Origin: Chlorobaculum sp.
Lineage (GTDB): Bacteria > Bacteroidota > Chlorobiia > Chlorobiales > Chlorobiaceae
Direction of reading: 5' to 3'
Assembly (NCBI GenBank): GCA_013334655.1
Contig: JAAXXD010000003.1
Coordinates: 1 to 63,780, forward strand
Length of the DNA: 63,780 nucleotides
Part shown: positions 1-63,780 of the stretch, piece by piece
Position numbering within the stretch: the first letter of the stretch is position 1
Layout of the letters: each line of letters begins with the position of its first letter
Notes under the pieces: model-generated
The model's input: the letters and a program-made list of their open reading frames with translations, nothing else
Database searches by the model: none
Told to the model about the DNA's origin: nothing
Position numbers and translations under genes: made by a program

Positions 1-215
1 CGGTTGACCAGCTCGCGCTTGTGGTGGTCGTAGGTCATCACGATGGCCCCGGCCACCAGGCCGCCCTCGGTCGTGGTCTTGCGAAGCAGCTCCTCGCGAA
101 TGAGGTCACGGAGGGCTTCCGACCGGCTCTGGTAGCCCTGGGCCTTGATGTGCCGGTCGAAAGCCTCAATCAGTTCCCTGTCGAGCGAGATGCCGAAACG
201 GTAGAGGTCGCTCAC
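1..215 (-). CDS. nikR: NikR-type nickel-responsive ribbon-helix-helix regulator (3' part cut by window edge)
   Basis: The minus strand reads from a GTG codon and begins VSDLYRFGISLDRELIEAFD, followed by a helix with SRSEALRDLIREEL. This is the N-terminal ribbon-helix-helix DNA-binding domain of NikR, and it runs on into the start of the nickel-binding ACT-like domain (VAGAIVMTYDHHKREL, with the HH pair). The C-terminal metal site lies outside the window. NikR proteins repress nickel uptake or nickel-enzyme genes when nickel is bound. The start lies 4 nt beyond the nfnB stop, so translation may be coupled to that gene. The GTG start is inferred because no in-frame ATG precedes the conserved RFGISL strand. 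Confidence 0.85.
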   Translation of the reverse strand, partial: MSDLYRFGISLDRELIEAFDRHIKAQGYQSRSEALRDLIREELLRKTTTEGGLVAGAIVMTYDHHKRELVN

Positions 216-219
216 GCGC

Positions 220-1671
220 TTACCACTCGTTGAAGTTCTGCGCCGTGCCGGAGAGCTTCTCGTTGATGGCCGCCGCCGCCGTGCGTCCCGCGCCCATTGC
301 GAGGATCACCGTCGCGCCGCCCGTGACGATATCGCCGCCCGCGTAGACATTTTCCTTGGAGGTCTGCATGGTGTTGACGTCCACGACGATGGTCTCCTTC
401 TTGCTCACCTCGATGTCGGGCGTGGTCTGCTTGATGAGCGGGTTGGAGCCGTTGCCGATGGAGATGATCGCCATGTCGATGGGCAGCAGGAACTCCGAGC
501 CGGGCACGGGCACCGGACGGCGGCGTCCCGAATCGTCAGGCTCGCCCAGCGCCATCTTCTGGCACTGCACGCCGGTCAACCACGCCTTGTCGTCGCCGAC
601 GAATTCGAGCGGAATGGTCTGCAACATGAATTCGATCCCCTCCTTCTGCGCGTGGTGAATCTCCTCCTCGCGGGCGGGCATCTCCGCCTCGGAGCGGCGA
701 TAGACGATGTAGGCGTGCTCCGCGCCGAGACGCTTGGCTGTGCGGACGGCGTCCATCGCGGTGTTACCGCCACCGAAGACCGCGACGTTCTTGCCTTTGC
801 AGTCGAACACCGGGGTATCGCTGCTCTTCATGAAGTCGTACGCTTTCATGAGGTTCACCCTCGTGAGGAACTCGTTGGCCGCGAGCACGCCGACCAGATT
901 CTCGCCGGGAATGCCCATGAACCACGGCAGGCCCGCGCCGACGCCGATGAAGACCGCGTCGAAGCCCTCCTCCTCCATCAGCTCGTCCACGGTGATCGTC
1001 CGTCCGACCACCACATCCGTCCTGAACTCGATGCCCATGCGGCGCAGGCCGTCAAGCTCATCGCGGACGATCTCCTTCGGCAGGCGGAACTCGGGAATGC
1101 CGTACATCAGCACGCCGCCAAGTTCATGCAGCGCTTCGAAAATCACCACCTTATGGCCGAACTGCGCGAGATCGTTGGCGCAGCTCAGACCCGCCGGGCC
1201 GCTGCCGACGACAGCCACCTTCTTGCCGGTGGATGGCGCGAGCACCGGGTCGATCCGCTGGCCGCTCAACCGCTCGTAGTCGCCGACGAAGCGTTCGAGG
1301 TTGCCGATGGCCACCGGCTCGTGCTTCTTGCCGATAACGCACACCTTCTCGCACTGATCCTCCTGCGGGCAGACGCGACCACAGATCGAGGGCAACACGT
1401 TATCCTCCTTGACCTTCCTGACCGCGCCCATGAAGTCCCCCTCGGCGATCAGCTTGATGAACTGGTCGATCTTGATATTGACCGGACAGCCGGCGATGCA
1501 GACCGGATCCTTGCACTGGATGCAGCGCAGGGCCTCCATTTGCGCCAGTTCTGGCGTCAGGCCGAGATGAACCTCCTGAAAATTGCCGATGCGAACCTGC
1601 GGATCCTGCGCGGGCATCTCCTGGCGGGGAATGGCCATGCGTTCCTTGGCCGTGATCTTTCGTGCATCCAT
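220..1671 (-). CDS. nfnB: NADPH-dependent ferredoxin:NAD(P)+ oxidoreductase large subunit, glutamate-synthase-small-subunit-like (NfnB/SudA type)
   Basis: The protein has about 483 residues. An N-terminal cysteine-rich ferredoxin-like domain carries Cys50, 53, 58 and 62 (RCIQCKDPVCIAGCP) and a second cluster with CGRVCPQEDQCEKVC. Two Rossmann folds follow: VVGSGPAGLSCA for FAD and VFGGGNTAMDAV for NAD(P)H. This is the GltD/NfnL architecture. Lying next to an NfnA-type flavoprotein, it more likely forms an electron-bifurcating NADH/ferredoxin/NADPH transhydrogenase, described in some anaerobes as sulfide dehydrogenase SudAB, than glutamate synthase, as no GltB is present here. The start is uncertain: the frame stays open to 1755, but homology begins at MDARKIT, and no clear ribosome binding site decides between them. 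Confidence 0.88.
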   Translation of the reverse strand: MDARKITAKERMAIPRQEMPAQDPQVRIGNFQEVHLGLTPELAQMEALRCIQCKDPVCIAGCPVNIKIDQFIKLIAEGDFMGAVRKVKEDNVLPSICGRVCPQEDQCEKVCVIGKKHEPVAIGNLERFVGDYERLSGQRIDPVLAPSTGKKVAVVGSGPAGLSCANDLAQFGHKVVIFEALHELGGVLMYGIPEFRLPKEIVRDELDGLRRMGIEFRTDVVVGRTITVDELMEEEGFDAVFIGVGAGLPWFMGIPGENLVGVLAANEFLTRVNLMKAYDFMKSSDTPVFDCKGKNVAVFGGGNTAMDAVRTAKRLGAEHAYIVYRRSEAEMPAREEEIHHAQKEGIEFMLQTIPLEFVGDDKAWLTGVQCQKMALGEPDDSGRRRPVPVPGSEFLLPIDMAIISIGNGSNPLIKQTTPDIEVSKKETIVVDVNTMQTSKENVYAGGDIVTGGATVILAMGAGRTAAAAINEKLSGTAQNFNEW

Positions 1672-1785
1672 GATGATGGCTGTTTTGCTTTGAAACGTTT
1701 TTTCGTGACAGTCCATCCCGCCGGAAGCCGGTAAAGCGGCTCCGGAAGGTGACAATATTTTTGAAAATGTTCGGTTGCGCAGGGT

Positions 1786-2631
1786 TTATGCCTGTCCCGT
1801 CAGATTGCATTGATGGGCAAACGCTTCGTCCGCCTCTTTCTCCTCGTGCTGGTAAATTCTGTTTCTGTCGGCAAGGTTCTTGAAATCGACCAGGTGGGCG
1901 TCGAACTCGGGGCCGTCGATGCAGCCGAACTTGATCTCGCCGCCAACCGTGACGCGACAGCCGCCGCACATGCCGGTGCCGTCGATCATGATAGGGTTAA
2001 GGCTGACCACGGTTTTGATGCCGTACGGGCGGGTGACCTCGGCCACGGCCCGCATCATCGGGATCGGGCCGATGGCGAGCACGAAGTCGATCTTCTTGCC
2101 GGAATCGATCAGCTCCTGAAGTTTCTGCGTGACGAAGCCGTGGTAGCCGTACGAGCCGTCATCGGTGGTGATGTAGGCCTCGTCGCTGACCGCCTTCATT
2201 TCCTCTTCGAGGATCACGAGATCCTTCGAGCGAGCGCCGTTGATGGTGATGACATAGTTGCCCGCCTCCTTGAGCGCCGCCGCCGTCGGGTAAGCGATAG
2301 CCGTACCCACGCCGCCGCCGATGCTGACCGCCGTGCCGAAGTGCTCGATATGCGACGGCGTGCCGAGCGGGCCAACCACGTCGGCAATGGTGTCGCCCGC
2401 CTCCTTGCGGTTCAGCTCGCGTGTCGATTTGCCCGCACCCTGCGCAATAATGGTGATGGTTCCCGTTTCGGGATTCGAATCGGCGATGGTCAGAGGAATG
2501 CGCTCGCCGTGTTCCGTGATCCTGACGATGACGAACTGGCCGGCTTTTCGCTTTTTTGCGATCCTCGGAGCCTCGATTTCGAATTTTTTAATATTTTCAG
2601 CTAAAAAAATAGCGGAAACAATCCTGTACAT
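1786..2631 (-). CDS. nfnA: NfnA/SudB-type ferredoxin-NADP+ reductase subunit
   Basis: About 281 residues. It has the FAD-binding beta barrel and NAD-binding fold of the PyrK/FNR-like family (RIPLTIADSNPETGTITII; SIGGGVGTAIAYPTAAALKE). The C-terminal [2Fe-2S] segment is MCGGCRVTVGGEIKFGC followed by DGPEFDAHLVDF. It is the partner of the downstream gene ending at 220, and together the two form a soluble NADPH-ferredoxin-NADH transhydrogenase. In an anoxygenic phototroph that reduces ferredoxin by light, such an enzyme can generate or balance NAD(P)H. The chosen start MYRIVSAIFLAE matches the conserved beginning of the family; the 25 codons upstream look non-native. Confidence 0.88.
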   Translation of the reverse strand: MYRIVSAIFLAENIKKFEIEAPRIAKKRKAGQFVIVRITEHGERIPLTIADSNPETGTITIIAQGAGKSTRELNRKEAGDTIADVVGPLGTPSHIEHFGTAVSIGGGVGTAIAYPTAAALKEAGNYVITINGARSKDLVILEEEMKAVSDEAYITTDDGSYGYHGFVTQKLQELIDSGKKIDFVLAIGPIPMMRAVAEVTRPYGIKTVVSLNPIMIDGTGMCGGCRVTVGGEIKFGCIDGPEFDAHLVDFKNLADRNRIYQHEEKEADEAFAHQCNLTGQA

Positions 2632-2827
2632 TGTTCTTGCGATTACTCGTGGTATGTGGATTGGAATGACTTTCAGCAGGGAAGCAAGGCAGAAAGTGAA
2701 AGCCACAGAAGGTTGTATAATACGGCGAGAACTTCTTAAATAAAAGGCGCGTTGACGTTTTTTTCGAGCTTTCAGCCGCTTTTTTTCTCCATCCGGAGGC
2801 CATCAGCAACGTTTTAATCTTTTTTTC

Positions 2828-3436
2828 ATGGTATTTATTGCCGACTATGGCGCCGGAAATCTCAGGTCGGTGCACAAGGCTTTCGACTATCTCGGTATCG
2901 AAGCAGTCGTCAGCGACAAGGCTTCGGAGATGAGCCGCTACGACAAGGTGCTCATTCCGGGCGTCGGAGCCTTCGGCCCGGCGATGGAGGCGCTGAACCG
3001 CCAGGGCTTCGGCGAGGCGCTGAAAGAGCATATCGACAAGGGGCGCAGCGTGCTTGGCATCTGCCTCGGTATGCAACTCTTCCTCTCGGAGAGCGAGGAG
3101 ATGGGCCAGAACAAAGGACTTGGCATCGTACCTGGCAAGGTGCTCCGCTTCAGGAGCAGCGAGGACAAGATTCCGCAGATCGGCTGGAACTCGGTTGATC
3201 TTTCGAACAAGGATTCCCTCCTTTTCCGCAACATTCCTGATCAGTCGTACTTCTACTTCGTGCACTCCTACTATTGCAGCCCCGACGAGCCTGAAAGCGT
3301 GGCCGCGACCACCTTTTTCGCCGGGAAAAATTTTTGTTCGGCCATTGAAAAAAATGGTATTTTCGCGGTTCAGTTCCACCCTGAGAAAAGCTCCGAAGCG
3401 GGCTTGCAGGTGCTGAAGAATTTCGCAGAGCTTTAA
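2828..3436 (+). CDS. hisH: Imidazole glycerol phosphate synthase, glutaminase subunit HisH
   Basis: 202 residues, full length for HisH. It is a class I glutamine amidotransferase with the nucleophile Cys79 in LGICLGMQLF and the His184-Pro-Glu186 pair in VQFHPEKSSE. With HisF it converts PRFAR and glutamine-derived ammonia to imidazole glycerol phosphate and AICAR in histidine synthesis. hisA follows 22 nt later, but hisF is not in this window. No strong Shine-Dalgarno sequence precedes the ATG, which sits after a T-rich stretch. The gene diverges from nfnA across about 200 bp that must hold both promoters. Confidence 0.96.
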   Translation: MVFIADYGAGNLRSVHKAFDYLGIEAVVSDKASEMSRYDKVLIPGVGAFGPAMEALNRQGFGEALKEHIDKGRSVLGICLGMQLFLSESEEMGQNKGLGIVPGKVLRFRSSEDKIPQIGWNSVDLSNKDSLLFRNIPDQSYFYFVHSYYCSPDEPESVAATTFFAGKNFCSAIEKNGIFAVQFHPEKSSEAGLQVLKNFAEL

Positions 3437-3458
3437 AAACAGATGCTGAGGTTACGCT

Positions 3459-4241
3459 ATGTTGATCATACCCGCTATAGATATTAAGGAAGGCAAGTGC
3501 GTCCGGCTCACCCGTGGTGACTTCGCCCAGAAAAAAATATATCTCGATAACCCCAGTGACATGGCGGTCATCTGGCGCAAGCAGAACGCCAAGATGATCC
3601 ATGTGGTCGATCTGGACGCCGCGCTCACCGGCGAGACGGTGAACTTCGAGAAGATTCGCGAGATCGTCAACGTGCTCGACATTCCGATCCAGGTCGGCGG
3701 CGGCATCCGCTCCGTCGAGGCGGTCGAGAAGTACCTCGAAATCGGCGTCAGCCGCGTGGTCATCGGCTCGGCGGCGGTCACCAATCCAGGACTCATCGTC
3801 GATCTCCTGAAGAAATATCGCCCATCGCAGATCGTCGTCGGCATTGACGCTGAACATGGAGTCCCCAAAATCAAGGGGTGGACGGAGAGCAGCAACATGC
3901 AGGATTACGAGCTGGCCGCCGAAATGAAAAAGCTCGGCGTCGAGCGCATCATCTACACCGACATCACCCGCGACGGCATGTTGCAGGGGGTAGGCTACGA
4001 AACCACCAAGCGCTTCGCCGAGAAGGCGCAGATGAAGGTGACCGCGTCGGGCGGCGTGACCACCTCCGACGACCTGCACAAGCTCCGCTCGCTCGAAAAG
4101 TATGGCGTCGATTCGGTCATCATCGGCAAGGCGCTTTACGAGTGCAACTTCCCGTGCCAGGAGATGTGGTATGCCTACGAAGAGGGGCTTGGCATCGATG
4201 GCGAATTCTCCACGGCCCGCAAAAAGGAGTGCTGCTCCTGA
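3459..4241 (+). CDS. hisA: HisA, phosphoribosylformimino-5-aminoimidazole carboxamide ribotide isomerase
   Basis: 260 residues forming a (beta/alpha)8 barrel. The catalytic Asp8 is in LIIPAIDIKEGKCVRL, phosphate-binding loops include QVGGGIRS, and the second catalytic aspartate lies in YTDITRDGML. It catalyses the Amadori rearrangement of ProFAR to PRFAR, whose product feeds HisH/HisF. It lies 22 nt after hisH, in the same orientation, and leads into scpB. The C-terminal tail (STARKKECCS) is slightly longer than usual. Confidence 0.96.
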   Translation: MLIIPAIDIKEGKCVRLTRGDFAQKKIYLDNPSDMAVIWRKQNAKMIHVVDLDAALTGETVNFEKIREIVNVLDIPIQVGGGIRSVEAVEKYLEIGVSRVVIGSAAVTNPGLIVDLLKKYRPSQIVVGIDAEHGVPKIKGWTESSNMQDYELAAEMKKLGVERIIYTDITRDGMLQGVGYETTKRFAEKAQMKVTASGGVTTSDDLHKLRSLEKYGVDSVIIGKALYECNFPCQEMWYAYEEGLGIDGEFSTARKKECCS

Positions 4242-4280
4242 AGCAGCGCCCCCTTGCGTGCGCAACCATCACGAGCCGCC

Positions 4281-4904
4281 GTGCAGGATCAGGATCGACA
4301 GCTCCTCAACGCCATCGAAGCGCTGATCTTCGCCTCCGAAGAGCCGGTCAATATCCAGACGCTCTGCCAGATTACCGGTCGGGATCTCAAGTTGCGCGAT
4401 CTCGAAATGATGATCGAAGCGCTCAATCGCGAATACGAAGAGACCGGCAGAACCTTCCGCATTCACGTCATCGCCGGCGGCTACCGCTTTCTGACCGTGC
4501 CGGAGTTTGGCGATCTTGTCCGTCGCCTGCTCGCGCCGGTCATCCAGCGCCGCCTCTCCCAGTCGATGCTCGAAGTGCTCTCCGTCGTCGCCTGGCATCA
4601 GCCGGTCACGAAGGGCGACATTCTGCAAATCCGGGGGGTGAGTCCCGACTACTCCATCGACCGGCTGCTCGAACGCGGCCTTATCGAAGTGCGCGGCAGG
4701 GCGGATTCGCCGGGCAGACCGTTGCAGTACGGCACGACCGCCGCGTTTCTCGACCTGTTCCATCTGCAAAGTCTGAAGCATCTCCCCAAGTTGCGTGAAA
4801 TCAAGGAGATACTTCAGGAGCACGAGGAGCAGCAATACCTGGCCGAAGGCAGTGTGCCGGTGGCCGACGACGAAGATGTAACCCCACGAATGGAGATTGA
4901 ATGA
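4281..4904 (+). CDS. scpB: Segregation and condensation protein ScpB
   Basis: About 207 residues. It has the tandem winged-helix fold of ScpB: LLNAIEALIFASEEPV at the N-terminus, a central GYRFLTVPEFGDLVRRLL, and LEVLSVVAWHQPVTKGDI followed by LLERGLIEVRGRADSPGRP. ScpB binds the ScpA kleisin and stimulates SMC in chromosome condensation. The acidic tail is poorly conserved. GTG 4281 is preferred; an in-frame TTG at 4254 would add nine residues, and neither has a convincing ribosome binding site. The stop overlaps the next gene's start in an ATGA arrangement, which suggests coupled translation. Confidence 0.9.
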   Translation: MQDQDRQLLNAIEALIFASEEPVNIQTLCQITGRDLKLRDLEMMIEALNREYEETGRTFRIHVIAGGYRFLTVPEFGDLVRRLLAPVIQRRLSQSMLEVLSVVAWHQPVTKGDILQIRGVSPDYSIDRLLERGLIEVRGRADSPGRPLQYGTTAAFLDLFHLQSLKHLPKLREIKEILQEHEEQQYLAEGSVPVADDEDVTPRMEIE

Positions 4905-5647
4905 AAAAGCAGGCGCAGGAAGAGAAGGTCAGGATCAACAAATTTCTCGCCATGTGCGGCGTGGCGTCGCGCCGGGCCGCCGACCAAATGGTGATCGAAG
5001 GGCGCGTGACCGTCAACGGCCAGCTTGTCGTCGAGCCTGGTTCGAGGGTCGATCCCCGCCACGACGAGGTGATCGTCGATGGAAAGCGCATGGCTGAGCC
5101 AGAACACAAGAAAGTTTACATCCTGTTTAACAAGCCGAGAAACGTCATCACCACGAGCCACGACGAGCGCGACCGGCAGCAGATTCTCGACTTCATCGAT
5201 GTCCCCGAGCGGGTCTTTCCGGTCGGACGGCTCGACCGCAAAACCACCGGCCTGCTGCTTCTGACCAACGACGGCACGCTGGCGCATCTGTTGATGCACC
5301 CCTCGTCGCAGGTACAGAAGGAGTACCTCGCCGCGCTCGACGAGAAGTTTCCGCCCGCGATGCTCCAGAAGCTGACCTGCGGCATGAGACTCAAGGATAC
5401 CGGCGAGAAGGTCAGCCCCTGCCGGGCCAAAATCCTCGATGACGGCATGAGCGTGCTGGTTGGCATCCACGAGGGCAAGAACCATCAGGTTCGGCGCATG
5501 TTCAGCACTCTCGGCTTCGAGGTCAAACGGCTCGACCGCGTGGCCTACGCGGGCCTGACGCCGGGCGAGCTGCGGCGCGGCGAGTGGCGCTTCCTGTCGC
5601 GAAATGAGGTGGAAAAACTCTATCGCTTGTGCCGCGGCCAGCAATAA
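4901..5647 (+). CDS. RsuA/RluB/E/F-family pseudouridine synthase with S4 domain
   Basis: 248 residues. An N-terminal S4 RNA-binding domain (RINKFLAMCGVASRRAADQM) is followed by a catalytic domain with FPVGRLDRKTTGLLLLTND, where Asp112 is the predicted nucleophile, and KNHQVRRMFSTLGFEVKRL. The family isomerises uridine in rRNA; RluB-type 23S modification is the usual role beside scpB in many genomes, but the exact site cannot be read from sequence. The ATG overlaps the scpB stop by 4 nt, so the two are probably cotranslated. Confidence 0.9.
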   Translation: MKKQAQEEKVRINKFLAMCGVASRRAADQMVIEGRVTVNGQLVVEPGSRVDPRHDEVIVDGKRMAEPEHKKVYILFNKPRNVITTSHDERDRQQILDFIDVPERVFPVGRLDRKTTGLLLLTNDGTLAHLLMHPSSQVQKEYLAALDEKFPPAMLQKLTCGMRLKDTGEKVSPCRAKILDDGMSVLVGIHEGKNHQVRRMFSTLGFEVKRLDRVAYAGLTPGELRRGEWRFLSRNEVEKLYRLCRGQQ

Positions 5648-5721
5648 CTATATTTGACAAGCCCCGCTCGACGTAGTGGGCAAATCGCCTTTTTCTCCCC
5701 AACCTTCATCGACCCCTTGCG

Positions 5722-7719
5722 ATGAATACGACATACTCTACCCGGCTGCGCCGCATGACGGCGCTGGCCCTGCTGTACGCATTCGTCCTTTCGCCCCTTC
5801 CGGCGCGGGCTGCCGACTCTTTCGAGGAGCTGCTCGACCGCTCCGAATCCGAAGGCAACGCCGAAACGCTCTTCAGCGATCTCGAAGATCTGCGGCGCAA
5901 CAAAATTCCCGTCAATCTCGCCACCGAGGAGCAGCTGCTCGAATTGCCGCTGCTGTCCGCTGCCGATGCCGCGAGAATCATCGACTGGCGGCGGATGCGC
6001 GGGCCGATTGGCTCCGCATCCGGGCTGGAAGCCGTGATCGGCGCTGATGCCGCCCGCCGTCTCTCGCCCTATCTCTCGTACGAGATGCCGCGAGAGGAGA
6101 AGAAAAAGGGGTCACGTGGTCGCCTCAAGGGGAGCGTGATCGGACGGGCGTTCTGGGAGAGTCCGCCGAGAGCCGGGATCGAGAGCGGCAAGTATGCCGG
6201 AGAGAACCGGCGCGTGTACAGCCGCGTGCAGGCCGCAACGCCGCACTATGGCGTGCATCTGCTTCAGGAGAGCGATATTGGCGAGCCGCGGTTCGACGAT
6301 TTTCTCTCGTTCAACGTACATGCCGAAAAAATCGGCGTGCTGAGTCGCGCGGTCGTCGGTGATTATCGGCTCAGCTTCGGCCAGGGGCTGCTTTTCGGGC
6401 AGGGACGCTACTTTTCCAAAGGATCGGACGCCATCGACGGCGTGCTGCTCTTCGCTCCGACGCTCCGTCCCTACACCTCGGCGGGCGAGAACTATTTCCT
6501 GCAAGGCGCGGCGGCAACGCTCTCACCGGAGCCGTTCGAGGTGACCGCCTTCACGTCGAGCAACAAGCTCGATGCAAGCATAGATGCCGGAGTGGTTACG
6601 AGTATCTCGACCTCCGGCTATCATCGCACGGTGAGTGAAATCGCCAAAAAGGACACTCTCACCGAACGGGTCAACGGCGTGAATCTTCGTTACCGCTACC
6701 GCACGGGAGAGCTGAGCGCTGGCATCGGCGCGACCTTGGCGGAGTATCGCTACACTCTGCCGATCAATTCGCTCGGCGGCAAACACAGCGGCCAGCTCGG
6801 ATCGCTCGAAGCGAGCGCCGTCTACCGTCATGCGCAGCTGTTCGGCGAGGCCGCGTTCGATCGCAACTCCGACGCCATGTCATGGATTTGCGGCGTGCAG
6901 GCCGATCTTGCCCGGGGCGTCACCGGCGTGGCCTCGATGCGCGAATATACCATCGGTTATTACTCGCCCTTCGCCGGAGCCTTCGCCGAACGGGGCGACG
7001 GCTCGAACGAGGAGGGCTTCTATCTCGGCCTGAAGGCAAAGGCGCTCAACAATCTGAACCTCGCCGCCTCGTACGACATTTTCCGCTTCCCCGAACTCGA
7101 TCCGAAGTATTACGCCTTGCCATCCTCCGGCCACGACGCGCGATTGTACGTCACCTGGAAGCAGAACCGCTGGATAATTTGGGACGGCATGTATCAGCAC
7201 AAGGAGAAGGAGGAGACCAAAAAGCAGCTCGATCCCGACACCTTTCTCCAGTACTACAAGCCGGTGCCCAAAACGACCAATCGCGTACAGCTCGGCCTGA
7301 CGACGCTCTGCTCATCGAGCATCACGCTGAAATCGCGAGCCGCAATCAAAAGCATCCGGAGCCAGCTCGTTATCGGCACGGAGAGCGAGGAGGGGTGGCT
7401 TCTCTACCAGCAGCTCAACTGGAAAAGCGGCCCCGTCACCCTCAAAACCCGCCTCGCCCGCTTCGACACCGACAGCTACGACGCCGGACTGTACGCCTTC
7501 GAAGACGACCTGCCGCTGGTCTTCACGCTCAACAACTACTACGGCAGAGGCAAAGCGTGGTTTATCCTGCTCGACTACGAACCGGTAAAGGATTTCAGCC
7601 TGACCGCCAAATACGAAACGACATGGTACAACGACCGCGAAGTTTACGGCAGCGGCAACGACCTCCGCAACACCTCCTCGCCCAGCTCGTTCAACGTGGG
7701 GTGCATGTGGAAGTTCTGA
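5722..7719 (+). CDS. Helix-hairpin-helix plus predicted outer-membrane beta-barrel protein
   Basis: 665 residues. There is a clear signal peptide (LALLYAFVLSPLPARAADSF). Residues about 40-110 form a ComEA-like helix-hairpin-helix (VNLATEEQLLELPLLSAADAARI). The remaining 550 residues alternate polar and aromatic/hydrophobic positions with many GLGL/Y-type strands and end in VGCMWKF, a terminal aromatic typical of outer-membrane barrels. Proteins of this build occur in Bacteroidetes/Chlorobi, where the HhH sits in the periplasm; substrate and function are unknown to me. It lies 75 nt after the pseudouridine synthase gene and is probably a separate unit. Confidence 0.7.
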   Translation: MNTTYSTRLRRMTALALLYAFVLSPLPARAADSFEELLDRSESEGNAETLFSDLEDLRRNKIPVNLATEEQLLELPLLSAADAARIIDWRRMRGPIGSASGLEAVIGADAARRLSPYLSYEMPREEKKKGSRGRLKGSVIGRAFWESPPRAGIESGKYAGENRRVYSRVQAATPHYGVHLLQESDIGEPRFDDFLSFNVHAEKIGVLSRAVVGDYRLSFGQGLLFGQGRYFSKGSDAIDGVLLFAPTLRPYTSAGENYFLQGAAATLSPEPFEVTAFTSSNKLDASIDAGVVTSISTSGYHRTVSEIAKKDTLTERVNGVNLRYRYRTGELSAGIGATLAEYRYTLPINSLGGKHSGQLGSLEASAVYRHAQLFGEAAFDRNSDAMSWICGVQADLARGVTGVASMREYTIGYYSPFAGAFAERGDGSNEEGFYLGLKAKALNNLNLAASYDIFRFPELDPKYYALPSSGHDARLYVTWKQNRWIIWDGMYQHKEKEETKKQLDPDTFLQYYKPVPKTTNRVQLGLTTLCSSSITLKSRAAIKSIRSQLVIGTESEEGWLLYQQLNWKSGPVTLKTRLARFDTDSYDAGLYAFEDDLPLVFTLNNYYGRGKAWFILLDYEPVKDFSLTAKYETTWYNDREVYGSGNDLRNTSSPSSFNVGCMWKF

Positions 7720-8186
7720 GCGGATGGTGTTGATTCGCTGAAAAATCGTTGATATGCAATCGGTGCCTGGCTGTTTCGAGTGAGTAAAGGCATGAGAAGA
7801 GTATCTGATGGTAACGACTTCTTATGAAAGACATTAACCTTTTTCTGGTAGCTCGGTGGCTTGAAATGCTCTGATAGGTGTCCTCCTCACCGTCCGAAGT
7901 CGAAAAGAAGCGTTTCGACATCAGCATAGACTTTACGCCGGAAAGAAGTTTCTGTTGACCTCTTCATAATGATAATGACGTAAAAACCTGCGATATCACC
8001 GAGGAAAAGTGGCGGCATCGCAACCTCTTTCAGAATGAAGTGTATCTGAACGCTCAAGCTCTTGAATATCCTGCCTGAATGCAGTATTCACAAACCTGCC
8101 ACGCGCACAATTCCAGAGACTTGTACCTGTAACCATTTGACTTATAGCTGGATTCTGCTGCTTTTAGATATATCTCTTCCTTTTTT
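7720..8186. other. Intergenic region between the HhH barrel gene and ppc
   Basis: About 470 bp between converging genes. Base composition drops compared with the flanks. I see no frame with recognisable homology and no strong hairpin with a T-run. A 78-codon minus-strand frame (7691-7927) overlaps the HhH gene and reads like noise. Both genes must terminate here. Confidence 0.5.
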
Positions 8187-10952
8187 TTACCCCGTCGTTC
8201 TCAATCCTCCTGATATAGCATTCACGGTGAGCAGCAGCTCGGGGAGCAGGGCTTCGGATTGCTGTTCGTCGCCTGAGGCTTTGGCGGCTCGCCAGCTTTT
8301 GAGGAGATCGATCTGCAAGCGGTGGAGTTTGCCGAGGCCCTCCTGGCGGGTTTCGATGAAGCGCGAGACGTTGAAGTGCTTTTCCCTGAGCGGGCCGCCA
8401 AAGAGCAGGTCGAGAAGGCGCATCGTGCGGAGGTATTCGGCCTGGATCATGCCGAGGAGGTTTTCGCGGATGATCCGGTCTTCCACCAGCGCGGCGTATT
8501 GCTCCATGATCCACGGATCGACCGACAGGATGCTCGTGGCGATGTTGTTAATGATATAGTGAAATGGCGCCCAGGAGAAGTCGCTTTTGCGCATCACCTC
8601 GAAGGTTTCGGGGTCGGTGGCGCGAAGCTCTTCGAGGGCCGTTCCCGCGCCGTACCATCCCGAAATTGCGAATCGCGCCTGGTTCCAGCTGAAGACCCAC
8701 GGGATGGCGCGGAGGTCTTCGAGGCTTTGGCGTCCGGTGCGGCGCGACGGGCGCGAGCCGATGCGGCTCGATTCGATGATGTCGATCGGCGTGGCCTGGC
8801 GGAAGAAGTCGAGCAGGCCGTCGGTTTCGATGAGCTGCCGGTAGGCTTTGTTGCTGCTGCGGGCGAGCGTATCCATCGCCTGTTCGAGCGGGTGCGGGCG
8901 ATACCCCTCCTTGCGGTGGTCGAGCCGCGCTTCGGTGACTCCGGCCAGGAAGAGTTCGAGATTATACGCCGCGCTGATGCGGTTGGCGTATTTCTGGGCG
9001 ATGGTCTCGCCCTGTTCGGTGACGCGAAGTCCGGCGTCGAGCGAGCCGTGCGGCTGCGCACGGATGAAGCGGTGCGTCGGCCCGGCGCCGCGGCTGATGC
9101 TGCCGCCGCGTCCGTGGAAAAAGAGTATATCGACGCCGTGCTTCCGACCCGCCTCGATCAGCCGCTCTTCGGCGCGGTAGAGGCTCCAGAGGCTCGCGAC
9201 GATGCCGCCGTCCTTGTTGCTGTCGCTGTAGCCGACCATCACCTGCTGCGCCGGTTTGCGGCGTCCGTGCAGCTCCTGCTGGAGCGCGATGCTGCGGCGC
9301 GTGACCGGGTGGGCGAGGAAGCGGTCGAGAATCTCGTGGCTGCGTTCGAGGTCGTCGATGGTCTCGAAGAGCGGCACCACCGGAATCGGGCAGGCGTCGC
9401 CGTCGCCGTGCGGCGTCATGAGGCCGACCTCGCGGGCGAAGAGATAGACGATGAGCAAGTCGGAGAGGTTGCGCGTCATGCTGACGATAAACGAGCCGAT
9501 GCCGTCCGGGCCGAACTGCCGGTAGTGGTCGAAGAGCACGCGGTAGCAGGCGAGCACGGTTTCAGCCTCCGGCCCGGCGTGCATGTCGGGATGAGTGAAG
9601 GGGCGCGGCGAAAGCAGTTCGCGGTTGAGGAATTCGAGCCGTTCCTCTTCGCTCCATTCGAGGAACCCCTTGCCGTCGAGGCCCGCCGCCGTCATGAGCT
9701 GCGAGAGGGCGAGGTCGTGGAATCGGCTGTTCTGGCGGATGTCGAGTCTGCCGAGGTGGAAGCCGAAGGTCTGGACGATGCGGTAGACCGGCGCGACGTC
9801 GCCCAGCGCGACGTTTCCGGCGTTGATTGCCGAGAGGGAGGTCATCATCAGCTCCAGGTCGGCGAGCAGCTCGGTGTGACGGCGGTAGCAGTAGCGTTCA
9901 GGTTCAGTCTTGCCGTCGAAATTTGTCACGTTTACATCGGGCAGCGCTTCAATCATGAGATTGACGAACTGCCGCCATGGCTCGTGCAGGTTTCGCTCGA
10001 AGGCAAGCGTCCCATCGCCGCCGAGCTTGTGGCGCATCATCTCCATGCGCTCCTCCATCGCTCCCGAGGGGGACTGGAATCGTCCGGAGAGGCTGAGGCG
10101 GGAGGCGAGCTGTTGGAGTTTGCAACGGACAAGCCGGAGCGCGTGGCCGCGCATCTCCAGGAGCGTCTGTTGCGTGGTTTCGGCGGTCACGAGCGGGTGG
10201 CCGTCGCGGTCGCCGCCAACCCAGCTTCCGAAGCTGAGACGCGGCAGGTTGCGCGGATCGGCGGTAATTGCCGGATCGAATCCTGCCACGCACCACGCTT
10301 TTTCGAGCCGGTTGTCGATGATCGGCAGCACATCGGGGAAGATCGAGTGCAGGTAGTGCAGCACGTTCTGCCGTTCGGAGCTGACCTCCGGCTTTTCGAA
10401 CAGGATTTCGCCCGTACGCCAGAGCCGTTCGAGTACCAGCTTGATGTCCGTGCGGATTTTATCCCTTTCGGCGGGCGTCCACATGCGGTTCTCTCGCTTG
10501 ACGAGCAACAGGTAGAGTTCGCGATGCTGTTCGAGCACGGTGCGACGCTTGGCTTCGGTGGGGTGCGCCGTCAGTGTCGGTTCCACCTCGATTTCCGGCA
10601 GCTCGGCGGCGATCTCGGACTCGGTGACACCGAGGCTTTTCAGGTGGCGAAACGCTTCGCCCCAGAGTCCGCTGAGCGCTTCGACCCCCTCGTTCGATTC
10701 GAGACGGCGGCGATACTGCGCGGCGGAGTTCTCCTCGGCCATGTTGAGCAACTGGAAGACGATCGACCACGCCTGGATGGCGCGTTCAGCTCTGTCGAAT
10801 TCGGCGATGGGTATTTTGCTTTTGCCGCTGATGTGCCGGGCGAGCGCTTCCTGACCAAGCTCCTGCAACACCTCGGTGAAGCAGTCGAGCAGGTAATTGA
10901 AATCGAGCGAGGCTTTGTCGAAATCGACGACGCTGGAGGTGGAGGTAATCAT
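8187..10952 (-). CDS. ppc: Phosphoenolpyruvate carboxylase
   Basis: About 921 residues, full length. Signature motifs are TLTAHPTEAKRRT (catalytic His about 130), GYSDSNKDGGI, FFHGRGGSISRGAGPTHRF and the C-terminal loop ending RTTG in place of the usual NTG. It adds bicarbonate to PEP to give oxaloacetate; in green sulfur bacteria this feeds the reductive TCA cycle. The start MITSTSSV is preferred; the frame stays open 25 codons further. It diverges from pscC, separated by about 210 bp that must carry both promoters. Confidence 0.96.
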   Translation of the reverse strand: MITSTSSVVDFDKASLDFNYLLDCFTEVLQELGQEALARHISGKSKIPIAEFDRAERAIQAWSIVFQLLNMAEENSAAQYRRRLESNEGVEALSGLWGEAFRHLKSLGVTESEIAAELPEIEVEPTLTAHPTEAKRRTVLEQHRELYLLLVKRENRMWTPAERDKIRTDIKLVLERLWRTGEILFEKPEVSSERQNVLHYLHSIFPDVLPIIDNRLEKAWCVAGFDPAITADPRNLPRLSFGSWVGGDRDGHPLVTAETTQQTLLEMRGHALRLVRCKLQQLASRLSLSGRFQSPSGAMEERMEMMRHKLGGDGTLAFERNLHEPWRQFVNLMIEALPDVNVTNFDGKTEPERYCYRRHTELLADLELMMTSLSAINAGNVALGDVAPVYRIVQTFGFHLGRLDIRQNSRFHDLALSQLMTAAGLDGKGFLEWSEEERLEFLNRELLSPRPFTHPDMHAGPEAETVLACYRVLFDHYRQFGPDGIGSFIVSMTRNLSDLLIVYLFAREVGLMTPHGDGDACPIPVVPLFETIDDLERSHEILDRFLAHPVTRRSIALQQELHGRRKPAQQVMVGYSDSNKDGGIVASLWSLYRAEERLIEAGRKHGVDILFFHGRGGSISRGAGPTHRFIRAQPHGSLDAGLRVTEQGETIAQKYANRISAAYNLELFLAGVTEARLDHRKEGYRPHPLEQAMDTLARSSNKAYRQLIETDGLLDFFRQATPIDIIESSRIGSRPSRRTGRQSLEDLRAIPWVFSWNQARFAISGWYGAGTALEELRATDPETFEVMRKSDFSWAPFHYIINNIATSILSVDPWIMEQYAALVEDRIIRENLLGMIQAEYLRTMRLLDLLFGGPLREKHFNVSRFIETRQEGLGKLHRLQIDLLKSWRAAKASGDEQQSEALLPELLLTVNAISGGLRTTG

Positions 10953-11164
10953 ACGCGCTTTAAGGAGAACTGGTTGGACAACGGCTGCTACAGCGTTGAA
11001 ACATACGCTCCGCGCGGCAGCAAGCAAAATGACAAATCTCTGCGAACAGGATTGTCGTTAATGTTTGACGCTTTTTAGGCTTAAATGTTTGCCCCCTTTG
11101 TCAATAATGTTTATCTTTCACAATAAATTCTTGCAAGCGGCTAACACCAAATCCATTACCTGTC

Positions 11165-11785
11165 ATGGAAAAAAATTCTAACGGTAAGCTTATTGCGCTG
11201 GCAATAGGCGGGGCTGTCTTAATGGGAGCTTTGTTCTTCGGTGTATCGTTCCTGACCGGCTATGCTCCGGCTCCGAATGTTTCGATGGCCATCACTCCGC
11301 TGAGATCATTCATGGGATGGTTCCTGCTCATTTTCTTCGCTTCTCTTATCATCATGGGACTCGGCAAGATGTCGGGCGCCATCAGTGACAAGTGGTTCCT
11401 GAGCTTTCCGCTCAGCATCTTCGTGATCGTCATGGTGATGTTCTTCAGCCTCAGGGTTTACTGGGAAAAAGGTCGCACCACCACAGTTGACGGCAAGTAC
11501 ATCCGTTCCGTCACCGAACTCAAAGAGTTCCTCAACAAGCCCGCAGCGACGAGCGATGTTCCTCCGGCTCCGGCAGGATTCGATTTCGCGGCTGCCAAGA
11601 CCCTTACCGATACCCGTTGCAACAAGTGCCACACGCTTGATTCCGTATCTGATCTCTTCCGCACCAAGTACAAGAAGACCGGACAGGTCAACCTGATCGT
11701 GAAGCGCATGCAGGGCTTCCCTGGTTCAGGTATCAGTGACGACGAAGCCAAGACCATCGGCATCTGGCTCTACGAGAAGTTCTGA
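11165..11785 (+). CDS. pscC: PscC, cytochrome c subunit (cyt c-551/cz) of the P840 photosynthetic reaction centre
   Basis: 206 residues with three membrane helices (about 8-30, 48-66 and 77-97) and a C-terminal periplasmic heme domain with CNKCH at 152-156. A Met in VKRMQGFPGSGIS, near 182, is the likely sixth ligand. This three-helix plus monoheme layout is specific to the reaction centre cytochrome of Chlorobi, which passes electrons from menaquinol:cytochrome c reductase or soluble cytochrome c to P840. It stands alone, not in an operon with the pscA/B genes, and is followed by a strong hairpin terminator. Confidence 0.95.
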   Translation: MEKNSNGKLIALAIGGAVLMGALFFGVSFLTGYAPAPNVSMAITPLRSFMGWFLLIFFASLIIMGLGKMSGAISDKWFLSFPLSIFVIVMVMFFSLRVYWEKGRTTTVDGKYIRSVTELKEFLNKPAATSDVPPAPAGFDFAAAKTLTDTRCNKCHTLDSVSDLFRTKYKKTGQVNLIVKRMQGFPGSGISDDEAKTIGIWLYEKF

Positions 11786-11823
11786 TTCCACTCGGAATTT
11801 ACAACAGAGGTTTATCTCAGAAG

Positions 11824-11843
11824 CGCCCCGGATTTCCGGGGCG
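11824..11843 (+). terminator. Hairpin terminator after pscC
   Basis: A GC-rich 8-9 bp stem, CGCCCCGGA pairing with TCCGGGGCG, around a very short loop, 39 nt after the pscC stop. Only a short T-rich stretch (TTCTG) follows. It also lies just 3' of the queF gene on the other strand and could serve both. Confidence 0.65.
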
Positions 11844-11864
11844 TTCTGCATTGGTGGGGGAGTG

Positions 11865-12218
11865 TTACTGCTGGCTCTTGCTGTAGCTGACGGTGACGGT
11901 TTCTGTGATGCCGCCTCTGGCGTTCCACTCGGTTTTGACGGTCATCCTTCTCGGCTGGCAGGCTTCGACCAGGTCGTCGAGAATCCTGTTGGTGATGTTC
12001 TCGTAGAAGATTCCTGCATTGCGGAATTCGAGGAAGTAGTATTTGAGTGATTTAAGCTCGATGCAGCTTTTGTCGGGCACGTAGTTGATGGTGATCGTCC
12101 CGAAATCGGGTAGGCCGGTTTTAGGGCAGACCGAGGTGAATTCGGGGTTGACGATCTCGATGGTGTAGTCCCGGTCGGGAAAGGTGTTGTCGAAGACTTC
12201 GATGATCTCTTTGTTCAT
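11865..12218 (-). CDS. queF: NADPH-dependent 7-cyano-7-deazaguanine reductase QueF (short type)
   Basis: 117 residues from the ATG at MNKEIIEVFD, the usual length of unimodular QueF. The nucleophile is Cys31 in FTSVCPKTGLPDFG with Asp38 nearby, and the NADPH motif is ELKSLKYYFLEFRN. It reduces preQ0 to preQ1 in queuosine tRNA modification. No other queuosine gene is in the window. The frame stays open 23 codons upstream, but that stretch reads as a pseudo-leader without homology. It converges with pscC. Confidence 0.93.
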   Translation of the reverse strand: MNKEIIEVFDNTFPDRDYTIEIVNPEFTSVCPKTGLPDFGTITINYVPDKSCIELKSLKYYFLEFRNAGIFYENITNRILDDLVEACQPRRMTVKTEWNARGGITETVTVSYSKSQQ

Positions 12219-12326
12219 GGGTATTGCCGTGTGGGTTGAAATGATGGTCATGAGCGCTGCAAAATAGAAAACGGGAGCGATATTCATTAAATTCGTGACG
12301 AAGTTTTACCATCAGGAGTTTCATTC

Positions 12327-13061
12327 ATGCCTTTTGAAAGATATACCGTGCCGGTGTCCGGACGTTCGGACGCGGCCATTGACGACGAACTGACCCGCTT
12401 GTGGGCGGAGCTTGCCGCCGAATACGATCTGCGGGAGGTCGCCCATCGTTTCGGTGAGTGCGATTTCACCTTTCTGAGCGTGCTCGACAGCTACGCGCTG
12501 CTCGACCGCATCTCGCCAGAGGAGTTTCTGAAGGATGAGCAGATGCCCTATTGGGCGGAGATCTGGCCCGCCGCCGTGACGCTCTCGCGCCAGATCATGG
12601 AGCGGGGGGAGCTTGCGGGCAAGTCGGTGCTCGAACTCGGTGCGGGCGTCGGCATGGCGAGCATCGCCGCCGCCAAAAGCGGGGCGCGCGTGCTCTGCAC
12701 CGACTACTCGACCGAAGCGCTGAGATTCGTCGCCTGGAACGCCATGCGAAATCGCACGCCGCTCGATACCGCTCGCCTCGACTGGCGACTCGTCAAGGGC
12801 AGCGAGAAGTTCGACGCAGTCATCGCCGCCGACGTGCTGTACGAGCGGGTCAACCTCTTGCCCATCGTCACGGCCATCGACGCGCTGCTTGCGCCCGGCG
12901 GGGCGGCCTACATCGCCGATCCGAGGCGGCGGCTCGCCGAGCAGTTTCTCGAACTGGTACACGAGAACGGATTCGAGATTGCCGAGACGCGCATGTTCGA
13001 CGCCGAGGGCGACCAGACGGTAGCGGTCACGATCTATAAACTCCAGCGGGTGACAGCATGA
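12327..13061 (+). CDS. METTL21/ETFB-lysine-methyltransferase-like SAM-dependent methyltransferase
   Basis: 244 residues. The SAM-binding motif is VLELGAGVGMASIAAAKSG (about 101-119), preceded by PYWAEIWPAAVTLSR, which is typical of the Methyltransf_16 family, and followed by FDAVIAADVLYERVN. Family members methylate protein lysines or other small targets; the substrate here is unknown. It starts a three-gene chain with 4-nt overlaps (13058-13061, 13903-13906) leading through a DUF4905-like gene to a Xer recombinase. Confidence 0.8.
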   Translation: MPFERYTVPVSGRSDAAIDDELTRLWAELAAEYDLREVAHRFGECDFTFLSVLDSYALLDRISPEEFLKDEQMPYWAEIWPAAVTLSRQIMERGELAGKSVLELGAGVGMASIAAAKSGARVLCTDYSTEALRFVAWNAMRNRTPLDTARLDWRLVKGSEKFDAVIAADVLYERVNLLPIVTAIDALLAPGGAAYIADPRRRLAEQFLELVHENGFEIAETRMFDAEGDQTVAVTIYKLQRVTA

Positions 13062-13906
13062 ATACTGAAGCATCGGAGCAGCGTCCAGCTCGCTTGGACG
13101 CCGGACAATTGTGGACGTGGCATGGCGGCAAGGATGCAATCATCTGGCAGCTGATGTTTGGCGGCGATACGGTGATGGGCATCAAGCGTTTTGCGCAGGA
13201 GCGGAAGGCGTCGTTCTTCTGCCTCGAAGCTTCCACGGGTCGCGTGCTTTGCGACGATTTCGCGCTGACCACCGGAGACGAAAGCGAGACGCTGGTTGGC
13301 GATGGCTGGATGATCGGGCTTGAAACGGTTCACACCGGTCTGCTCTTCTGCCACGCATTTCAGCCGGGCAGCCCGGAGCACCTGGGCATCTGGGCGGTCG
13401 ATCTTCCGGCCAGCCGCATCGCATGGAGTCGTCCCGATCTGGCGTTCACGGCAAATCTCGGCGATGCGCTGCTTGCGTACCGCTCGATCGTCTTTGCGGG
13501 ATTTCCCGAGCGGGAATATTACCTGCTCGATCCGCTGACCGGTCGCGAGATCGAACATCTCGGCACGGCGCACGAGCGCCCCAACCAGCTCCGCGACGCA
13601 GCGGAGAGCGAAGAGGCGCGGCAGGGCATTCTGCTGCCGGAGGGAGCCTTCGACGATCAGGGCCACGTCGAGCGTATCGATCTCGGCGCGTCGAGCGTCA
13701 CGGTGCGCCACCGGCTGGAGAGCGGCGCGGAAGGCATTCCCGGTTGGGTCGCTATGTTGAGCGTTGCCGAGGGTGATCGTCTCATCCATGATGAGGTGAT
13801 GGCTTCAGGGGAACCGATGCCGGTTTTCAACAGTTTTCTCATGAAGGAGGGACGGTTGTATTATATCAAAGAGAGAGAGTACCTCGTCAGTCTCGCGGTC
13901 TCATGA
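13058..13906 (+). CDS. Conserved Chlorobi protein, DUF4905-like
   Basis: 282 residues, no signal peptide or membrane segment. It begins ARLDAGQLWTWHGGKDAIIW and shows repeated strand-like blocks (FFCLEASTGRVLCDDF, GIWAVDLPASRIAWSRPD, YYLLDPLTGREIEHLG) that resemble a degenerate beta-propeller. I recall such proteins as DUF4905 in green sulfur bacteria, but cannot confirm the assignment here. No function can be given. It overlaps both neighbours by 4 nt, so it is expressed with the methyltransferase and the recombinase. Confidence 0.6.
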   Translation: MNTEASEQRPARLDAGQLWTWHGGKDAIIWQLMFGGDTVMGIKRFAQERKASFFCLEASTGRVLCDDFALTTGDESETLVGDGWMIGLETVHTGLLFCHAFQPGSPEHLGIWAVDLPASRIAWSRPDLAFTANLGDALLAYRSIVFAGFPEREYYLLDPLTGREIEHLGTAHERPNQLRDAAESEEARQGILLPEGAFDDQGHVERIDLGASSVTVRHRLESGAEGIPGWVAMLSVAEGDRLIHDEVMASGEPMPVFNSFLMKEGRLYYIKEREYLVSLAVS

Positions 13907-14910
13907 AGAACACCACTAACCGATTCGCGAAAAAGGAGGTTGCCGAGTGCCGCTGGCTCCAGCCGTTTCTCGAACATCTCGAATCGGCCCGGAACGTGTC
14001 ACCCAAAACGGTGACCGCCTACAGTACCGATCTGATCCAGTTTTTTGAATTTCTGAAGCAGGAAAGTGGTCTCGAAGATCTTGTCTCCGTCGATCCCGAG
14101 CTGGTCGAAGTGCCAGATGTGCGGCGCTTCATGGGGTACCTGCTCGACAGCGGTGTCAAACCACGCTCGATTGCCCGCAAGCTCGCCTCGATCAAAAGCT
14201 TCTACCGCTATCTGCTCGACAGCGGAAAAATCGAGCGCTCGCCGCTTTCACTCGTGCTGACTCCGAGGCTCGACCGGAAAATTCCCGATTTTCTGAGCGA
14301 AGATGAAGCTTCGCGGCTATTCGATCAGTTTCTGCCGGATGCTCATGATAGCACCGTCGAGGAAGATAGTCGGAAAACCGAAGAGCTGGCGTTCGAGCTG
14401 GCCCGGGATCGCGCGGTGCTCGAAGTGCTGTACGGATGCGGACTGCGCCTCTCCGAGGTGACTGGCCTGGAAACCGCCGATGTCGATCTCGCGCACGGCT
14501 ATCTGAAAGTGACCGGAAAGGGGCGAAAGCAGCGCATCGTGCCGCTTGGAGAGCCTGCCGCCGAGGCGCTCAGAAATTATTTTGAAGTAAAGCGAAACTT
14601 CTTTAGAATATCAGGAGAGGGTGCCTTCGAGAGGTCGAAAGTGTTTCTTACAGCAAAAGGCAGACAGATCTATCCCATGCTTGTGCAGAGAATGACAAAG
14701 AGGTATCTCTCACCGGTTACCGAATCGGCAAGGAAAAATCCCCACATGCTCCGGCACACTTTTGCAACACATATGCTGAACGGTGGCGCGGATCTGAAAA
14801 GCGTCAGCGAGATGCTGGGCCACAGCAGTCTTTCGACAACGGAGCTTTACACCCATGTGACTTTCAGCAGGTTGAAGGAGGCTTACGCTAAAGCCCATCC
14901 GAGAGCCTGA
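13903..14910 (+). CDS. xerD: Tyrosine recombinase XerC/XerD family
   Basis: 335 residues with an N-terminal SAM-like core-binding domain (about 17-105) and a catalytic domain containing all active residues: Arg182 (GCGLRLSEV), Lys206 (KVTGKGRKQRIVPL), His281-Arg284 (HMLRHTFATHML), His307 (LGHSSLST) and Tyr316 (ELYTHVTF). It resolves chromosome dimers at dif sites with FtsK. A 20-residue insertion around 147-165 makes it a little longer than E. coli XerD. XerC and XerD cannot be told apart from this sequence alone. It ends a 4-nt-overlap operon. Confidence 0.88.
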   Translation: MKNTTNRFAKKEVAECRWLQPFLEHLESARNVSPKTVTAYSTDLIQFFEFLKQESGLEDLVSVDPELVEVPDVRRFMGYLLDSGVKPRSIARKLASIKSFYRYLLDSGKIERSPLSLVLTPRLDRKIPDFLSEDEASRLFDQFLPDAHDSTVEEDSRKTEELAFELARDRAVLEVLYGCGLRLSEVTGLETADVDLAHGYLKVTGKGRKQRIVPLGEPAAEALRNYFEVKRNFFRISGEGAFERSKVFLTAKGRQIYPMLVQRMTKRYLSPVTESARKNPHMLRHTFATHMLNGGADLKSVSEMLGHSSLSTTELYTHVTFSRLKEAYAKAHPRA

Positions 14911-15005
14911 TTGTCTTCGATTACCGGTTTATGTTCAGCAGATTGGGCATGGTTGAAACCGGTTCCGTTCTTTTAACGTATTTCAATTCTTTCAAGGAGG
15001 CAGGT

Positions 15006-15332
15006 ATGACAAAATCAGTTACCAGTGATGCGGTTACCGTCAAGGTCACTCTTCGTCATTCCAACAATCACGGCAGTATAGAAGATTACGCGCGTGACGC
15101 GGCATCTGCGCTTTCGCGGTTTTATCCGGGAACGCTCAGTTGTCATGTTATTCTCGATCACCAGAAAAACGACCGCGAGCAGAACAAGATGGCCGAAATC
15201 ACGGTCCATGTGCCGCAACACGATTTCGTATCGAGGGAGTCGGCTCCTACCTATGAACAGGCGATCGACAACTGTGTCGAAGCTCTGGAGAAACAGCTCA
15301 AGAAATTGAAGGAAAAGCAAAAGAATATCTGA
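15006..15332 (+). CDS. hpf: Ribosome hibernation promoting factor / sigma-54 modulation protein family
   Basis: 108 residues, the short form of the HPF/RaiA family: VTVKVTLRHSNNHGSIEDYA, a central LSCHVILDHQKNDREQNKMAEITVHV split by a turn, and a lysine-rich C-terminus EKQLKKLKEKQKN. Such proteins bind 30S subunits and help form inactive 70S or 100S ribosomes during starvation. An AAGGAGG Shine-Dalgarno sequence 5 nt upstream of ATG 15006 settles the start, one of the few strong sites in the window. It is followed by a 30-bp palindrome and hprK. Confidence 0.9.
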   Translation: MTKSVTSDAVTVKVTLRHSNNHGSIEDYARDAASALSRFYPGTLSCHVILDHQKNDREQNKMAEITVHVPQHDFVSRESAPTYEQAIDNCVEALEKQLKKLKEKQKNI

Positions 15333-15343
15333 AATATGTCATT

Positions 15344-15373
15344 GTAACAGGGTCAGCATGCTGACCCTGTTAC
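15344..15373. repeat. Perfect 30-bp palindrome between hpf and hprK
   Basis: Fifteen bases starting GTAACAGGGTCAGCA at 15344 are followed at once by their exact reverse complement ending at 15373, with no spacer. There is no T-run, so a standard intrinsic terminator is unlikely, although an RNA hairpin here would separate hpf from hprK, whose start lies 4 nt downstream. A dimeric operator or a hairpin controlling hprK translation are alternatives. Confidence 0.75.
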
Positions 15374-15376
15374 GGT

Positions 15377-16438
15377 ATGGGACTTTCCGAAAACCATGAT
15401 CCGTCGAGCATGAATTTTGACCAGAAGGGCCTGAGAAAGCGATCCATCACGGTTGCTTATTTTTTTGAAAAAATACAGAAGCAATTCGATATCAAGTTCC
15501 GGCGGCTCAACAGCGTCGATGAGCAGAAACGGCGTATTCACGAGCGCGATCTTCATCGTCCGGGTTTGGCCATAGCAGGCTTTACCAACCTGTTCACCTA
15601 CAAGCGGGTTCAGATTCTCGGCAATACCGAAACCCGTTACCTGAACCATCTATCCATTGAAAAGCGTGACGAGGCGTTCGCCAACTTCGTCAAGTTCAAG
15701 ATGCCCTGCATCATCCTGACGAGCAACAACAAGCTCGATCCCGAACTGATCGAGATGGCGACCAAAGCGGGAATCGCTGTTTTCGTCACCCGTTGCTCCT
15801 CCACCAAGGCGATCTACCAGATCACCGATTTTCTCGATGCGGAGTTCTCGCTCTACCAGCAGTACCACGGCTCGATGGTCGATGTCTACGGCGTCGGCGT
15901 GCTCCTGACCGGCAAGAGCGGTCTCGGCAAATCTGAAGTAGCGCTCGATCTGGTCGAACGCGGGCACGGTCTCGTGGCTGACGATGTTGTGGTGGTCAAG
16001 CGCAAAGGAGAGACCAGCGCTCTGGTCGCGTCACGCAACAACATCATCGATCACTTCATGGAGATTCGCGGCCTCGGCGTGGTCGATGTGCGGGCCAACT
16101 TCGGCATCAGGGCGATTCGCGATGCAAAGGATGTGCAGGTGGTGGTCGAGCTGCTCGAATGGAGCAAGGAGTCCGAGTACGAAAGGCTCGGGCTCGATCC
16201 GAAAATGGTCAAGCTGCTTGGCGTCGATTTGCCGCTGGTACAGCTTCCGATCTTTCCCGGCAAGAACATCACGGTCATCATCGAGGTTGTGGCGCTGAAC
16301 TTCCTGCTCAAGCGCTACGCCGGGTATGTGCCCGCCGAGGCGCTGACCGAAAGAATCAAAAACGTTATCAACAGGGATAGATCAGAAGAGTCCGCTTCCT
16401 CAATCAGTTCTGAAGATCATGACGATGAAAACGAATAA
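15377..16438 (+). CDS. hprK: HPr kinase/phosphorylase HprK
   Basis: 353 residues. The N-terminal DRTGG-like domain is followed by the kinase core with HGSMVDVYGVGV (His164), Walker A GKSGLGKS at 179-186, VADDVV about 200, and the phosphorylase signature MEIRGLGVVDV. It phosphorylates and dephosphorylates a serine in HPr-like proteins. No HPr or PTS gene is seen nearby. The ATG lies only 4 nt after the 30-bp palindrome, which would block a normal ribosome site in mRNA. Its 3' end overlaps the next gene by 20 nt. Confidence 0.93.
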   Translation: MGLSENHDPSSMNFDQKGLRKRSITVAYFFEKIQKQFDIKFRRLNSVDEQKRRIHERDLHRPGLAIAGFTNLFTYKRVQILGNTETRYLNHLSIEKRDEAFANFVKFKMPCIILTSNNKLDPELIEMATKAGIAVFVTRCSSTKAIYQITDFLDAEFSLYQQYHGSMVDVYGVGVLLTGKSGLGKSEVALDLVERGHGLVADDVVVVKRKGETSALVASRNNIIDHFMEIRGLGVVDVRANFGIRAIRDAKDVQVVVELLEWSKESEYERLGLDPKMVKLLGVDLPLVQLPIFPGKNITVIIEVVALNFLLKRYAGYVPAEALTERIKNVINRDRSEESASSISSEDHDDENE

Positions 16439-18197
16439 GAGAGTCGCCCGCCTCCTGTCCATTTCGCTGCTCGCGGCGGCGACTTTTTTGACTGCCTGCT
16501 CGAAGCATGGCGGCAAAGGCGGTTCGCTGTCGGGCGCGGCTCGCGACACCACGCTGGTGATCGGAATGCTCGGCGACGCCGATTACCTCAATCCGGTCAT
16601 CGGAGCTTCGCTCACCTCGAGCGAGATCACCGGGCTGATCTATCCGGGGTTGCTTCAGGGCGAGTTCGATACCAAGACCGGCCTTGTGAACTACCTCGCT
16701 CTCGAAAAGCGGCTGCGCCCCTCTTCGGGTAATCCAGACGAGCGGTCGCCGAAGTCTGCGCTCGCCAAAACCTGGACGATGTCGATTGACCATCGCTCAA
16801 TCACCTATATCCTGCGAAGCGACGCCAAGTGGGCTGACGGCCAGCCTATCACCTCTCGTGACTTCAAGTTCGCCTACAAGCTCTACGGCAATCCGGTGAT
16901 CGCCAGCCCGCGCCAGCAATCCCTCGCCGAACTGGTCGGGGCGGACAAAGGGCAGGTCGATTTCGACAAAGCCATCGAAACGCCCGATGACACCACGCTG
17001 GTTTTCCACTTCTACAAGCCGGTACCGGAGCATCTGGCGCTGGCCCATACCTCGCTGACGCCGCTGCCGGAGCATCTCTGGAAAAACGTCAAGCCCGAGG
17101 AGTTCCGTGAGTCGAAGCTCAACCAGCAGCCGGTGGGCGCGGGGCCGTATCGCCTTGCGGAGTGGAACAAGCAGCAGACTTTGACGCTCTCGTCGAGCGC
17201 CACCAGCAACCTGCCCAAACCGGGCAACATCAGGCGCATCATCTACCGCGTGATTCCCGATTACACTGTCCGGCTCGCGCAGCTCCAGACGGGTGACGTG
17301 GATGTGGTCGAGAATGTCAAGCCGGAGGATTTCCCCGCCGTGCAGAAAGCTAATCCGAATGTCGATCTCAAGACCATCGGCCTGCGGGTTTATGACTATG
17401 TGGGCTGGCAGAACATCGACGGTGATTATTACAATCAGACCGGCAAGATGCGTCCCCACCCGCTCTTCGGCGATGCTTCCGTGCGCCGGGCGCTGACCCT
17501 TGCCATCGACCGGCAGTCGATCATCGACGGCTATCTCGGCCAGTACGGCGTTCTTGCCAAAACCGATATTTCGCCCTCGCTGAAGTGGGCCTACGACGAT
17601 TCGATCAAGCCCTACGGCTACGATCAGGCGCAGGCGGTCAGGCTGCTCGAACAGGCGGGATGGCTTCCCGGCCCGGACGGCATCCGCCAGAAGAACGGCA
17701 AGCGCTTCAGCTTCGTGCTCTGCACCAATGCCGGAAACGCCCGCCGGAACTACGCCTGCACGATTATCCAGCAGAATCTCCGGGAGATCGGCATCGAGTG
17801 CAAGATCGAACAGCAGGAAACCAACGTTTTCTTCCAGAACCTTCAGGAGCGCAAGCTTGGCGCGTGGATGGCCGGATGGGCGATTGGTCTGGAGATCGAT
17901 CCACTCGACGTCTGGGGGTCCGATCTGAAAAAGAGCCGCTTCAACTTCCCCGGCTACATCAATCCGAGAATCGACCAGCTCTGCGAGCTTGCCAAGAGCA
18001 AGATGAAAACCGAGGACGCGCGGCCATACTGGGTCGAGTACCAGAAGATTCTGCACGAAGAGCAGCCGATCACCTTCCTCTACTGGATCAGGGAGACGCA
18101 TGGCTTCAACAAGCGCATTCAGGGGGCGAAGCTCAATATCTCCGGTGCTTTCTATAACATCGACGACTGGACGCTGAGACCGTCCGTTACGCACTGA
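16419..18197 (+). CDS. ABC transporter peptide-binding lipoprotein (SBP family 5)
   Basis: 592 residues. A lipoprotein signal ends in FLTACSKHGG, with the lipidated Cys about residue 27. The mature part is a family 5 solute-binding protein (DppA/OppA-like): TLVIGMLGDADYLNPV, WADGQPITSRDFKFAY, VGAGPYRLAEW and VRRALTLAIDRQSIIDGYL. It presents peptides or another oligomer to a membrane permease; the OppB-type gene begins 4 nt downstream. The ATG lies inside hprK; a second ATG at 16425 is equally possible. Confidence 0.9.
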   Translation: MTMKTNKRVARLLSISLLAAATFLTACSKHGGKGGSLSGAARDTTLVIGMLGDADYLNPVIGASLTSSEITGLIYPGLLQGEFDTKTGLVNYLALEKRLRPSSGNPDERSPKSALAKTWTMSIDHRSITYILRSDAKWADGQPITSRDFKFAYKLYGNPVIASPRQQSLAELVGADKGQVDFDKAIETPDDTTLVFHFYKPVPEHLALAHTSLTPLPEHLWKNVKPEEFRESKLNQQPVGAGPYRLAEWNKQQTLTLSSSATSNLPKPGNIRRIIYRVIPDYTVRLAQLQTGDVDVVENVKPEDFPAVQKANPNVDLKTIGLRVYDYVGWQNIDGDYYNQTGKMRPHPLFGDASVRRALTLAIDRQSIIDGYLGQYGVLAKTDISPSLKWAYDDSIKPYGYDQAQAVRLLEQAGWLPGPDGIRQKNGKRFSFVLCTNAGNARRNYACTIIQQNLREIGIECKIEQQETNVFFQNLQERKLGAWMAGWAIGLEIDPLDVWGSDLKKSRFNFPGYINPRIDQLCELAKSKMKTEDARPYWVEYQKILHEEQPITFLYWIRETHGFNKRIQGAKLNISGAFYNIDDWTLRPSVTH

Positions 18198-18201
18198 ACC
18201 G

Positions 18202-19167
18202 ATGCTCAGGTATATTCTCAAACGGCTGCTGATTGCCGTGCCGCTTATCTTCGGGGTGCTGACCCTGACCTTCTTCATCATTCGGCTCGCGCCGGGCGAT
18301 CCGGCGGCGTTTTTCATCCAGCCGGGCATCAGCCCCAACGTAGCCGAGCAGATACGCCAGCAGTACGGCCTGAACGATCCGCTGCCCGTGCAGTATGTCA
18401 AATGGCTCGGCAACGTGCTGCATGGCGACTTCGGGCGCAGTTTCAGCCGGGCGCAGCAGCCGGTGGTCGAGGTGATCGCCGAGGCGCTGCCGGTGACGAT
18501 GACCATCGCCATCCTGACGCTCATTGCCAACTTCGTCTTCGGCATCATCATCGGCGTGATTTCGGCGGTCAGGCAGAACAGCTTTCTCGACCGCTTCCTG
18601 ACGGTCACGGCGCTCTTCTTCTACTCGATGCCGGAGTTCTGGTTCGCGCTGATGATGATCATTCTTTTCGCCCTGAAGTGGCCGCTCTTCCCGGTCTCCG
18701 GCCTCAACGAGGTTGGCGCGGAGAGCTACGGTGCGTTCGGCTTCGTCATGGATCGCATCTGGCATCTCGCCCTGCCGGTGACGGTACTCAGCATCAACGG
18801 CTCCGCCGGTATCGCCCGCTACGTGCGGGGAAGTATGCTTGAGGTGATCCGGCAGGACTACATCCGCACGGCGCGGGCCAAGGGACTCTCCGAACGGGTG
18901 GTGATCATGAAGCACGCCCTGCGCAACGCGCTCCTGCCGGTGGTGACGCTGATGGGCAGTTCGCTCCCCTTCATCTTCAGCGGCGCACTCTTCATCGAGG
19001 TGATCTTCGCTTTTCCGGGCATGGGGCGCGTGACCGTCGAGGCGATCTTCGCCCGCGACTATCCCCTGATCATCGCCGATACCTTCGTCTCTGGCATCAT
19101 GATCGTCTTCGGCAACCTCCTGGCCGACGTGCTTTACGCCGTGGTCGATCCGAGGATCAAACTGTGA
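18202..19167 (+). CDS. ABC transporter permease, DppB/OppB type
   Basis: 321 residues with six predicted helices. The N-terminal LRYILKRLLIAVPLIFGVLT and APGDP block are typical of OppB/DppB, as is the cytoplasmic EAA loop DYIRTARAKGLSERVVIMKHALRNALLPV. It forms half of a peptide-type transport pore. The OppC partner and the OppD/F ATPases are absent from this locus, so they must be encoded elsewhere. It follows the binding protein by 4 nt and is followed by ruvB after 19 nt. Confidence 0.9.
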   Translation: MLRYILKRLLIAVPLIFGVLTLTFFIIRLAPGDPAAFFIQPGISPNVAEQIRQQYGLNDPLPVQYVKWLGNVLHGDFGRSFSRAQQPVVEVIAEALPVTMTIAILTLIANFVFGIIIGVISAVRQNSFLDRFLTVTALFFYSMPEFWFALMMIILFALKWPLFPVSGLNEVGAESYGAFGFVMDRIWHLALPVTVLSINGSAGIARYVRGSMLEVIRQDYIRTARAKGLSERVVIMKHALRNALLPVVTLMGSSLPFIFSGALFIEVIFAFPGMGRVTVEAIFARDYPLIIADTFVSGIMIVFGNLLADVLYAVVDPRIKL

Positions 19168-19186
19168 ACGCAAAACAAGAGCCTGA

Positions 19187-20227
19187 GTGAGGATTGAAGC
19201 CCTGAATACCGCTCCCGACGCGACGGAAGTCCGGTTCGAGGAGCAGATACGGCCGCAGAGGATGGGCGATTTTGCCGGTCAGAAGAAGCTGACCGACAAC
19301 CTGAAGGTGTTCATCACCGCAGCCCGCAAACGCGACGAGGCGCTCGACCACGTGCTGCTCTCCGGCCCTCCCGGCCTCGGCAAGACCACCCTCGCGCACA
19401 TCATCGCCTCCGAGATGGGGGGCGGCATCAAGATCACCTCCGGACCGCTGATCGACAAGGCGGGCAACCTCGCAGGGCTGCTCACCAGCATGAAAAAGGG
19501 GGATATTCTCTTCATCGACGAGATTCACCGCCTCGCGCCCGCCGTCGAGGAGTACCTCTACTCGGCTATGGAGGATTACCGCATCGACATTCTGCTCGAC
19601 AGCGGCCCGGCGTCGCGGGCGGTGCAGCTCAAGCTCGAACCCTTCACGCTGGTCGGCGCGACCACGCGGGCCGGTCTTTTGACCTCGCCGCTCCGGGCGC
19701 GATTCGGCATCAACAACCGCCTCGACTACTACACCCCCGAGATACTTCAGGGCATCATCGTCCGGGCGGCGGGCATCCTGAACATCGGCGTCGACGAGGA
19801 TGCCGCGATGGAGATCGCCCGCCGCTCGCGTGGCACCCCGCGCATTGCCAACCGCCTGTTGCGCCGCGCGCGCGACTTCGCGCAGGTGGCGGGTGACGCC
19901 TCGATTTCGCTCGCCGTGGCGCGGCGAACGCTCGAATCGCTGGAGATCGACGAAGGTGGCCTCGACGACATGGACAAGAAAATCCTCGAAGCGATTGTCC
20001 GCAAATTCAACGGCGGCCCGGTCGGCCTGGCTTCGCTCGCCGTTTCGGTCGGCGAGGAGCAGGACACCATCGAGGAGGTCTATGAGCCATACCTGATCCA
20101 GATGGGCTACCTCTCCCGAACGCCTCGCGGACGTGTCGCGACCCGCCTCGCCATGAGCAGATTCTCTCATCCGGGCATCTCCGGTCAAGGGCCGCTGTTC
20201 GACGCCGCCGAAGGCCATGACGGTTAA
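19187..20227 (+). CDS. ruvB: Holliday junction branch-migration helicase RuvB
   Basis: 346 residues. AAA+ motifs are all present: Walker [14 protein letters not shown], Walker [11 protein letters not shown], sensor and arginine-finger region [19 protein letters not shown], and the C-terminal winged helix [16 protein letters not shown]. RuvB drives branch migration with RuvA. The start is GTG, chosen because RIEALN precedes the conserved [11 protein letters not shown] region. ruvA and ruvC are not in the window. The 3' end overlaps the TPR gene by 11 nt. Confidence 0.96.
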
Positions 20228-21926
20228 ACCGGATCGCATCGGCGCGTTCGTGCGGCTGCTTCTCCTGCTTGCCGCCCTTTTCAGCGCTGGGCTGCTGGCA
20301 TCTCCGGCAAAGGCAGCGGTCAGCCGGGACAGTACTGCCACTTCCAGCGCTGAAGATGACCTCATGCCTGACTATGTTCAGGCTCTCTTGCTCGACATGA
20401 AAGGCGACTACTGGGGGGCCATTGACGTCTTTCAGAAGGTGAAGGCCAGGCGGCCCGCCAATGCCGCCGTGAAGTACTCGATTTCCAAAGCTTACTTCCG
20501 GCTTGCCGTGCTCGATTCGGCGCGGGTCTATGGCGAAGCCGCCGTAAAACTCGATCCCTCGAACCGCCATTATCTCCGGTATCTCGCCGGCCTTGCGCAT
20601 GATATGAAAGCCTACGACCAGGCGGCGGAGCTGTTCGGCCAGGCAGCCCTTCTGGAGCCGGAACGCACGGACATTCTCTATCTGCAAGGGCTTGAATATC
20701 TTGCGGCAAAGCGTCCGGAACCGGCGCTCGAAGCGTTCGAGAAAGCCTCGCGGATCGATCCCTTCAACGAAGCCGTGCTCACCCAGACCCTGATGCTTGA
20801 AATTGGACTCAATCGCTATCTTCAAGCGATCGAGACTGCGAAACAACTCCTCGATTTGGGTGGAAACGAAGAGAAGCTTGGCATCACGCTTGCCGATCTC
20901 TATGCAAAAAGCGGCCAGGAAGTGCTGTCCATGCAGATGCTCGGCAAACTGGCGGAGGATAATCACGGCAATATCACCTACCGGATCGCGCTTTTCGACC
21001 ACTATATCAAGGCCGGGCGCATTGACGATTTTCATCGCGAGCTGACCGCTTACCTCGACAAAGAGTCGCCCTCGAAGGAATCGCTGCACGATTTCGCCAA
21101 GCTCTATATATCACTTTCAGGAAAGGATTCGCTTTTCGTCGCTCCGGCGCTCGCGCTGCTCGACGAACTGATCGCCCGGTCGCCGCGTGACAGCGAGCTT
21201 TTCATGCTGAAAGGGATGTACTTCATGGTGCGCGGCCGCCAGCCGGAGGGCATTGAACTGCTCGCTAAATCCGTGCAGCTCAATGCGGGCAACGTGACAG
21301 CTTGGGAGTACCTGATCACCGCCCGTTTCGAATCGGGCGACAAGCGCAAGGCGTTCGAGCTTCTGGCGCAGGCGAGGCGAAAACTTCCCGGCCAGCGTTT
21401 GCGCTGGAGCGCCATCGAGGGGTATCTGTTGCTCTATTCCAACGCGCCGAAGCAGGCAGCTGCCGTGCTTGAGAAGGTTGTGGGAGCGAAGCAGAAGCAT
21501 CAGGACAAGACGCTCCTGATCCAGGCCAACAACAATCTTGCGATGGCCTGTGACCAGCTCGGCAAGAAAAAGCAATGTCGCGACGCCTACGAGCGAGTGC
21601 TCGAACTCGATCCGCACAACACGCTCGCCATGAACAACCTCGCCTACATGCTCGCCGAAGAGGGCATCCGCCTCCAGCACGCGCTCCGCCTGGCGAGCAA
21701 CGCCGTCATGCTTGACCCCAACAACGGCGTCTACCTCGACACCCTCGGCTGGGTGCACCACAAACTCGGCAACAACGAACTCGCCCGCCAACTCCTCGAA
21801 AAAGCAGTCGCGACCGGTTTGGAAGAAGCCGAAGTGTACCGCCACCTCGCCGAGCTTTATAAGAAGCTCGGCTACGAAGCGAAAGCGAAGGAGATGCTGG
21901 AGAGGGCGAAAGGAGTGAAGAAATGA
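20217..21926 (+). CDS. Exported tetratricopeptide-repeat protein
   Basis: 569 residues. A signal peptide ([21 protein letters not shown]) is followed by at least ten TPR-like helical pairs, for example [40 protein letters not shown] and [21 protein letters not shown]. Such proteins scaffold envelope complexes; no catalytic domain is visible. The start overlaps ruvB by 11 nt, which implies coupled expression, but a shared function is not evident. Confidence 0.82.
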
Positions 21927-21972
21927 TGAAGAATCGAAGAATTCATTGACCTACACAATGCAACGCAAAGCG

Positions 21973-22236
21973 TCATCTCATGATTCGATTTTCATAAAGA
22001 TCAGCAATCGGAAAACAAAGATCATAATCATTCCATTGCAGATCACCTTCATCAAGAGAATAGTTACGGAACTTCTCAATATCGAGATATTTTCTGATAT
22101 GTGGATTGCATGATGATGAAAGAAATGGGAAAAAGTCCACTATTTGCTTGCTGCTATCATTAAAGACAAGCTCCAACTTGTAGTCACCCAGGTAGTTGAC
22201 CTTCTCAATCGAAATCACCTGTTCTTCTGAAATCAT
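21973..22236 (-). CDS. DUF2442 domain protein
   Basis: 87 residues. The pattern YKLELVFNDSSKQIVDFFPF, then KYLDIEKFRNYSLDEGDLQW and DLCFPIADLYEN, matches the DUF2442 fold, which often occurs beside DUF4160 or other small toxin-antitoxin-like genes. It is AT-richer than the surrounding core genes. It lies 29 nt downstream of a 62-residue gene in the same orientation and ends an accessory cluster. A role as antitoxin or accessory is an inference from context. Confidence 0.75.
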   Translation of the reverse strand: MISEEQVISIEKVNYLGDYKLELVFNDSSKQIVDFFPFLSSSCNPHIRKYLDIEKFRNYSLDEGDLQWNDYDLCFPIADLYENRIMR

Positions 22237-22265
22237 TTGATCAGCCTTATCATATTTTCTCAGCG

Positions 22266-22454
22266 CTATAGTTCAGCGTCTTTATCCATCATCTTCATCG
22301 CGTTTCGGCTGATCTCTTCGACACTTTGCTCGTCCCAAAGAGTTCGTTGCCATTTGGTATAATTCAGAGATATGAATCGTTCAGCATCGACACTCCCGAG
22401 AGAATCCATAAGTGCCTTGATTCCCTTCACTTTAATTTCTGTATCAGTTATCAT
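22266..22454 (-). CDS. Small antitoxin-like protein beside a PIN-domain remnant
   Basis: 62 residues: TDTEIKVKGIKALMDSLGSV, then AERFISLNYTKWQRTLW and EEISRNAMKMM. Small proteins with this pattern are common in toxin-antitoxin-type gene pairs; I do not know an experimentally tested member. A good Shine-Dalgarno sequence (AAGGAGGTGT) precedes the ATG, which overlaps the stop region of the PIN fragment upstream. That overlap is typical of a toxin-antitoxin operon. Confidence 0.65.
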   Translation of the reverse strand: MITDTEIKVKGIKALMDSLGSVDAERFISLNYTKWQRTLWDEQSVEEISRNAMKMMDKDAEL

Positions 22455-22635
22455 TGTACACCTCCTTGATAAAACCTATTGGGTCAGTAAGAGTTATTTC
22501 GGCTATCAGTTTATTCTTGTTTATGATTTTGTCATCAGTTGTGAGAAAGTATTGACGAGAAGCTTCAAGAATGCTCAATTGCTCGTTTTCTTTCTTCAAA
22601 AGGACTTCATAGGTAGGTTTTTTGAGAAAATTTTT
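22444..22635 (-). pseudogene. C-terminal remnant of a PIN-domain (VapC-like) toxin
   Basis: The minus strand, read without a start codon, gives EASRQYFLTTDDKIINKNKL and then DPIGFIKEVYND up to a TGA at 22444-22446. The blocks YFLTTDDKI and DPIGFIKEV match the C-terminal third of VapC-type PIN ribonucleases, including the last acidic pair of the active site. The N-terminal half is missing, and an in-frame TAA separates it from the gene upstream. The downstream 62-residue gene would have been its partner. Confidence 0.65.
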
Positions 22636-22938
22636 TTATAAATTAAAAATTTTACAAACATCGTCATATGCTTGTTTGCCAATCTCAAAATACTCGCGAT
22701 GAGATGAGATAATAATCTCATTTTTATTGTTGGGGTCACCTCTTGGGTCTATTAACTTAACAGGAAATTCCTGATTGCTAATAAAATAATTTGCGTATCT
22801 ATGATCGCCCCAATAAAAAGAATATTTATTCCATAGTGCAAAAGGATCATATTTATGCAATAAATTTTTATCAATTGTACTGTGCGGATTATATGGTATA
22901 AGATGTCTTAACTTGCTGTCCATTTTTGCAAATGACAT
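22636..22938 (-). CDS. Hypothetical protein whose upstream region was cut by an IS insertion
   Basis: 100 residues, AT-rich, no recognised domain: MSFAKMDSKLRHLIPYNPHS near the N-terminus, YFISNQEFPVKLIDPRGDPN in the middle. The ATG at 22938 directly abuts the AAAT target duplication of the neighbouring IS. If the IS is removed and one AAAT copy kept, the rejoined upstream sequence has an in-frame TAA four codons before this ATG, so the coding region appears intact but its native promoter is now on the far side of the IS. The end is in frame with the PIN remnant across one stop. Confidence 0.5.
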   Translation of the reverse strand: MSFAKMDSKLRHLIPYNPHSTIDKNLLHKYDPFALWNKYSFYWGDHRYANYFISNQEFPVKLIDPRGDPNNKNEIIISSHREYFEIGKQAYDDVCKIFNL

Positions 22939-22942
22939 AAAT

Positions 22943-22955
22943 AGGGTCTGCTGAA
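22943..22955 (+). repeat. Left terminal inverted repeat of the IS
   Basis: AGGGTCTGCTGAA, paired with 24550-24562. It is preceded directly by AAAT, one copy of the target duplication. Confidence 0.85.
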
Positions 22956-23066
22956 TTAATATTAACTGATTATATAGCAATGATATAGGCAGTATATTGT
23001 GTATTTTTTGTGCAAGGAAATCTCCGTAACAGCCTCAAAATCCTTGCACTTCGAAAACGCCGATTT

Positions 23067-24545
23067 ATGTACCAGCCGAAGTATCAGCAGCTCACCTTTG
23101 AAAATTTCCATCTGCCGTTTGGCGGCAAACTCGACCCTGAAAACCGCTGGGTGAAGCTGGCCAATATGATTCCGTGGCATGTTGCCGAGAAGCTGTATGT
23201 CAGGAACTTCCCGTCAAAAAGAGGGGCTCCCGCCCTGACGGTGCGCATGGCGCTGGGTTCGCTGATCATCAAGGAAAAGCTTGGCCTGTCAGACCTGGAG
23301 ACGGTCGAGCAGGTGAAGGAAAACCCCTATTTGCAGTACTTCATCGGCCTGGAGAGCTACCAGTATGAATCGCCGTTCGATGCCTCGATGCTGACCCACT
23401 TTCGCAAACGATTGAAGCATGCTGATCTGGCAACATTACAGGAGGAACTGCTGAAGCAACACCGTGAGCAGGCATGCAGGAAGTCGAAAGATGAGGACGA
23501 CGATGCCGGTAGCGGCTCGGCCAACAAAGGGCAATTGATCGTAGACGCCACCTGCGCGCCGGCTGATATTGCCTATCCGACCGATATTGGTCTGCTCAAC
23601 GAAGCTCGGGAGAAGACCGAGAAGATCATCGACCAGTTGCATGCCAACGCCCCGGAGAAGTTGGGCAAACCGAGGACGTATCGCAGAAGGGCCAGAAAAG
23701 ATTTTCTGGCAGCAATCATGAAGCGGAACCTGTCGAAGCAAGCGCTCCGGCGAGCACTCCTCAAGCAGTTGCAGTACATCGGTCGGAACCTGAAACATAT
23801 CGAAAAACTTAGCGAAACGGTACCGTTGACGCTCTTGACTGCACGCTGGTATCGGCACCTGCTGGTGGTCAGCGAGCTGTACCGGCAGCAGATGGAGCTG
23901 TACCGCACCGGCAGCAAAAGCATCAGCGATCGGTTGGTGAGCATCAGTCAGCCGCATGTGCGGCCATTGGTACGAGGCAAGGCCGCCGCCCGAACAGAGT
24001 TCGGCATGAAGCTCTCGATCAGTGTGGTCGATGGATTGAGCCTGCCGGAGCGGATGAGCTGGAGCAACTACAACGAAGGGTGCGATCTGGTTCGGGATAT
24101 CGAGCGTTATCAGGAGCGATACGGCAGCTACCCCGAATCGGTGCACGCTGACAAGATTTACCGGACCAAGGCGAACCGGATGTGGTGCAAGGCACGAGGC
24201 ATCCGGTTGAGTGGCGTGCCGCTGGGCCGTCCTCCGAAAGACGAAGAAAAGAACCGGGAGCGTCGCCGACAAATCAGGAGAGACGAAGGCATCAGAAACG
24301 CCGTCGAAGGCAAGTTCGGACAAGCAAAACGCCGGTACGGGCTGAACCGGGTGATGGCACGGTTGGCAGAGAGCAGCAAGACCGTGGTTTCGATCATTTT
24401 CCTGGTCATGAACCTGGATCGATTGCTCGCCAGTTCCTTTTTGCGTCTGTTTGAGTGGATGCTTTTGGCGTTTTGCGACAGGAGAACATTATCGTTTTGG
24501 CCAACCTCCCCTGTGGAGGTTTACTCCTGCTCATCTATGGTCTGA
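23067..24545 (+). CDS. IS5-superfamily DDE transposase
   Basis: About 492 residues from ATG 23067. The N-terminal region has the DUF772-type pattern RMALGSLIIKEKLGLSDLET and SPFDASMLTHFRKRL. Catalytic residues: first Asp in QLIVDATCAPADIAYPTD, second Asp in SVHADKIYRTKANRMW, Glu in RNAVEGKFGQAKRRYGL. A highly basic linker lies in the middle. No frameshift or stop is seen. The frame is open upstream to a GTG at 23010; the ATG is chosen because MYQPKYQQLTFENF looks like the conserved start. Confidence 0.9.
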   Translation: MYQPKYQQLTFENFHLPFGGKLDPENRWVKLANMIPWHVAEKLYVRNFPSKRGAPALTVRMALGSLIIKEKLGLSDLETVEQVKENPYLQYFIGLESYQYESPFDASMLTHFRKRLKHADLATLQEELLKQHREQACRKSKDEDDDAGSGSANKGQLIVDATCAPADIAYPTDIGLLNEAREKTEKIIDQLHANAPEKLGKPRTYRRRARKDFLAAIMKRNLSKQALRRALLKQLQYIGRNLKHIEKLSETVPLTLLTARWYRHLLVVSELYRQQMELYRTGSKSISDRLVSISQPHVRPLVRGKAAARTEFGMKLSISVVDGLSLPERMSWSNYNEGCDLVRDIERYQERYGSYPESVHADKIYRTKANRMWCKARGIRLSGVPLGRPPKDEEKNRERRRQIRRDEGIRNAVEGKFGQAKRRYGLNRVMARLAESSKTVVSIIFLVMNLDRLLASSFLRLFEWMLLAFCDRRTLSFWPTSPVEVYSCSSMV

Positions 24546-24549
24546 TTTT

Positions 24550-24562
24550 TTCAGTAGACCCT
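24550..24562 (-). repeat. Right terminal inverted repeat of the IS
   Basis: TTCAGTAGACCCT on the plus strand, the reverse complement of the left end with one mismatch, followed by AAAT. The 316 bp from here to the acetate transporter gene hold a minus-strand terminator hairpin and no recognisable gene. Confidence 0.85.
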
Positions 24563-24829
24563 AAATAAGAGTTACGCTTTGACAGGAACCCTTCCTGCTT
24601 TCGCATAACGGCAAACCTGCATCAAAAGTGCCGGAAGAAGCCGTATCGGCGACAGATGCGCAAGCTGGAAATCCCCTGAATGAGATGCCTGATCACCATT
24701 GAATGCGCTGTGGATGACCGGAGCTATGGTTTTCGATATATTATTGAAAGTTTCTGCAACACCGCGCAGCGAATGGACTTACCGGCATATTAAGGTTGGC
24801 GGGGATTGATCTGCTCGCAGGCGGGTTCT

Positions 24830-24866
24830 CCCGGGCCGCTCCATTCGATGAGCTGAACGGCCCGGG
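24830..24866 (-). terminator. Hairpin terminator after the acetate transporter gene
   Basis: Inverted repeat CCCGGGCCG (24830-24838) and CGGCCCGGG (24858-24866), a perfect 9-bp GC stem with a 19-nt loop, just past the transporter stop on the minus strand. No T-run follows, so it may act with another factor. Confidence 0.55.
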
Positions 24867-24878
24867 CATACATGGGCG

Positions 24879-25424
24879 TCAGAGACCGAGGGCGTGCATG
24901 AGGATCGGCACCGCGCAGACGCCGATGGCGACATTCAGCGCGCCGCAGAGCTTGGTGATGACCGCATTCTGCTTGTACCAGGTAAACGGAAGCAGGATGG
25001 TAAGGCCGTTGATGAGCAGAAGCACTGTTGCCAGAGGCCATATCTTGCCAAGCAGGATCGCCTTGTAGCTGAAAAGCGCCGTCATGAAGAAAATTCCGAG
25101 AAAGAAATGGGCGTAGACTTTCTTGTCACCGGGATTGTAGAAGTGCATGGCCACAACGATCCAGAAGAGTCCATAGGTTGCAAAGATGGTTCCCAGGTAG
25201 ACTCTGACTTCTGGAGGCATTCCCACATCGAACAGGTAGAGACATGCCGCCGTGAAAACCTGCGCGACGCCGCCGAACCAAAGCGCGACGTTCGCCAGAC
25301 TTCTGCCAAGCTTGACATGATCCGTATCCTGGTTCATCCCGAATCCGAGCTGTTCCAGACCGAATACCCATACGGTCACTACAAGCCCGAAGACGCCGAT
25401 TGCTTCCGGATTGACTACATTCAT
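24879..25424 (-). CDS. GPR1/FUN34/YaaH (SatP-type) acetate uptake transporter
   Basis: 181 residues with six membrane helices. It opens with the family signature NPEAIGVFGLVVTVWVFGLE, and FGGVAQVFTAACLYLFD and FYNPGDKKVYAHFF fit the AceTr family of acetate/succinate channels. Green sulfur bacteria photoassimilate acetate when CO2 and sulfide are supplied, so acetate uptake is a sensible role. An AAAGGAG ribosome site lies 7 nt before the ATG. It stands alone, with a terminator hairpin directly downstream. Confidence 0.82.
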   Translation of the reverse strand: MNVVNPEAIGVFGLVVTVWVFGLEQLGFGMNQDTDHVKLGRSLANVALWFGGVAQVFTAACLYLFDVGMPPEVRVYLGTIFATYGLFWIVVAMHFYNPGDKKVYAHFFLGIFFMTALFSYKAILLGKIWPLATVLLLINGLTILLPFTWYKQNAVITKLCGALNVAIGVCAVPILMHALGL

Positions 25425-25832
25425 CGAAAAACTCCTTTTTCAGTTGTTAGAAAAATGAAGGAACGATACGGTGTGCGGACCTCCTCTTCCTTGTGGGATC
25501 AGGCACGTCCGTTTACCGTGGGCGAATTTACTTTTTATCGGTGTTAATTCTGATTTGTTTGTTTGCGTTACGGATTGTATGACGTGTTAACTTTTTCTTG
25601 CAATTTTTCCTGAGCCCGTACCCGTTGTGGGGGTTGCGAGAGAATTACGTCAATATGACGGAGCCGGTTTTGGCCACTTCCTGAAGTCGCTCTGTCACGG
25701 GAAACGCTCGCTGTCCGAAAGCTGAGTATGGGAGCGAATATTCGCCGCGCAAGCATATCCGATTGTATTGACGCTTCTTTTTTCTACCTTTTCTCCAGCC
25801 TTGATTCTTCCTGTACGCATGACCGACACCCA
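25425..25832. other. Divergent intergenic region between the acetate transporter and MFS genes
   Basis: About 408 bp that must contain promoters in both directions. A T-rich stretch near 25545-25610 and another near 25765-25800 are plausible promoter zones, but I cannot assign -35/-10 elements with confidence. No RNA gene, riboswitch fold or coding frame with homology is seen. Confidence 0.4.
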
Positions 25833-27155
25833 ATGAGCACTGCCACTGAAGACGATTTTTCAGGAAATAACGACGACCCGACTGCTCCGCAATCCGGTGG
25901 CGGCGTGAAGGCGAAGCTGCTCGAAGCGTTTCCTCCGTTCGCGAGCAGGAACTTCCGGCTCTATTATGTCGGCCAGATCATCTCGATGATCGGTACCTGG
26001 CTGGAGATCGTGGCGCAGGGATGGCTGGTGTTCGACATGACCGGTTCGGCATTCTGGGTGGGCGTCGCGGCGGCAGCATCGACCATTCCGACGCTTCTGC
26101 TCTCGCTTTTCGGCGGGATGCTCGTTGACCGCTATCCCCGCAAGGCGGTGCTGCTCTGGTCGCAGGTGCTGCTGATGCTGCTCTCCTTCATCTTCGGCAC
26201 GGTCGTGTTGCTCGGCTGGGCCACGCTTCCGATTATCCTTGTGCTCGCCTTCCTGATCGGCAGCGTCAGCGCGGTCGCCACGCCCGCCATTCAGGCCTTC
26301 ATCAGCGAGATCGTGGATCGCAAGCAACTGCCCGTGGCGGTCGCGCTGAACTCCTCGATCTTCAACGCCTCGCGCGTGATCGGCCCAGTGCTGGCCGGGT
26401 TCATGATCACCTGGATCGGCACCGGCGGCGCGTACATCGCCAATGGCGCGAGCTTCATCGCCGTCATCGCGGCGCTGCTTGCCATCGAGCTGCCGAAAAC
26501 GGCCACGCGCGCCGTCTCGACGGAACATCCGATACAGTCGATCCGCGACGGCATCGTTTACGCCTGGACGCACCCGCTCATCAGGACGATCGTGCTTTTC
26601 GTCGCCGTGGTCTCGATTTTCGGCTGGTCGTTCATGTCGATGCTGCCGGTGGTCGCCAGGCGGGAGTTCGGCATCGGAGCCGACGGCATGGGCTATCTCT
26701 ATTCTTCATTTGGACTTGGCTCGCTGATTGGAACGGTGGTGGTGTCGGTGTCGAGCGGGCGGGTGCGCGGCAGCCTGATGGTGATCGGCGGAGTTCTGAC
26801 CTTCGCGCTCGGGCTGCTGGCCTTCACCTTCGCCACCTGGCTGCCGCTGGCGCTCGCGTGCCTCTTCATCTCGGGTCTCGGCATGTTGTCGGCATTCGCG
26901 ACGATGACCGGCACGGTGCAGCGCCTGGTCGAAGACAGGTTCCGCGGGCGCGTCATGAGCATCTATCTGATGGTGCTGCTTGGCCTTATGCCCTTCGGCA
27001 ATCTGCTGATGGGCTTTCTCTCGGAGCATTTCGGCACTCCGGTGGCGCTTCGCACGGGCGCGATTGTCACTATCGCCGCCACGATCTTTCTCTTCATGTC
27101 GGGCAAGGAGATCACGAAAGCCTGGCACGAGTATCGCGCCACAACCGAGCCGTAG
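25833..27155 (+). CDS. MFS exporter, EntS/MFS_3-like
   Basis: About 440 residues with 12 predicted helices. FPPFASRNFRLYYVGQIISM, GGMLVDRYPRKAVLLWSQ (motif A) and ATPAIQAFISEIVDRKQLP are the hallmarks of the MFS_3 group that includes the enterobactin exporter EntS. The substrate is unknown. The chosen ATG begins MSTATEDDFSGN; the 35 codons upstream are not family-like. It is not adjacent to a siderophore cluster. Confidence 0.85.
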   Translation: MSTATEDDFSGNNDDPTAPQSGGGVKAKLLEAFPPFASRNFRLYYVGQIISMIGTWLEIVAQGWLVFDMTGSAFWVGVAAAASTIPTLLLSLFGGMLVDRYPRKAVLLWSQVLLMLLSFIFGTVVLLGWATLPIILVLAFLIGSVSAVATPAIQAFISEIVDRKQLPVAVALNSSIFNASRVIGPVLAGFMITWIGTGGAYIANGASFIAVIAALLAIELPKTATRAVSTEHPIQSIRDGIVYAWTHPLIRTIVLFVAVVSIFGWSFMSMLPVVARREFGIGADGMGYLYSSFGLGSLIGTVVVSVSSGRVRGSLMVIGGVLTFALGLLAFTFATWLPLALACLFISGLGMLSAFATMTGTVQRLVEDRFRGRVMSIYLMVLLGLMPFGNLLMGFLSEHFGTPVALRTGAIVTIAATIFLFMSGKEITKAWHEYRATTEP

Positions 27156-27354
27156 ATTCTCATATCCGGCCAGAGATAGAGTAAAGAAGGTCCGGAATGC
27201 GTTCAATCGGAAGGTTACAGTAGCGTGAAAAGAGTATCGAGCCGGTCGATGAGGAGTCGGAAAGATTGAGCCGGTTTCGTTATTTTTATAGGGTGATGGA
27301 AAACCTGGCCGATGGCCGTTTGTGCGGCAGGTGGCACGTAAAAACAGAGAAGCT

Positions 27355-28221
27355 ATGGTTCCTTTTTTCAGGCGCTTTGTCGCCCTCTACGATTCGCTGG
27401 AGAAACTCTGGGAGGAGCGGCGCACGGAGCGCATCGCGGCCAATCTGCTGATTCTGGCGTTTCTTTCATCGATTGCCCTGATCGAGCTTGCCCGGCAAGG
27501 GCTGCTTCCGGCGGAGGTCGCGGCGCATCTGCCGAGGAATCACTACTACGCGATAAACACGGCGCTTTCGATGCTGCTCGGCCTCGAAGTGTTCGGGCTG
27601 GTGTTCAGTCTCGCCAAATCGGTGTCGGTGTCGGTCGGCAAACAGTTTGAAATCCTGTCGCTCATCCTCCTGCGCCACTCCTTCAGCGAACTTGTCCACT
27701 TCAGCGAGCCGCTCGTCTGGGCGGAGGCGCTGAAGCCGGTGCTGCTCATGCTGGTCTACGCGGGAGGCGGTCTCTTGATCTTCCTTTCGCTCGGCGTCTA
27801 CTACAGGCTCCAGCGCCATCGCGCCATCACCCGTGACAAGGAGGCGGCAGCGGACTTCATCGCCGTCAAGAAGATCATCTCGCTACTGCTCCTTTTAATC
27901 TTTTTCGTCATCGGTGCTATCGATGGCGTGAAGTATCTGAAAGGCACGGCCACGAACGAGTTCTTTTCGCTCTTTTTCACGATCCTCATCTTCAGCGACC
28001 TGCTCTTGGTGCTGATCTCGCTGCGCTACAGTTCGAGCTACCCGATTGTTTTCCGTAACTCCGGATTCGCGGTCGCCACGCTGCTTATCCGGCTCGCGCT
28101 GACCGCGCCGCCCTACTTCAGCGTACTGCTTGGCGTCGGCGCGATTGCGTTCGCCATCGGCATCACCTTCGCCTACAACCGCTTCGAGCACCCGGATATG
28201 CAGCGCTCGGCCCATCTCTGA
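27355..28221 (+). CDS. Polytopic membrane protein of unknown function
   Basis: About 288 residues with seven or more hydrophobic helices, for example ANLLILAFLSSIALIELA, INTALSMLLGLEVFGLVF, LLLLLIFFVIGAIDGV and LLGVGAIAFAIGITFAYN. No domain is recognised. A GTG at 27322 would add 11 residues; the ATG MVPFFRRF is preferred. It stands alone between the MFS gene and the convergent bio operon. Confidence 0.65.
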   Translation: MVPFFRRFVALYDSLEKLWEERRTERIAANLLILAFLSSIALIELARQGLLPAEVAAHLPRNHYYAINTALSMLLGLEVFGLVFSLAKSVSVSVGKQFEILSLILLRHSFSELVHFSEPLVWAEALKPVLLMLVYAGGGLLIFLSLGVYYRLQRHRAITRDKEAAADFIAVKKIISLLLLLIFFVIGAIDGVKYLKGTATNEFFSLFFTILIFSDLLLVLISLRYSSSYPIVFRNSGFAVATLLIRLALTAPPYFSVLLGVGAIAFAIGITFAYNRFEHPDMQRSAHL

Positions 28222-28270
28222 GGGAATTTGACAGTTCTCCGATTAGCGGGGGGATTCTGCTCGACTTTGT

Positions 28271-29563
28271 TTAGAGCAGAGATTCCTCCGCTCTCTTTCG
28301 CACGACCTCGCAGACCGCCGCCGTGAGTTTGGCCAGCTCCTCGTCGCCGATGATGAATGGCGGCATGAGGTAGACGAGCCTGCCGAACGGCCTGACCCAG
28401 ACGCCCCGCGCCACGAACGCCTGCTGGATTCGCGCCATATCGACCGGCTGGTCGAGTTCCACGACGCCGATGGCTCCGAGCACCCGCACGTCGCGCACGC
28501 CGGGCATCGCCGCGCAGGGCGCGAGTCCTTCGGCGAGTTGCCGTTCGATGCGTTGGACACTCGATTGCCAATCGCCGGAGAGCAGCAATTTGAGACTTGC
28601 GACGGCGACCGCACAGGCGAGCGGGTTGGCCATGAAAGTGGGGCCATGCATGAAGAGTCCGGGACTGCCGACGGAGATGGTGTCGGCGACATGGCTGGAA
28701 GCGACCGTGGCGGCGAGGGTCATGTAGCCGCCGGTCAGCGCCTTGCCGAGGCAGACGATGTCGGGCGTGACCTCCGCGTGCTCCATCGCGAAGAGCTTGC
28801 CCGTTCGCCCGAAGCCGGTGGCGATCTCGTCGAAGATGAGCAGCACACCGTGTTCCGAGCACAATTCGCGGAGGCGTTGCAGATACATCGGATTATAGAA
28901 GCGCATCCCGCCCGCGCCCTGCACGATTGGTTCGATGATCACCGCCGCGATGGCGTCCGAATGAACTTCGAGCATTTGCCGCATCTCCGCGATGGCCTCC
29001 TCGCGCCACGGCTCGTCGAACCGGCAGGCGGGCGCTTCGGCGAAGAGCTGCTCCGGCACCACGCCGCTGAAGAGGCTGTGCATTCCCGTCACCGGATCGC
29101 AGACCGACATCGCCATGAAGGTGTCGCCGTGGTAGCCGGAGCGTACCGTCAGCAACCGCGTCTTCTTCGGACGACCCACCGCCTGCCAGTATTGCAGCGC
29201 CATTTTGATGGCCACCTCGACCGACACCGAACCGGAGTCGCAGAAGAAGACGCGGTCGAGCGGATCGGGCAACAGTCCGGTGAGCAGGCGGCCCAGCTCG
29301 ATGGCCGGTTCATGCGTCAGGCCGCCGAACATGACGTGGCTCATGCGCCCGAGCTGCTCTGTGACGGCGCGGTTCATCGCCGGATGGTTGTAGCCGTGAA
29401 TCGCCGCCCACCACGACGACATGCCGTCGATGAGCTTCCGCCCGTCCTCCAGCTCGATCATCACGCCGCTGGCTCCGGCGACCGGCCAGACGGGCAGCGG
29501 CTCCTTCATCGAGGTGTAGGGGTGCCAGAGGTGTTGACGGTCAAAATCGAGATCCATCGTCAT
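28271..29563 (-). CDS. bioA: Adenosylmethionine-8-amino-7-oxononanoate aminotransferase
   Basis: 430 residues, class III aminotransferase. [18 protein letters not shown] at the start is diagnostic of BioA, as are [13 protein letters not shown] and [14 protein letters not shown]; the PLP lysine lies in [12 protein letters not shown]. It converts KAPA to DAPA with SAM as amino donor. It is the last gene of the biotin operon and overlaps bioD by 4 nt. Confidence 0.96.
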
Positions 29564-30255
29564 CGGACAGGTGGATTGAGGATGCGTCGCAATTCATCCG
29601 CTGTCGCCGCGAGGCCGCTGGCGTCGAGGTCGATCACCGGCGCGACGTCGAAGCCGTGGCGCTTGAGGGCGGCGGCGATCACCTTGCGAGTGTCGGCGGC
29701 GATGGCTTCGTCCGCATCGAAAAAGCGGTTGTTGATGACGCCTCGCATCGGAATGCGCCGCGTCGCGCAAGCTTCGAGCGAGAGCAGCGCGTGGTTGATG
29801 CTGCCGAGCCGCGAGGATGTGACCAGCACGAGGCCGTAGCCCGCGTCGCGCACATAGTCGGCCAGGAGCAGCTCCGGCGTGAGCGGCACGAGCAGACCGC
29901 CGACCCCTTCGAGCAGCACGAGATCGTAGAGCTTCTGCAATTTGAATGTGCTGCGCCGGATCGTCATGATGTCGATCTCGCGTCCTTCCATCGCGGCGGC
30001 CAAATGCGGCGACGCCGGGCAGCGGAACACGTAGGGACAGGTTGTGCCGTCGAGATCGACCTCCTGCAAGGGGATGCCCATCAGCTCGCGATGTTTGGCG
30101 ATGTCCTCCGAGATGCCCTCGCAGCCGGTCTGCGCGATTTTTTGAGTAATCGTCCGCACGCCCGCCTCGGCGAAGTGCCGGGCAAGCAGGCCGGTGGCGA
30201 CGGTTTTGCCGATGCCGGTGTCGATGCCCGAAACCGCGAGCGCGCTTCCTCTCAT
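29560..30255 (-). CDS. bioD: Dethiobiotin synthetase
   Basis: 231 residues. Walker A is [32 protein letters not shown] is the conserved ureido-ring-closing region. It forms dethiobiotin from DAPA, CO2 and ATP. The start is supported by an AGGAGG ribosome site just upstream (30262-30268). It overlaps bioC upstream and bioA downstream by 4 nt each. Confidence 0.95.
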
Positions 30256-31034
30256 GATGTTTTCCTCCTGAAACAGCAATAAACGGGATGCCAGGTGAGC
30301 GCGACGCCTTCGCCCGCCGGGAAGGCCGCCCGGTAGCGGCGCAGAAAATCGAGGTACTGCGAGCGCGTCCAGGCACAGCTTGAAACGCCATTCACGCCGG
30401 TCTGGCGGATATGGCGGAGCACCGCTTCGGGGGCGTCGAACTCCTGCCGGACAATCTCCTCTTCGATGGCGACCACCTCGAACGCTGTGCCAGCGAGCGC
30501 GGCGATGTCGCCGAGGCTCCGGTAGGGGAGCGCCGCCTCGCCGAGCGTGGCGATTTCGCGCATGTTCTCCGCGCCGAAGGTGCTGAAGATGGTGAGGCCG
30601 CCGGGCTTCATCGACGCCGCCAGCCGCTCGAACAATCGCGCCGGTTCGTGCAGCCATTGCAAGGTGGCGTTCGAGAGGGCGAGATCGAGACGATCCGGCA
30701 GCGGATCGAGCTTTTCGACGTCGCCCGGCAGGAACTCCAGCCGTCCGACGTTTCGTCCCGCGACCGCCTCTTCGACGAAGGCGCGACTTTCGGCGACAAG
30801 GTCATTGGCGAAAAAAGCCTCCGCCGAGTGGCTCTCGAAGAGCATCGCGGTGAGCATGGCAGAGCCGCAGCCGAACTCGAAGACGCGCCCCAGGTGACTG
30901 CTGGCTCCGGCGCTTTCGAGCATCGCCACCAGCCGCGCGGCCATGCGTCGCTGCACCTCGGCGTGCCTGGCGTAGGTCGGCAGCGCCCGCCGGAAACGGC
31001 GGCGCACGAGCTGCTTGTCGATTCCGGCGCTCAT
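30252..31034 (-). CDS. bioC: Malonyl-ACP O-methyltransferase BioC
   Basis: 260 residues. RFRRALPTYARHAEVQRRMA is the BioC N-terminal pattern, followed by SAM motif VFEFGCGSAML and LDLALSNATLQWLHEP, with FSTFGAENMREI. It methylates malonyl-ACP to prime pimeloyl-ACP formation by the fatty acid machinery. The start MSAGIDKQ overlaps the bioG stop by 4 nt. Confidence 0.93.
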   Translation of the reverse strand: MSAGIDKQLVRRRFRRALPTYARHAEVQRRMAARLVAMLESAGASSHLGRVFEFGCGSAMLTAMLFESHSAEAFFANDLVAESRAFVEEAVAGRNVGRLEFLPGDVEKLDPLPDRLDLALSNATLQWLHEPARLFERLAASMKPGGLTIFSTFGAENMREIATLGEAALPYRSLGDIAALAGTAFEVVAIEEEIVRQEFDAPEAVLRHIRQTGVNGVSSCAWTRSQYLDFLRRYRAAFPAGEGVALTWHPVYCCFRRKTS

Positions 31035-31708
31035 GCGAAAAGCTCCCGCCATCCGGCGATGTGGGTGAATGGAAAGTGGGGCATTTCCGCGATCTCCGTG
31101 ACGGGCACTTCGGCCTCGCGCCACGAGCGGCGCTGGTTTTCGGGCGTGAAGATCAGGTCGCGCCCGCCGATCAGCGCTTTCGAGAATTTCCATGACGCGG
31201 CGGGTTCCGTTGAAAAACGGGCGGCGGCTTCGCCAATCGAGCGAAGCTCCGCCTGCTGGTCGGCGGCGGAGCGATCCGAACGGACGGCCTCGACAATCTC
31301 CGCCGAAACGCCGCCCATCATCCGGCGCTCGAAGCGCTTGCGGTTGGCGTCGTTCCAGCTTTCGAGCGTCCCCGTGAAAATCTCCGGCGGAATGCCCCGC
31401 TCCGTATCGACCGGAATCGGCGTGCCGTTGATCGCCACGGCGCGGTCGATCCTCGCGAGTCCGGCATTCGAAGCCGCCCAGACGCCGAGCGACCAGGCGA
31501 CGAGATCGATCGAATCCGCTTCAGCTATCGCCTCGCGGAGCCAAGCGGGAAGTGCGAGGTCGCTATAATCGTAAAGCACGGCGATGTCTCGTCCCTCGTC
31601 GGCCCACGCCGAAACGAGCCAGTCGGCCACGCGGCGATCCATGCCCCAGCCGTTGAAAAAGAGCAGCCGGTCGGGGCAGCCGCGCCGGACGATCCACTCC
31701 GCCTTCAT
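31031..31708 (-). CDS. bioG: Pimeloyl-ACP methyl ester esterase, BioG type (DUF452)
   Basis: 225 residues, alpha/beta hydrolase. LLFFNGWGMDRRVADWL, DLVAWSLGVWAA (nucleophile Ser in the WSLG turn) and AVAINGTPIPVD are the BioG/DUF452 pattern. It frees the ester made by BioC to give pimeloyl-ACP, replacing BioH. The position between bioF and bioC with 4-nt overlaps on both sides supports the assignment. Confidence 0.92.
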   Translation of the reverse strand: MKAEWIVRRGCPDRLLFFNGWGMDRRVADWLVSAWADEGRDIAVLYDYSDLALPAWLREAIAEADSIDLVAWSLGVWAASNAGLARIDRAVAINGTPIPVDTERGIPPEIFTGTLESWNDANRKRFERRMMGGVSAEIVEAVRSDRSAADQQAELRSIGEAAARFSTEPAASWKFSKALIGGRDLIFTPENQRRSWREAEVPVTEIAEMPHFPFTHIAGWRELFA

Positions 31709-32907
31709 GTCGTCCTCTTTTTCATGGTTTCGGCGAGGGAGGCGATGTCGTCGCCGGTGAGGTCAGCCCGAAGTGAAAAGCGGAGGCGCGAGCTGTTTTC
31801 GGGCACGGTCGGCGGGCGCACCGGCAGCGCGTAAAATCCCGCCTCGCGCAGCGCTCCGGCCATCGCCACCGCCGCGCAATCTTCGCCCAGCACCACCGGC
31901 ACGATGTGGCTCTCGCCGGGTACGTCGAATCCCGCCTCGCGCAGTGAGCCGCGCAAGGTCGCCGCGAGACGGAGCAGATGGTCGCGCTCCCGCTGCATCG
32001 CGAGCTGTCGTGTGAAGGTCGAAAGACTCCAGGCGAGCGCCATCGGCGGCAGGGCGGTGGTGAAGATCAGCGTGCGCATCGTGTTGACGAGGTACTCCCG
32101 GAAGAGGCCGCGCATGACGGCGTACGCGCCGACGGAGGCGAGCGACTTGCCGAAGGTGCCGACGATGATGTCGATCTCGTGCGTCAAGCCCACCGCTTCG
32201 CAGAGTCCAAGGCCGTTGTTGCCAAAGACCCCCACGCCGTGCGCTTCATCGACAATCAGCATTGCGCCGAAGCGCCGCTTGAGATCGACGAGACGCCTCA
32301 GGTCGGCCAGGTCGCCATCCATGCTGAAGACCGATTCGGTGACGATGAAAATCTGGCGGTAGCGATTTCCGGCGGCCTGGAGCTGCTCTTCGAGATGGTC
32401 GCAGTCGGCGTGGCGGAAGCGGCGGAATTCGGCGTCGGCGATCCGCAGGCCGTCGATGATGCTCGCGTGGTTGAGCTTGTCGCTGAGGATCAGGTCGTGG
32501 CGGGTGGCGAGCGCGGGCAGAATGCCGGTGTTGGCGTGGTAGCCGCTGTTGAAAACAAGCGCCGCCTCGCTGCCGTACGCGGCGGCAATCGCCGATTCGA
32601 GCTGGTCGCAGACCGGATGGTGGCCCGTGAGCAGCCGCGACGATGAGCTGGTCAAGGCGTAGCGTCCGTCATCGAACCGATCCTCCCGAATCCCCGCGAT
32701 GAACGACTGGAACAGCTCGCGGTCAGCGCCGAGGCCGAGGTAGTCGTTCGAGGAGAGGTTGAGCAAGAGACGACCATCGACCTCGATATGCCGTCCCCGC
32801 CGCGCGCCGGTGACCGGGATTGCGCGAAAGCGCTGCATCGCTTTCAGCTTCTCCAGCTCCGCCTCGATGTTCGCCACAATCGGCAGCTCGATCCGGCTGT
32901 CGCTCAT
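31705..32907 (-). CDS. bioF: 8-amino-7-oxononanoate synthase
   Basis: 400 residues. [39 protein letters not shown] and the PLP lysine in [17 protein letters not shown] are typical of BioF. It condenses pimeloyl-ACP with L-alanine to give KAPA. The ATG at 32907 forms an ATGA overlap with the bioB stop. The same frame runs on upstream through bioB but reads there as out-of-frame noise. Confidence 0.95.
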
Positions 32908-33905
32908 GAGAACATCGAGAGTTGCGCGGCAAGCTGCCGGTCGGCGGCGATGTCGCGGCCACGGGTAGTCAGATAGCCGCCCGTCAGGAAGCCGTCCGCC
33001 CCCGCGAGCATCAGCAGCCCCTGGAAATCCTTCATGATCGTCTCGCGCCCGGCGGCGAACTTGATGATTTTCGTAGGGTGCGCGAGGCGGCAGATGGCGA
33101 AGGTTTTGGCGATCTCCGGCACCGGGAGCGGCGCGGCCCCTTCGAGTGGCGTGCCGTCGATGGGCACCAGCACGTTGAGCGGAATAACCGTCACGTCGAG
33201 TTCGCGGAGCGCGAAGATCATGGCGATGCGCTCCTGCATGGTTTCGCCGACCCCCATGATGCCGCCGCAGCACACGCCGATGCCATTCGAGCGGAGCCGC
33301 CGAATCGTCTCGATGCGCTCGTCCACGCCATGAGTGCTCGCGATAAGCTCGCCGTAGCGGCGTGGATCGACCTGGATATTGAGATTGTAGTGCGCGACGC
33401 CGTGGCGGGCAAGTTCGGCGGCGGGCTGGTCGCCAAGCACGCCGAGCGAGGCGCAGACGTACAGGCCCGGCACTTCGCGATGCAACAGGTCGATCATGCC
33501 GAGAATCCGCTCGAACTCCGGCGTCACCTTCAGGTAGCCGTAACCACTCGTAACGATGCCGAAGTGACCGATTCCCTGCTCCCACGCGCTCCGCGCCTGT
33601 TCGAGCACCTTCGCTTCATCGACCAGCTCATAGACTTCGACATCGGCGCTGTTGTGCTTCGACTGGGCGCAGAAGCGGCAGTTCTCGCCGCACACGCCCG
33701 ACTTGGCGTTCATGATCGAACAGGCGTGAACGGCCCCGTGGTTCGAGGCATGACGGTTCTTGACCTTGTTGGCGAGCGACACCAGATCGAGCACCTCGGA
33801 GTCTGGCAGGCTGCCGAGCGCCATGGCGAGTTCGAGCGAGAGCGGCTCGCCGGTGTCGAGCACGCGGTAAGCCTGTTCAATATCGGGATGCAGTCGTGAT
33901 TTCAT
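32904..33905 (-). CDS. bioB: Biotin synthase
   Basis: 333 residues, radical SAM. The [4Fe-4S] motif is [13 protein letters not shown], with preceding [15 protein letters not shown] and later [14 protein letters not shown] in the position of the usual HNLDTSP motif. It inserts sulfur into dethiobiotin. The N-terminal region ([20 protein letters not shown]) is a complete family start. It overlaps birA and bioF by 4 nt each. Confidence 0.95.
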
Positions 33906-34903
33906 GCGGGTCGCGGTTCATGGTTGACAGGAAGCAGATGCGCCTCTCCGGAGGTCACGGGCAGAAACGCGCCATCGGCGGTGCGGAGCAAGAGGTGGCC
34001 CTGCGGCGAAAGTCCCGCCTCGGTGCCGGTCAGCACCTTGCTGAACTGTTCGATCTTCAGCTCGCGCCCCTTGAGCCAGGCGTGCGCTTCGAGATAGGGC
34101 AGGATGAAGGTCAGATCATCCTTTTCGAGCCATTCGAGGTAGAGCTGCTCGAATCGGTTGAGCACGGCGGCGAGCATCCGGGCGCGAGAGGCCGGACGCC
34201 CTGTCGCGATGGCGATGGATGTCGCGATCTGGCGCAGCTCCTCCGGCACCGGATCGAGATTGACGTTCAGGCCGAAGCCCACCACGACGAAGTGGGTGCA
34301 ATCCGGTTCTGACTCCATTTCGCACAGAATGCCGCAGAGCTTGCGCCCGGCGACGATAATGTCGTTCGGCCACTTGATGAAGGCCGAGAGGCCGGGGCAC
34401 TCGGCAACGATAGCTTCGTGGATTGCCGCGGCGGCCACGAGCGGAATCTCCGGCACGCGAACGGAGGGCACGGGCGGGCGCAGCACAATCGAGCAGTAGA
34501 GATTCACCCCGGCGGGCGAAACCCATGCGCGGCGCATCCGCCCCCGGCCTCCCGTCTGGCTGTCGGCCACGACGACCGTGCCCTCCGCCGCGCCATCACG
34601 GGCAAGCGCGCGCGCCCGGAGGTTGGTCGAATCGGTGCTCTCCATGTAGATGAACTGTCTGCCGAACGACGTGGTTTCAAGCAGCGGCGCGACCTCCTCG
34701 GCCACCGGCGCACCGGTGAGGCTTTCGAGCCGGTACCCCTTGCCACTCACCGCCTCGATGGCGTATCCGGCCTTCCGCAGCGCGACGATATGCTTCCAGA
34801 CCGCGCTCCGGCTCATTTCAAGCTCCGCGCACAGCGCACCCCCGGAGACAAATCCGCCATCGCCGAGAAGACGTCGAAGAATGGCCGCCGCCACGGGGTT
34901 CAT
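33902..34903 (-). CDS. birA: Bifunctional biotin-protein ligase / biotin operon repressor
   Basis: 333 residues. An N-terminal winged helix ([19 protein letters not shown], residues about 20-60) marks the repressor form, followed by ligase motifs [13 protein letters not shown]-like ([12 protein letters not shown]), [14 protein letters not shown] and the C-terminal SH3-like domain. It makes biotinyl-AMP, loads biotin onto carboxylases and represses bio genes when biotin is plentiful. It is the first gene of the operon, directly downstream of its predicted operator, so it should repress its own synthesis. Confidence 0.95.
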
Positions 34904-34990
34904 GCAGTCGTCCGTAGCGAAAGATGGTTCTGAGAAGAGTCGCGCATGACCGGTTGGTTTCGATAGTGTGGCGAATGTGCCAGAGCTGCA

Positions 34991-35022
34991 TCGTAAACCG
35001 GAATTTAGCTGGAGGTTGACAA
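34991..35022 (-). promoter_or_regulatory. BirA operator (bioO)
   Basis: Half sites TCGTAAACC (34991-34999) and GGTTGACAA (35014-35022), separated by 14 nt, form an inverted repeat close to the BirA consensus TTGTAAACC-N(14-16)-GGTTTACAA, with one mismatch in each half. It lies 88 nt upstream of birA, overlaps the predicted -10 element and is the natural control point for the whole operon. Confidence 0.82.
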
Positions 35023-35030
35023 CTGTGCAA
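35002..35030 (-). promoter_or_regulatory. Putative biotin operon promoter
   Basis: On the minus strand TTGCAC (35025-35030) and TAAATT (35002-35007) are spaced by 17 nt, each matching 4 of 6 consensus positions. The BirA operator covers the spacer and the -10, as expected for repression by steric block. Confidence 0.5.
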
Positions 35031-35105
35031 CAGGAAAATCAACTCACGCCGGACGGACAATCCGGCGTCGCCGCCGCAAATCGCGGAGAAGCTCGGTGCG
35101 TGGCG

Positions 35106-36869
35106 TCAATCGCTCGTCCGCGCCGAGGCGGTCATGCGGCTTTCGTAGCTGGCGCGATACAGTTGCAATCCCTGAAAAATGGAGTAGGCGATGCTGGTCT
35201 GATCCTTGCGGTCACGCAAAATCGACTCCTCGACGGGGTTGGAGAGATAGCCGGTTTCAACGAGGATACTTGGCATCGAGGGGGTCCAGAGCACCATGAA
35301 TCCCGCCTGCCGCACGCCGAGGCCGTTATTGCTGCCACTTCGGCCCAACCCCCGGAGCACATCCTGCGCCATCTCGGTCGATTGCGTGGCGAACGCGCTC
35401 TGCGCCATGCTGCTCATGATGAGGTACTCGTCCGAAAAGCCTTTGTAACTCTCCGCGGCGTTCTCCTCTTCGGTGATGACAGAGTTTTCGAACATAGCCA
35501 CCTTGAGCGAGGCATCGGTTTTGTGGGGGCCGAGAATGTACACCTCCGGCCCGCGCACACGGCTGTTCCCGGCGGTGGAGTTGCAGTGAATGCTGACGAA
35601 AAGTTTGCCTCCGTAACGGTTGGCGATCTGGCCGCGCTCCTTCAGCGGAATGAAAGTGTCATCCTTCCGGGTATAGATCACCCGGACGTCGGGCCACCGT
35701 TGCCGGATGAACATGCCGAGATCCTGGGCGACGTTCAGCACCACATCCTTTTCGCGAGTGCCCCGCGTGCCGATTGCGCCGGGGTCTTTGCCTCCATGCC
35801 CAGCGTCGATGACCACGGCGTCGAGCTTCCACTTGTCCACGTCGCGGCTCAGGCGCTCCTGGATGCGGCGCTCCTTTTCCGACAGATGGATCGCCTCGAC
35901 ATCGACGTCATTCATGATTGAAATGACGTAATCGTTTTTCAATGGATCGTATCTGAAGGATGACGACTTGATCCTGTACGCCGGGGCGTTGAGCGCGATG
36001 GTGAACTGCATGGCTCCGCCGTCGAGCAGCGACGGGGTGATCGACCTGACCACGCCCCCCTCAAAGTTTTTCGTCAGACGGGCTGGATTTCCGGTGGCAT
36101 TCTCGATGGTCAGATAGAGGTTGCCGCTGCCGTCGGGCCTGAGAAACGATGCGCGCCTCATACCGCCGGTAGCTGCAAACCGCATGACGATGCCGTTCGC
36201 TCGGGTTTCGACCTGAATGTCGTCAATCACGGTCTTGCCGCTGACCGGCTGCGCGGAGGTACTGTCGCCCGCCGATGAACCGGAGGATTGTGACGGTTTC
36301 GGTTGCACTGCATCTGGAGGTGTATCGCTGTCGAGCTTTCCGACCGCTTGCAACGAAGCGTCCGGCGCACGGTTGCCGAGCGATGCGTCGATGCGGCTCT
36401 CCGTCGCGTCGTATCGAACCGGACGGCCCAGCCAGAGCGTGAGCATCCGGCACGCCTGCTCGACCGGCATAGAGAGCCGGTTTTGCAGAATCACGGGAGC
36501 TGCGGCGAGCTGCACCACCCGCTTCGGAGTGTCACCCGCAGCGGAGCCGATCACCGCGAAATCGCTGCCTGCATCGAGAATGCAGCTCGTCACCGAGGAG
36601 CCGAACGCCTCGTCGATCTGCATCCGCCTGCCATCGAAAACACTCCCGAGCCGTAACGCGCGGGCTAAAGAGGCGAGATCGACCAGAAAGCCGCTGGCCG
36701 ACGGCGCACCCTGCACCTTGATGGTATACTCCTGTCCGCCTCCACTGCCGACCCGCAGGAAAATCGCATCCTTTCCTGCGCTCTCAGCCAGAGCGGCGGA
36801 AGAAAAAAGCAGGAGAAATAACGCGAGGCCCAGCGGGCGGAAAAACTGTCGGGAGAAAAACTCTTTCAT
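35106..36869 (-). CDS. N-acetylmuramoyl-L-alanine amidase with AMIN domain
   Basis: About 587 residues from MKEFFSRQ. A signal peptide (LGLALFLLLFSSAALAES) is followed by a copper-amine-oxidase-N-like region, an AMIN domain (IDDIQVETRANGIVMRF to about VISIMND) and Amidase_3: VVIDAGHGGKDPGAIG, with zinc ligands His and Glu (TRGTREKDVVLNVA), FVSIHCNS and the catalytic Glu in ILVETGYLSNP. It cleaves peptidoglycan cross-links during cell separation. It stands alone and is divergent from topA. Confidence 0.92.
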   Translation of the reverse strand: MKEFFSRQFFRPLGLALFLLLFSSAALAESAGKDAIFLRVGSGGGQEYTIKVQGAPSASGFLVDLASLARALRLGSVFDGRRMQIDEAFGSSVTSCILDAGSDFAVIGSAAGDTPKRVVQLAAAPVILQNRLSMPVEQACRMLTLWLGRPVRYDATESRIDASLGNRAPDASLQAVGKLDSDTPPDAVQPKPSQSSGSSAGDSTSAQPVSGKTVIDDIQVETRANGIVMRFAATGGMRRASFLRPDGSGNLYLTIENATGNPARLTKNFEGGVVRSITPSLLDGGAMQFTIALNAPAYRIKSSSFRYDPLKNDYVISIMNDVDVEAIHLSEKERRIQERLSRDVDKWKLDAVVIDAGHGGKDPGAIGTRGTREKDVVLNVAQDLGMFIRQRWPDVRVIYTRKDDTFIPLKERGQIANRYGGKLFVSIHCNSTAGNSRVRGPEVYILGPHKTDASLKVAMFENSVITEEENAAESYKGFSDEYLIMSSMAQSAFATQSTEMAQDVLRGLGRSGSNNGLGVRQAGFMVLWTPSMPSILVETGYLSNPVEESILRDRKDQTSIAYSIFQGLQLYRASYESRMTASARTSD

Positions 36870-37193
36870 GGTTCGCAATTGAATGTCGTCGCTATGCATT
36901 GGGTCAGCCTTGAACGGCAGCATTACAGTCTGGGCCGGTATCTCCGGTAATATCCATTGCCACCGCATCTCGTCTATTGGGGTAATAATAAGCAATTAAT
37001 CCCTCAGCGTCCAGCACTGAGGCTATGCAGTTTCCGTAAATCAGCGATCTCGAACCTCGTGAGTGTGGAACGGACGGAATTTGTTTTTTGGCGGGTAACG
37101 CCTATCTTTTCAAACATTATTTGCACGGGTATCTTTTTTCCACTTGCGGAAACAGGCCGCCCGCAATCCCAAAGCAACCGGGATCAAAACCCA
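36870..37193. other. Divergent region between the amidase gene and topA
   Basis: About 324 bp. A possible plus-strand promoter for topA is TTGTTT (37081-37086) and TATCTT (37103-37108) with 16-nt spacing, about 85 nt before the topA ATG. A small inverted repeat CCTCAG/CTGAGG lies near 37002-37025. Nothing else is recognised. Confidence 0.4.
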
Positions 37194-39593
37194 ATGGCTT
37201 CAAAAAGCTTCACCCCTTCGGCCAAAAACAGGACGCTCATCGTCGTCGAGTCACCCTCCAAGGCGAAAACGATCAACAAGTACTTGGGCGACAACTACAC
37301 GGTCTACGCTTCGGTCGGCCATATCAAGGATCTGCCGAAGAAGGAGATCGGCATCGACTTCGACAACCACTACGAACCGCGTTACGAAGTGATCGCGGGC
37401 AAGGAGAAGGTGGTAAAGCAGCTCAAGAAGCTTGCCGGGGAGGCCGACCGCGTGCTGATCGCCACTGACCCTGACCGCGAGGGCGAGGCAATTGCCTGGC
37501 ATATATCGAATGAAATCGATTTTGCCAAGAAGCCGGTCTTCCGCGTGCTCTTCAACGAAATCACCAGGAACGCCATCATCGAGGCGATCGGCCAGCCGCA
37601 GCAGATCGACTACCGCCTCGTCCGCTCGCAGCAGACCCGGCAGGGACTCGACAAGATCGTTGGCTACAAGATCAGCCCGTTCCTGTGGAACGTCGTCTAT
37701 CGCGGCCTCTCCGCCGGAAGGGTGCAGTCCGTGGCGCTCCGGCTGATTTGCGAACGCGAGACGGAGATCGAGGCCTTCACACCGCAGGAGTACTGGACGA
37801 TCTACGGCGATTTCATCACCGAGAGCGGCGAGACCTTCCGCACCAAGCTGGTCAAGGTGAAGGGCGAGAAGCCCGACATCACCTCCGGCGAACAGGCGGA
37901 AGCGATTGCAACGGCGATTCAGGGACGCCTCTTCGCCATCGGCGAGATTGCGCCGAAGGTGATCCAGCGCAAGCAGCCGCTCCCCTTCACCACCTCGCTC
38001 TTGCAGCAGGCGGCGTCGAACCAGCTCGGCTTCGGCTCGCAGAAGACGATGCGCACCGCGCAGCAGCTCTACGAAGGCATCGAACTCGGCTCCGAAGGCG
38101 CGACCGGTCTCATCACCTACATGCGAACCGACTCCACCCGCATCAGCGGCGAGGCGGTCGCCCAGGCGCACGACTACATCACGCAGCAGTTCGGCCCGGA
38201 TTACAAAGGCTTCGGCGGGCAGGGCAAGGCGGGCAAGAACGCCCAGGACGCGCACGAAGCGATCCGCCCGACCTCGGTGGAGCGCACACCCGAATCGCTC
38301 CGCCGCCACCTGACGCCCGACCAGTTCCGACTCTACGAGCTGATCTGGAAGCGCTTTGTCGCCTCGATGATGGCTCCGGCCAAGATCGAGCAGACTCGGG
38401 TTGACGTGGAGGATCAGAAAAAGGAGTTCGTCTTCCGCGCCACCGGCAACAAGGTGCTCTTCCCCGGCTTCTTCCGGGTCTACGACGACCAGCAGGAGCT
38501 TGACTACGAAGCGCAGAAGTCCACCCGCGACGAGGTCGAAAAGGAGCAGATCGTCAAACTGCCGGAGCGTCTCGCCGTCGATGACAAGCTGAAGATGTCC
38601 GAACTCGACCGCAAGCAGAGCTTCACCCGTCCGCCCGCCCGCTTCACCGAAGCGAGCCTCGTTAAGGATCTCGACAACTACGGCATCGGTCGTCCATCGA
38701 CCTACGCATCGATCTTCTCGACGCTTCAGGAGCGGCGCTACGTGGAGCTTCAGAAGAAAAAGATCATTCCGACCGAACTCGGACGCGACGTATCGGCAAT
38801 CCTCGTGGCCAACTTCCCCGACCTCTTCAACGTCCGCTTCACGGCGGAGATGGAGGACGAACTCGACAAGGTCGCCTCGGGGGACGACGAGTACGAAAAG
38901 GTGCTCGACGCTTTCTACCGCCCGCTCGAATCGGTGCTGAGCCACCGCAAGAGCGACCCGCTCATTCCGCAGAACCGCGATGCGGTCGTCTGCGAAAAGT
39001 GCGGCAAAGGGCACATGATCGTCAAGTGGACAGCAAGCGGCAAATTCCTCGGCTGCTCGGACTACCCGAAGTGCAAGAACATCAAAGCGATCACCACCAA
39101 CAAGGTCAAGCCGAAGGAGACCGGCGTGCGCTGCCCTGTCTGCGGCGAAGGGCACATGCTCCTGCGCAACGGACGGCTCGGCCCGTTCCTTGCCTGCTCA
39201 AACTATCCGAAGTGCAACACCCTGCTCAATCTCAGCAAGCTGCGGCACATCGAGCCGATCAAGACCCCGCCGATCACCACCGATCTCGCCTGCGCCAAAT
39301 GCGGCGCGCCGATGTATCTCCGAACCGGCAAGCGCGGCCTGTGGCTCGGGTGCTCGAAATTCCCGAAGTGCCGGGGACGCCTCTCCTGGAACACGCTCGA
39401 CGAAGCGACGCAGGCCCGCTGGGAGAAGATCATGAACGACCACATGGCCGCCCACCCGGCCGTGACCATCACGATGCTCGACGGCAAACCCGCGCCGATG
39501 AACCTCCCCATCGAAGACATCATCCTCCGCGCCGAAGACGCCGGCCTCATCACCGCCCAGAGCGAACAGCAGGAGAGTGAAGCCACAGCGTGA
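37194..39593 (+). CDS. topA: DNA topoisomerase I
   Basis: About 799 residues. The TOPRIM domain starts TLIVVESPSKAKTINKYLG with DPDREGEAIAWH; the active-site Tyr is in GLITYMRTDSTRIS; RPSTYASIFSTLQERRYV follows. The C-terminus carries three topo-type C4 zinc ribbons, each with CxxC...C(S)xxPKC: CEKCGKGH/CSDYPKC, CPVCGEGH/CSNYPKC and CAKCGAPM/CSKFPKC. It relaxes negative supercoils. The start at MASKSFTPSAK is chosen by homology. The stop lies within a hairpin. Confidence 0.96.
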   Translation: MASKSFTPSAKNRTLIVVESPSKAKTINKYLGDNYTVYASVGHIKDLPKKEIGIDFDNHYEPRYEVIAGKEKVVKQLKKLAGEADRVLIATDPDREGEAIAWHISNEIDFAKKPVFRVLFNEITRNAIIEAIGQPQQIDYRLVRSQQTRQGLDKIVGYKISPFLWNVVYRGLSAGRVQSVALRLICERETEIEAFTPQEYWTIYGDFITESGETFRTKLVKVKGEKPDITSGEQAEAIATAIQGRLFAIGEIAPKVIQRKQPLPFTTSLLQQAASNQLGFGSQKTMRTAQQLYEGIELGSEGATGLITYMRTDSTRISGEAVAQAHDYITQQFGPDYKGFGGQGKAGKNAQDAHEAIRPTSVERTPESLRRHLTPDQFRLYELIWKRFVASMMAPAKIEQTRVDVEDQKKEFVFRATGNKVLFPGFFRVYDDQQELDYEAQKSTRDEVEKEQIVKLPERLAVDDKLKMSELDRKQSFTRPPARFTEASLVKDLDNYGIGRPSTYASIFSTLQERRYVELQKKKIIPTELGRDVSAILVANFPDLFNVRFTAEMEDELDKVASGDDEYEKVLDAFYRPLESVLSHRKSDPLIPQNRDAVVCEKCGKGHMIVKWTASGKFLGCSDYPKCKNIKAITTNKVKPKETGVRCPVCGEGHMLLRNGRLGPFLACSNYPKCNTLLNLSKLRHIEPIKTPPITTDLACAKCGAPMYLRTGKRGLWLGCSKFPKCRGRLSWNTLDEATQARWEKIMNDHMAAHPAVTITMLDGKPAPMNLPIEDIILRAEDAGLITAQSEQQESEATA

Positions 39594-39601
39594 AGCTGTG
39601 G
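39583..39601 (+). terminator. Hairpin spanning the topA stop codon
   Basis: CCACAGC (39583-39589), loop GTGAA, GCTGTGG (39595-39601): a 7-bp perfect stem that includes the TGA stop. There is no T-run. It could terminate or protect the topA message, and it abuts the nonamer array of the following cassette. Confidence 0.4.
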
Positions 39602-39612
39602 GGTGGGGTGGT

Positions 39613-39655
39613 AAAGACCAAAAGGACTGAAGGGACTGAAAGGACAAGAAAAAGG
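39613..39655 (+). repeat. Left AAAGGAC-type nonamer array of the four-helix-bundle cassette
   Basis: Consecutive 9-mers AAAGGACTG (39621-39629), AAGGGACTG (39630-39638) and AAAGGACAA (39639-39647), preceded by a partial AAAGACCA and followed by an A/G-rich AAAAAGGAG. It is an inverted counterpart of the array at 40262-40298. Confidence 0.8.
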
Positions 39656-39671
39656 AGTATGACACCGAGGA

Positions 39672-40241
39672 CTACTTCTCTTTGGCGCTTCTTCTCTGAA
39701 GCCGGGCTTTGGTCATGCGCTCGCGGATGCCGCCTTGTTCGAGGAAATCACTCTCGATACTTTGAAGCTGTCGATCGAGCAAATAACAGCACACTTTGAC
39801 AAGTCCAATGATGACATTCGCGCCGATTTCAGGATTTTCGTGCTCAATCCCTTTCCGGAACGTCTCGTAATCCGCATCGGGCTGCTGGTTGAGCTCCCTC
39901 AGCCGCAATGCATAAGGATGCCGCGCATCCCACTCCGGCAATCCATTGACGCGAAGAAAATCCCGATAATCGGCAAGCAGCTCTTCGAGACTCGCCCTGG
40001 CAACGTTGGTCAGTTTCAGCTCGGTCTCCTTTGATGTTCCCGAAGCCATGCTTCCCTCGATGATATTCTGCTTTCCGGAACGAGCGGCCTGAACCATCTG
40101 ATCGACGGTTCTGTCACGGCTGCTATAAAATCGCCGCGTAAAAAAGACGGTTGCATCGTAAACAATCTCTGACTTTTGATAAGAGAGCAGCTTGCGATAT
40201 CCGCCATGCGGAGGAATAATCCTGTCATCCGGCATAGTCAT
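39672..40241 (-). CDS. Four-helix-bundle (23S rRNA IVS-protein/Avd-like) suffix-domain protein
   Basis: 189 residues. IIPPHGGYRKLLSYQKSEIV, DQMVQAARSGKQNIIEGSMA, TSKETELKLTNVARASLEEL and LLADYRDFLRVNGLPEWD follow the conserved pattern of S23/IVS-type four-helix-bundle proteins with the suffix domain. Relatives include the intervening-sequence proteins of 23S rRNA and Avd of diversity-generating retroelements. The function is unknown. An ATG two codons in (MPDDRI) is an alternative start. The gene is the only one between two inverted nonamer arrays. Confidence 0.8.
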   Translation of the reverse strand: MTMPDDRIIPPHGGYRKLLSYQKSEIVYDATVFFTRRFYSSRDRTVDQMVQAARSGKQNIIEGSMASGTSKETELKLTNVARASLEELLADYRDFLRVNGLPEWDARHPYALRLRELNQQPDADYETFRKGIEHENPEIGANVIIGLVKVCCYLLDRQLQSIESDFLEQGGIRERMTKARLQRRSAKEK

Positions 40242-40250
40242 AAATTGTGG

Positions 40251-41006
40251 TTATCTATTTTCCGTCCCTTTCGTCCTTTTTGTCCTTTGCGTCTTTTTCC
40301 GCCCGGCAGGTCTCGGTTCATAAAGATACGGACACTCCTCTTTGAGAAGTTTATAGAGATGTTGAACATCAGCGCCAGGTTCATGAAAAAGCTTCTTGAA
40401 AGCCAGTCCCCTGCACAAACATTTCTTTAAATCATGCACATCCCCTGCTCCCGTCAAAATCATCTCCCCTCTGATCTCGCCAAATCGCGCCTCATAAAAC
40501 AGGTTACTGATTTCCTCCAATGCTGTTAAGGCAAGCTCGTCGTCACCCTCAGGAAATTCTCCGATAACCTCATTTGCCAAAAAAACCTCCTTGTCATAAT
40601 GCGCTGAATATTTCTTTCTTGCCGTATAAATCGCGCCATTTTTCCTGTCACGAAATGAAGGTGGTATGCGAGCCAACGCTCCATTGACTGACTCTTTCAA
40701 CTGCTCACTCCAACCAAATTTCGCATCGTTCAGAATATTCTCGACACTGAAATTTTCGACACCGCACGATTTTGGTGGCCCCAGCAATTTTGAAAATTCG
40801 AGACACAGATAATTGACTAAAACATCTCGTATCAATACAAAAAATCGCCCTGCTGCCTTTTGCAAAAGAATACGATCTTCCTCGGCATCAACGAGCTGCT
40901 TGAGCGTGTAATGATATATTTTCAAATCATGCACGGCATTGGAAAACCGTTTCACGATTTCGTTGAGACGTGCCGCCTTCTCGTCTGAGTTTGGATTTGA
41001 AATCAT
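40251..41006 (-). CDS. HEPN-like (AbiU2-type) protein
   Basis: 251 residues, alpha-helical. A long helix pair (LNEIVKRFSNAVHDLKIYHY, FFVLIRDVLVNYLCLEFSKL) is followed by RKKYSAH, an R-x5-H motif in the position typical of HEPN ribonucleases, with an AbiU2-like overall pattern. It could be an abortive-infection or other defence RNase, but the assignment rests on pattern only. An AAAGGGA ribosome site precedes the ATG. The last 16 codons (RKKTQRTKRTKGTENR) are encoded by the AAAGGAC array and look added on. Confidence 0.5.
   Translation of the reverse strand: MISNPNSDEKAARLNEIVKRFSNAVHDLKIYHYTLKQLVDAEEDRILLQKAAGRFFVLIRDVLVNYLCLEFSKLLGPPKSCGVENFSVENILNDAKFGWSEQLKESVNGALARIPPSFRDRKNGAIYTARKKYSAHYDKEVFLANEVIGEFPEGDDELALTALEEISNLFYEARFGEIRGEMILTGAGDVHDLKKCLCRGLAFKKLFHEPGADVQHLYKLLKEECPYLYEPRPAGRKKTQRTKRTKGTENR
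40262..40298 (-). repeat. Right AAAGGAC-type nonamer array of the four-helix-bundle cassette
   Basis: On the minus strand, AAAGGACAA (40280-40288), AAAGGACGA (40271-40279) and AAGGGACGG (40262-40270) are contiguous, preceded by AAAAAGACGC. It is the inverted match of 39613-39655, both arrays pointing towards the four-helix-bundle gene. It also encodes the C-terminus of the HEPN-like gene. Confidence 0.8.
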
Positions 41007-41082
41007 ATGATTTTCCCTTTAAAAGGTTGAAAAAAGTTAAAACTAACATCTCGATAAAATCCAACATCATTTATCGAACCGA

Positions 41083-41181
41083 CAATTAAAGGAAAAACAT
41101 TCGGGCGGAATCGGCGTCAAGGGAGCCGATAAGGCCAGTGGCTATCGCGACATTCACTTCATGCTGGGGTTAAATAAATAG
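41083..41181 (+). pseudogene. C-terminal coding fragment of an unknown gene
   Basis: The plus strand reads EKHSGGIGVKGADKASGYRD followed by IHFMLGLNK and a TAG stop. The codon use and the glycine-rich sequence ending in a hydrophobic/aromatic strand look like the end of a real protein, perhaps an outer-membrane one, but there is no start. It probably was left by a deletion in this eroded region. Confidence 0.3.
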
Positions 41182-41192
41182 CCTCACGTCAC

Positions 41193-41510
41193 TCAGTTCA
41201 TTATACGATTTTCCTGCCAGTTCAACAGCATTGCTCTTAGTGATGATCTCTTCCGAGGCTGCCATGTCGAGAAGCTGCCGAAGCCGAGATCAACCATTTT
41301 CCTGACGTCGGCAAAATGGTCATGCTCATGATGGCCAGAAACCTCACAGGCGGTCTTCGCCTTTGTGACGACGTTCAAAAAGTTATCCCATTTGCTGTAA
41401 CCCAGCAGTTGCTGAAGGTCACGCGCAAGCCAGAATTCTACACCGCCTTCAGTTTGCCGCGCATGGGCTTCAAAAGAGGCTGTCAGCGAATGAATCTGTT
41501 CGGTTTTCAT
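41193..41510 (-). pseudogene. Truncated DinD-like (DNA-damage-inducible D) gene
   Basis: 105 residues. The first 75 (GVEFWLARDLQQLLGYSKWD, NVVTKAKTACEVSGHHEHDH, FADVRKMVDLG) match the N-terminal BRO-like domain of DinD, whose intact form is about 270 residues. After MVDLG the sequence diverges and soon stops; in another frame the same strand reads RQLLDMAASEEIITKSNAVE to a stop at 41176. Two gene fragments therefore seem to be joined. Confidence 0.6.
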
Positions 41511-41681
41511 GATTCAAGAATTTAGGGGTTTGATTCTCAACACATGATTATGGTTACTCATACAAGGAGTGCACCCTGAAATTTTCGTCGATGAGGGGTT
41601 GATCAGGGGCAACGTCTGAACGGTGACACACCACGGAAATGATTGGCGCAACGTCACCTGTTCAACGTAAATAATTGACAG

Positions 41682-41975
41682 CTATTGAGCAATGGATTGC
41701 GAATTTTGAAATACTCCGCTCTCGCCATTACATCTGAGAATACGATTTCGATCCCGATTTCGATGCCGCATCACATCCACAGCAGCGCGAGGCGGTAGGT
41801 GATGAATGACGCTATCCACGCCACCGCCACCCGTAGCGCGTTCATACACCTTGTATGGAGTTTTGTATCCCAGCGACTGATGCGGTCGCTCCGTGTTGTA
41901 AAGCTTGAAGTACTCCGCTAAACCTGCATCAATGCAACCACTCATCCATAGCCTTTCAAGTAGAGGTATTCATCT
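41682..41975 (-). pseudogene. IS3-family transposase remnant (C-terminal rve_3 part)
   Basis: YFKLYNTERPHQSLGYKTPY plus KVYERA is the end of the OrfB integrase domain of IS3 elements. Upstream, in another frame, EYLYLKGYG (about 41950-41975) fits the same protein, so at least one frameshift is present. Everything before that is missing. The tail after KVYERATGGG is not family-like and includes a short RHRNRDRNR repeat. The surrounding 500 bp hold no other recognisable gene. Confidence 0.75.
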
Positions 41976-42048
41976 TGAGTTGACCCTGTTTTCGGGCAAA
42001 TTACCACCTTAAACCGCTGTCCAATAAACGGGGGCTTCTTTACAAAGC

Positions 42049-43488
42049 TCACCCCACTCGTTCAAAACAGGCCACCGTCTCGATGTGGTTTGTTTGCGGG
42101 AACATGTCCACCGGTTGGGCGGAACTCATGCGATAGCCTCTGGCGGCGATCTCTTTGCCGTCGCGGGCGAGGTTGGCGGGGTTGCAGCTCACGTAGACGA
42201 TCCGCTCGGGCTGGAGCTTGAGCATGGTGTCGAGCGCTTTCGGGTGCATTCCGGCGCGCGGGGGGTCGGTGACGATGATGCGCGGTCTGGCGTAGGGGGC
42301 GAGCGCCTCCTGCATGGCGTGGAAATCCTTGAGGTCAGCCTGGAAGAAGACCGTGTTCTTGAGGCCGTTCAGCTCGGCGTTCATCGCGGCGTCGCGAACG
42401 GCGCTTTCGACCACCTCGATGCCGATCGCCTGCTTGCAGTGGCGGGCGAGGTAGAGTGTGATGGTGCCGGTGCCACAGTAGAGGTCGTAAACCGTGTCCT
42501 CGGGCGTGATGCCGCCGACGGCGATGATCTGGTCGTAGAGCGTTTCGGCCTGTCGGGTGTTGGTCTGGAAGAAGGAGTTGGCGGAAATCCTGAAGTCGAG
42601 GTCGCCGAGCCGTTCGGTGACGTATCCGTCGCCGCTGATGACGTACTCCTGCTCGCCCGTGGCCACCGTGTTCCGGCGGGTGGTGACGTTGTTGACGATG
42701 GTCATCGCTTGCGTCGGCATGGCCACTTCGAGCCGCTCCTTCAGCGCCTGCATGACTGCCTTTTCGTACCACGAGGTGACGATGTTCACCATGAGCTGGT
42801 CGTGGCGCTCGCTGTAGCGGAGCATCACGTTACGCAAAAATCCCTCGTGCGCCTTGGCGGCGTAGGGCGCGAGGCCGCGTTCGAGAGCAAATTCGCGCAC
42901 CACTTCGAGGACGCGGTTCATGCACTCCTTGGCAAGATAGCAGGTGTCGAGATCGAGCACCTTCTCGAAGTTCCCCGGCGCGTGAAAGCCGAGAGCGAAG
43001 GTTTTCGGTTTGGAGAGTTCCTCCTGCGCCATCTCGGAGGGCAGTAAATAGCGCATGTTCGAGCAGGAGAACTCCACCTTGTTGCGGTAGTGGAACGGCT
43101 CCAGCGCGGCCAGCACCGGCAGGACGTCGGGATTCTCGAAGCCGCCGAGGTGCGCGAGGGAGTCCACCACCTTTTTGTGCTTGAAGCGGAGCTGCGCCTC
43201 GTAGCTGACGTGCATCCACTTGCATCCGCCGCAGACGCCGAAGACCGGGCAGACCGGCTCGACGCGATCCGGCGACGGCGCGAGCACTTCGATGGCGCGG
43301 GCTTCGAGGTAGCGCGACTTCACCTTGTACACCTGCGCCGAAACGCGGTCGCCGGGCGCGAGTACGCCGCTCACCATGACGGCCATCCCCTCGGCGGTTT
43401 TGCCGAAGCACTGGTCTTTCTCGGCATGGTCGATGATGGAGAGTTCGATGATATCGCCTTTTCTGTAGCGGATTTCCTGTTGTTCCAA
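42049..43488 (-). CDS. rlmD: 23S rRNA (uracil-C5)-methyltransferase, RlmD/TrmA family
   Basis: 479 residues. An N-terminal TRAM domain (KGDIIELSIIDHAEKDQC) is followed by the iron-sulfur cysteines CPVFGVCGGCKW, SAM motif VYDLYCGTGTITLYLA, and the catalytic Cys in YVSCNPANLARD. It methylates uracil in 23S rRNA; RlmD, RlmC or the archaeal-type paralogue cannot be separated by eye. It is downstream of a ROK kinase gene, with 39 nt between them. Confidence 0.9.
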   Translation of the reverse strand: MEQQEIRYRKGDIIELSIIDHAEKDQCFGKTAEGMAVMVSGVLAPGDRVSAQVYKVKSRYLEARAIEVLAPSPDRVEPVCPVFGVCGGCKWMHVSYEAQLRFKHKKVVDSLAHLGGFENPDVLPVLAALEPFHYRNKVEFSCSNMRYLLPSEMAQEELSKPKTFALGFHAPGNFEKVLDLDTCYLAKECMNRVLEVVREFALERGLAPYAAKAHEGFLRNVMLRYSERHDQLMVNIVTSWYEKAVMQALKERLEVAMPTQAMTIVNNVTTRRNTVATGEQEYVISGDGYVTERLGDLDFRISANSFFQTNTRQAETLYDQIIAVGGITPEDTVYDLYCGTGTITLYLARHCKQAIGIEVVESAVRDAAMNAELNGLKNTVFFQADLKDFHAMQEALAPYARPRIIVTDPPRAGMHPKALDTMLKLQPERIVYVSCNPANLARDGKEIAARGYRMSSAQPVDMFPQTNHIETVACFERVG

Positions 43489-43527
43489 TGTGCGAGTGTT
43501 TTTCGATCCCTGAGAGAATCGCGTGAA

Positions 43528-44451
43528 TCAATACTGTGTAGTGATCGGCGGGCCGACGAGCAGCGCAGCGCCGAAGACACCGGCGCTGTCGCCAAGCTGC
43601 GGGGGCAGGAGCGGAATGTCGAACGAGTGGTTGAAAACGTTCGAGGCAATCGCCTGCCGCGCCTCCGGGGAGTAGAGCTGGCGGATATTGCCCACGCCGC
43701 CGCCGATGATGACGAGGTCAGGATCGAGGATATTGATCACCGCCCCGAGAGCCTTGCCGAACGAGGTGACGAGACGGTCGATGGTTTTGCGGGCGGCCTC
43801 GTTCCGGCCGCTCGCCGCGACGATCTCCTTGAGCAACGCCTTGCGCCCGCTGATCGAAGCGAAATAGCGTTCGAGCGCCGGGCCGGAGATGACCGTCTCG
43901 ACACAGCCGCGCCGTCCGCAGTAGCACTTCGCGTGCTCGCCCGGCAGCGGGTTGTGCCCCCACTCACCCGCGATGCCATGCGCACCGCGGATGATCCGCG
44001 CGTCGCGCACGATGCCGCCCCCAACGCCGGTGCCGAGGATGATGCCAAAAGCCGTCGCGCCGGGCCGCGCCATCTCGTCGCGCCCCGCGCCGAGCATCGA
44101 CTCGGCAAGCGCGAAGCAGTTGGCGTCGTTCTCGATCATGACCTCCATCACGAGCACCTCGCGCAGATCGCGCAAGAGCGGCATTCCATTGAGGCAGACG
44201 GTGTTGGAGTTGCTGATGATGCCGCCCTCGCCGTCAGCGCGTCCGGGCGTGCCGATGCCGATCATCTCGGGCAGGTCATGGCCCGACTTTTCAGCCATCA
44301 TCTTCACCAGACTTTTAATCTGCATCAGGATGTGGCCGTACCCCTTCTCTTGCTCCGTGGAGATGCGGTGGCGAACAACGGGGCGCAACGTTTCGTCGAG
44401 AATCACCCCCTCGATCTTCGTGCCGCCGAGATCGATTCCCCAGCGGTTCAT
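43528..44451 (-). CDS. ROK-family sugar kinase
   Basis: 307 residues from MNRWGIDLGGTKIEGVILDE. It contains the ATP loops, MIENDANCFALAES (catalytic Asp), and the ROK zinc motif GHNPLPGEHAKCYCGRRGC. Likely a glucokinase or similar hexose kinase. The start overlaps the phosphatase stop by 4 nt. The frame is open 19 codons further upstream, inside the phosphatase gene. Confidence 0.88.
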   Translation of the reverse strand: MNRWGIDLGGTKIEGVILDETLRPVVRHRISTEQEKGYGHILMQIKSLVKMMAEKSGHDLPEMIGIGTPGRADGEGGIISNSNTVCLNGMPLLRDLREVLVMEVMIENDANCFALAESMLGAGRDEMARPGATAFGIILGTGVGGGIVRDARIIRGAHGIAGEWGHNPLPGEHAKCYCGRRGCVETVISGPALERYFASISGRKALLKEIVAASGRNEAARKTIDRLVTSFGKALGAVINILDPDLVIIGGGVGNIRQLYSPEARQAIASNVFNHSFDIPLLPPQLGDSAGVFGAALLVGPPITTQY

Positions 44452-45047
44452 TCCCCCGCCTCCCGCTTGAGCATCGCCCGACGATGCACCACGTTCTTGA
44501 CGATCCACGCCGACGCGGTGTAAACGAGCGCCGCGCTTGCGAGGCCGATGACCATCCCGCCAATCACATCGCTGGGATAGTGCACGCCGACGTAGATGCG
44601 AGAAAACGAGACCATCGCGGCGTAAACGATCACGACCGCCGTAAACGCCTTGTCAACCGCTTCGCCGCGCCAGAAGAAAAGCCAGACAAGAGTGGCGATG
44701 ACCGTCGAGTTCGCGGCGTGGGAAGAGGCGAACGACCACGAGCGCGACTGATCGACCAGCAGACGCACCCCTTCGAGGGCGAAGCAGGGGCGGATGCGAT
44801 GAAAAAGCGGTTTCATGATACCGGAAGCGGTGAAGTCGGAGAGGCCGATGGCGAGAAGAAAAAGGGGAATGAGGTAGAGCGCCTCTTTCCCCTTTCTGAC
44901 GGCAATGAAGAGCGCCAGAAGCGCGAAGATATGGGCGGAGTGCTTCGGACTGGTCAGAAACAGCATCAGGTCGTCCAGCGCCGGATGAGCCAGGTTATGG
45001 TTCAGGAGCTGGAACAACCATGCATCCGCCTGTCCGAGAGCCTCCAT
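44448..45047 (-). CDS. PAP2-superfamily membrane phosphatase
   Basis: 199 residues from MEALGQADAWLFQ, with five to six helices. The three phosphatase motifs are KPLFHRIRPCF, SWSFASSHAANS and SRIYVGVHYPSDVIGG. Likely undecaprenyl-diphosphate or other lipid phosphatase; the exact substrate is unclear. It starts 4 nt after the yidC stop, in the same operon. Confidence 0.88.
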   Translation of the reverse strand: MEALGQADAWLFQLLNHNLAHPALDDLMLFLTSPKHSAHIFALLALFIAVRKGKEALYLIPLFLLAIGLSDFTASGIMKPLFHRIRPCFALEGVRLLVDQSRSWSFASSHAANSTVIATLVWLFFWRGEAVDKAFTAVVIVYAAMVSFSRIYVGVHYPSDVIGGMVIGLASAALVYTASAWIVKNVVHRRAMLKREAGE

Positions 45048-45051
45048 CGGG

Positions 45052-46818
45052 TTACTTTTTCTTCCCTCCCTTCTTTGTCCCCTTCGCCGGCGCGGTCGCT
45101 GCGGCAACCTGCATCGCGGCGGCGGCCTTGTCCTCGTCGGAAACCGTGGCGTTGATGTAGGCCTGCTGGGCGATGCTGAAGATGTTGAACATCAGGTAGT
45201 ACAGTCCGAGACCGGCAGGCATGTTGTTGAAGAACAGGAGCATCATGGCGGGGAACATCCACATCATGATCTTCATCTGATCGTTGGTCTGGGTGGTTGG
45301 CGTGATCTTCTGCTGCAAGAAGACGGTCACGGCCATCAGGATCGGCATGACGGCGATGTGGTCGCCATAGAGCGGCAGGGCGAAGCCAAAGTCGAAGATC
45401 GAGTCCGGCACGGAGAGATCCTTTGCCCAGAGAAAACCGTGCTGGCGAAGCTGGATCGAGGAGCGGAAGACGTAGAACATCGCAAAGAGCAGCGGCATCT
45501 GGATCACCGTGGGCAGGCAGCCGCCGAGCGGATTGACCCCGGCCTCCTTGTAAATGCGCGCCATCTCGCTTTGCAGCTTGGCCGGATCGTCCTTATGCTT
45601 GGTCTGCAGCTCCTGCATCAACGGCTGCATGGCCGACATCTTCTTCATCGACTTGGTCGAAGCGAGCGAGAGCGGATAGGTCACCATCTTGATCAGGAAG
45701 GCGAAGATGATGATGATCAGACCGAAATTATGCACGACCTTGTTCAGCCAGTTGAAGATCGGCAGGATGATGAATTCTGCGAAGGGCCTGGTCAGCCACT
45801 CCCAACCGAAATCCATGACCTTTTCGAGCTTGACATTCAGCGACTTCAGCGTGTTGTAATCCATCGGACCGACGTAGAGGCGGAAGTGGTCATCCACGAC
45901 ACCCTGCCCGGCTGGCACGCTCATTTTCAGCGCAGCCTCGTAGTTCTCGAACTCGCTGCCACCCTTCTTGACGCCTTGCAGGAAGACGCCATCGCTGGCT
46001 CGCCCCGGAATGAGCGCCGCGACGAAATACTTGTTCTGGACGGCAACCCACTGCGCATTGCCCGACTCCTCCTCCTTGTAGCGCTGCTTGGAATCCTTGG
46101 CGTCGAGCTTGAGCAGGCCGCCGCCGAGGTAAGCGCTGGCGACAGCATTGTTCGACTCGTCTTTATGATCCTTCTCGGAGTAGACCAGACCGCCATCCCA
46201 GTCGAGCTGATACTCGTTGCCCGCCAGAGTCGAGCCAAAGCCATTGAGCTTCAGACCGTAATCGACCACATAGCTGTCGCCGGTGAAGCTGTAGGTAACC
46301 TGGATGCTGCGCGAGGCATCGACATCGAGCACGAAGGTGACGGCCAGCTTCTCCTTGCCGGTCACCTTTACCGAGGTTTTGGCGTCGAGAGGTCTGAAAT
46401 AGAGCTCGCGGGTATCGATGCGCTTGCCGTCGTTGCTCAGGAACAGCATCGAGAGCGCCCCCTGCTGCCTGGCTGAAATCAGATTGAAGGGCTTGCCGTT
46501 CACGTCGAGGTGCTTTTTGAGCACCAGCGACTTGAGCGTGGCGCCTTTGGAGGAGAGCACCGCCGTGAACAGATCGTTGTCGATGGTGATGCTCTGCTCG
46601 GTACCTACAGAGGCCTGCGCAAACGAGCCGAGGCTCTCCGCAGGTGCCGCCGCCGCGGGGAGCGAAGGCGGCAATGCGCCCGCCGGAGCTTTGTTGACAG
46701 CCTCTGTGCGGGCCGCCGCTTTCTCAAGCTCCATTTTCTGCTGAGGCTTCATGAACTGAAGCCACACGATCATGATTGCAGCGATCAGGGCAAAGCCTAT
46801 CACCGAATTTCTATCCAT
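45052..46818 (-). CDS. yidC: Membrane protein insertase YidC
   Basis: 588 residues. An N-terminal anchor ([19 protein letters not shown]) is followed by a large periplasmic domain and the conserved C-terminal helices around [37 protein letters not shown] and [20 protein letters not shown]. The tail is lysine-rich (GTKKGGKKK). It inserts inner-membrane proteins. Its ATG overlaps the yidD stop by 1 nt (TAATG). Confidence 0.95.
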
Positions 46819-47135
46819 TAGTTCGACTCGTTTGAATTTCCTTCATATCTCTTTTTTTTCGGCGGAACAGGATCGTAGCCGCCTTTTGAAAACGGATTGC
46901 ACCGCAACACCCTCCAGACGGTCAACCACGAAGCATAAAAGAGGTTGTGCTGTCGGAATGCGTCGATGGCGTAATTGGAACAGGTGGGATGGTACTTGCA
47001 GGAGGGGCCGAGCAGCGGTGAAATAAACGACTGGTAAAACCGTATCAGAAGAATCGGCACGATGTTCAACAGTTGGCCGGGGGTTCTTCCGCCATTTTCC
47101 GTTCCTAGATTCCGTCGTTCGCCCGCGTCACTCAA
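46818..47135 (-). CDS. yidD: YidD, membrane protein insertion efficiency factor
   Basis: 105 residues. [20 protein letters not shown] followed by [20 protein letters not shown] and [13 protein letters not shown] is the YidD signature. The N-terminal 25 residues are an unusual, glycine-rich extension. It overlaps rnpA by 8 nt and yidC by 1 nt. Confidence 0.94.
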
Positions 47136-47580
47136 CCTTGTCGCCCTCCCGTAGCTGCGGAAGCCTATTCGATATAAAATTTTTCAGCATATGCCGTATT
47201 TCAACCCGAAGCCTCTCCAGCGACGGGATGGCGTCGGCCCGGCCCCGAAACAAAAAAGCCAGCAACAACTGATTATCCTCTTTCCGGCTTGCAGATGCGA
47301 CCGCATCGGACAACATGTTTTTCTCGAGCCGGTAAGCCTCACGCATCAGCCGTTTGATGCGGTTCCGGTCAACGGCCCTCGGCACAAGCTTTTTGCCAAC
47401 CGTGAAGAGCACCTTGACCGGCATCCGGGCGGCAACTTCAACTTGTCGCGAAGATGTATGGATCAACAGGAGAGAACCTCCCTTGAGGCGGCTGCCCTGA
47501 TTGAACAGTCGGGAAACAGCGCCCTGTCCCCGAACTATTTCGCCCCTCGACAGAGCATTGACTCGTTTTTGCGAAAGCAT
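47128..47580 (-). CDS. rnpA: Ribonuclease P protein component
   Basis: 150 residues, longer than the usual 115-125, mainly through the C-terminus. [20 protein letters not shown] and the RNR motif in [16 protein letters not shown] are diagnostic. It binds the RNase P RNA in tRNA 5' maturation. It lies between rpmH and yidD, the standard origin arrangement. Confidence 0.93.
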
Positions 47581-47639
47581 GCCGACATGAGCGCGGTTTC
47601 ATCCGGAACCGGATTCGTCACCTTGTTCCAGACCGGGAG

Positions 47640-47792
47640 TTAACGGCTCATTGCGCTGCTGACGCTCAGGGAGTGACGACCCTTGGCGCGACGTGCGGAC
47701 AGAACTTTGCGTCCGTTCTTGGTAGCCATTCTCTGCCTGAAGCCATGCTTGTTCCTTCTTTTCCTGTTGCTCGGCTGAAATGTCCTTTTCAT
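47640..47792 (-). CDS. rpmH: 50S ribosomal protein L34
   Basis: 50 residues: [20 protein letters not shown], then [20 protein letters not shown] and a short Ser-rich tail. GAGGAG lies 4 nt before the ATG. The frame is open far upstream into the origin region, which is not coding. It is the first gene leading leftward from oriC. Confidence 0.96.
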
Positions 47793-48198
47793 CTCCTCAA
47801 AACTCCTCTCAAATGATTGATTAAAAATACAGGACGTACAATTTACAATTTGACTCGCATATAAGCAAGAGAACTCACAACAGAAGCAGTTACCAACACC
47901 CCCCAGAGTACAAGTTATCCACAGTGTTGACAACTTGTTGATAAAAAAAATTCGACTCACAGAAACCCGGCAAACAGTGACACGTGGAGCCATCAACACA
48001 TGTGGATAACTTTTCATCTAAATTCAGATAACAAAATAAAAAAAAACAACTTAGGATGTGGAAAACTGCGTTGGCAAACCAACCCCTGTGGTGACCCAAA
48101 ATCGGAGGCGAGATTGTTTTTTATCCACTGAAAACAGTACCTTGTAAACAGAAAATGTTGATGAATCACTCAAACGCCGCATCTCCGATCCAATTCCC
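47793..48198. other. oriC part 1: rpmH-dnaA intergenic region with DnaA boxes
   Basis: About 406 bp, AT-rich. Perfect DnaA boxes: TTATCCACA at 47915-47923 and TGTGGATAA (inverted) at 48001-48009. One-mismatch boxes: TGTGGAAAA at 48057-48065 and TTATCCACT at 48121-48129. An A-rich stretch around 48010-48052 could be an unwinding element. The region also holds the rpmH and dnaA promoters. Confidence 0.85.
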
Positions 48199-49680
48199 AT
48201 GTCCGATACGATCCAGCAAGAAGCCCCAGACAGCCTGAAAGTAAACCCGACGAACAGCAAGTCTTTCGCGGAGAAGGTGTGGAGCGCCTGCCTTGGACTT
48301 ATCCAGGAGAACATCAACAGCCTCGCCTTCAAAACCTGGTTCCTGCCGATCAGACCGCTCTCGTTTTCAGGAAGCGAGCTGACCATCGAGGTGCCAAGTC
48401 AGTTTTTTTACGAATGGATAGAGGAGAACTACTCAGTGCATGTCAAGCAGTCGCTCCGGCAGGTCATCGGTCCGGAAGCGAAGCTTATGTACTCCATCGT
48501 GATGGACAAATCGCAGGGCCAGCCGGTGACCATCGAATTGCCTCACCATAACAATGCCACTCCAGCGCAAAGAAATGGCCATACGACAGCCGTCGAAGAG
48601 ACGGTAACCCAGGAAAAGGCGCGATTCGAAAGAGGACGCTCCAGATTCGAGAGCAACATCAATCCAAAATACACCTTTTCGACGCTCATCAGGGGCGACT
48701 GTAACTCTCTGGCCTTTGCCGCGGCAAAATCGATATCCCAGAATCCGGGCCAGAACGCCTTCAACCCGCTGGTCATCTATGGAGGCGTGGGTCTCGGCAA
48801 AACGCATATGATGCAGGCCATCGGCAATTCTGTGCTGGAAAATCGCATCACCGACGCCGTCCTGTATGTATCGAGTGAAAAGTTCGCCATCGATTTCGTC
48901 AACGCCATCCAGAATGGCAACATTCAGGAGTTTTCGGCCTTCTACCGGAACATCGACGTCCTGATCATCGACGACATCCAGTTCTTCGCCGGTAAGGAGA
49001 AGACGCAGGAGGAGATTTTCCACATCTTCAACACCCTGCACCAGTCCAACAAGCAGATCATTTTGTCGGCAGACCGGCCGATCAAGGAGATCAAGGGGAT
49101 CGAGGATCGCCTTATCTCGCGCTTCAACTGGGGACTCTCCACCGACATTCAGGCTCCCGATTACGAGACCCGCAAGGCGATCATCCAAAGCAAGCTCAAG
49201 CAGAGCGGCGTCTCGCTCGATCCGGTGGTGATCGAGTTCATTGCGACCAACGTCACCAACAACGTCCGAGAACTCGAAGGGTGCATCGTCAAACTGTTGG
49301 CCGCCCGCTCGCTCGACAACCAGGAGATCGACCTGCAGTTCACCAAATCGACACTCAAGGACATCATCCGGTACAACACCAAGCAGCTAACCCTCGATAC
49401 CATCGAAAAAGCGGTCTGTGCATTTTTTTCAATCACCTCGAACGACCTGAAGGGCAAATCGAAAAAGAAGGAGATCGCGGTGGGACGCCAAATCGCCATG
49501 TACCTGTCGAAGGACATGACCAACTCCTCGCTCAAGACCATCGGTCTGCACTTCGGCGGACGCGATCACTCGACGGTCATCCACGCCCTGAACACCATCG
49601 AAAAAAAGATCGAATCATCCAACGACGAGCGAAAAAAGATCGAGGAACTCAAAAAGAGGATCGAAATCATGTCGATGTAA
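48199..49680 (+). CDS. dnaA: Chromosomal replication initiator DnaA
   Basis: 493 residues. Domain I ([20 protein letters not shown]), AAA+ domain with Walker [14 protein letters not shown] and Walker [20 protein letters not shown], and the C-terminal box-binding helices ending [17 protein letters not shown]. It binds the boxes on both sides of its own gene and loads the helicase, probably with the DciA-like protein encoded after recF. Confidence 0.97.
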
Positions 49681-49960
49681 CTTGCGGCCTGTGTATAACC
49701 TGTTCAAAACCTGTTGGCGCAATCTTGATACCAGGGAGGTTATCAACACTGCGGCGAAATCGGCAAAATTCTCCAACAAACCGTCAACACAAGCCTTGAG
49801 GAGAAGCGCACAGATTGTCCACAGCCGAGACGCCTTGAGCAGCGGCTGTAATCCTATATAAAATAATAGCTTGCAGGCACTCTTCTCCAATCGGTCAAGA
49901 ATTCCACAGAGTCAACAACAACAACAATTTTTTTATTTAAAAGAATAAATATTGTAAGAG
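49681..49960. other. oriC part 2: dnaA-dnaN intergenic region with DnaA boxes and AT-rich tract
   Basis: 280 bp. One-mismatch DnaA boxes: TGTGTATAA (49690-49698), TTATCAACA (49740-49748) and TTGTCCACA (49815-49823). The last 45 bp before dnaN (about 49917-49960) are almost pure A/T with an ACA-rich lead and are a good candidate duplex-unwinding element. Confidence 0.75.
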
Positions 49961-51085
49961 ATGAAATTCAATACGACCATCAAGCGACTGCAAGAGGCCG
50001 CAAACAAGGTCATTCTTGCCGTTCCGGCCAAATCTCTCGATGCCCGTTTCGACAATATCACCATGACTCTCGAGAACGGGATGCTCACCATGTTTGCAAC
50101 AGATGGTGAACTATCGATTACGGCGAAATGCGACGTTGCAACAACAGACAAGGGTAACATTGCCGTAAGGGCCAGAACATTGCAGGATTTTCTGCGAAGT
50201 ATGTATGACACCGATGTCACCTTCGACATTGAGCGGCAGTCGATCGGTGAACTTGGCACCATGCACATTGCAACCGACAAAGGCCGGTACCGTGTTCCGT
50301 GCACTTTTGCCTCGAAACCGGAGAGCCAGGAGAGGAATTTCGATCTCTCCATTGAGCTTCAGCCAAACGATCTGCAGGACATGATCCACAAAACACTTTT
50401 TGCGTGCAGCGTCGATGGGATGCGTCCGGCGATGATGGGCGTGCTGTTCGAGTTCGATGGTGAACACATCAACGCGGTCTCTACCGACGGCCATCGGCTT
50501 GTTCGATGCAGAAAAAAAGCCGTGGTACCTGTGGTGGAAAAACAGAAAATTGTTGTACCGGCAAGGGTACTCTCCATCATTCAGAGGATGCTTTCGAGCG
50601 AAGAGGTCAAAATGACTATCGACTCTGAGCGCCGAAACGTCAGGTTCAAAACAGACAACACCGAACTTGAGTCGGCGCTGATCGTGGAGCCATATCCCAA
50701 TTACGAAGCGGTCATACCGGTTGAGAACGACAAGAAGCTGGTCACCGACAGAGGTCAACTGCACGATTCGGTCAAAAGGGTCGGCCGATTTTCAAGTATC
50801 GGTGACCTGAAGATCACCGCGATCGAGTCGCAGATCAAGGTGATGGCCGAGAATGCAAGCGAGGGAGAGTCCGCGCAGGAGGAGATGGACTGTACTTTTG
50901 CGGGAGAGGAGATCACCATCGGTTTCAACACGAAATTTGTCGAGGCGGCGCTGTCACATATCGATAGCGATGAGGTGCTGATCGAGATGAATACGCCAAA
51001 GACCGCGGTTCTTTTCAAACCGAATAATGCCGAGAAGCAGGATGAACTCATGATACTCGTCATGCCGGTCAGAATCAATAACTGA
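49961..51085 (+). CDS. dnaN: DNA polymerase III beta sliding clamp
   Basis: 374 residues in three clamp domains: MKFNTTIKRLQEAANKVILA at the start, ELSITAKCDVATTDKGNIAV, NAVSTDGHRLVRC and a C-terminus VLFKPNNAEKQDELMILVMP with the conserved V/M-M-P end. It holds polymerase on DNA. It lies between the AT-rich tract and recF. Confidence 0.97.
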   Translation: MKFNTTIKRLQEAANKVILAVPAKSLDARFDNITMTLENGMLTMFATDGELSITAKCDVATTDKGNIAVRARTLQDFLRSMYDTDVTFDIERQSIGELGTMHIATDKGRYRVPCTFASKPESQERNFDLSIELQPNDLQDMIHKTLFACSVDGMRPAMMGVLFEFDGEHINAVSTDGHRLVRCRKKAVVPVVEKQKIVVPARVLSIIQRMLSSEEVKMTIDSERRNVRFKTDNTELESALIVEPYPNYEAVIPVENDKKLVTDRGQLHDSVKRVGRFSSIGDLKITAIESQIKVMAENASEGESAQEEMDCTFAGEEITIGFNTKFVEAALSHIDSDEVLIEMNTPKTAVLFKPNNAEKQDELMILVMPVRINN

Positions 51086-51096
51086 GCGGAAGTGAC

Positions 51097-52182
51097 TTGC
51101 GACTCAAGAGTATCAGCATTGAGAATTTCAGGAACCACAAGCAACTGGAATTTGAGCCGGGACAACGCATCACCAACATTCATGGTTGTAACGGCTCTGG
51201 CAAGACCACAATTTTGGAGGCAATCAATTACTGTGCGCTGACCAGAGGATTCAGTGGCAACAGCGACCGGGAATACCTGAAATTCGGTGAGGAGATGTTC
51301 ACGATACGCTCATTATTTGAAAGTGATAATGGCGTAGAAATTAAGGTCATGGTGGCGTATTCGCCACAAAAAGAGAAGCGGATACTGGTCAACGATCAGG
51401 AGATACAGACCTTCTCGAAGCACATCGGACTCATTCCATGCGTGACCTTCACCCCGAAAGAGCTTTTCATCATCACCGGTGCTCCATCTGAACGACGTCG
51501 CTTCATGGACACGGCCATTTGCCAGTACGACAGAAAGTACCTGTCAGACTTGATGCACTACCGAAGAGCTCTTCAGCAACGCAACGCCTTACTTGCATCG
51601 TTTGAAAATCAGGTTACAGATGAGACATCGTTTGAGGTGCTGACAGATCAGCTTGTCACACATGCCGTTGAGATTGTTATGGCAAGAGAACGATTTATCG
51701 GAAGCTTCAGCGTGTTGCTGGAAAAGGTGTACCGATGGCATCCGGAAGGAGCAGATATTGCGATCACCTATCAATCATCCATACATCCTGCAGAAGATCA
51801 CCTGTCAAGAGAAAAGATGCAGGCGATTTTCAGAGAGCAGTATCGCGCCATAAAAAAGCAGGAGCTGTTGAGAAGGCAAACGCTTATGGGTCCGCACAGG
51901 GAAGATTTGCAATTTTACATCAATGGCAAGGAGATAAGAAAATACGCTTCACAAGGTCAGCAGAGAGCATTTCTTGTAGCCTTGAAAATGACCATGCACA
52001 CCTATCTCTTTGAACATGCAGAAGAGATGCCGGTAACACTGCTCGATGATCTGTTCAGCGAACTGGATGCAAAGGTATCCGGCATCATGCTTGAAACACT
52101 TGCATCAAAAGGACAAGTCATCATCACATCGACAGAAAAAAGAGAGGGAAATGATATTACTCTGTTTAGTATCGATTCATAA
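51097..52182 (+). CDS. recF: RecF recombination/repair ATPase
   Basis: 361 residues from TTG. RLKSISIENFRNHKQLEFEP, Walker A IHGCNGSGKTTILEA, the signature ASQGQQRAFLVALKM and Walker B PVTLLDDLFSELD. It helps load RecA at gaps. The TTG start begins directly at the conserved N-terminus, 11 nt after the dnaN stop. Confidence 0.95.
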   Translation: MRLKSISIENFRNHKQLEFEPGQRITNIHGCNGSGKTTILEAINYCALTRGFSGNSDREYLKFGEEMFTIRSLFESDNGVEIKVMVAYSPQKEKRILVNDQEIQTFSKHIGLIPCVTFTPKELFIITGAPSERRRFMDTAICQYDRKYLSDLMHYRRALQQRNALLASFENQVTDETSFEVLTDQLVTHAVEIVMARERFIGSFSVLLEKVYRWHPEGADIAITYQSSIHPAEDHLSREKMQAIFREQYRAIKKQELLRRQTLMGPHREDLQFYINGKEIRKYASQGQQRAFLVALKMTMHTYLFEHAEEMPVTLLDDLFSELDAKVSGIMLETLASKGQVIITSTEKREGNDITLFSIDS

Positions 52183-52201
52183 AAAAGACAGATAAAGTAA
52201 G

Positions 52202-52495
52202 ATGAAGAAAAAGAAAACGCCTCGCCCTCTCGGATTGCTCATGTCTGATGTATGCAGAAAAATTGGCATGACTGAGGCGTATGAAGAGTACAAAACGCTT
52301 CAGATATGGAATGAGGTTGTCGGAGAGGCAATAGCGAAAATGACGACTGTAGAAAAGATGAAAGAGGGAGATTTATACGTCAAAGTCATGAATCCATCGT
52401 GGAGGATGGAGCTGAATTTCCGGAAACGCGATATCGTATCAAAACTGAACAAGGCGATCGGTTATGAAATGATAAGAACGATCATCTTCAGATAA
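52202..52495 (+). CDS. DUF721 / DciA-like replicative helicase loader
   Basis: 97 residues: PRPLGLLMSDVCRKIGMTEA, LQIWNEVVGEAIAKMTTVEK and DLYVKVMNPSWRMELNFRKR are the DUF721 pattern with the conserved W-x-x-V-V-G. DciA proteins of this family load DnaB in bacteria lacking DnaC/DnaI. The place after dnaN-recF is typical. A role as the loader here is inference from family and context. Confidence 0.85.
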   Translation: MKKKKTPRPLGLLMSDVCRKIGMTEAYEEYKTLQIWNEVVGEAIAKMTTVEKMKEGDLYVKVMNPSWRMELNFRKRDIVSKLNKAIGYEMIRTIIFR

Positions 52496-52528
52496 TCCGG
52501 AACGCCGCAAAAAAATGCGTTCCGGATT
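52494..52528 (+). terminator. Hairpin at the end of the dnaA-dnaN-recF-dciA unit
   Basis: AATCCGGAACGC (52494-52505) pairs perfectly with GCGTTCCGGATT (52517-52528), a 12-bp stem with an 11-nt A-rich loop directly at the DciA-like gene's stop. It also faces the convergent flavodiiron gene. Confidence 0.7.
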
Positions 52529-52567
52529 GCTGAGTATCTTATAAAGTATTATAAAATAAAGATATAA

Positions 52568-53791
52568 CTAAATATTGCAGGTAAGGTTATACATCTCGAT
52601 CATCTTCTCTGCAAATGTTTTTCCAAACTCTCTGCACAGTTCGAACTCAGGTTCATGAGGCTGAAATTTAATCATCAGGTTCTTTTCGAAAACCTTGAGC
52701 TTGAGATTGGCAAGATTGCTTTCAATGATTTTTACCCCTTCGCCGCTCCAACCATATGAACCAAAGGCAGCCGTCAGTTTGCCTCGATCACGCAAAGGAT
52801 TGAGTACGGCAAAGATATTATAAATCTGGTGGACGATATTCTGGTTGATGGTTGGTGAACCAATGATGATTCCCATCGAATGAGATATTTTTTCTTCCAG
52901 TTTCTCTGTGGACATATTTTCAATATCACAAACATCAACGTTAAAGTCGCATGATGATCTGAGACCTTCGGCAATTTTATCGGCGAGTAAAGAGGTATTT
53001 TCGTATGCAGAAACGAAGGCGATCAGTATACTCTTTTCGTTAGGCATGGCTATAGCCGCCTTAGAAAAACGCTGCGAAAGATCGACATACTTTTTCCAGT
53101 TCGATCTGAGAATAGGTCCATGACCAGGGCAAATCGCATGAATATCGAGAGGACGGATTTTTTCGATTGCCTGCAGCATGTATTTGCTGAATGGTCTAAG
53201 AATTGCGTCAAAATAGTATTTGAAAGCGTCGTCGAAATCACCACAGAGGTCATCATACATCGCTTCATTGCTGTAATGACATCCGAATGAATCGCACGTG
53301 AAAAGTACGCGATCTTCTTCGAGCCAGGAGTAGATCGTGTCGGGCCAGTGCAGATTTGGTGCGCCGATAAATTGTATTGTCTTGTTTCCAAGGTCGAGTT
53401 TATCACCGTTCTTGACGACAAGATGCTTGAAGTCGTGACCGGTCTGGTCGCGCAGAAACTTGATGGCGTTGCCACTGCCGACGACGGTAGCGTTTGGAGC
53501 GACGGAGAGAAGGTTGTGCACGTTACCGGAGTGGTCGGGTTCGGTGTGATCGACGATGATGTATTCGATCTCTTCGGGATTGACCACCTGTTTTAGTTTT
53601 TCGAGATAGGTTGGCCAGAACTTCAACTTCGTGGTTTCAACGACCGTTTTTTTGTCGGCATTGATGAAATACGAGTTATACGTGGTGCCGTATTTGGTTT
53701 CCATGACAATATCGAAGGTGATAAGACCCGGATCGAGCACGCCAATCCAGGATACATCGTCGGTAATCGGAAGTATTTTGTTGTCTATCAT
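52568..53791 (-). CDS. Flavodiiron protein (FprA/A-type flavoprotein)
   Basis: 407 residues: an N-terminal metallo-beta-lactamase-like di-iron domain and a C-terminal flavodoxin domain. Ligands are His82-x-Glu84-x-Asp86 ([10 protein letters not shown]), His148 ([10 protein letters not shown]), Asp167 ([10 protein letters not shown]) and His in CPGHGPI; flavodoxin FMN loops are AYENTSLLA and [10 protein letters not shown]. Such proteins reduce O2 to water, or NO to N2O, in anaerobes. No fused rubredoxin is present. It stands alone and converges with the dnaA operon. Confidence 0.92.
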
Positions 53792-53870
53792 AAAAAATAA
53801 AGGTTAAGGTTGTGTAATTGTTGATTATATAATTATCAGGTTGGATAAAAAGTTTAAAAAATATGGAAAA

Positions 53871-56261
53871 TCAGAAAGGAGTGTCATCTCGATAAATTTC
53901 TTCTGTCTCAAGATGACGAATTTCACGAACAATCTCTATACCGTCAGGCGAAAAGCCGAATAGCGTGTCAGTTGAAAAGATGGTGCTGAAATCCTGAGGT
54001 TTGAAAAATGGCAGAAATTTTTGTGTGAACTCATCGAGTCGTTTCAGATAAAAACTTGAGTTTTCATCAGGTTGTTCCTTTTTCCACTCTTCGGCAAGAC
54101 GACCTTTATCAACGAAGGTCGCGGGATTACCGGAACCGGCAATGTAATAGGTCATACGGTCGCCTTTTGAAATCTTCATACCCTGGCGGAGAGCGATTTC
54201 ATAAGTGATCGATTTGGAACGCTTTCCCGAACGGACATCGGTAACATACTGATCAAGTGGCGTTTTCATGGCTTCGGTTCTCGAAAACTCGGTAATATCA
54301 AGCCGATGATTTAAAAGGTCGTCGCGATAACGGACATAAAGATCATGGAGGCCCTGTATGTCATTACGAAGAAGGAGAATGAATCCCGCCCTGATGAAAT
54401 CTCGACCGAATTTTTCACCACTGCGGCTCACGAAAGAGGAGCCTTTCAGCTTCAGCTTGTCGTGATAATCGAGCAGCACGTAATTTTTCTTCATGTAAGA
54501 GATCATCTTCCTGAAGCGGCCGTCGAATGCAATTTTTATGCCAGAGGGCATGGTCGATGAAACCTCCGCGACAAGACGGCGTTCGTCATCCTCTGAAACC
54601 ACATTCGGGGGAGGAACAAGGAAAATACCATCGGTATCGACCTCGATGACCTGAGAACCACGAGATTCGAACTCCCTGATCATCGACCGGGCGATCTCTT
54701 GTCCTTTGCTGGTGACGCGGTCAGCCTCTTCGAAATCGTTGAAGATGCCGCTGCTAAAGCCAAGATAGCCGTACATGGCATTGATGATGATCTTGAATGA
54801 GGACTGCATGGCGTCGAAGTTGTAGGCAAGCGAGCGATTTCCTGCGGCACTTTCCTCTTGCGCACGTTTCTTGGCGGAAAAACGCAAATCCCTGAGATCC
54901 TTGAGAATGGTTGGAAAAGCCTTGAGAGTGTCAGTCTTTGGACAGACGTCGAAGGTGAGCATGATGGAGGGATAGAGCGATTCGACGTCCGCATAAACGA
55001 CAGGGCCAAGAATGCCCTTGATGAAAACCTCGGTGAAACCACCGGTATGCTGCTGACCAATTGATGGTCTCGGAATGGAGACTTTCTTGCGGAGATATTC
55101 TCGAATCATGATCGCTTCGATTTTCGCGGCAGGACCGAGTCTGGATGTATTGGCATAGGTGTAGGGAACCATGCTGGTCATGCTGAAATTGGTGCCAGAA
55201 AGCAGGGCTGCGATTTCACGGGTTTCACGCACATCGTCAAGCGCATAAGCGAGTAGCATCTCTGGATTGTTGTCCCAGGTAGAGGCAATGTCATTGTAAC
55301 TGATGTAGGTTCTGTTCGGAGAGGCGAAGCCGAAAAACTTTGCTACCGCTTTCAGGCCATAGCTGGGGAGTGTGCGTTTGGAAGTATCGTAATTCTGAAC
55401 AAGGAAGTAGGTGTCGATGACATGTCTGCCGGGAATGTCGAAAAACTGGAAATCCGCTGAGCGTTCCGCGAAACGGATAGAAGATGGATAAGAGCGTGGC
55501 AACTGACCATCTCGTCCAATGGCGAAACGTACGCCGTTAAGTTCGCAACGCCGTTGAAGATACGGCAAGTCGAATCCGAAAATATTGTGTCCCTCGATCA
55601 CATCAGGGTCTTTCTGACGAATGATGGCAACCAGCTCTTCGAGCAGCGCTTTTTCGCTTCTACCTTTCGAGTGAATGACATGCTCCCAGGAGCGGTTGTC
55701 GCTAAGCGAGACGATGATGACTGGGTCCTCGCCAATCCCTTTTCTGTTGCCGTCATTTCTTTCGGGCCTGAAATAGGTTTCGATGTCGAGTTGAAGGCGA
55801 TAAATATCGTCGAACAGCATCCCTTTGAAAAGAGTTTTACCGGTCTGTATGAGATACTGGGTGATCGCGTCGCCCCTGCTGTAAGTTAGATGGCTGTTCA
55901 AGCCAGCTCCACTCGGCGTTTCACCAACTGCATCTGAAGAGCCGCTGTTGATAAAATCGAGCGCGGCGCGATGATTTTTCCAGCTTCTGAAGATGGCGAG
56001 ATGGTTGTAATAGTTCGTCCCTTCGAGAGGAATAAGCCAGAATTTTTCCTTGTCAAAGGGCGTGAATCCGTCGAGCAGCTCGTTGTCTGAAAGAAAAAAG
56101 AATGGATAAAATGGCTCGTCACGCCGACTTACCCCCTCGGAAGATCTGATGAACAAGCGAATCTGCGTGTCATTGAGCTGATAGGCGCCGACAATTCTCT
56201 CCTCGGGGTCTTTACCGAAAAGCAAGTCATGACCGAGGGATAAATCGACAAGGTTATTCAT
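53871..56261 (-). CDS. Family B DNA polymerase (Pol II-like)
   Basis: About 796 residues. The 3'-5' exonuclease has Exo [10 protein letters not shown], Exo [17 protein letters not shown] and Exo [12 protein letters not shown]. Polymerase motifs are [11 protein letters not shown] (A), [12 protein letters not shown] (B) and [10 protein letters not shown] (C). All catalytic acids are intact, with Gly in place of the usual Ser in motif C DTDS. It is probably a repair or bypass polymerase. ATG 56261 is preferred over a TTG at 56276. A parS site lies 27 nt upstream. Confidence 0.9.
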
Positions 56262-56287
56262 GTGAGCAGAAAGCAATATTGAAAAAA

Positions 56288-56303
56288 TGTTTCACGTGAA
56301 ACA
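56288..56303. promoter_or_regulatory. parS site (ParB/Spo0J binding), copy 1
   Basis: TGTTTCACGTGAAACA, identical to the bacterial chromosomal parS consensus and perfectly palindromic. It lies between the mnmG stop (3 nt away) and the polymerase gene start, about 8 kb from dnaA. parA and parB are not in the window. Confidence 0.95.
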
Positions 56304-56306
56304 GCG

Positions 56307-58172
56307 TCAGCGACCAAGTCTGATCATGAGGATCGAGATGTCGGAAGGTGAGACTCCGAGAATTCTCGATGCCTGCCCGATGGTCGCTGGGCGGTGTTTC
56401 ATCAGCTTTTCCCTCCCTTCGTTTGAAAGGGAGTTCAGTGAATCGTAATTGAAATTGTATGGAATATGCAAGGTATCAAGACGGGCTATTCTGTCGGCGA
56501 CGAGCTGTTCTCTTTTGATATAACCCTCATACTTGATTTCGATCTGAACCTGTTCGGCAACTCGTGGGTTAATGCATAACTCTCCGGCCACGGATCGAAA
56601 AGTTGCAGAATATTGCAGAATGTCTTGAAGCTCGATACCTGGGCGCTTGATCAAGCTCAATGTGCTTGCAGGTGTTTTGAGTTCAGATAGATCTTTGTTG
56701 ACCAGCATCACATTGAATTCATCTGGCGTTACTCTGGTTGTGCTAAGAAGATCGATACAGCGTTGAACATCAACGATAATCGTTTCAGTTTGTTTGAGTG
56801 CGTCTGTTGAGACTAAACCACAATCATAGCCTGTTTTGCGCAGACGGAGATCAGCGTTGTCGTGCCGAAGGATTAGTCGATGTTCAGCTGAGGAAGTGAA
56901 CATGCGATATGGCTCTTTCGTTTCCTTGGTGATAAGGTCATCGACCAAGACGCCGATATAAGCCTGGTCACGTCCGAGCACGACGGACTCTTTGCCGAGA
57001 ATCTTGCGAACGGCGTTGATGCCCGCCATGAGGCCTTGCGCGGCGGCCTCTTCATAGCCGGAGGTACCGTTGATCTGACCGGCAAAATAGAGGTTTTCGA
57101 CAGGTCGCGTCTCCATCGTCGATCTGATTTGCCAGGGATGGAAAAAATCATATTCGATGGCGTATCCTGGTCGGATCATCTTTACCTCTTCAAGGCCGGG
57201 AATGGAACAAAGTCCGGCAATCTGAATATCTTCAGGCAACGATGTTGAATAGCCGTTGACATACATCTCGATGGTATCGACCCCCTCAGGTTCGAGGAAG
57301 ATATGCTGACTGGTCTTTTCCGGGAAGCGGTCGATTTTGTCTTCTATCGATGGGCAATAGCGAGGGCCGATTCCCTGTACCTTGCCAGTAAAGAGCGGTG
57401 AGCGGTCGAAGCCTGAGCGAAGAATCTCGTGCGTCTTTTCCGTGGTTTTGGTCAGATAGCAACTGACGAGATTTCTGTCTGAAACGCTCTCCGATGAGAA
57501 TGAGAATGGCACAGGATTGGTATCTCCAGGTTGCTCAGTGACCATACTGTAATCGACGCTACGGGAGTCGATGCGAGGAGGCGTACCGGTTTTGAGCCTG
57601 CCGTACGAAAAGCCGAGCGACGCGAGCGATTCGGTCAATCCCTCGACTGGTGGTTCCGCCGTGCTGCGGCCACCGGGGAAATGATCCATGCCGATATGAA
57701 TGAGCCCGTTCAGAAACGTGCCGCAGGCAAGAATGGCTGCTTTTGCTTTGATCGCACGTCCCGAGCGAACGGTAACAGAGGCGAACCTGCCTGAGACTGC
57801 TGAAATGCCGATAACCGTATCCTGCAGAATATCGATGTTCTTCTCTCGTTCGATCACTCTCCTCATGTAAAGACTATACAGCGTCTTGTCCGCCTGTGCC
57901 CGTGGAGAGTGCATGGCTGCGCCTTTGCTGCGATTGAGCATGCGGAACTGGATGCCCGTGGCATCGATGGCTTTGCCCATTTCTCCGCCAAGGGCGTCGA
58001 TTTCCCGGGTCATTTGGCCTTTCGCCACGCCGCCAATCGCCGGATTGCAGGACATGCGAGCGACGGCTGACAAATCTGAGGTGATGAGAAGGCAGTGAAG
58101 ACCGTTTCGGGCAACTGCCAGCGCCGCCTCACAGCCCGCATGGCCAGCGCCGACAACTATAACATCATACAT
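56307..58172 (-). CDS. mnmG: tRNA uridine-34 carboxymethylaminomethyl modification enzyme MnmG (GidA)
   Basis: 621 residues, full length. The FAD site is [57 protein letters not shown] and ARPAQ-type [19 protein letters not shown] are conserved, and the C-terminus carries the helical tRNA/MnmE-binding domain ending [10 protein letters not shown]. With MnmE it makes the 5-carboxymethylaminomethyl group of wobble uridine. It is bracketed by two parS sites, the upstream one 11 nt from its ATG. Confidence 0.97.
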
Positions 58173-58183
58173 GAAAAGAGAGT

Positions 58184-58199
58184 TGTTTCACGTGAAACA
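58184..58199. promoter_or_regulatory. parS site, copy 2
   Basis: A second perfect TGTTTCACGTGAAACA, 11 nt upstream of the mnmG ATG, where ParB binding could interfere with mnmG expression. The two copies are 1.9 kb apart. The 300 bp beyond it towards 58500 hold no recognisable gene; a plus-strand frame there begins in the parS and is not family-like. Confidence 0.95.
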
Positions 58200-58526
58200 T
58201 CGAACAATGGAAGATGCAAAAACTTTGTACATCAGTGTGCTTCGACTGGTGTGTGTTTGCGTTATTTGCAGACTACGCAAAGTGTTATGGATATTTTATC
58301 ACAATAGCCTTATCTTTTTCGCTGCCGAGGTCACGCAATTTGATTGCTGGAATCTGTATTATCTTTGGTTTTATTACGCTGTTGTGCGCTCATGTGAGTC
58401 AACATCAGCATCAATCATCACGCAGTCACAAATGTATCAAGAGAGTTCAAATATCGCGATTGGACGGTTTGTGTCTTGTGCGTTGTTAAAGAAGGATCAT
58501 TATAGTAAAAATGGATAAAGTGGTCA

Positions 58527-58640
58527 ATGTTGACTGAAAAGGAGATTGTAAACGCTTACAGATTAAGGGGATACGAGGTGGTCGAAAGCTGGGCAAGGTG
58601 CTTGTTGCTGAAGCGATGCTTTGGTATGATAAAATCCTGA
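58527..58640 (+). CDS. Possible small protein (37 aa)
   Basis: A short frame reading MLTEKEIVNAYRLRGYEVVE followed by SWARCLLLKRCFGMIKS. It looks amphipathic and has balanced codon use, but there is no clear ribosome site and no family that I recognise. It could also be the N-terminus of a gene broken by a frameshift, since another frame stays open just after it. Low confidence. Confidence 0.3.
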   Translation: MLTEKEIVNAYRLRGYEVVESWARCLLLKRCFGMIKS

Positions 58641-58676
58641 TGAAAACCGGCACAATTGCATTGAGCGCAGACGACG

Positions 58677-58720
58677 AAAAAAAACAGGTTGAGGCGGTCT
58701 TTTGTGGTTTCAGCCGCCTC
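58677..58720 (-). terminator. Intrinsic terminator of clpB
   Basis: On the minus strand a GAGGCGG/CCGCCTC stem with a 16-nt loop (58691-58720) is followed by AACCTG and a run of eight T (58677-58684). It lies 30 nt after the clpB stop and supports the idea that the short clpB gene ends here naturally. Confidence 0.75.
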
Positions 58721-58750
58721 TTTGTGCTTTACTGGGTTAATCAATGGAAA

Positions 58751-60079
58751 TCAAACGCCGCCATTTGCTTCGAGTTCGCGCTTGAGCGCTTCACGCTCAA
58801 TTTCGAGCCGACGCAGTTCGCGGTTTATTCGGTCAAGCTCTTCGGGTTCGCTGTCGATTTCGAGTCTCAGACGCGAGGAGGCTTCGTCAATGAGGTCGAT
58901 AGCTTTATCCGGAAGGAAGCGGTCGGCGATGTAGCGGTTGGACAGTTCGGCGGCGGCCACCAGCGCTGCGTCCTTGATGCGCACGCCGTGGTGGATTTCG
59001 TATTTCTCCTTCAGGCCGCGCAGGATCGACACCGTATCTTCGACGCTTGGCTGATCGACCACGACGGTCTGGAAGCGCCGTTCGAGCGCCGCATCCTTTT
59101 CGATATGTTTGCGGTATTCGTCAAGCGTCGTTGCTCCGATGCAGCGCAGTTCGCCTCGGGCCAAGGCTGGTTTGAGGATGTTGGCCGCGTCCATCGACCC
59201 TTCGGCGGAGCCTGCCCCGACCAACAGATGCAGCTCGTCGATGAAGAGGATCACCTCGCCGTCAGAGGCCTGCACCTCCTTGACCAGCGCCTTGAGCCTC
59301 TCCTCGAACTCGCCGCGGAACTTTGTGCCCGCCACCAGTGAGGCGATGTCGAGCGCGGTCACTTGCTTCGACTTGAGATTTTCTGGCACGTCGCCGCCCA
59401 CGATGCGCTGGGCGATCCCTTCGACGATGGCTGTTTTGCCGACGCCCGGCTCGCCGATGAGCACCGGGTTGTTCTTGGTGCGGCGGCTCAGAATCTGAAG
59501 CACGCGGCGGATTTCATCGTCCCGCCCGATCACCGGATCGAGCTTGCCTTTGCGTACCAGGTCGTTCAGGTTGCGGGAATATTTTTTGAGCGACTGGTAG
59601 CTCTCTTCGGCGTTCTGGCTGGTGACGCGCTGCGAGCCTCTGAACGAGGCCAGCACCTTGAGAATGGCGTTGCGGTCGACGCCTGCATCTTTCAGCAGTT
59701 TCGAGGCCTTGACGCCCGCCTCGCTCATGGCGATGAAGAGGTGCTCGGAGCTGATGTACTCGTCCTTGAGCTGCTCGGCCTCCTTCAGCGCTGCATCAAA
59801 CACTTTGCCGAGATCATTGGATATGTACTGGCCGGTTGCCGAAGCGCCGGTCACTTTGGGAATGCGGTCAATCTCCCGGTCAATGACGCTGAGCAGCGTC
59901 TCTACGGGTGCTTCGAGTTTTCGCGCAATCTGACAGGCGATATTGTCTTTGTCGCCAAGCATCACGCTCAAGAGGTGATCCGGCTCGATCTGCTGGTTCT
60001 GTTTGCTGCCCGCCAGCATCGACGCAGCCTGCAGCGCCTCTTGGGCTTTGACGGTGAATTTGTTCGGATCGAAATGCAT
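58751..60079 (-). CDS. clpB: N-terminal half of chaperone ClpB (N domain plus first AAA+ domain)
   Basis: 442 residues: Clp_N repeats ([20 protein letters not shown]) to about 150, then AAA+ domain 1 with Walker [15 protein letters not shown], Walker [16 protein letters not shown] and [20 protein letters not shown]. It stops inside the start of the middle domain ([18 protein letters not shown]). The rest of the coiled coil and AAA+ domain 2, about 420 residues in other bacteria, are absent and are not found downstream. A terminator follows. From memory, Chlorobaculum tepidum also has ClpB as two half-length proteins. Confidence 0.85.
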
Positions 60080-60256
60080 GGTTGATCTTTTCTTGCTGTT
60101 TCTGGTTCGTACTTCATGTCGGCGGCAAGCTCAAGCGCTTATTCCTCCGTTCGTTATCATCTTTATAACCATAAAAAAAGCAAAAAAGTCACTCCATCGA
60201 ATCTGGAATGTATCGAAAACCACTCCGCGATTGCTCAATGTGAGTCGCTCTTTCGA

Positions 60257-60598
60257 TCAGCTGCGATCCAGAGCTTTTGGCAAGTTCTGCATGAACGAGC
60301 GCGAGAGAACCTTGACGATCTCACCGCCGGTAACCAGAAGCTCAGCGCCCTTTTCGCGGATATGGATCTGCGTGGCCACCTGCTCCTTGAAGAATTCGAC
60401 GCTTGCCGGGTCGTAATTTTTGCCGCTTACGTACTCGTCGATGAGCACTTCGGCCTGGTTGTAGGGCAGATTGAATACCTTCACGCCAAGTTTTGCGCGT
60501 TCGATGGGGTCGAGAATTCTCATTCCCGATGCATACTGCTCCATATCGTTGTTTGTTTTCTGGTGATATGAATCGAGCGCGACGACACGTGCCGCCAC
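60257..60598 (-). CDS. Conserved-looking protein of unknown function
   Basis: 113 residues without signal peptide or membrane segment: ERAKLGVKVFNLPYNQAEVL, YDPASVEFFKEQVATQIHIR and GAELLVTGGEIVKVLSRSFM. Codon use is core-like, so it is likely a real gene, but I do not recognise the family. It lies between the Bat genes and clpB in the same orientation, about 180 nt before clpB. Confidence 0.6.
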   Translation of the reverse strand: MAARVVALDSYHQKTNNDMEQYASGMRILDPIERAKLGVKVFNLPYNQAEVLIDEYVSGKNYDPASVEFFKEQVATQIHIREKGAELLVTGGEIVKVLSRSFMQNLPKALDRS

Positions 60599-60664
60599 AG
60601 CTTTTTCCTGAACGAATTTAACAATCTTTCAGACAAGATGCCAGCATCCGTCTTTTCGGAACCT

Positions 60665-61672
60665 TCAGGCTTTTCGAGTGGAGGGACGTTTGACATCGGT
60701 CATCATCGATCCCGAAACGAAGAGCAGAAGGGCGACAAAGATGATCTCGCCGTGCAATGGCACTCGCTGCCCCGGCGACATGATCCATCGGGCGGAGGCC
60801 GCTTCGGCGGTAATGTCGGCGGCGACGGCATCGTGCACCGGCGCTTCGGGTCGGCTGTAGTAGAACTTGCCATTCGCCATTTTGATGAGACCGGAAAGCA
60901 GTTCCGGTCTGAACGAAGTCAGCACGATTCTGCCCTGAGCGTCGCGCTTCGGCCCGCCCGGCAAGGGAATCTGTACGGGCTGAAGGCCGCCCACGCCGAT
61001 CACGTGGAGATAGACGCCGCGCTTTTTGAGCGTCGCGGCAATGTCGCCAAGATCGTCGCCATGATCCTCCCCGTCGCTGCAAAGCACCAGCACCGTTTCG
61101 TTGCCCGAGGACCGGTCGCCGGAATCGGCAAGCTTCAGCGCCGTTTCGAAGGCGCGGCGGTAATCGGTGCCCTGCGTCGAGATCAGGTCGGGCGTCGCCA
61201 TATCGAGCAGGATTTCGAAATCCTCCTCGTCACTGGTCAGCGGACACTGCACGACGGGCGTTCCCGCAAAAAGGAGCAGCGCTTTGCGTCCATCGCCGGT
61301 GTTTCGGCTGATCTGAAGCAGCTCCGATTTGGCGCGACCAAGCCGGTCGGGCGCGGTATCTCTGGCCAGCATGGAGTTTGAAATATCGAGCATGAATACC
61401 ACGTCGATTCCCTTCTGACGCACCGGTTTCTGACCGCTGCACAACTGCGGGCCTGCCATGGACACGATCATCAGCGCTACCGAGAGGAGCAGCATGAGGC
61501 GTCGCAGCACGAGCTTTCTGAAGCTCACGGGAGGCAGGATTCCCGCGCCGTTTCCTGTAGCGTCGATCTTTTTCCAAAGCGTGAGCTTCCGGCGAACGCC
61601 GTAGAACGTTAGCGCCGAGAGCGGAAGGAGCACCCACAAAAGGATGAGATAGCCGGGCTTTGCAAAGCACAT
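60665..61672 (-). CDS. batB: BatB-like von Willebrand factor A membrane protein
   Basis: 335 residues. Two helices at the N-terminus (LILLWVLLPLSALTFYGV, LMLLLSVALMIVSMAG), a VWA domain with MIDAS motif VVFMLDISNSMLARD and LVLCSDGEDHGDD, and a helix near the C-terminus (IIFVALLLFVSGSMM). This is the Bacteroides aerotolerance (Bat) family layout. It starts 2 nt after batA. The function of Bat proteins is not settled; oxidative or envelope stress is suggested. Confidence 0.85.
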   Translation of the reverse strand: MCFAKPGYLILLWVLLPLSALTFYGVRRKLTLWKKIDATGNGAGILPPVSFRKLVLRRLMLLLSVALMIVSMAGPQLCSGQKPVRQKGIDVVFMLDISNSMLARDTAPDRLGRAKSELLQISRNTGDGRKALLLFAGTPVVQCPLTSDEEDFEILLDMATPDLISTQGTDYRRAFETALKLADSGDRSSGNETVLVLCSDGEDHGDDLGDIAATLKKRGVYLHVIGVGGLQPVQIPLPGGPKRDAQGRIVLTSFRPELLSGLIKMANGKFYYSRPEAPVHDAVAADITAEAASARWIMSPGQRVPLHGEIIFVALLLFVSGSMMTDVKRPSTRKA

Positions 61673-61674
61673 GG

Positions 61675-62673
61675 TTATGGAATCCTGATGAAACGGGTTG
61701 CCGAAAGCGCCTGTTCGGTAATCAGCAGGAGCACCGCCGCCATGAGCAGCCCCGGATACAGCTCCATGGTGCGGGCAGGCATTCTGCCTTTCAGGCGTGT
61801 TTTTTCGAGGCGGTCGATGTCGCGGAAGCTTTTCATTAGGCCGAACATATCACCGGCGGTGAACATGCGTCCTCCGCTGATGCGGGCCACGGTTTCGAGT
61901 TCGCTGCGTCCCTTGAGGTTCAAATCAGCTTTTTTGCCGCTATCGAACAGGCCTGACTCTCTGCTCGCCAGAACCGTATAGACTCTGATGCCATAGTTCG
62001 CCGCCAGCCGGGCCGCCGTCTCGGGGGTGACTTCGCCTGCGTTGTTTTCGCCATCGGTGATCAGCACCAGTGCTTTTTCCTTGGACGGCGAGGCTTTGAG
62101 CCGGTTGGTCGCCGTCAGAATCGCCGTGCCGATGGCTGTGCCCGGTTCGTCGAGAAAGCCGGGCGAGAGCGTTTCGGAAAGCCGTTCGAGCACCTCGTGA
62201 TCGAGCGTCAGCGGGCAGCGCGTAAAGCTTCCTCCGCTGAAAACCACCAACCCGATGCGGTCGGCCGGGCGGTTGTCGATGAAGCGCATCGCCGCGTCTC
62301 GCGCGCCCGTGAAGCGGCTTTTGCCGCCGAAATCGGGCGTATTCATCGACGCAGAAACATCGAGGGCGATCATGATGTCGATGCCGACCGTGTCGCGCGT
62401 GGATGGCGGGAACGGCGCTCTGGGGCCGGAGAGCGCCAGCACGATGAGTACCAGCACCAGCCAGTGCAGCCACTCGGGAAATTTCGAGAAGAGAGAAAGC
62501 GCGGCAAACCCGGCGCTTCGCAGGGCCAGCACGGATGGAAACAGCACCCCCGGCCGGTTCTTGCGCCAGAGCAGCCGGTACGCCACCGATCCGCCAACCG
62601 CCAGCGGCAGCAATAACAGCCACCAGGGATTGTCGAACCGGATGCCGGTGAGTATGGAGAGCAAAGAATTCAT
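61675..62673 (-). CDS. batA: BatA-like von Willebrand factor A membrane protein
   Basis: 332 residues. RFDNPWWLLLLPLAVGGSVA is the usual BatA beginning, the MIDAS motif is IMIALDVSASMNTPDF, with GLVVFSGGSFTRCPLTLDHE and ALVLITDGENNAGEVTPE, and a C-terminal helix (GLLMAAVLLLITEQALSA). Partner of the next gene. The MoxR ATPase and DUF58 genes that normally precede batA are not upstream here; eroded pseudogenes are found instead. Confidence 0.87.
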   Translation of the reverse strand: MNSLLSILTGIRFDNPWWLLLLPLAVGGSVAYRLLWRKNRPGVLFPSVLALRSAGFAALSLFSKFPEWLHWLVLVLIVLALSGPRAPFPPSTRDTVGIDIMIALDVSASMNTPDFGGKSRFTGARDAAMRFIDNRPADRIGLVVFSGGSFTRCPLTLDHEVLERLSETLSPGFLDEPGTAIGTAILTATNRLKASPSKEKALVLITDGENNAGEVTPETAARLAANYGIRVYTVLASRESGLFDSGKKADLNLKGRSELETVARISGGRMFTAGDMFGLMKSFRDIDRLEKTRLKGRMPARTMELYPGLLMAAVLLLITEQALSATRFIRIP

Positions 62674-62743
62674 TCAGGCCGCTTTTTATCTGAAGATGCA
62701 AAAACTCGATGGAACGTCCCAACGTGTCGGCCCCGCCTCCCTT

Positions 62744-62982
62744 TCAAGATACAATAGCCTCTTTAACGGGATCGTCGAGCAGCTCGATGCCAGGCGGCGG
62801 CATCCATCGGAGATGCCGATCCAGCGGCAGGCGTTCGGCGACGCCCAGAGCAGCTTCAGCTCCGTTTCGCTCCACGCCACGCCGCAGTTTCATTGTCAGG
62901 CAGATTGGCCATCGTGATGAGGCAGTTGCCGGATTCGGCATTCCAGAGTTTGAGGGTGTTGTTGTCAGAGCCGGAAATGATA
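62744..62982 (-). pseudogene. WD40-repeat protein remnant
   Basis: The minus strand reads RIISGSDNNTLKLWNAESGN followed by CLITMANLPDNETAAW, a clear WD40 blade with its final part, then changes frame to SETELKLLWASPNACRWIG, which is the usual tail of NTPase-linked WD40 proteins, and changes frame again. There is no start, and at least two frameshifts are needed. It is a decayed C-terminal fragment. Confidence 0.6.
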
Positions 62983-62985
62983 CGC

Positions 62986-63599
62986 ATGCAGGAAGCTTCG
63001 GAGGCCGCCTTTCCCCGCATTTTGCTGCAAGGCCCGGTGCTCGACTACTTCTGCCGTAACGCAGCATTTCCGGCAGGGATCGGCATTCAAGTCGAGCAGC
63101 TCGCGCCGCTCGCCGAAGCGCGAAAATCGCCGGAACAGGCCTGCATCCGCTGGACAACGCGCGACGAATCGGGCGCGGCTTTTGCCCTGCAAACCGAAGC
63201 CCCAGCCGGTACGTACGTTGAGCGCTTGTGGGAAGCCAGCGTCTCCGAACTGTTCATCACAGACGGCAGCGGTAAATGCAAAAACCTCGAATTCGAGATA
63301 ACGCCACAAGGCCACTGGCTCGCCCTCCGCCTCGACGCCCCACGCCAGTGAGCCGCCGGTCACGAAGCCCCATCGCCGGAGGCCTGGAGAGGGCAGGCAA
63401 AGCCTTTCACCAGTGAAACAGGCTTCGGCATGGAGCTTTCATTCGCTTGCTGGAGCGTTTCATCCACGAAGGGGCACTGACGTTGCAGTGCTGCGCCAGC
63501 CTCGGCGAACAACGCTACGGTTTATTTCCGTGGTGGCACGCCAACGGAACACCGGATTTCCACCGCCCTGCGAGATATTGCGTGGTGAAGGTGTGGTGA
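62986..63599 (+). pseudogene. Broken DOMON-like domain gene
   Basis: From ATG 62986 the frame encodes a 121-residue protein ending in an in-frame stop at 63349-63351: LQGPVLDYFCRNAAFPAGIG, VERLWEASVSELFITDGSGK and KNLEFEITPQGHWLALRLDA have the pattern of DOMON-like (carbohydrate-binding-9-like) proteins. After the stop the same frame continues with AWRGQAKPFTSETGFGMELS, and a second frame then supplies LTLQCCASLGEQRYGLFPWW and PDFHRPARY, the usual family C-terminus, to a stop at 63599. One nonsense and one frameshift mutation are implied. Confidence 0.5.
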
Positions 63600-63649
63600 A
63601 AAGGCGTACATCGGCTGAATTACATGGTTGGACAAGCCTGTCCACCAAA

Positions 63650-63716
63650 CGAAGAGTCTGTAAGAACAACTGTGTAAACGGTCAGAGTTTCCTATCATGA
63701 AGAAAGGAGTAAAACG
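63650..63716 (+). repeat. Possible left end of an IS256-like element
   Basis: The stretch around AGAGTCTGTAAGAACAACTG (63652 onwards) followed by TGTGTAAACGG resembles the ends of IS256-type elements, and a transposase-like start follows 40-60 bp later. The matching right end lies outside the window. Confidence 0.3.
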
Positions 63717-63780
63717 ATGACCAAAAAGAAAGAGAAAATTCAAGACATCCAGGGCGAGCTGGTCAAGCAACTGCTGCAAC
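63717..63780 (+). CDS. Start of a gene cut by the window edge, possibly an IS256-like transposase
   Basis: ATG 63717 with an AAAGGAG ribosome site 8 nt upstream, reading MTKKKEKIQDIQGELVKQLL and running off the edge. The lysine-rich start followed by ELVKQLL fits IS256-family transposases, but 21 residues are too few to be sure. Confidence 0.4.
   Translation, partial: MTKKKEKIQDIQGELVKQLLQ

Follow-up and report, generated by a model that had tools for sequence, protein, structure and literature searches.

The locus examined here raises the question of why a single small gene should lie between two inverted arrays of a short tandem repeat, and whether gene and arrays together form a mobile element. 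It is located in a window of 63,780 nucleotides of Chlorobaculum sp., the whole stretch of DNA that was analyzed, and comprises the following features:

39612..39645, + strand: left terminal array of inward-pointing AARGGACNN units (three clear units and one weak unit)
39672..40241, - strand: four-helix-bundle suffix-domain gene of the S23/IVP superfamily, 189 aa (TIGR04258, TIGR02436)
40264..40297, - strand: right terminal array of four inward-pointing AARGGACNN units (34 bp)
40251..41006, - strand: AbiU2-type HEPN gene adjoining the element (PF18734, 33.7 bits)

The arrangement described in the initial annotation, a single four-helix-bundle gene between inverted, inward-pointing arrays of a 9-bp unit, is borne out by a search of the window for three consecutive AARGGACNN units with at most one mismatch, which returns three matches (two of them overlapping), all at this locus, against 0.00 expected from 100 shuffles. 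The number of units per array, originally given as three, is better put at about four. The clear units of the left array (+ strand, 39621-39645) read AAAGGACTG AAGGGACTG AAAGGAC and are preceded by a weaker fourth unit, from 39612, with two mismatches; those of the right array (- strand, 40264-40297) read AAAAGACGC AAAGGACAA AAAGGACGA AAGGGAC. The left array starts 18-27 bp beyond the end of topA at 39593. The HEPN gene ends at 40251, and its final 16 codons fall within the right array and immediately beyond it, the array itself amounting to about 11 codons. Since the HEPN frame ends ahead of the array at the orthologous locus L034, the array-coded tail would most simply be a read-through following the loss of a stop codon. 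The AbiU2-type gene was also considered as a component of the element and rejected on the same L034 frame and on its adjacency in only 4 of 104 loci (L033, L034, L035, L037); it is probably a neighbour.

A protein of the S23/IVP superfamily

The window protein belongs to the suffix family (TIGR04258, 73.9 bits versus a cut-off of 40, residues 137-185) and to the S23/IVP superfamily (TIGR02436, 26.2 bits versus a cut-off of 24). A Pfam search up to E 1 returned PF05635 as its sole match (25.4 bits, under the cut-off of 33.8) and no HUH (Y1) transposase. Neither a recognisable catalytic domain nor a known transposase domain was found in the gene with Pfam and TIGR profiles, and no neighbour family is shared by more than 10 of the 104 loci. 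A defence function was likewise rejected, as PADLOC returned nothing up to E 0.1 for the two window proteins submitted. The AlphaFold2 monomer model (pLDDT 92) matches 2rld and 8ub7 chain B, the latter of which we take to be Avd, in Foldseek with weak E-values (0.27 at best); searches by sequence yielded no PDB relative at E up to 1. Suffix-type and classic, suffix-less S23 proteins share six residues (Q48, S55, N59, E62, S84 and E87), conserved at 99-100% across the 72 suffix and the 35 classic proteins compared, six classic loci with stops or short sequences being omitted both from this count and from the period-label tree test given below.

The array frame around homologous genes

Homologues in several phyla present the same inverted-array frame as the window gene. 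When periods 6 to 11 were scanned beside suffix-type genes, only period 9 was clearly enriched (70/202 near windows versus 15/905 distal ones), and 83 of 110 suffix-type loci reached a period-9 window at a cut of 16 of 27; some of these 83 are due to chance, because about 5% of shuffled flanks also clear that cut. The other 27/110 loci, which have no period-9 window at that cut, count against the mobile-element reading. The outer arrays point inward, and in 24 of 25 flanks holding both orientations the plus array precedes the minus one. The unit varies by lineage around a shared GAC; some of the other unit classes (ATCNGAC) contain GATC, and an array can reach 11 units (L080). The initial interpretation is therefore too narrow, the pattern being specific neither to AAAGGAC or a 9-bp unit nor to Chlorobi or the suffix domain.

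The unit class agrees across the two flanks of a gene (similarity 0.724 versus 0.503 +- 0.024; 28 loci), and unit distance correlates with protein distance (Mantel r 0.26, p 0.0006; 69 loci). An array adjoining a gene is nonetheless inherited with it, and agreement of this sort is consequently no proof of recognition. Both analyses required at least three GAC-anchored units per locus, and six duplicate loci, kept among the 110, were excluded from the flank-agreement, orientation, neighbour and period-enrichment counts. A known RNA family was rejected as well: of the 41 matches up to E 1 that cmscan reported for 14 loci, most were to long-hairpin miRNA models and none reached its gathering score. 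Carriage of the suffix type by phages or plasmids was considered and discarded (0/50,697 phage and 1/72,556 plasmid records). Some Bacteroidota copies reside in apparent type I restriction clusters, many of them with weak arrays.

Beside classic S23 genes the frame takes on a different period. Near windows pass at period 7 in 46/76 cases, at period 8 in 10/76 and at period 6 in 7/76 (three short classic loci being left out of the framing and period-enrichment counts), and period 7 is found in 19 of 22 plasmid flanks of classic genes, a count that omits L349 and draws on the 12 of 17 plasmid records with classic matches that were retrieved. L313, L315, L316, L320 and L321 fall under the period cut; for L336 the best-scoring period is 9. 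Mapped on the protein tree, the period-7 label shows clustering, with 6 changes versus 9.5 in shuffles (a value as low being reached in 3/500); the period-8 label alone is unclustered (4 changes versus 4.7; as low in 126/500). TAACTGA arrays occur in G011, the sole genome of the 16 searched to hold TCAGTNA arrays, and the S23 gene of this genome is framed by TCAGTAA units. The reversed-pattern control for the TCAGTNA search was not empty (88 matches in G015, 8 in G107 and 3 in G011); we read those in G015 as its own AGTAGTC-class arrays, as at L340.

Solo arrays, alleles lacking the gene, and alternative explanations

Arrays are also dispersed away from the gene. The Chlorobaculum genome contains 27 pattern matches at 20 places, two of which are the window pair, and across 61 genomes the number of AAAGGAC matches rises with the gene (Spearman 0.71), with 662 matches against 10 for the reversed pattern in the genome survey; within the genus alone the association has a p of 0.06. 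Against the association, 2 of 21 genomes with a gene match of at least 200 bits have fewer than three AAAGGAC matches. In G032 the gene is framed by ATGGAC units, and the genome holds 121 matches to the ATGGAC pattern and none to AAAGGAC. Cognate repeats flank the gene and are dispersed through the genome in the manner of REPs, the exceptions being genomes with arrays in which the gene was not found (G022, 61 AAAGGAC matches; G020, 118 ATGGAC; G014, 6 AAAGGAC). Solo inverted array pairs occur without the gene in G030. The initial annotation had held that its proposal would be refuted by arrays occurring elsewhere with no gene between them; such arrays do exist, but they look like gene-less derivatives rather than a refutation. 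Two looser searches gave weak results. A GAC/period-9 detector applied to 400, 400 and 280 kb from three relatives yielded 34, 30 and 28 sites versus 12-72 for five other trinucleotides, an output dominated by codon-driven matches, and a loose RGAC pattern found 7 sites in 3 genomes, in two of which it did no better than the control.

Cyanobacterial plasmids supply alleles that lack gene and arrays together, and at three sites the ends of the missing segment coincide with the arrays to about 15 bp. A period scan detected no array in the gene-less alleles L353, L354, L355, L358 and L359, nor in L341 and L352 at the reciprocal sites, the highest period-7 scores being 0.38-0.57. TTCTA is present at both ends in L352 only, the other sites read showing small losses or no clear ends; no consistent target-site duplication was seen across the plasmid sites examined, and two of them have apparently lost some 12-15 bp. 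Together with the frame shared by homologues, these alleles, which are of the 7-bp classic relatives and not of the 9-bp type in the window, support the view that a small element is bounded by the arrays. For the 9-bp type, the comparison with precise empty-site boundaries proposed at the outset found no exact ends at the topA locus of relatives without the gene, because the intergenic sequence there has diverged too far for ends to be defined.

These observations bear directly on three alternatives to a mobile element. The protein might be at the head of an RNA-level regulon, binding and regulating array-bearing transcripts, its own included; arrays would then spread or arise because host genes benefit from joining the regulon, and the element would not be strictly mobile. 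S23 genes are located in RNA elements according to the available text of PMC4990558, the Beggiatoaceae TAACTGA arrays have been proposed as translational control sites (PMC4679880, as available), and divergent genes flank the solo AAAGGAC site in only 6 of 47 rows, as opposed to 24 tandem, 15 convergent and 2 unassigned contexts (one site is entered twice, and 11 rows overlap a long stop-to-stop frame). A regulon of this kind seems unlikely, however, given that gene and arrays are found as one block within operons that are unrelated, and are jointly missing from other alleles, that several array classes are present together in one genome, and that inverted arrays are found at both ends.

It is quite improbable, too, that the relevant feature is a stem made by pairing of the two inverted arrays, as a cruciform or as an RNA hairpin like that of the 23S rRNA IVS, and that unit repetition is a by-product. 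The inward inverted pairing and the consistent order of orientations would fit such a stem, and the terminal inverted repeats of the Coxiella IVS are described as forming one of 28 bp (PMC4990558, available text). Yet in 37 AAAGGAC-class pairs the in-register spacers agree no better than shuffled ones (0.292 versus 0.272 +- 0.031; as high in 126/500), although the unit core and its period are preserved. In favour of a stem, a shift of the arms by one unit raises spacer agreement slightly above that of shuffles, to 0.342 (equalled in 14 of 500) and 0.338 (in 38 of 500). The unit counts for this class include some overlapping loci. Equally improbable are pre-existing hotspots of slippage-born, microsatellite-like arrays into which the gene landed or between which it recombined: solo arrays are common and variable in length, one intergenic site can hold different array classes in relatives (as at one of five places aligned from 12 chosen by eye, the others having shared or decayed arrays) and the gene-less cas6-cas4 junction of L360 carries a heptamer array of another class (score 0.81), but the remaining gene-less alleles are array-free by period scan, period and unit track the protein, and slippage predicts neither inversion nor a matching class on both sides.

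The proposed element and known systems

Our preferred reading, to which we assign a probability of about 0.7, is that proteins of the S23/Avd superfamily define elements that carry a single gene and end in cognate tandem arrays, analogous to REP/RAYT systems but built on an unrelated protein, with binding and mobility inferred. The window would then hold one copy of such an element, its gene encoding an S23/Avd four-helix-bundle protein and its two ends, arrays of about four tandem units each in inverted orientation, presumably being recognised by that protein. The protein is indirectly supported as the putative partner of the arrays, in that unit class follows the protein and array load follows the gene. 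Unit length would be a subfamily trait (9 bp in the suffix type; mostly 7 and sometimes 8 bp in classic S23) and unit sequence a lineage-specific one, and inverted array pairs without the gene would represent non-autonomous derivatives, mostly intergenic, comparable to the REPs and REPINs of RAYT systems. Movement would be driven by the S23/Avd protein itself. Xcc0516 is an S23 pentamer, as cited in the available text of PMC4990558, and one protomer of such a ring may read one unit, giving 7-9 nt per protomer and about four units per array, the substrate most likely being single-stranded DNA or RNA.

We would give even odds to the broader proposition that these elements constitute a new class, with array ends read unit by protomer at a period set by the subfamily (7, 8 or 9), and that their solo arrays explain much of the intergenic heptamers of prokaryotes, including TAACTGA, Xanthomonas GGGAATC and the cyanobacterial heptanucleotides. 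If true, this would extend the short list of known kinds of mobile element. An array-ended frame found across phyla may explain unexplained short repeats scattered in many bacterial genomes, and offers an origin for heptamer repeats left without one in the available text of published surveys. Linking protein and repeats gives the former a substrate and the latter an owner, both directly testable; if protomers read units singly, swapping unit length or sequence between subfamilies would reveal how a four-helix bundle reads nucleic acid.

Several known systems share part of this design. The 23S rRNA IVS has been considered a selfish element, and an old proposal held that its ORF served mobility (PMC4990558, available text). 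The window gene belongs to the same protein superfamily (TIGR02436 over cut-off) and also lies between inverted terminal sequences, but it is located outside rRNA, between topA and the AbiU2 gene and not in a 23S helix, and the elements described here end in tandem arrays of 7, 8 or 9 bp, with solo copies, in operons and on plasmids. The intergenic heptamers have the period of classic S23 frames, and the Xanthomonas GGGAATC arrays mostly comprise four units and can be inverted (PMC4692102, available text). In the available text of the heptamer reports (PMC4679880, PMC6344855), they are described without an associated gene and with no evident mechanism or function, whereas the elements here carry an S23 gene. 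The multicopy intergenic sequences of Geobacter bemidjiensis contain direct repeats of 6 to 42 nt, and their insertion is termed not random (PMC2996986, available text); they resemble our arrays as short intergenic direct repeats, but gene association is not stated in that text and the arrays here frame a gene. Avd of diversity-generating retroelements is similar in fold (8ub7 chain B) and profile (phrog_3206, matched by the L345 protein at E 8e-12), and no reverse transcriptase-like neighbour is among the 15 commonest neighbour families listed for 104 loci. In REP/REPIN systems, the RAYT gene is flanked by short repeats, and the same repeat class is dispersed intergenically as inverted pairs. 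REPs are palindromic, whereas AARGGACNN units are tandem and non-palindromic, with arms that are not complementary in register, and the element protein is a four-helix bundle without an HUH transposase match; even so, its gene too is flanked by repeats of a class that is dispersed intergenically as inverted pairs.

The proposed window element and its protein

The window gene is framed by inverted tandem arrays, arranged as follows:

39621-39645, plus strand: left array of inward-pointing AARGGACNN units, to which a weak fourth unit starting at 39612 can be added (read from the sequence)
39672-40241, minus strand: four-helix-bundle suffix gene, 189 aa (TIGR04258, 73.9 bits; cut-off 40)
40264-40297, minus strand: right array of four inward-pointing AARGGACNN units (read from the sequence)

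The initial annotation had described a gene between inward-facing inverted arrays of three units each; the frame stands, but the right array has four units and the left a weak fourth. Allowing at most one mismatch, the AARGGACNN pattern occurs three times in the 63,780 bases of the window, two of the occurrences overlapping; all lie at the element, and 0.00 are expected by chance. With up to two mismatches it has 27 matches at 20 places in the same genome (an assembly of 2.43 Mb in 146 contigs, 84.5% complete), and the reversed control has 0. A simple scan detected no AAAGGAC array beside the four other TIGR02436 genes found in this genome. Several relatives lack the accessory block that runs from topA to about 41770. 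Beyond the AbiU2-type gene, 41193-41510 holds a truncated gene whose match to DNA damage-inducible protein D (PRK11525) covers the first 79 residues and scores 98 bits, under the cut-off of 242, and 41682-41945 holds a C-terminal piece of an IS481/IS3-type transposase (rve_3).

The AlphaFold2 model of the window protein (72 sequences, pLDDT 92) is made entirely of helices. Foldseek aligns it with four chains of the S23-family structure 2rld (BT_0352; probability 0.60-0.97) and with chain B of a diversity-generating retroelement complex (8ub7; probability 0.91, target-normalised TM 0.69). The E-values are weak (0.27-1.2), and many unrelated helical proteins are among the matches. A classic member on a cyanobacterial plasmid (L345) matches the Avd family phrog_3206 at 8e-12. 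Six polar residues (Q48, S55, N59, E62, S84 and E87) are kept at 99-100% across 72 suffix-type and 35 classic proteins, and profile searches of the window gene found no transposase or nuclease domain.

A frame with a period of its own in each gene type

The frame recurs within a set of 110 suffix-type loci. The 61 genomes of the family supplied 30 of them and GTDB species genomes the best 80, many of the latter from metagenome bins; the titles of these records include Chlorobi, Ignavibacteria, Bacteroidota, Lentisphaerae, Planctomycetes, Verrucomicrobia, Geomonas, Thiocystis and Desulfobacteraceae. Among periods 4-20 in 250-bp flanks, period 9 and its multiple 18 stand out: scores of at least 24/34 were reached by 29/214 flanks at period 9 (0.000 of shuffled flanks), 13 at period 18, one at period 12 and none at other periods. 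In a 27-base window, 76/214 flanks reached a period-9 score of 18, against 0.5% of shuffles. The signal is local, being present in 70/202 near windows and 15/905 distal windows of the same loci, and periods 6, 7, 8, 10 and 11 occur in two or three per 202 near windows each. No family of neighbouring genes is shared by more than 10 of the 104 loci compared; judged from their sequences, the commonest resembles an acyl-CoA ligase and occurs in Chlorobi, and two others, at seven loci each, resemble type I restriction-modification genes. At L076, L083, L087, L090, L092, L117 and L131 (Bacteroidota and others), the suffix gene adjoins type I restriction-modification-like subunits.

As a control set we took 30 short TIGR02436-type genes from a phylum sample, where arrays were not expected. 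In the 27 with full flanks, 22/54 flanks reached at least 22/34 at period 7 (0 in shuffles), 7/54 at period 8 and 1/54 at period 9. A cyanobacterial plasmid set (12 of 17 matching records taken, one near-copy removed) behaved alike, period 7 exceeding the 99.5% null level in 19/22 flanks of S23 genes. Examples of these frames are:

L333, classic S23 frame: TCAGTAA units
L332, classic S23 frame: TCAGGAG upstream, CTGACTT (TCAGAAG inverted) downstream
L329, classic S23 frame: AGTATAA / TTATACT
L345, plasmid S23 frame: AGTAGGG / TCCCTAC
L346, plasmid S23 frame: AACAGGG / CTGTTCC

Across 38 classic loci, period 7 is found in 46/76 near windows against 13/152 distal ones (period 8, 10 against 0; period 6, 7 against 0; period 9, 2 against 0). 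Mapped onto a tree of 35 classic proteins, the period-7 label can be explained by 6 changes, where shuffled labels need 9.5 (3/500 shuffles needed as few), and the period-8 label alone shows no clustering. These labels indicate that the period goes with the protein, yet has changed several times.

Units vary by locus (AAAGGAC, CAAGGAC, ATGGGAC, TTGGGAC, ATAGGAC, ATGGAC, ATCNGAC and others), the best common anchor being GAC (122/168 arrays), followed by GGA (95). The two flanks of one gene resemble each other: over 28 loci their unit similarity is 0.724, and 0.503 +- 0.024 when partners are shuffled. Over 69 loci, units diverge as the proteins do (Mantel r 0.26, p 0.0006). Among 15 loci inspected, the commonest order is >>>> <<<< gene <<<<, or one with an extra >>>> before the last array. 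Upstream arrays are plus in 43/47 cases when more than 60 bp from the gene and minus in 28/41 when within 60 bp; downstream arrays are minus in 32/43, and where a flank holds both orientations the plus array comes first in 24/25. Four units are commonest in the 186 array calls of the AAAGGAC class (95, with 54 of three, 28 of five and 9 of more). In 37 pairs of arms, spacers in register agree at 59/202 positions (0.292), and shuffled pairs at 0.272 +- 0.031 (126/500 at least as high). A shift of one unit raises agreement slightly, to 0.342 and 0.338 (equalled or exceeded by 14/500 and 38/500 shuffles), and a shift of two units does not. The inverted arms are probably not a co-evolving stem; selection would thus maintain unit and period within each array more than exact arm pairing.

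Dispersed arrays and alleles lacking the element

Agreement between unit and protein could also be explained by their inheritance as a block; dispersal is therefore the better test. Across the 61 genomes, with phylogeny ignored, the number of AAAGGAC matches (662 in all, against 10 for the reversed pattern) tracks the best gene score (Spearman 0.71, p 1e-10), and at least three matches occur in 19/21 genomes with a gene match of at least 200 bits against 6/40 others (Fisher 9e-9). Within the second genus alone the figures are 9/10 against 1/30, and within the window's own genus 10/11 against 5/10 (p 0.06). Further unit classes are dispersed in other genomes. One genome (G032), with a gene framed by ATGGAC units (L061), has 121 ATGGAC matches and 0 of AAAGGAC; another (G030) has 57 ATGGAC matches, some adjoining an apparently broken gene on contig C75, and 123 of AAAGGAC. 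Exceptions to the association are the array-bearing G022, G020 and G014, in which a suffix-type gene was not found. G020 has 118 ATGGAC pattern matches, with arrays of ATCCGACTC/CCC nonamers at G020:C83:13638-13779 and on other contigs.

Of 19 stretches inspected in G030 (seven picked since both arrays were listed), at least 11 consist of two arrays in inverted orientation, each of about four units, separated by a loop of tens of bases; visual comparison of the 19 showed no sequence common to their flanks. The 47 AAAGGAC rows, of which 11 overlap a long stop-to-stop frame and which enter one site twice, lie between tandem (24), convergent (15) or divergent (6) genes, with 2 undetermined. At an intergenic site near G016:C9:384600 (G016, G014 and G008), two relatives carry an inverted TTGGGAC-class pair and the third an ATC-class array, as if arrays of different classes replaced one another.

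Plasmid alleles of the 7-bp classic type reveal presence or absence of the element as a block. In Nostoc sp. ATCC 53789, pNsp_a and pNsp_c have an operon in common, in segments that are 91-99% identical, with the gene at different junctions, each plasmid lacking it where the other has one. The element at L352 ends at its arrays, with TTCTA on both sides; at L341 the left boundary coincides with the array, and on the other side some 37 bp past the right array are unmatched in the empty allele. The junction between an integrase and the next gene is filled in two Calothrix NIES-22 plasmids, the only two of 41 matching records covering at least 80% of the query; three 91-92% relatives (L353-L355) have neither gene nor array there, and an 81% relative (L356) has a different gene at this position. 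The nrdB-nrdA junction is filled in Nostoc edaphicum and empty in Calothrix NIES-4105 (85.5%). Judged by eye from these filled and empty alleles, both boundaries of the element coincide with its arrays to about 15 bp at L352, the integrase site and nrdB-nrdA; at these three sites it holds no annotated gene other than S23. The integrase and nrdB-nrdA sites show no target duplication, and about 12-15 bp are lost there.

The cas6-cas4 junction is filled in Anabaena 90 (L350) and Pseudanabaena CCNP1313 (L351), and has no gene and no array in Nostoc UHCC 0302 (L359). Pseudanabaena ABRG5-3 (L360, ~870-905) has no gene there, only a solo heptamer array of AATTACG units, a class differing from that of the CCNP1313 element. 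Dolichospermum UHCC 0315A (L357, 709-953) also lacks the gene and has a different 245-bp stretch between 99.4% identical flanks; relative to L357, the L350 element spans first to last array, and L350 lacks the cas4 start that L357 has. The 245-bp stretch is MITE-like and holds the inverted sequences GTAGGTTGGGTT / AACCCAACCTAC.

A candidate mechanism and published repeats

The analysis establishes the frame with its period and class, its dispersal with the gene and its block presence or absence on plasmids. That these make up an element with cognate arrays is a reading to which we assign a probability of roughly 0.7. The S23-superfamily protein would bind the arrays, its ring perhaps contacting one unit per protomer, a detail held with far less confidence. 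Unit length, which is greatest in the suffix type, would then mirror the protomer, and bound ends might be brought together to move the cassette or a solo derivative, perhaps with the help of host enzymes.

Among the matches listed from the open-access literature, none ties S23/IVP proteins to tandem arrays. Published heptamer arrays are described without an owner. TAACTGA arrays are reported from Beggiatoaceae, Cyanobacteria and Bacteroidetes, where 'no mechanism is evident' (PMC4679880), and that paper's main text mentions neither S23 nor a four helix bundle. The reverse complement, TCAGTTA, forms arrays in G011, a genome whose S23 gene is framed by TCAGTAA and the only one of 16 searched with TCAGTNA arrays, in a search whose reversed-pattern control was not empty in three genomes. 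In cyanobacteria the link between heptamers and S23 has been shown only for plasmid genes. Xanthomonas GGGAATC arrays have mostly four units, some inverted (PMC4692102), and we predict that they belong to the Xanthomonas S23 gene. PMC4990558 cites Xcc0516 as a pentameric S23 protein and gives the Coxiella IVS stem as 28 bp, a length equal to four units of 7.
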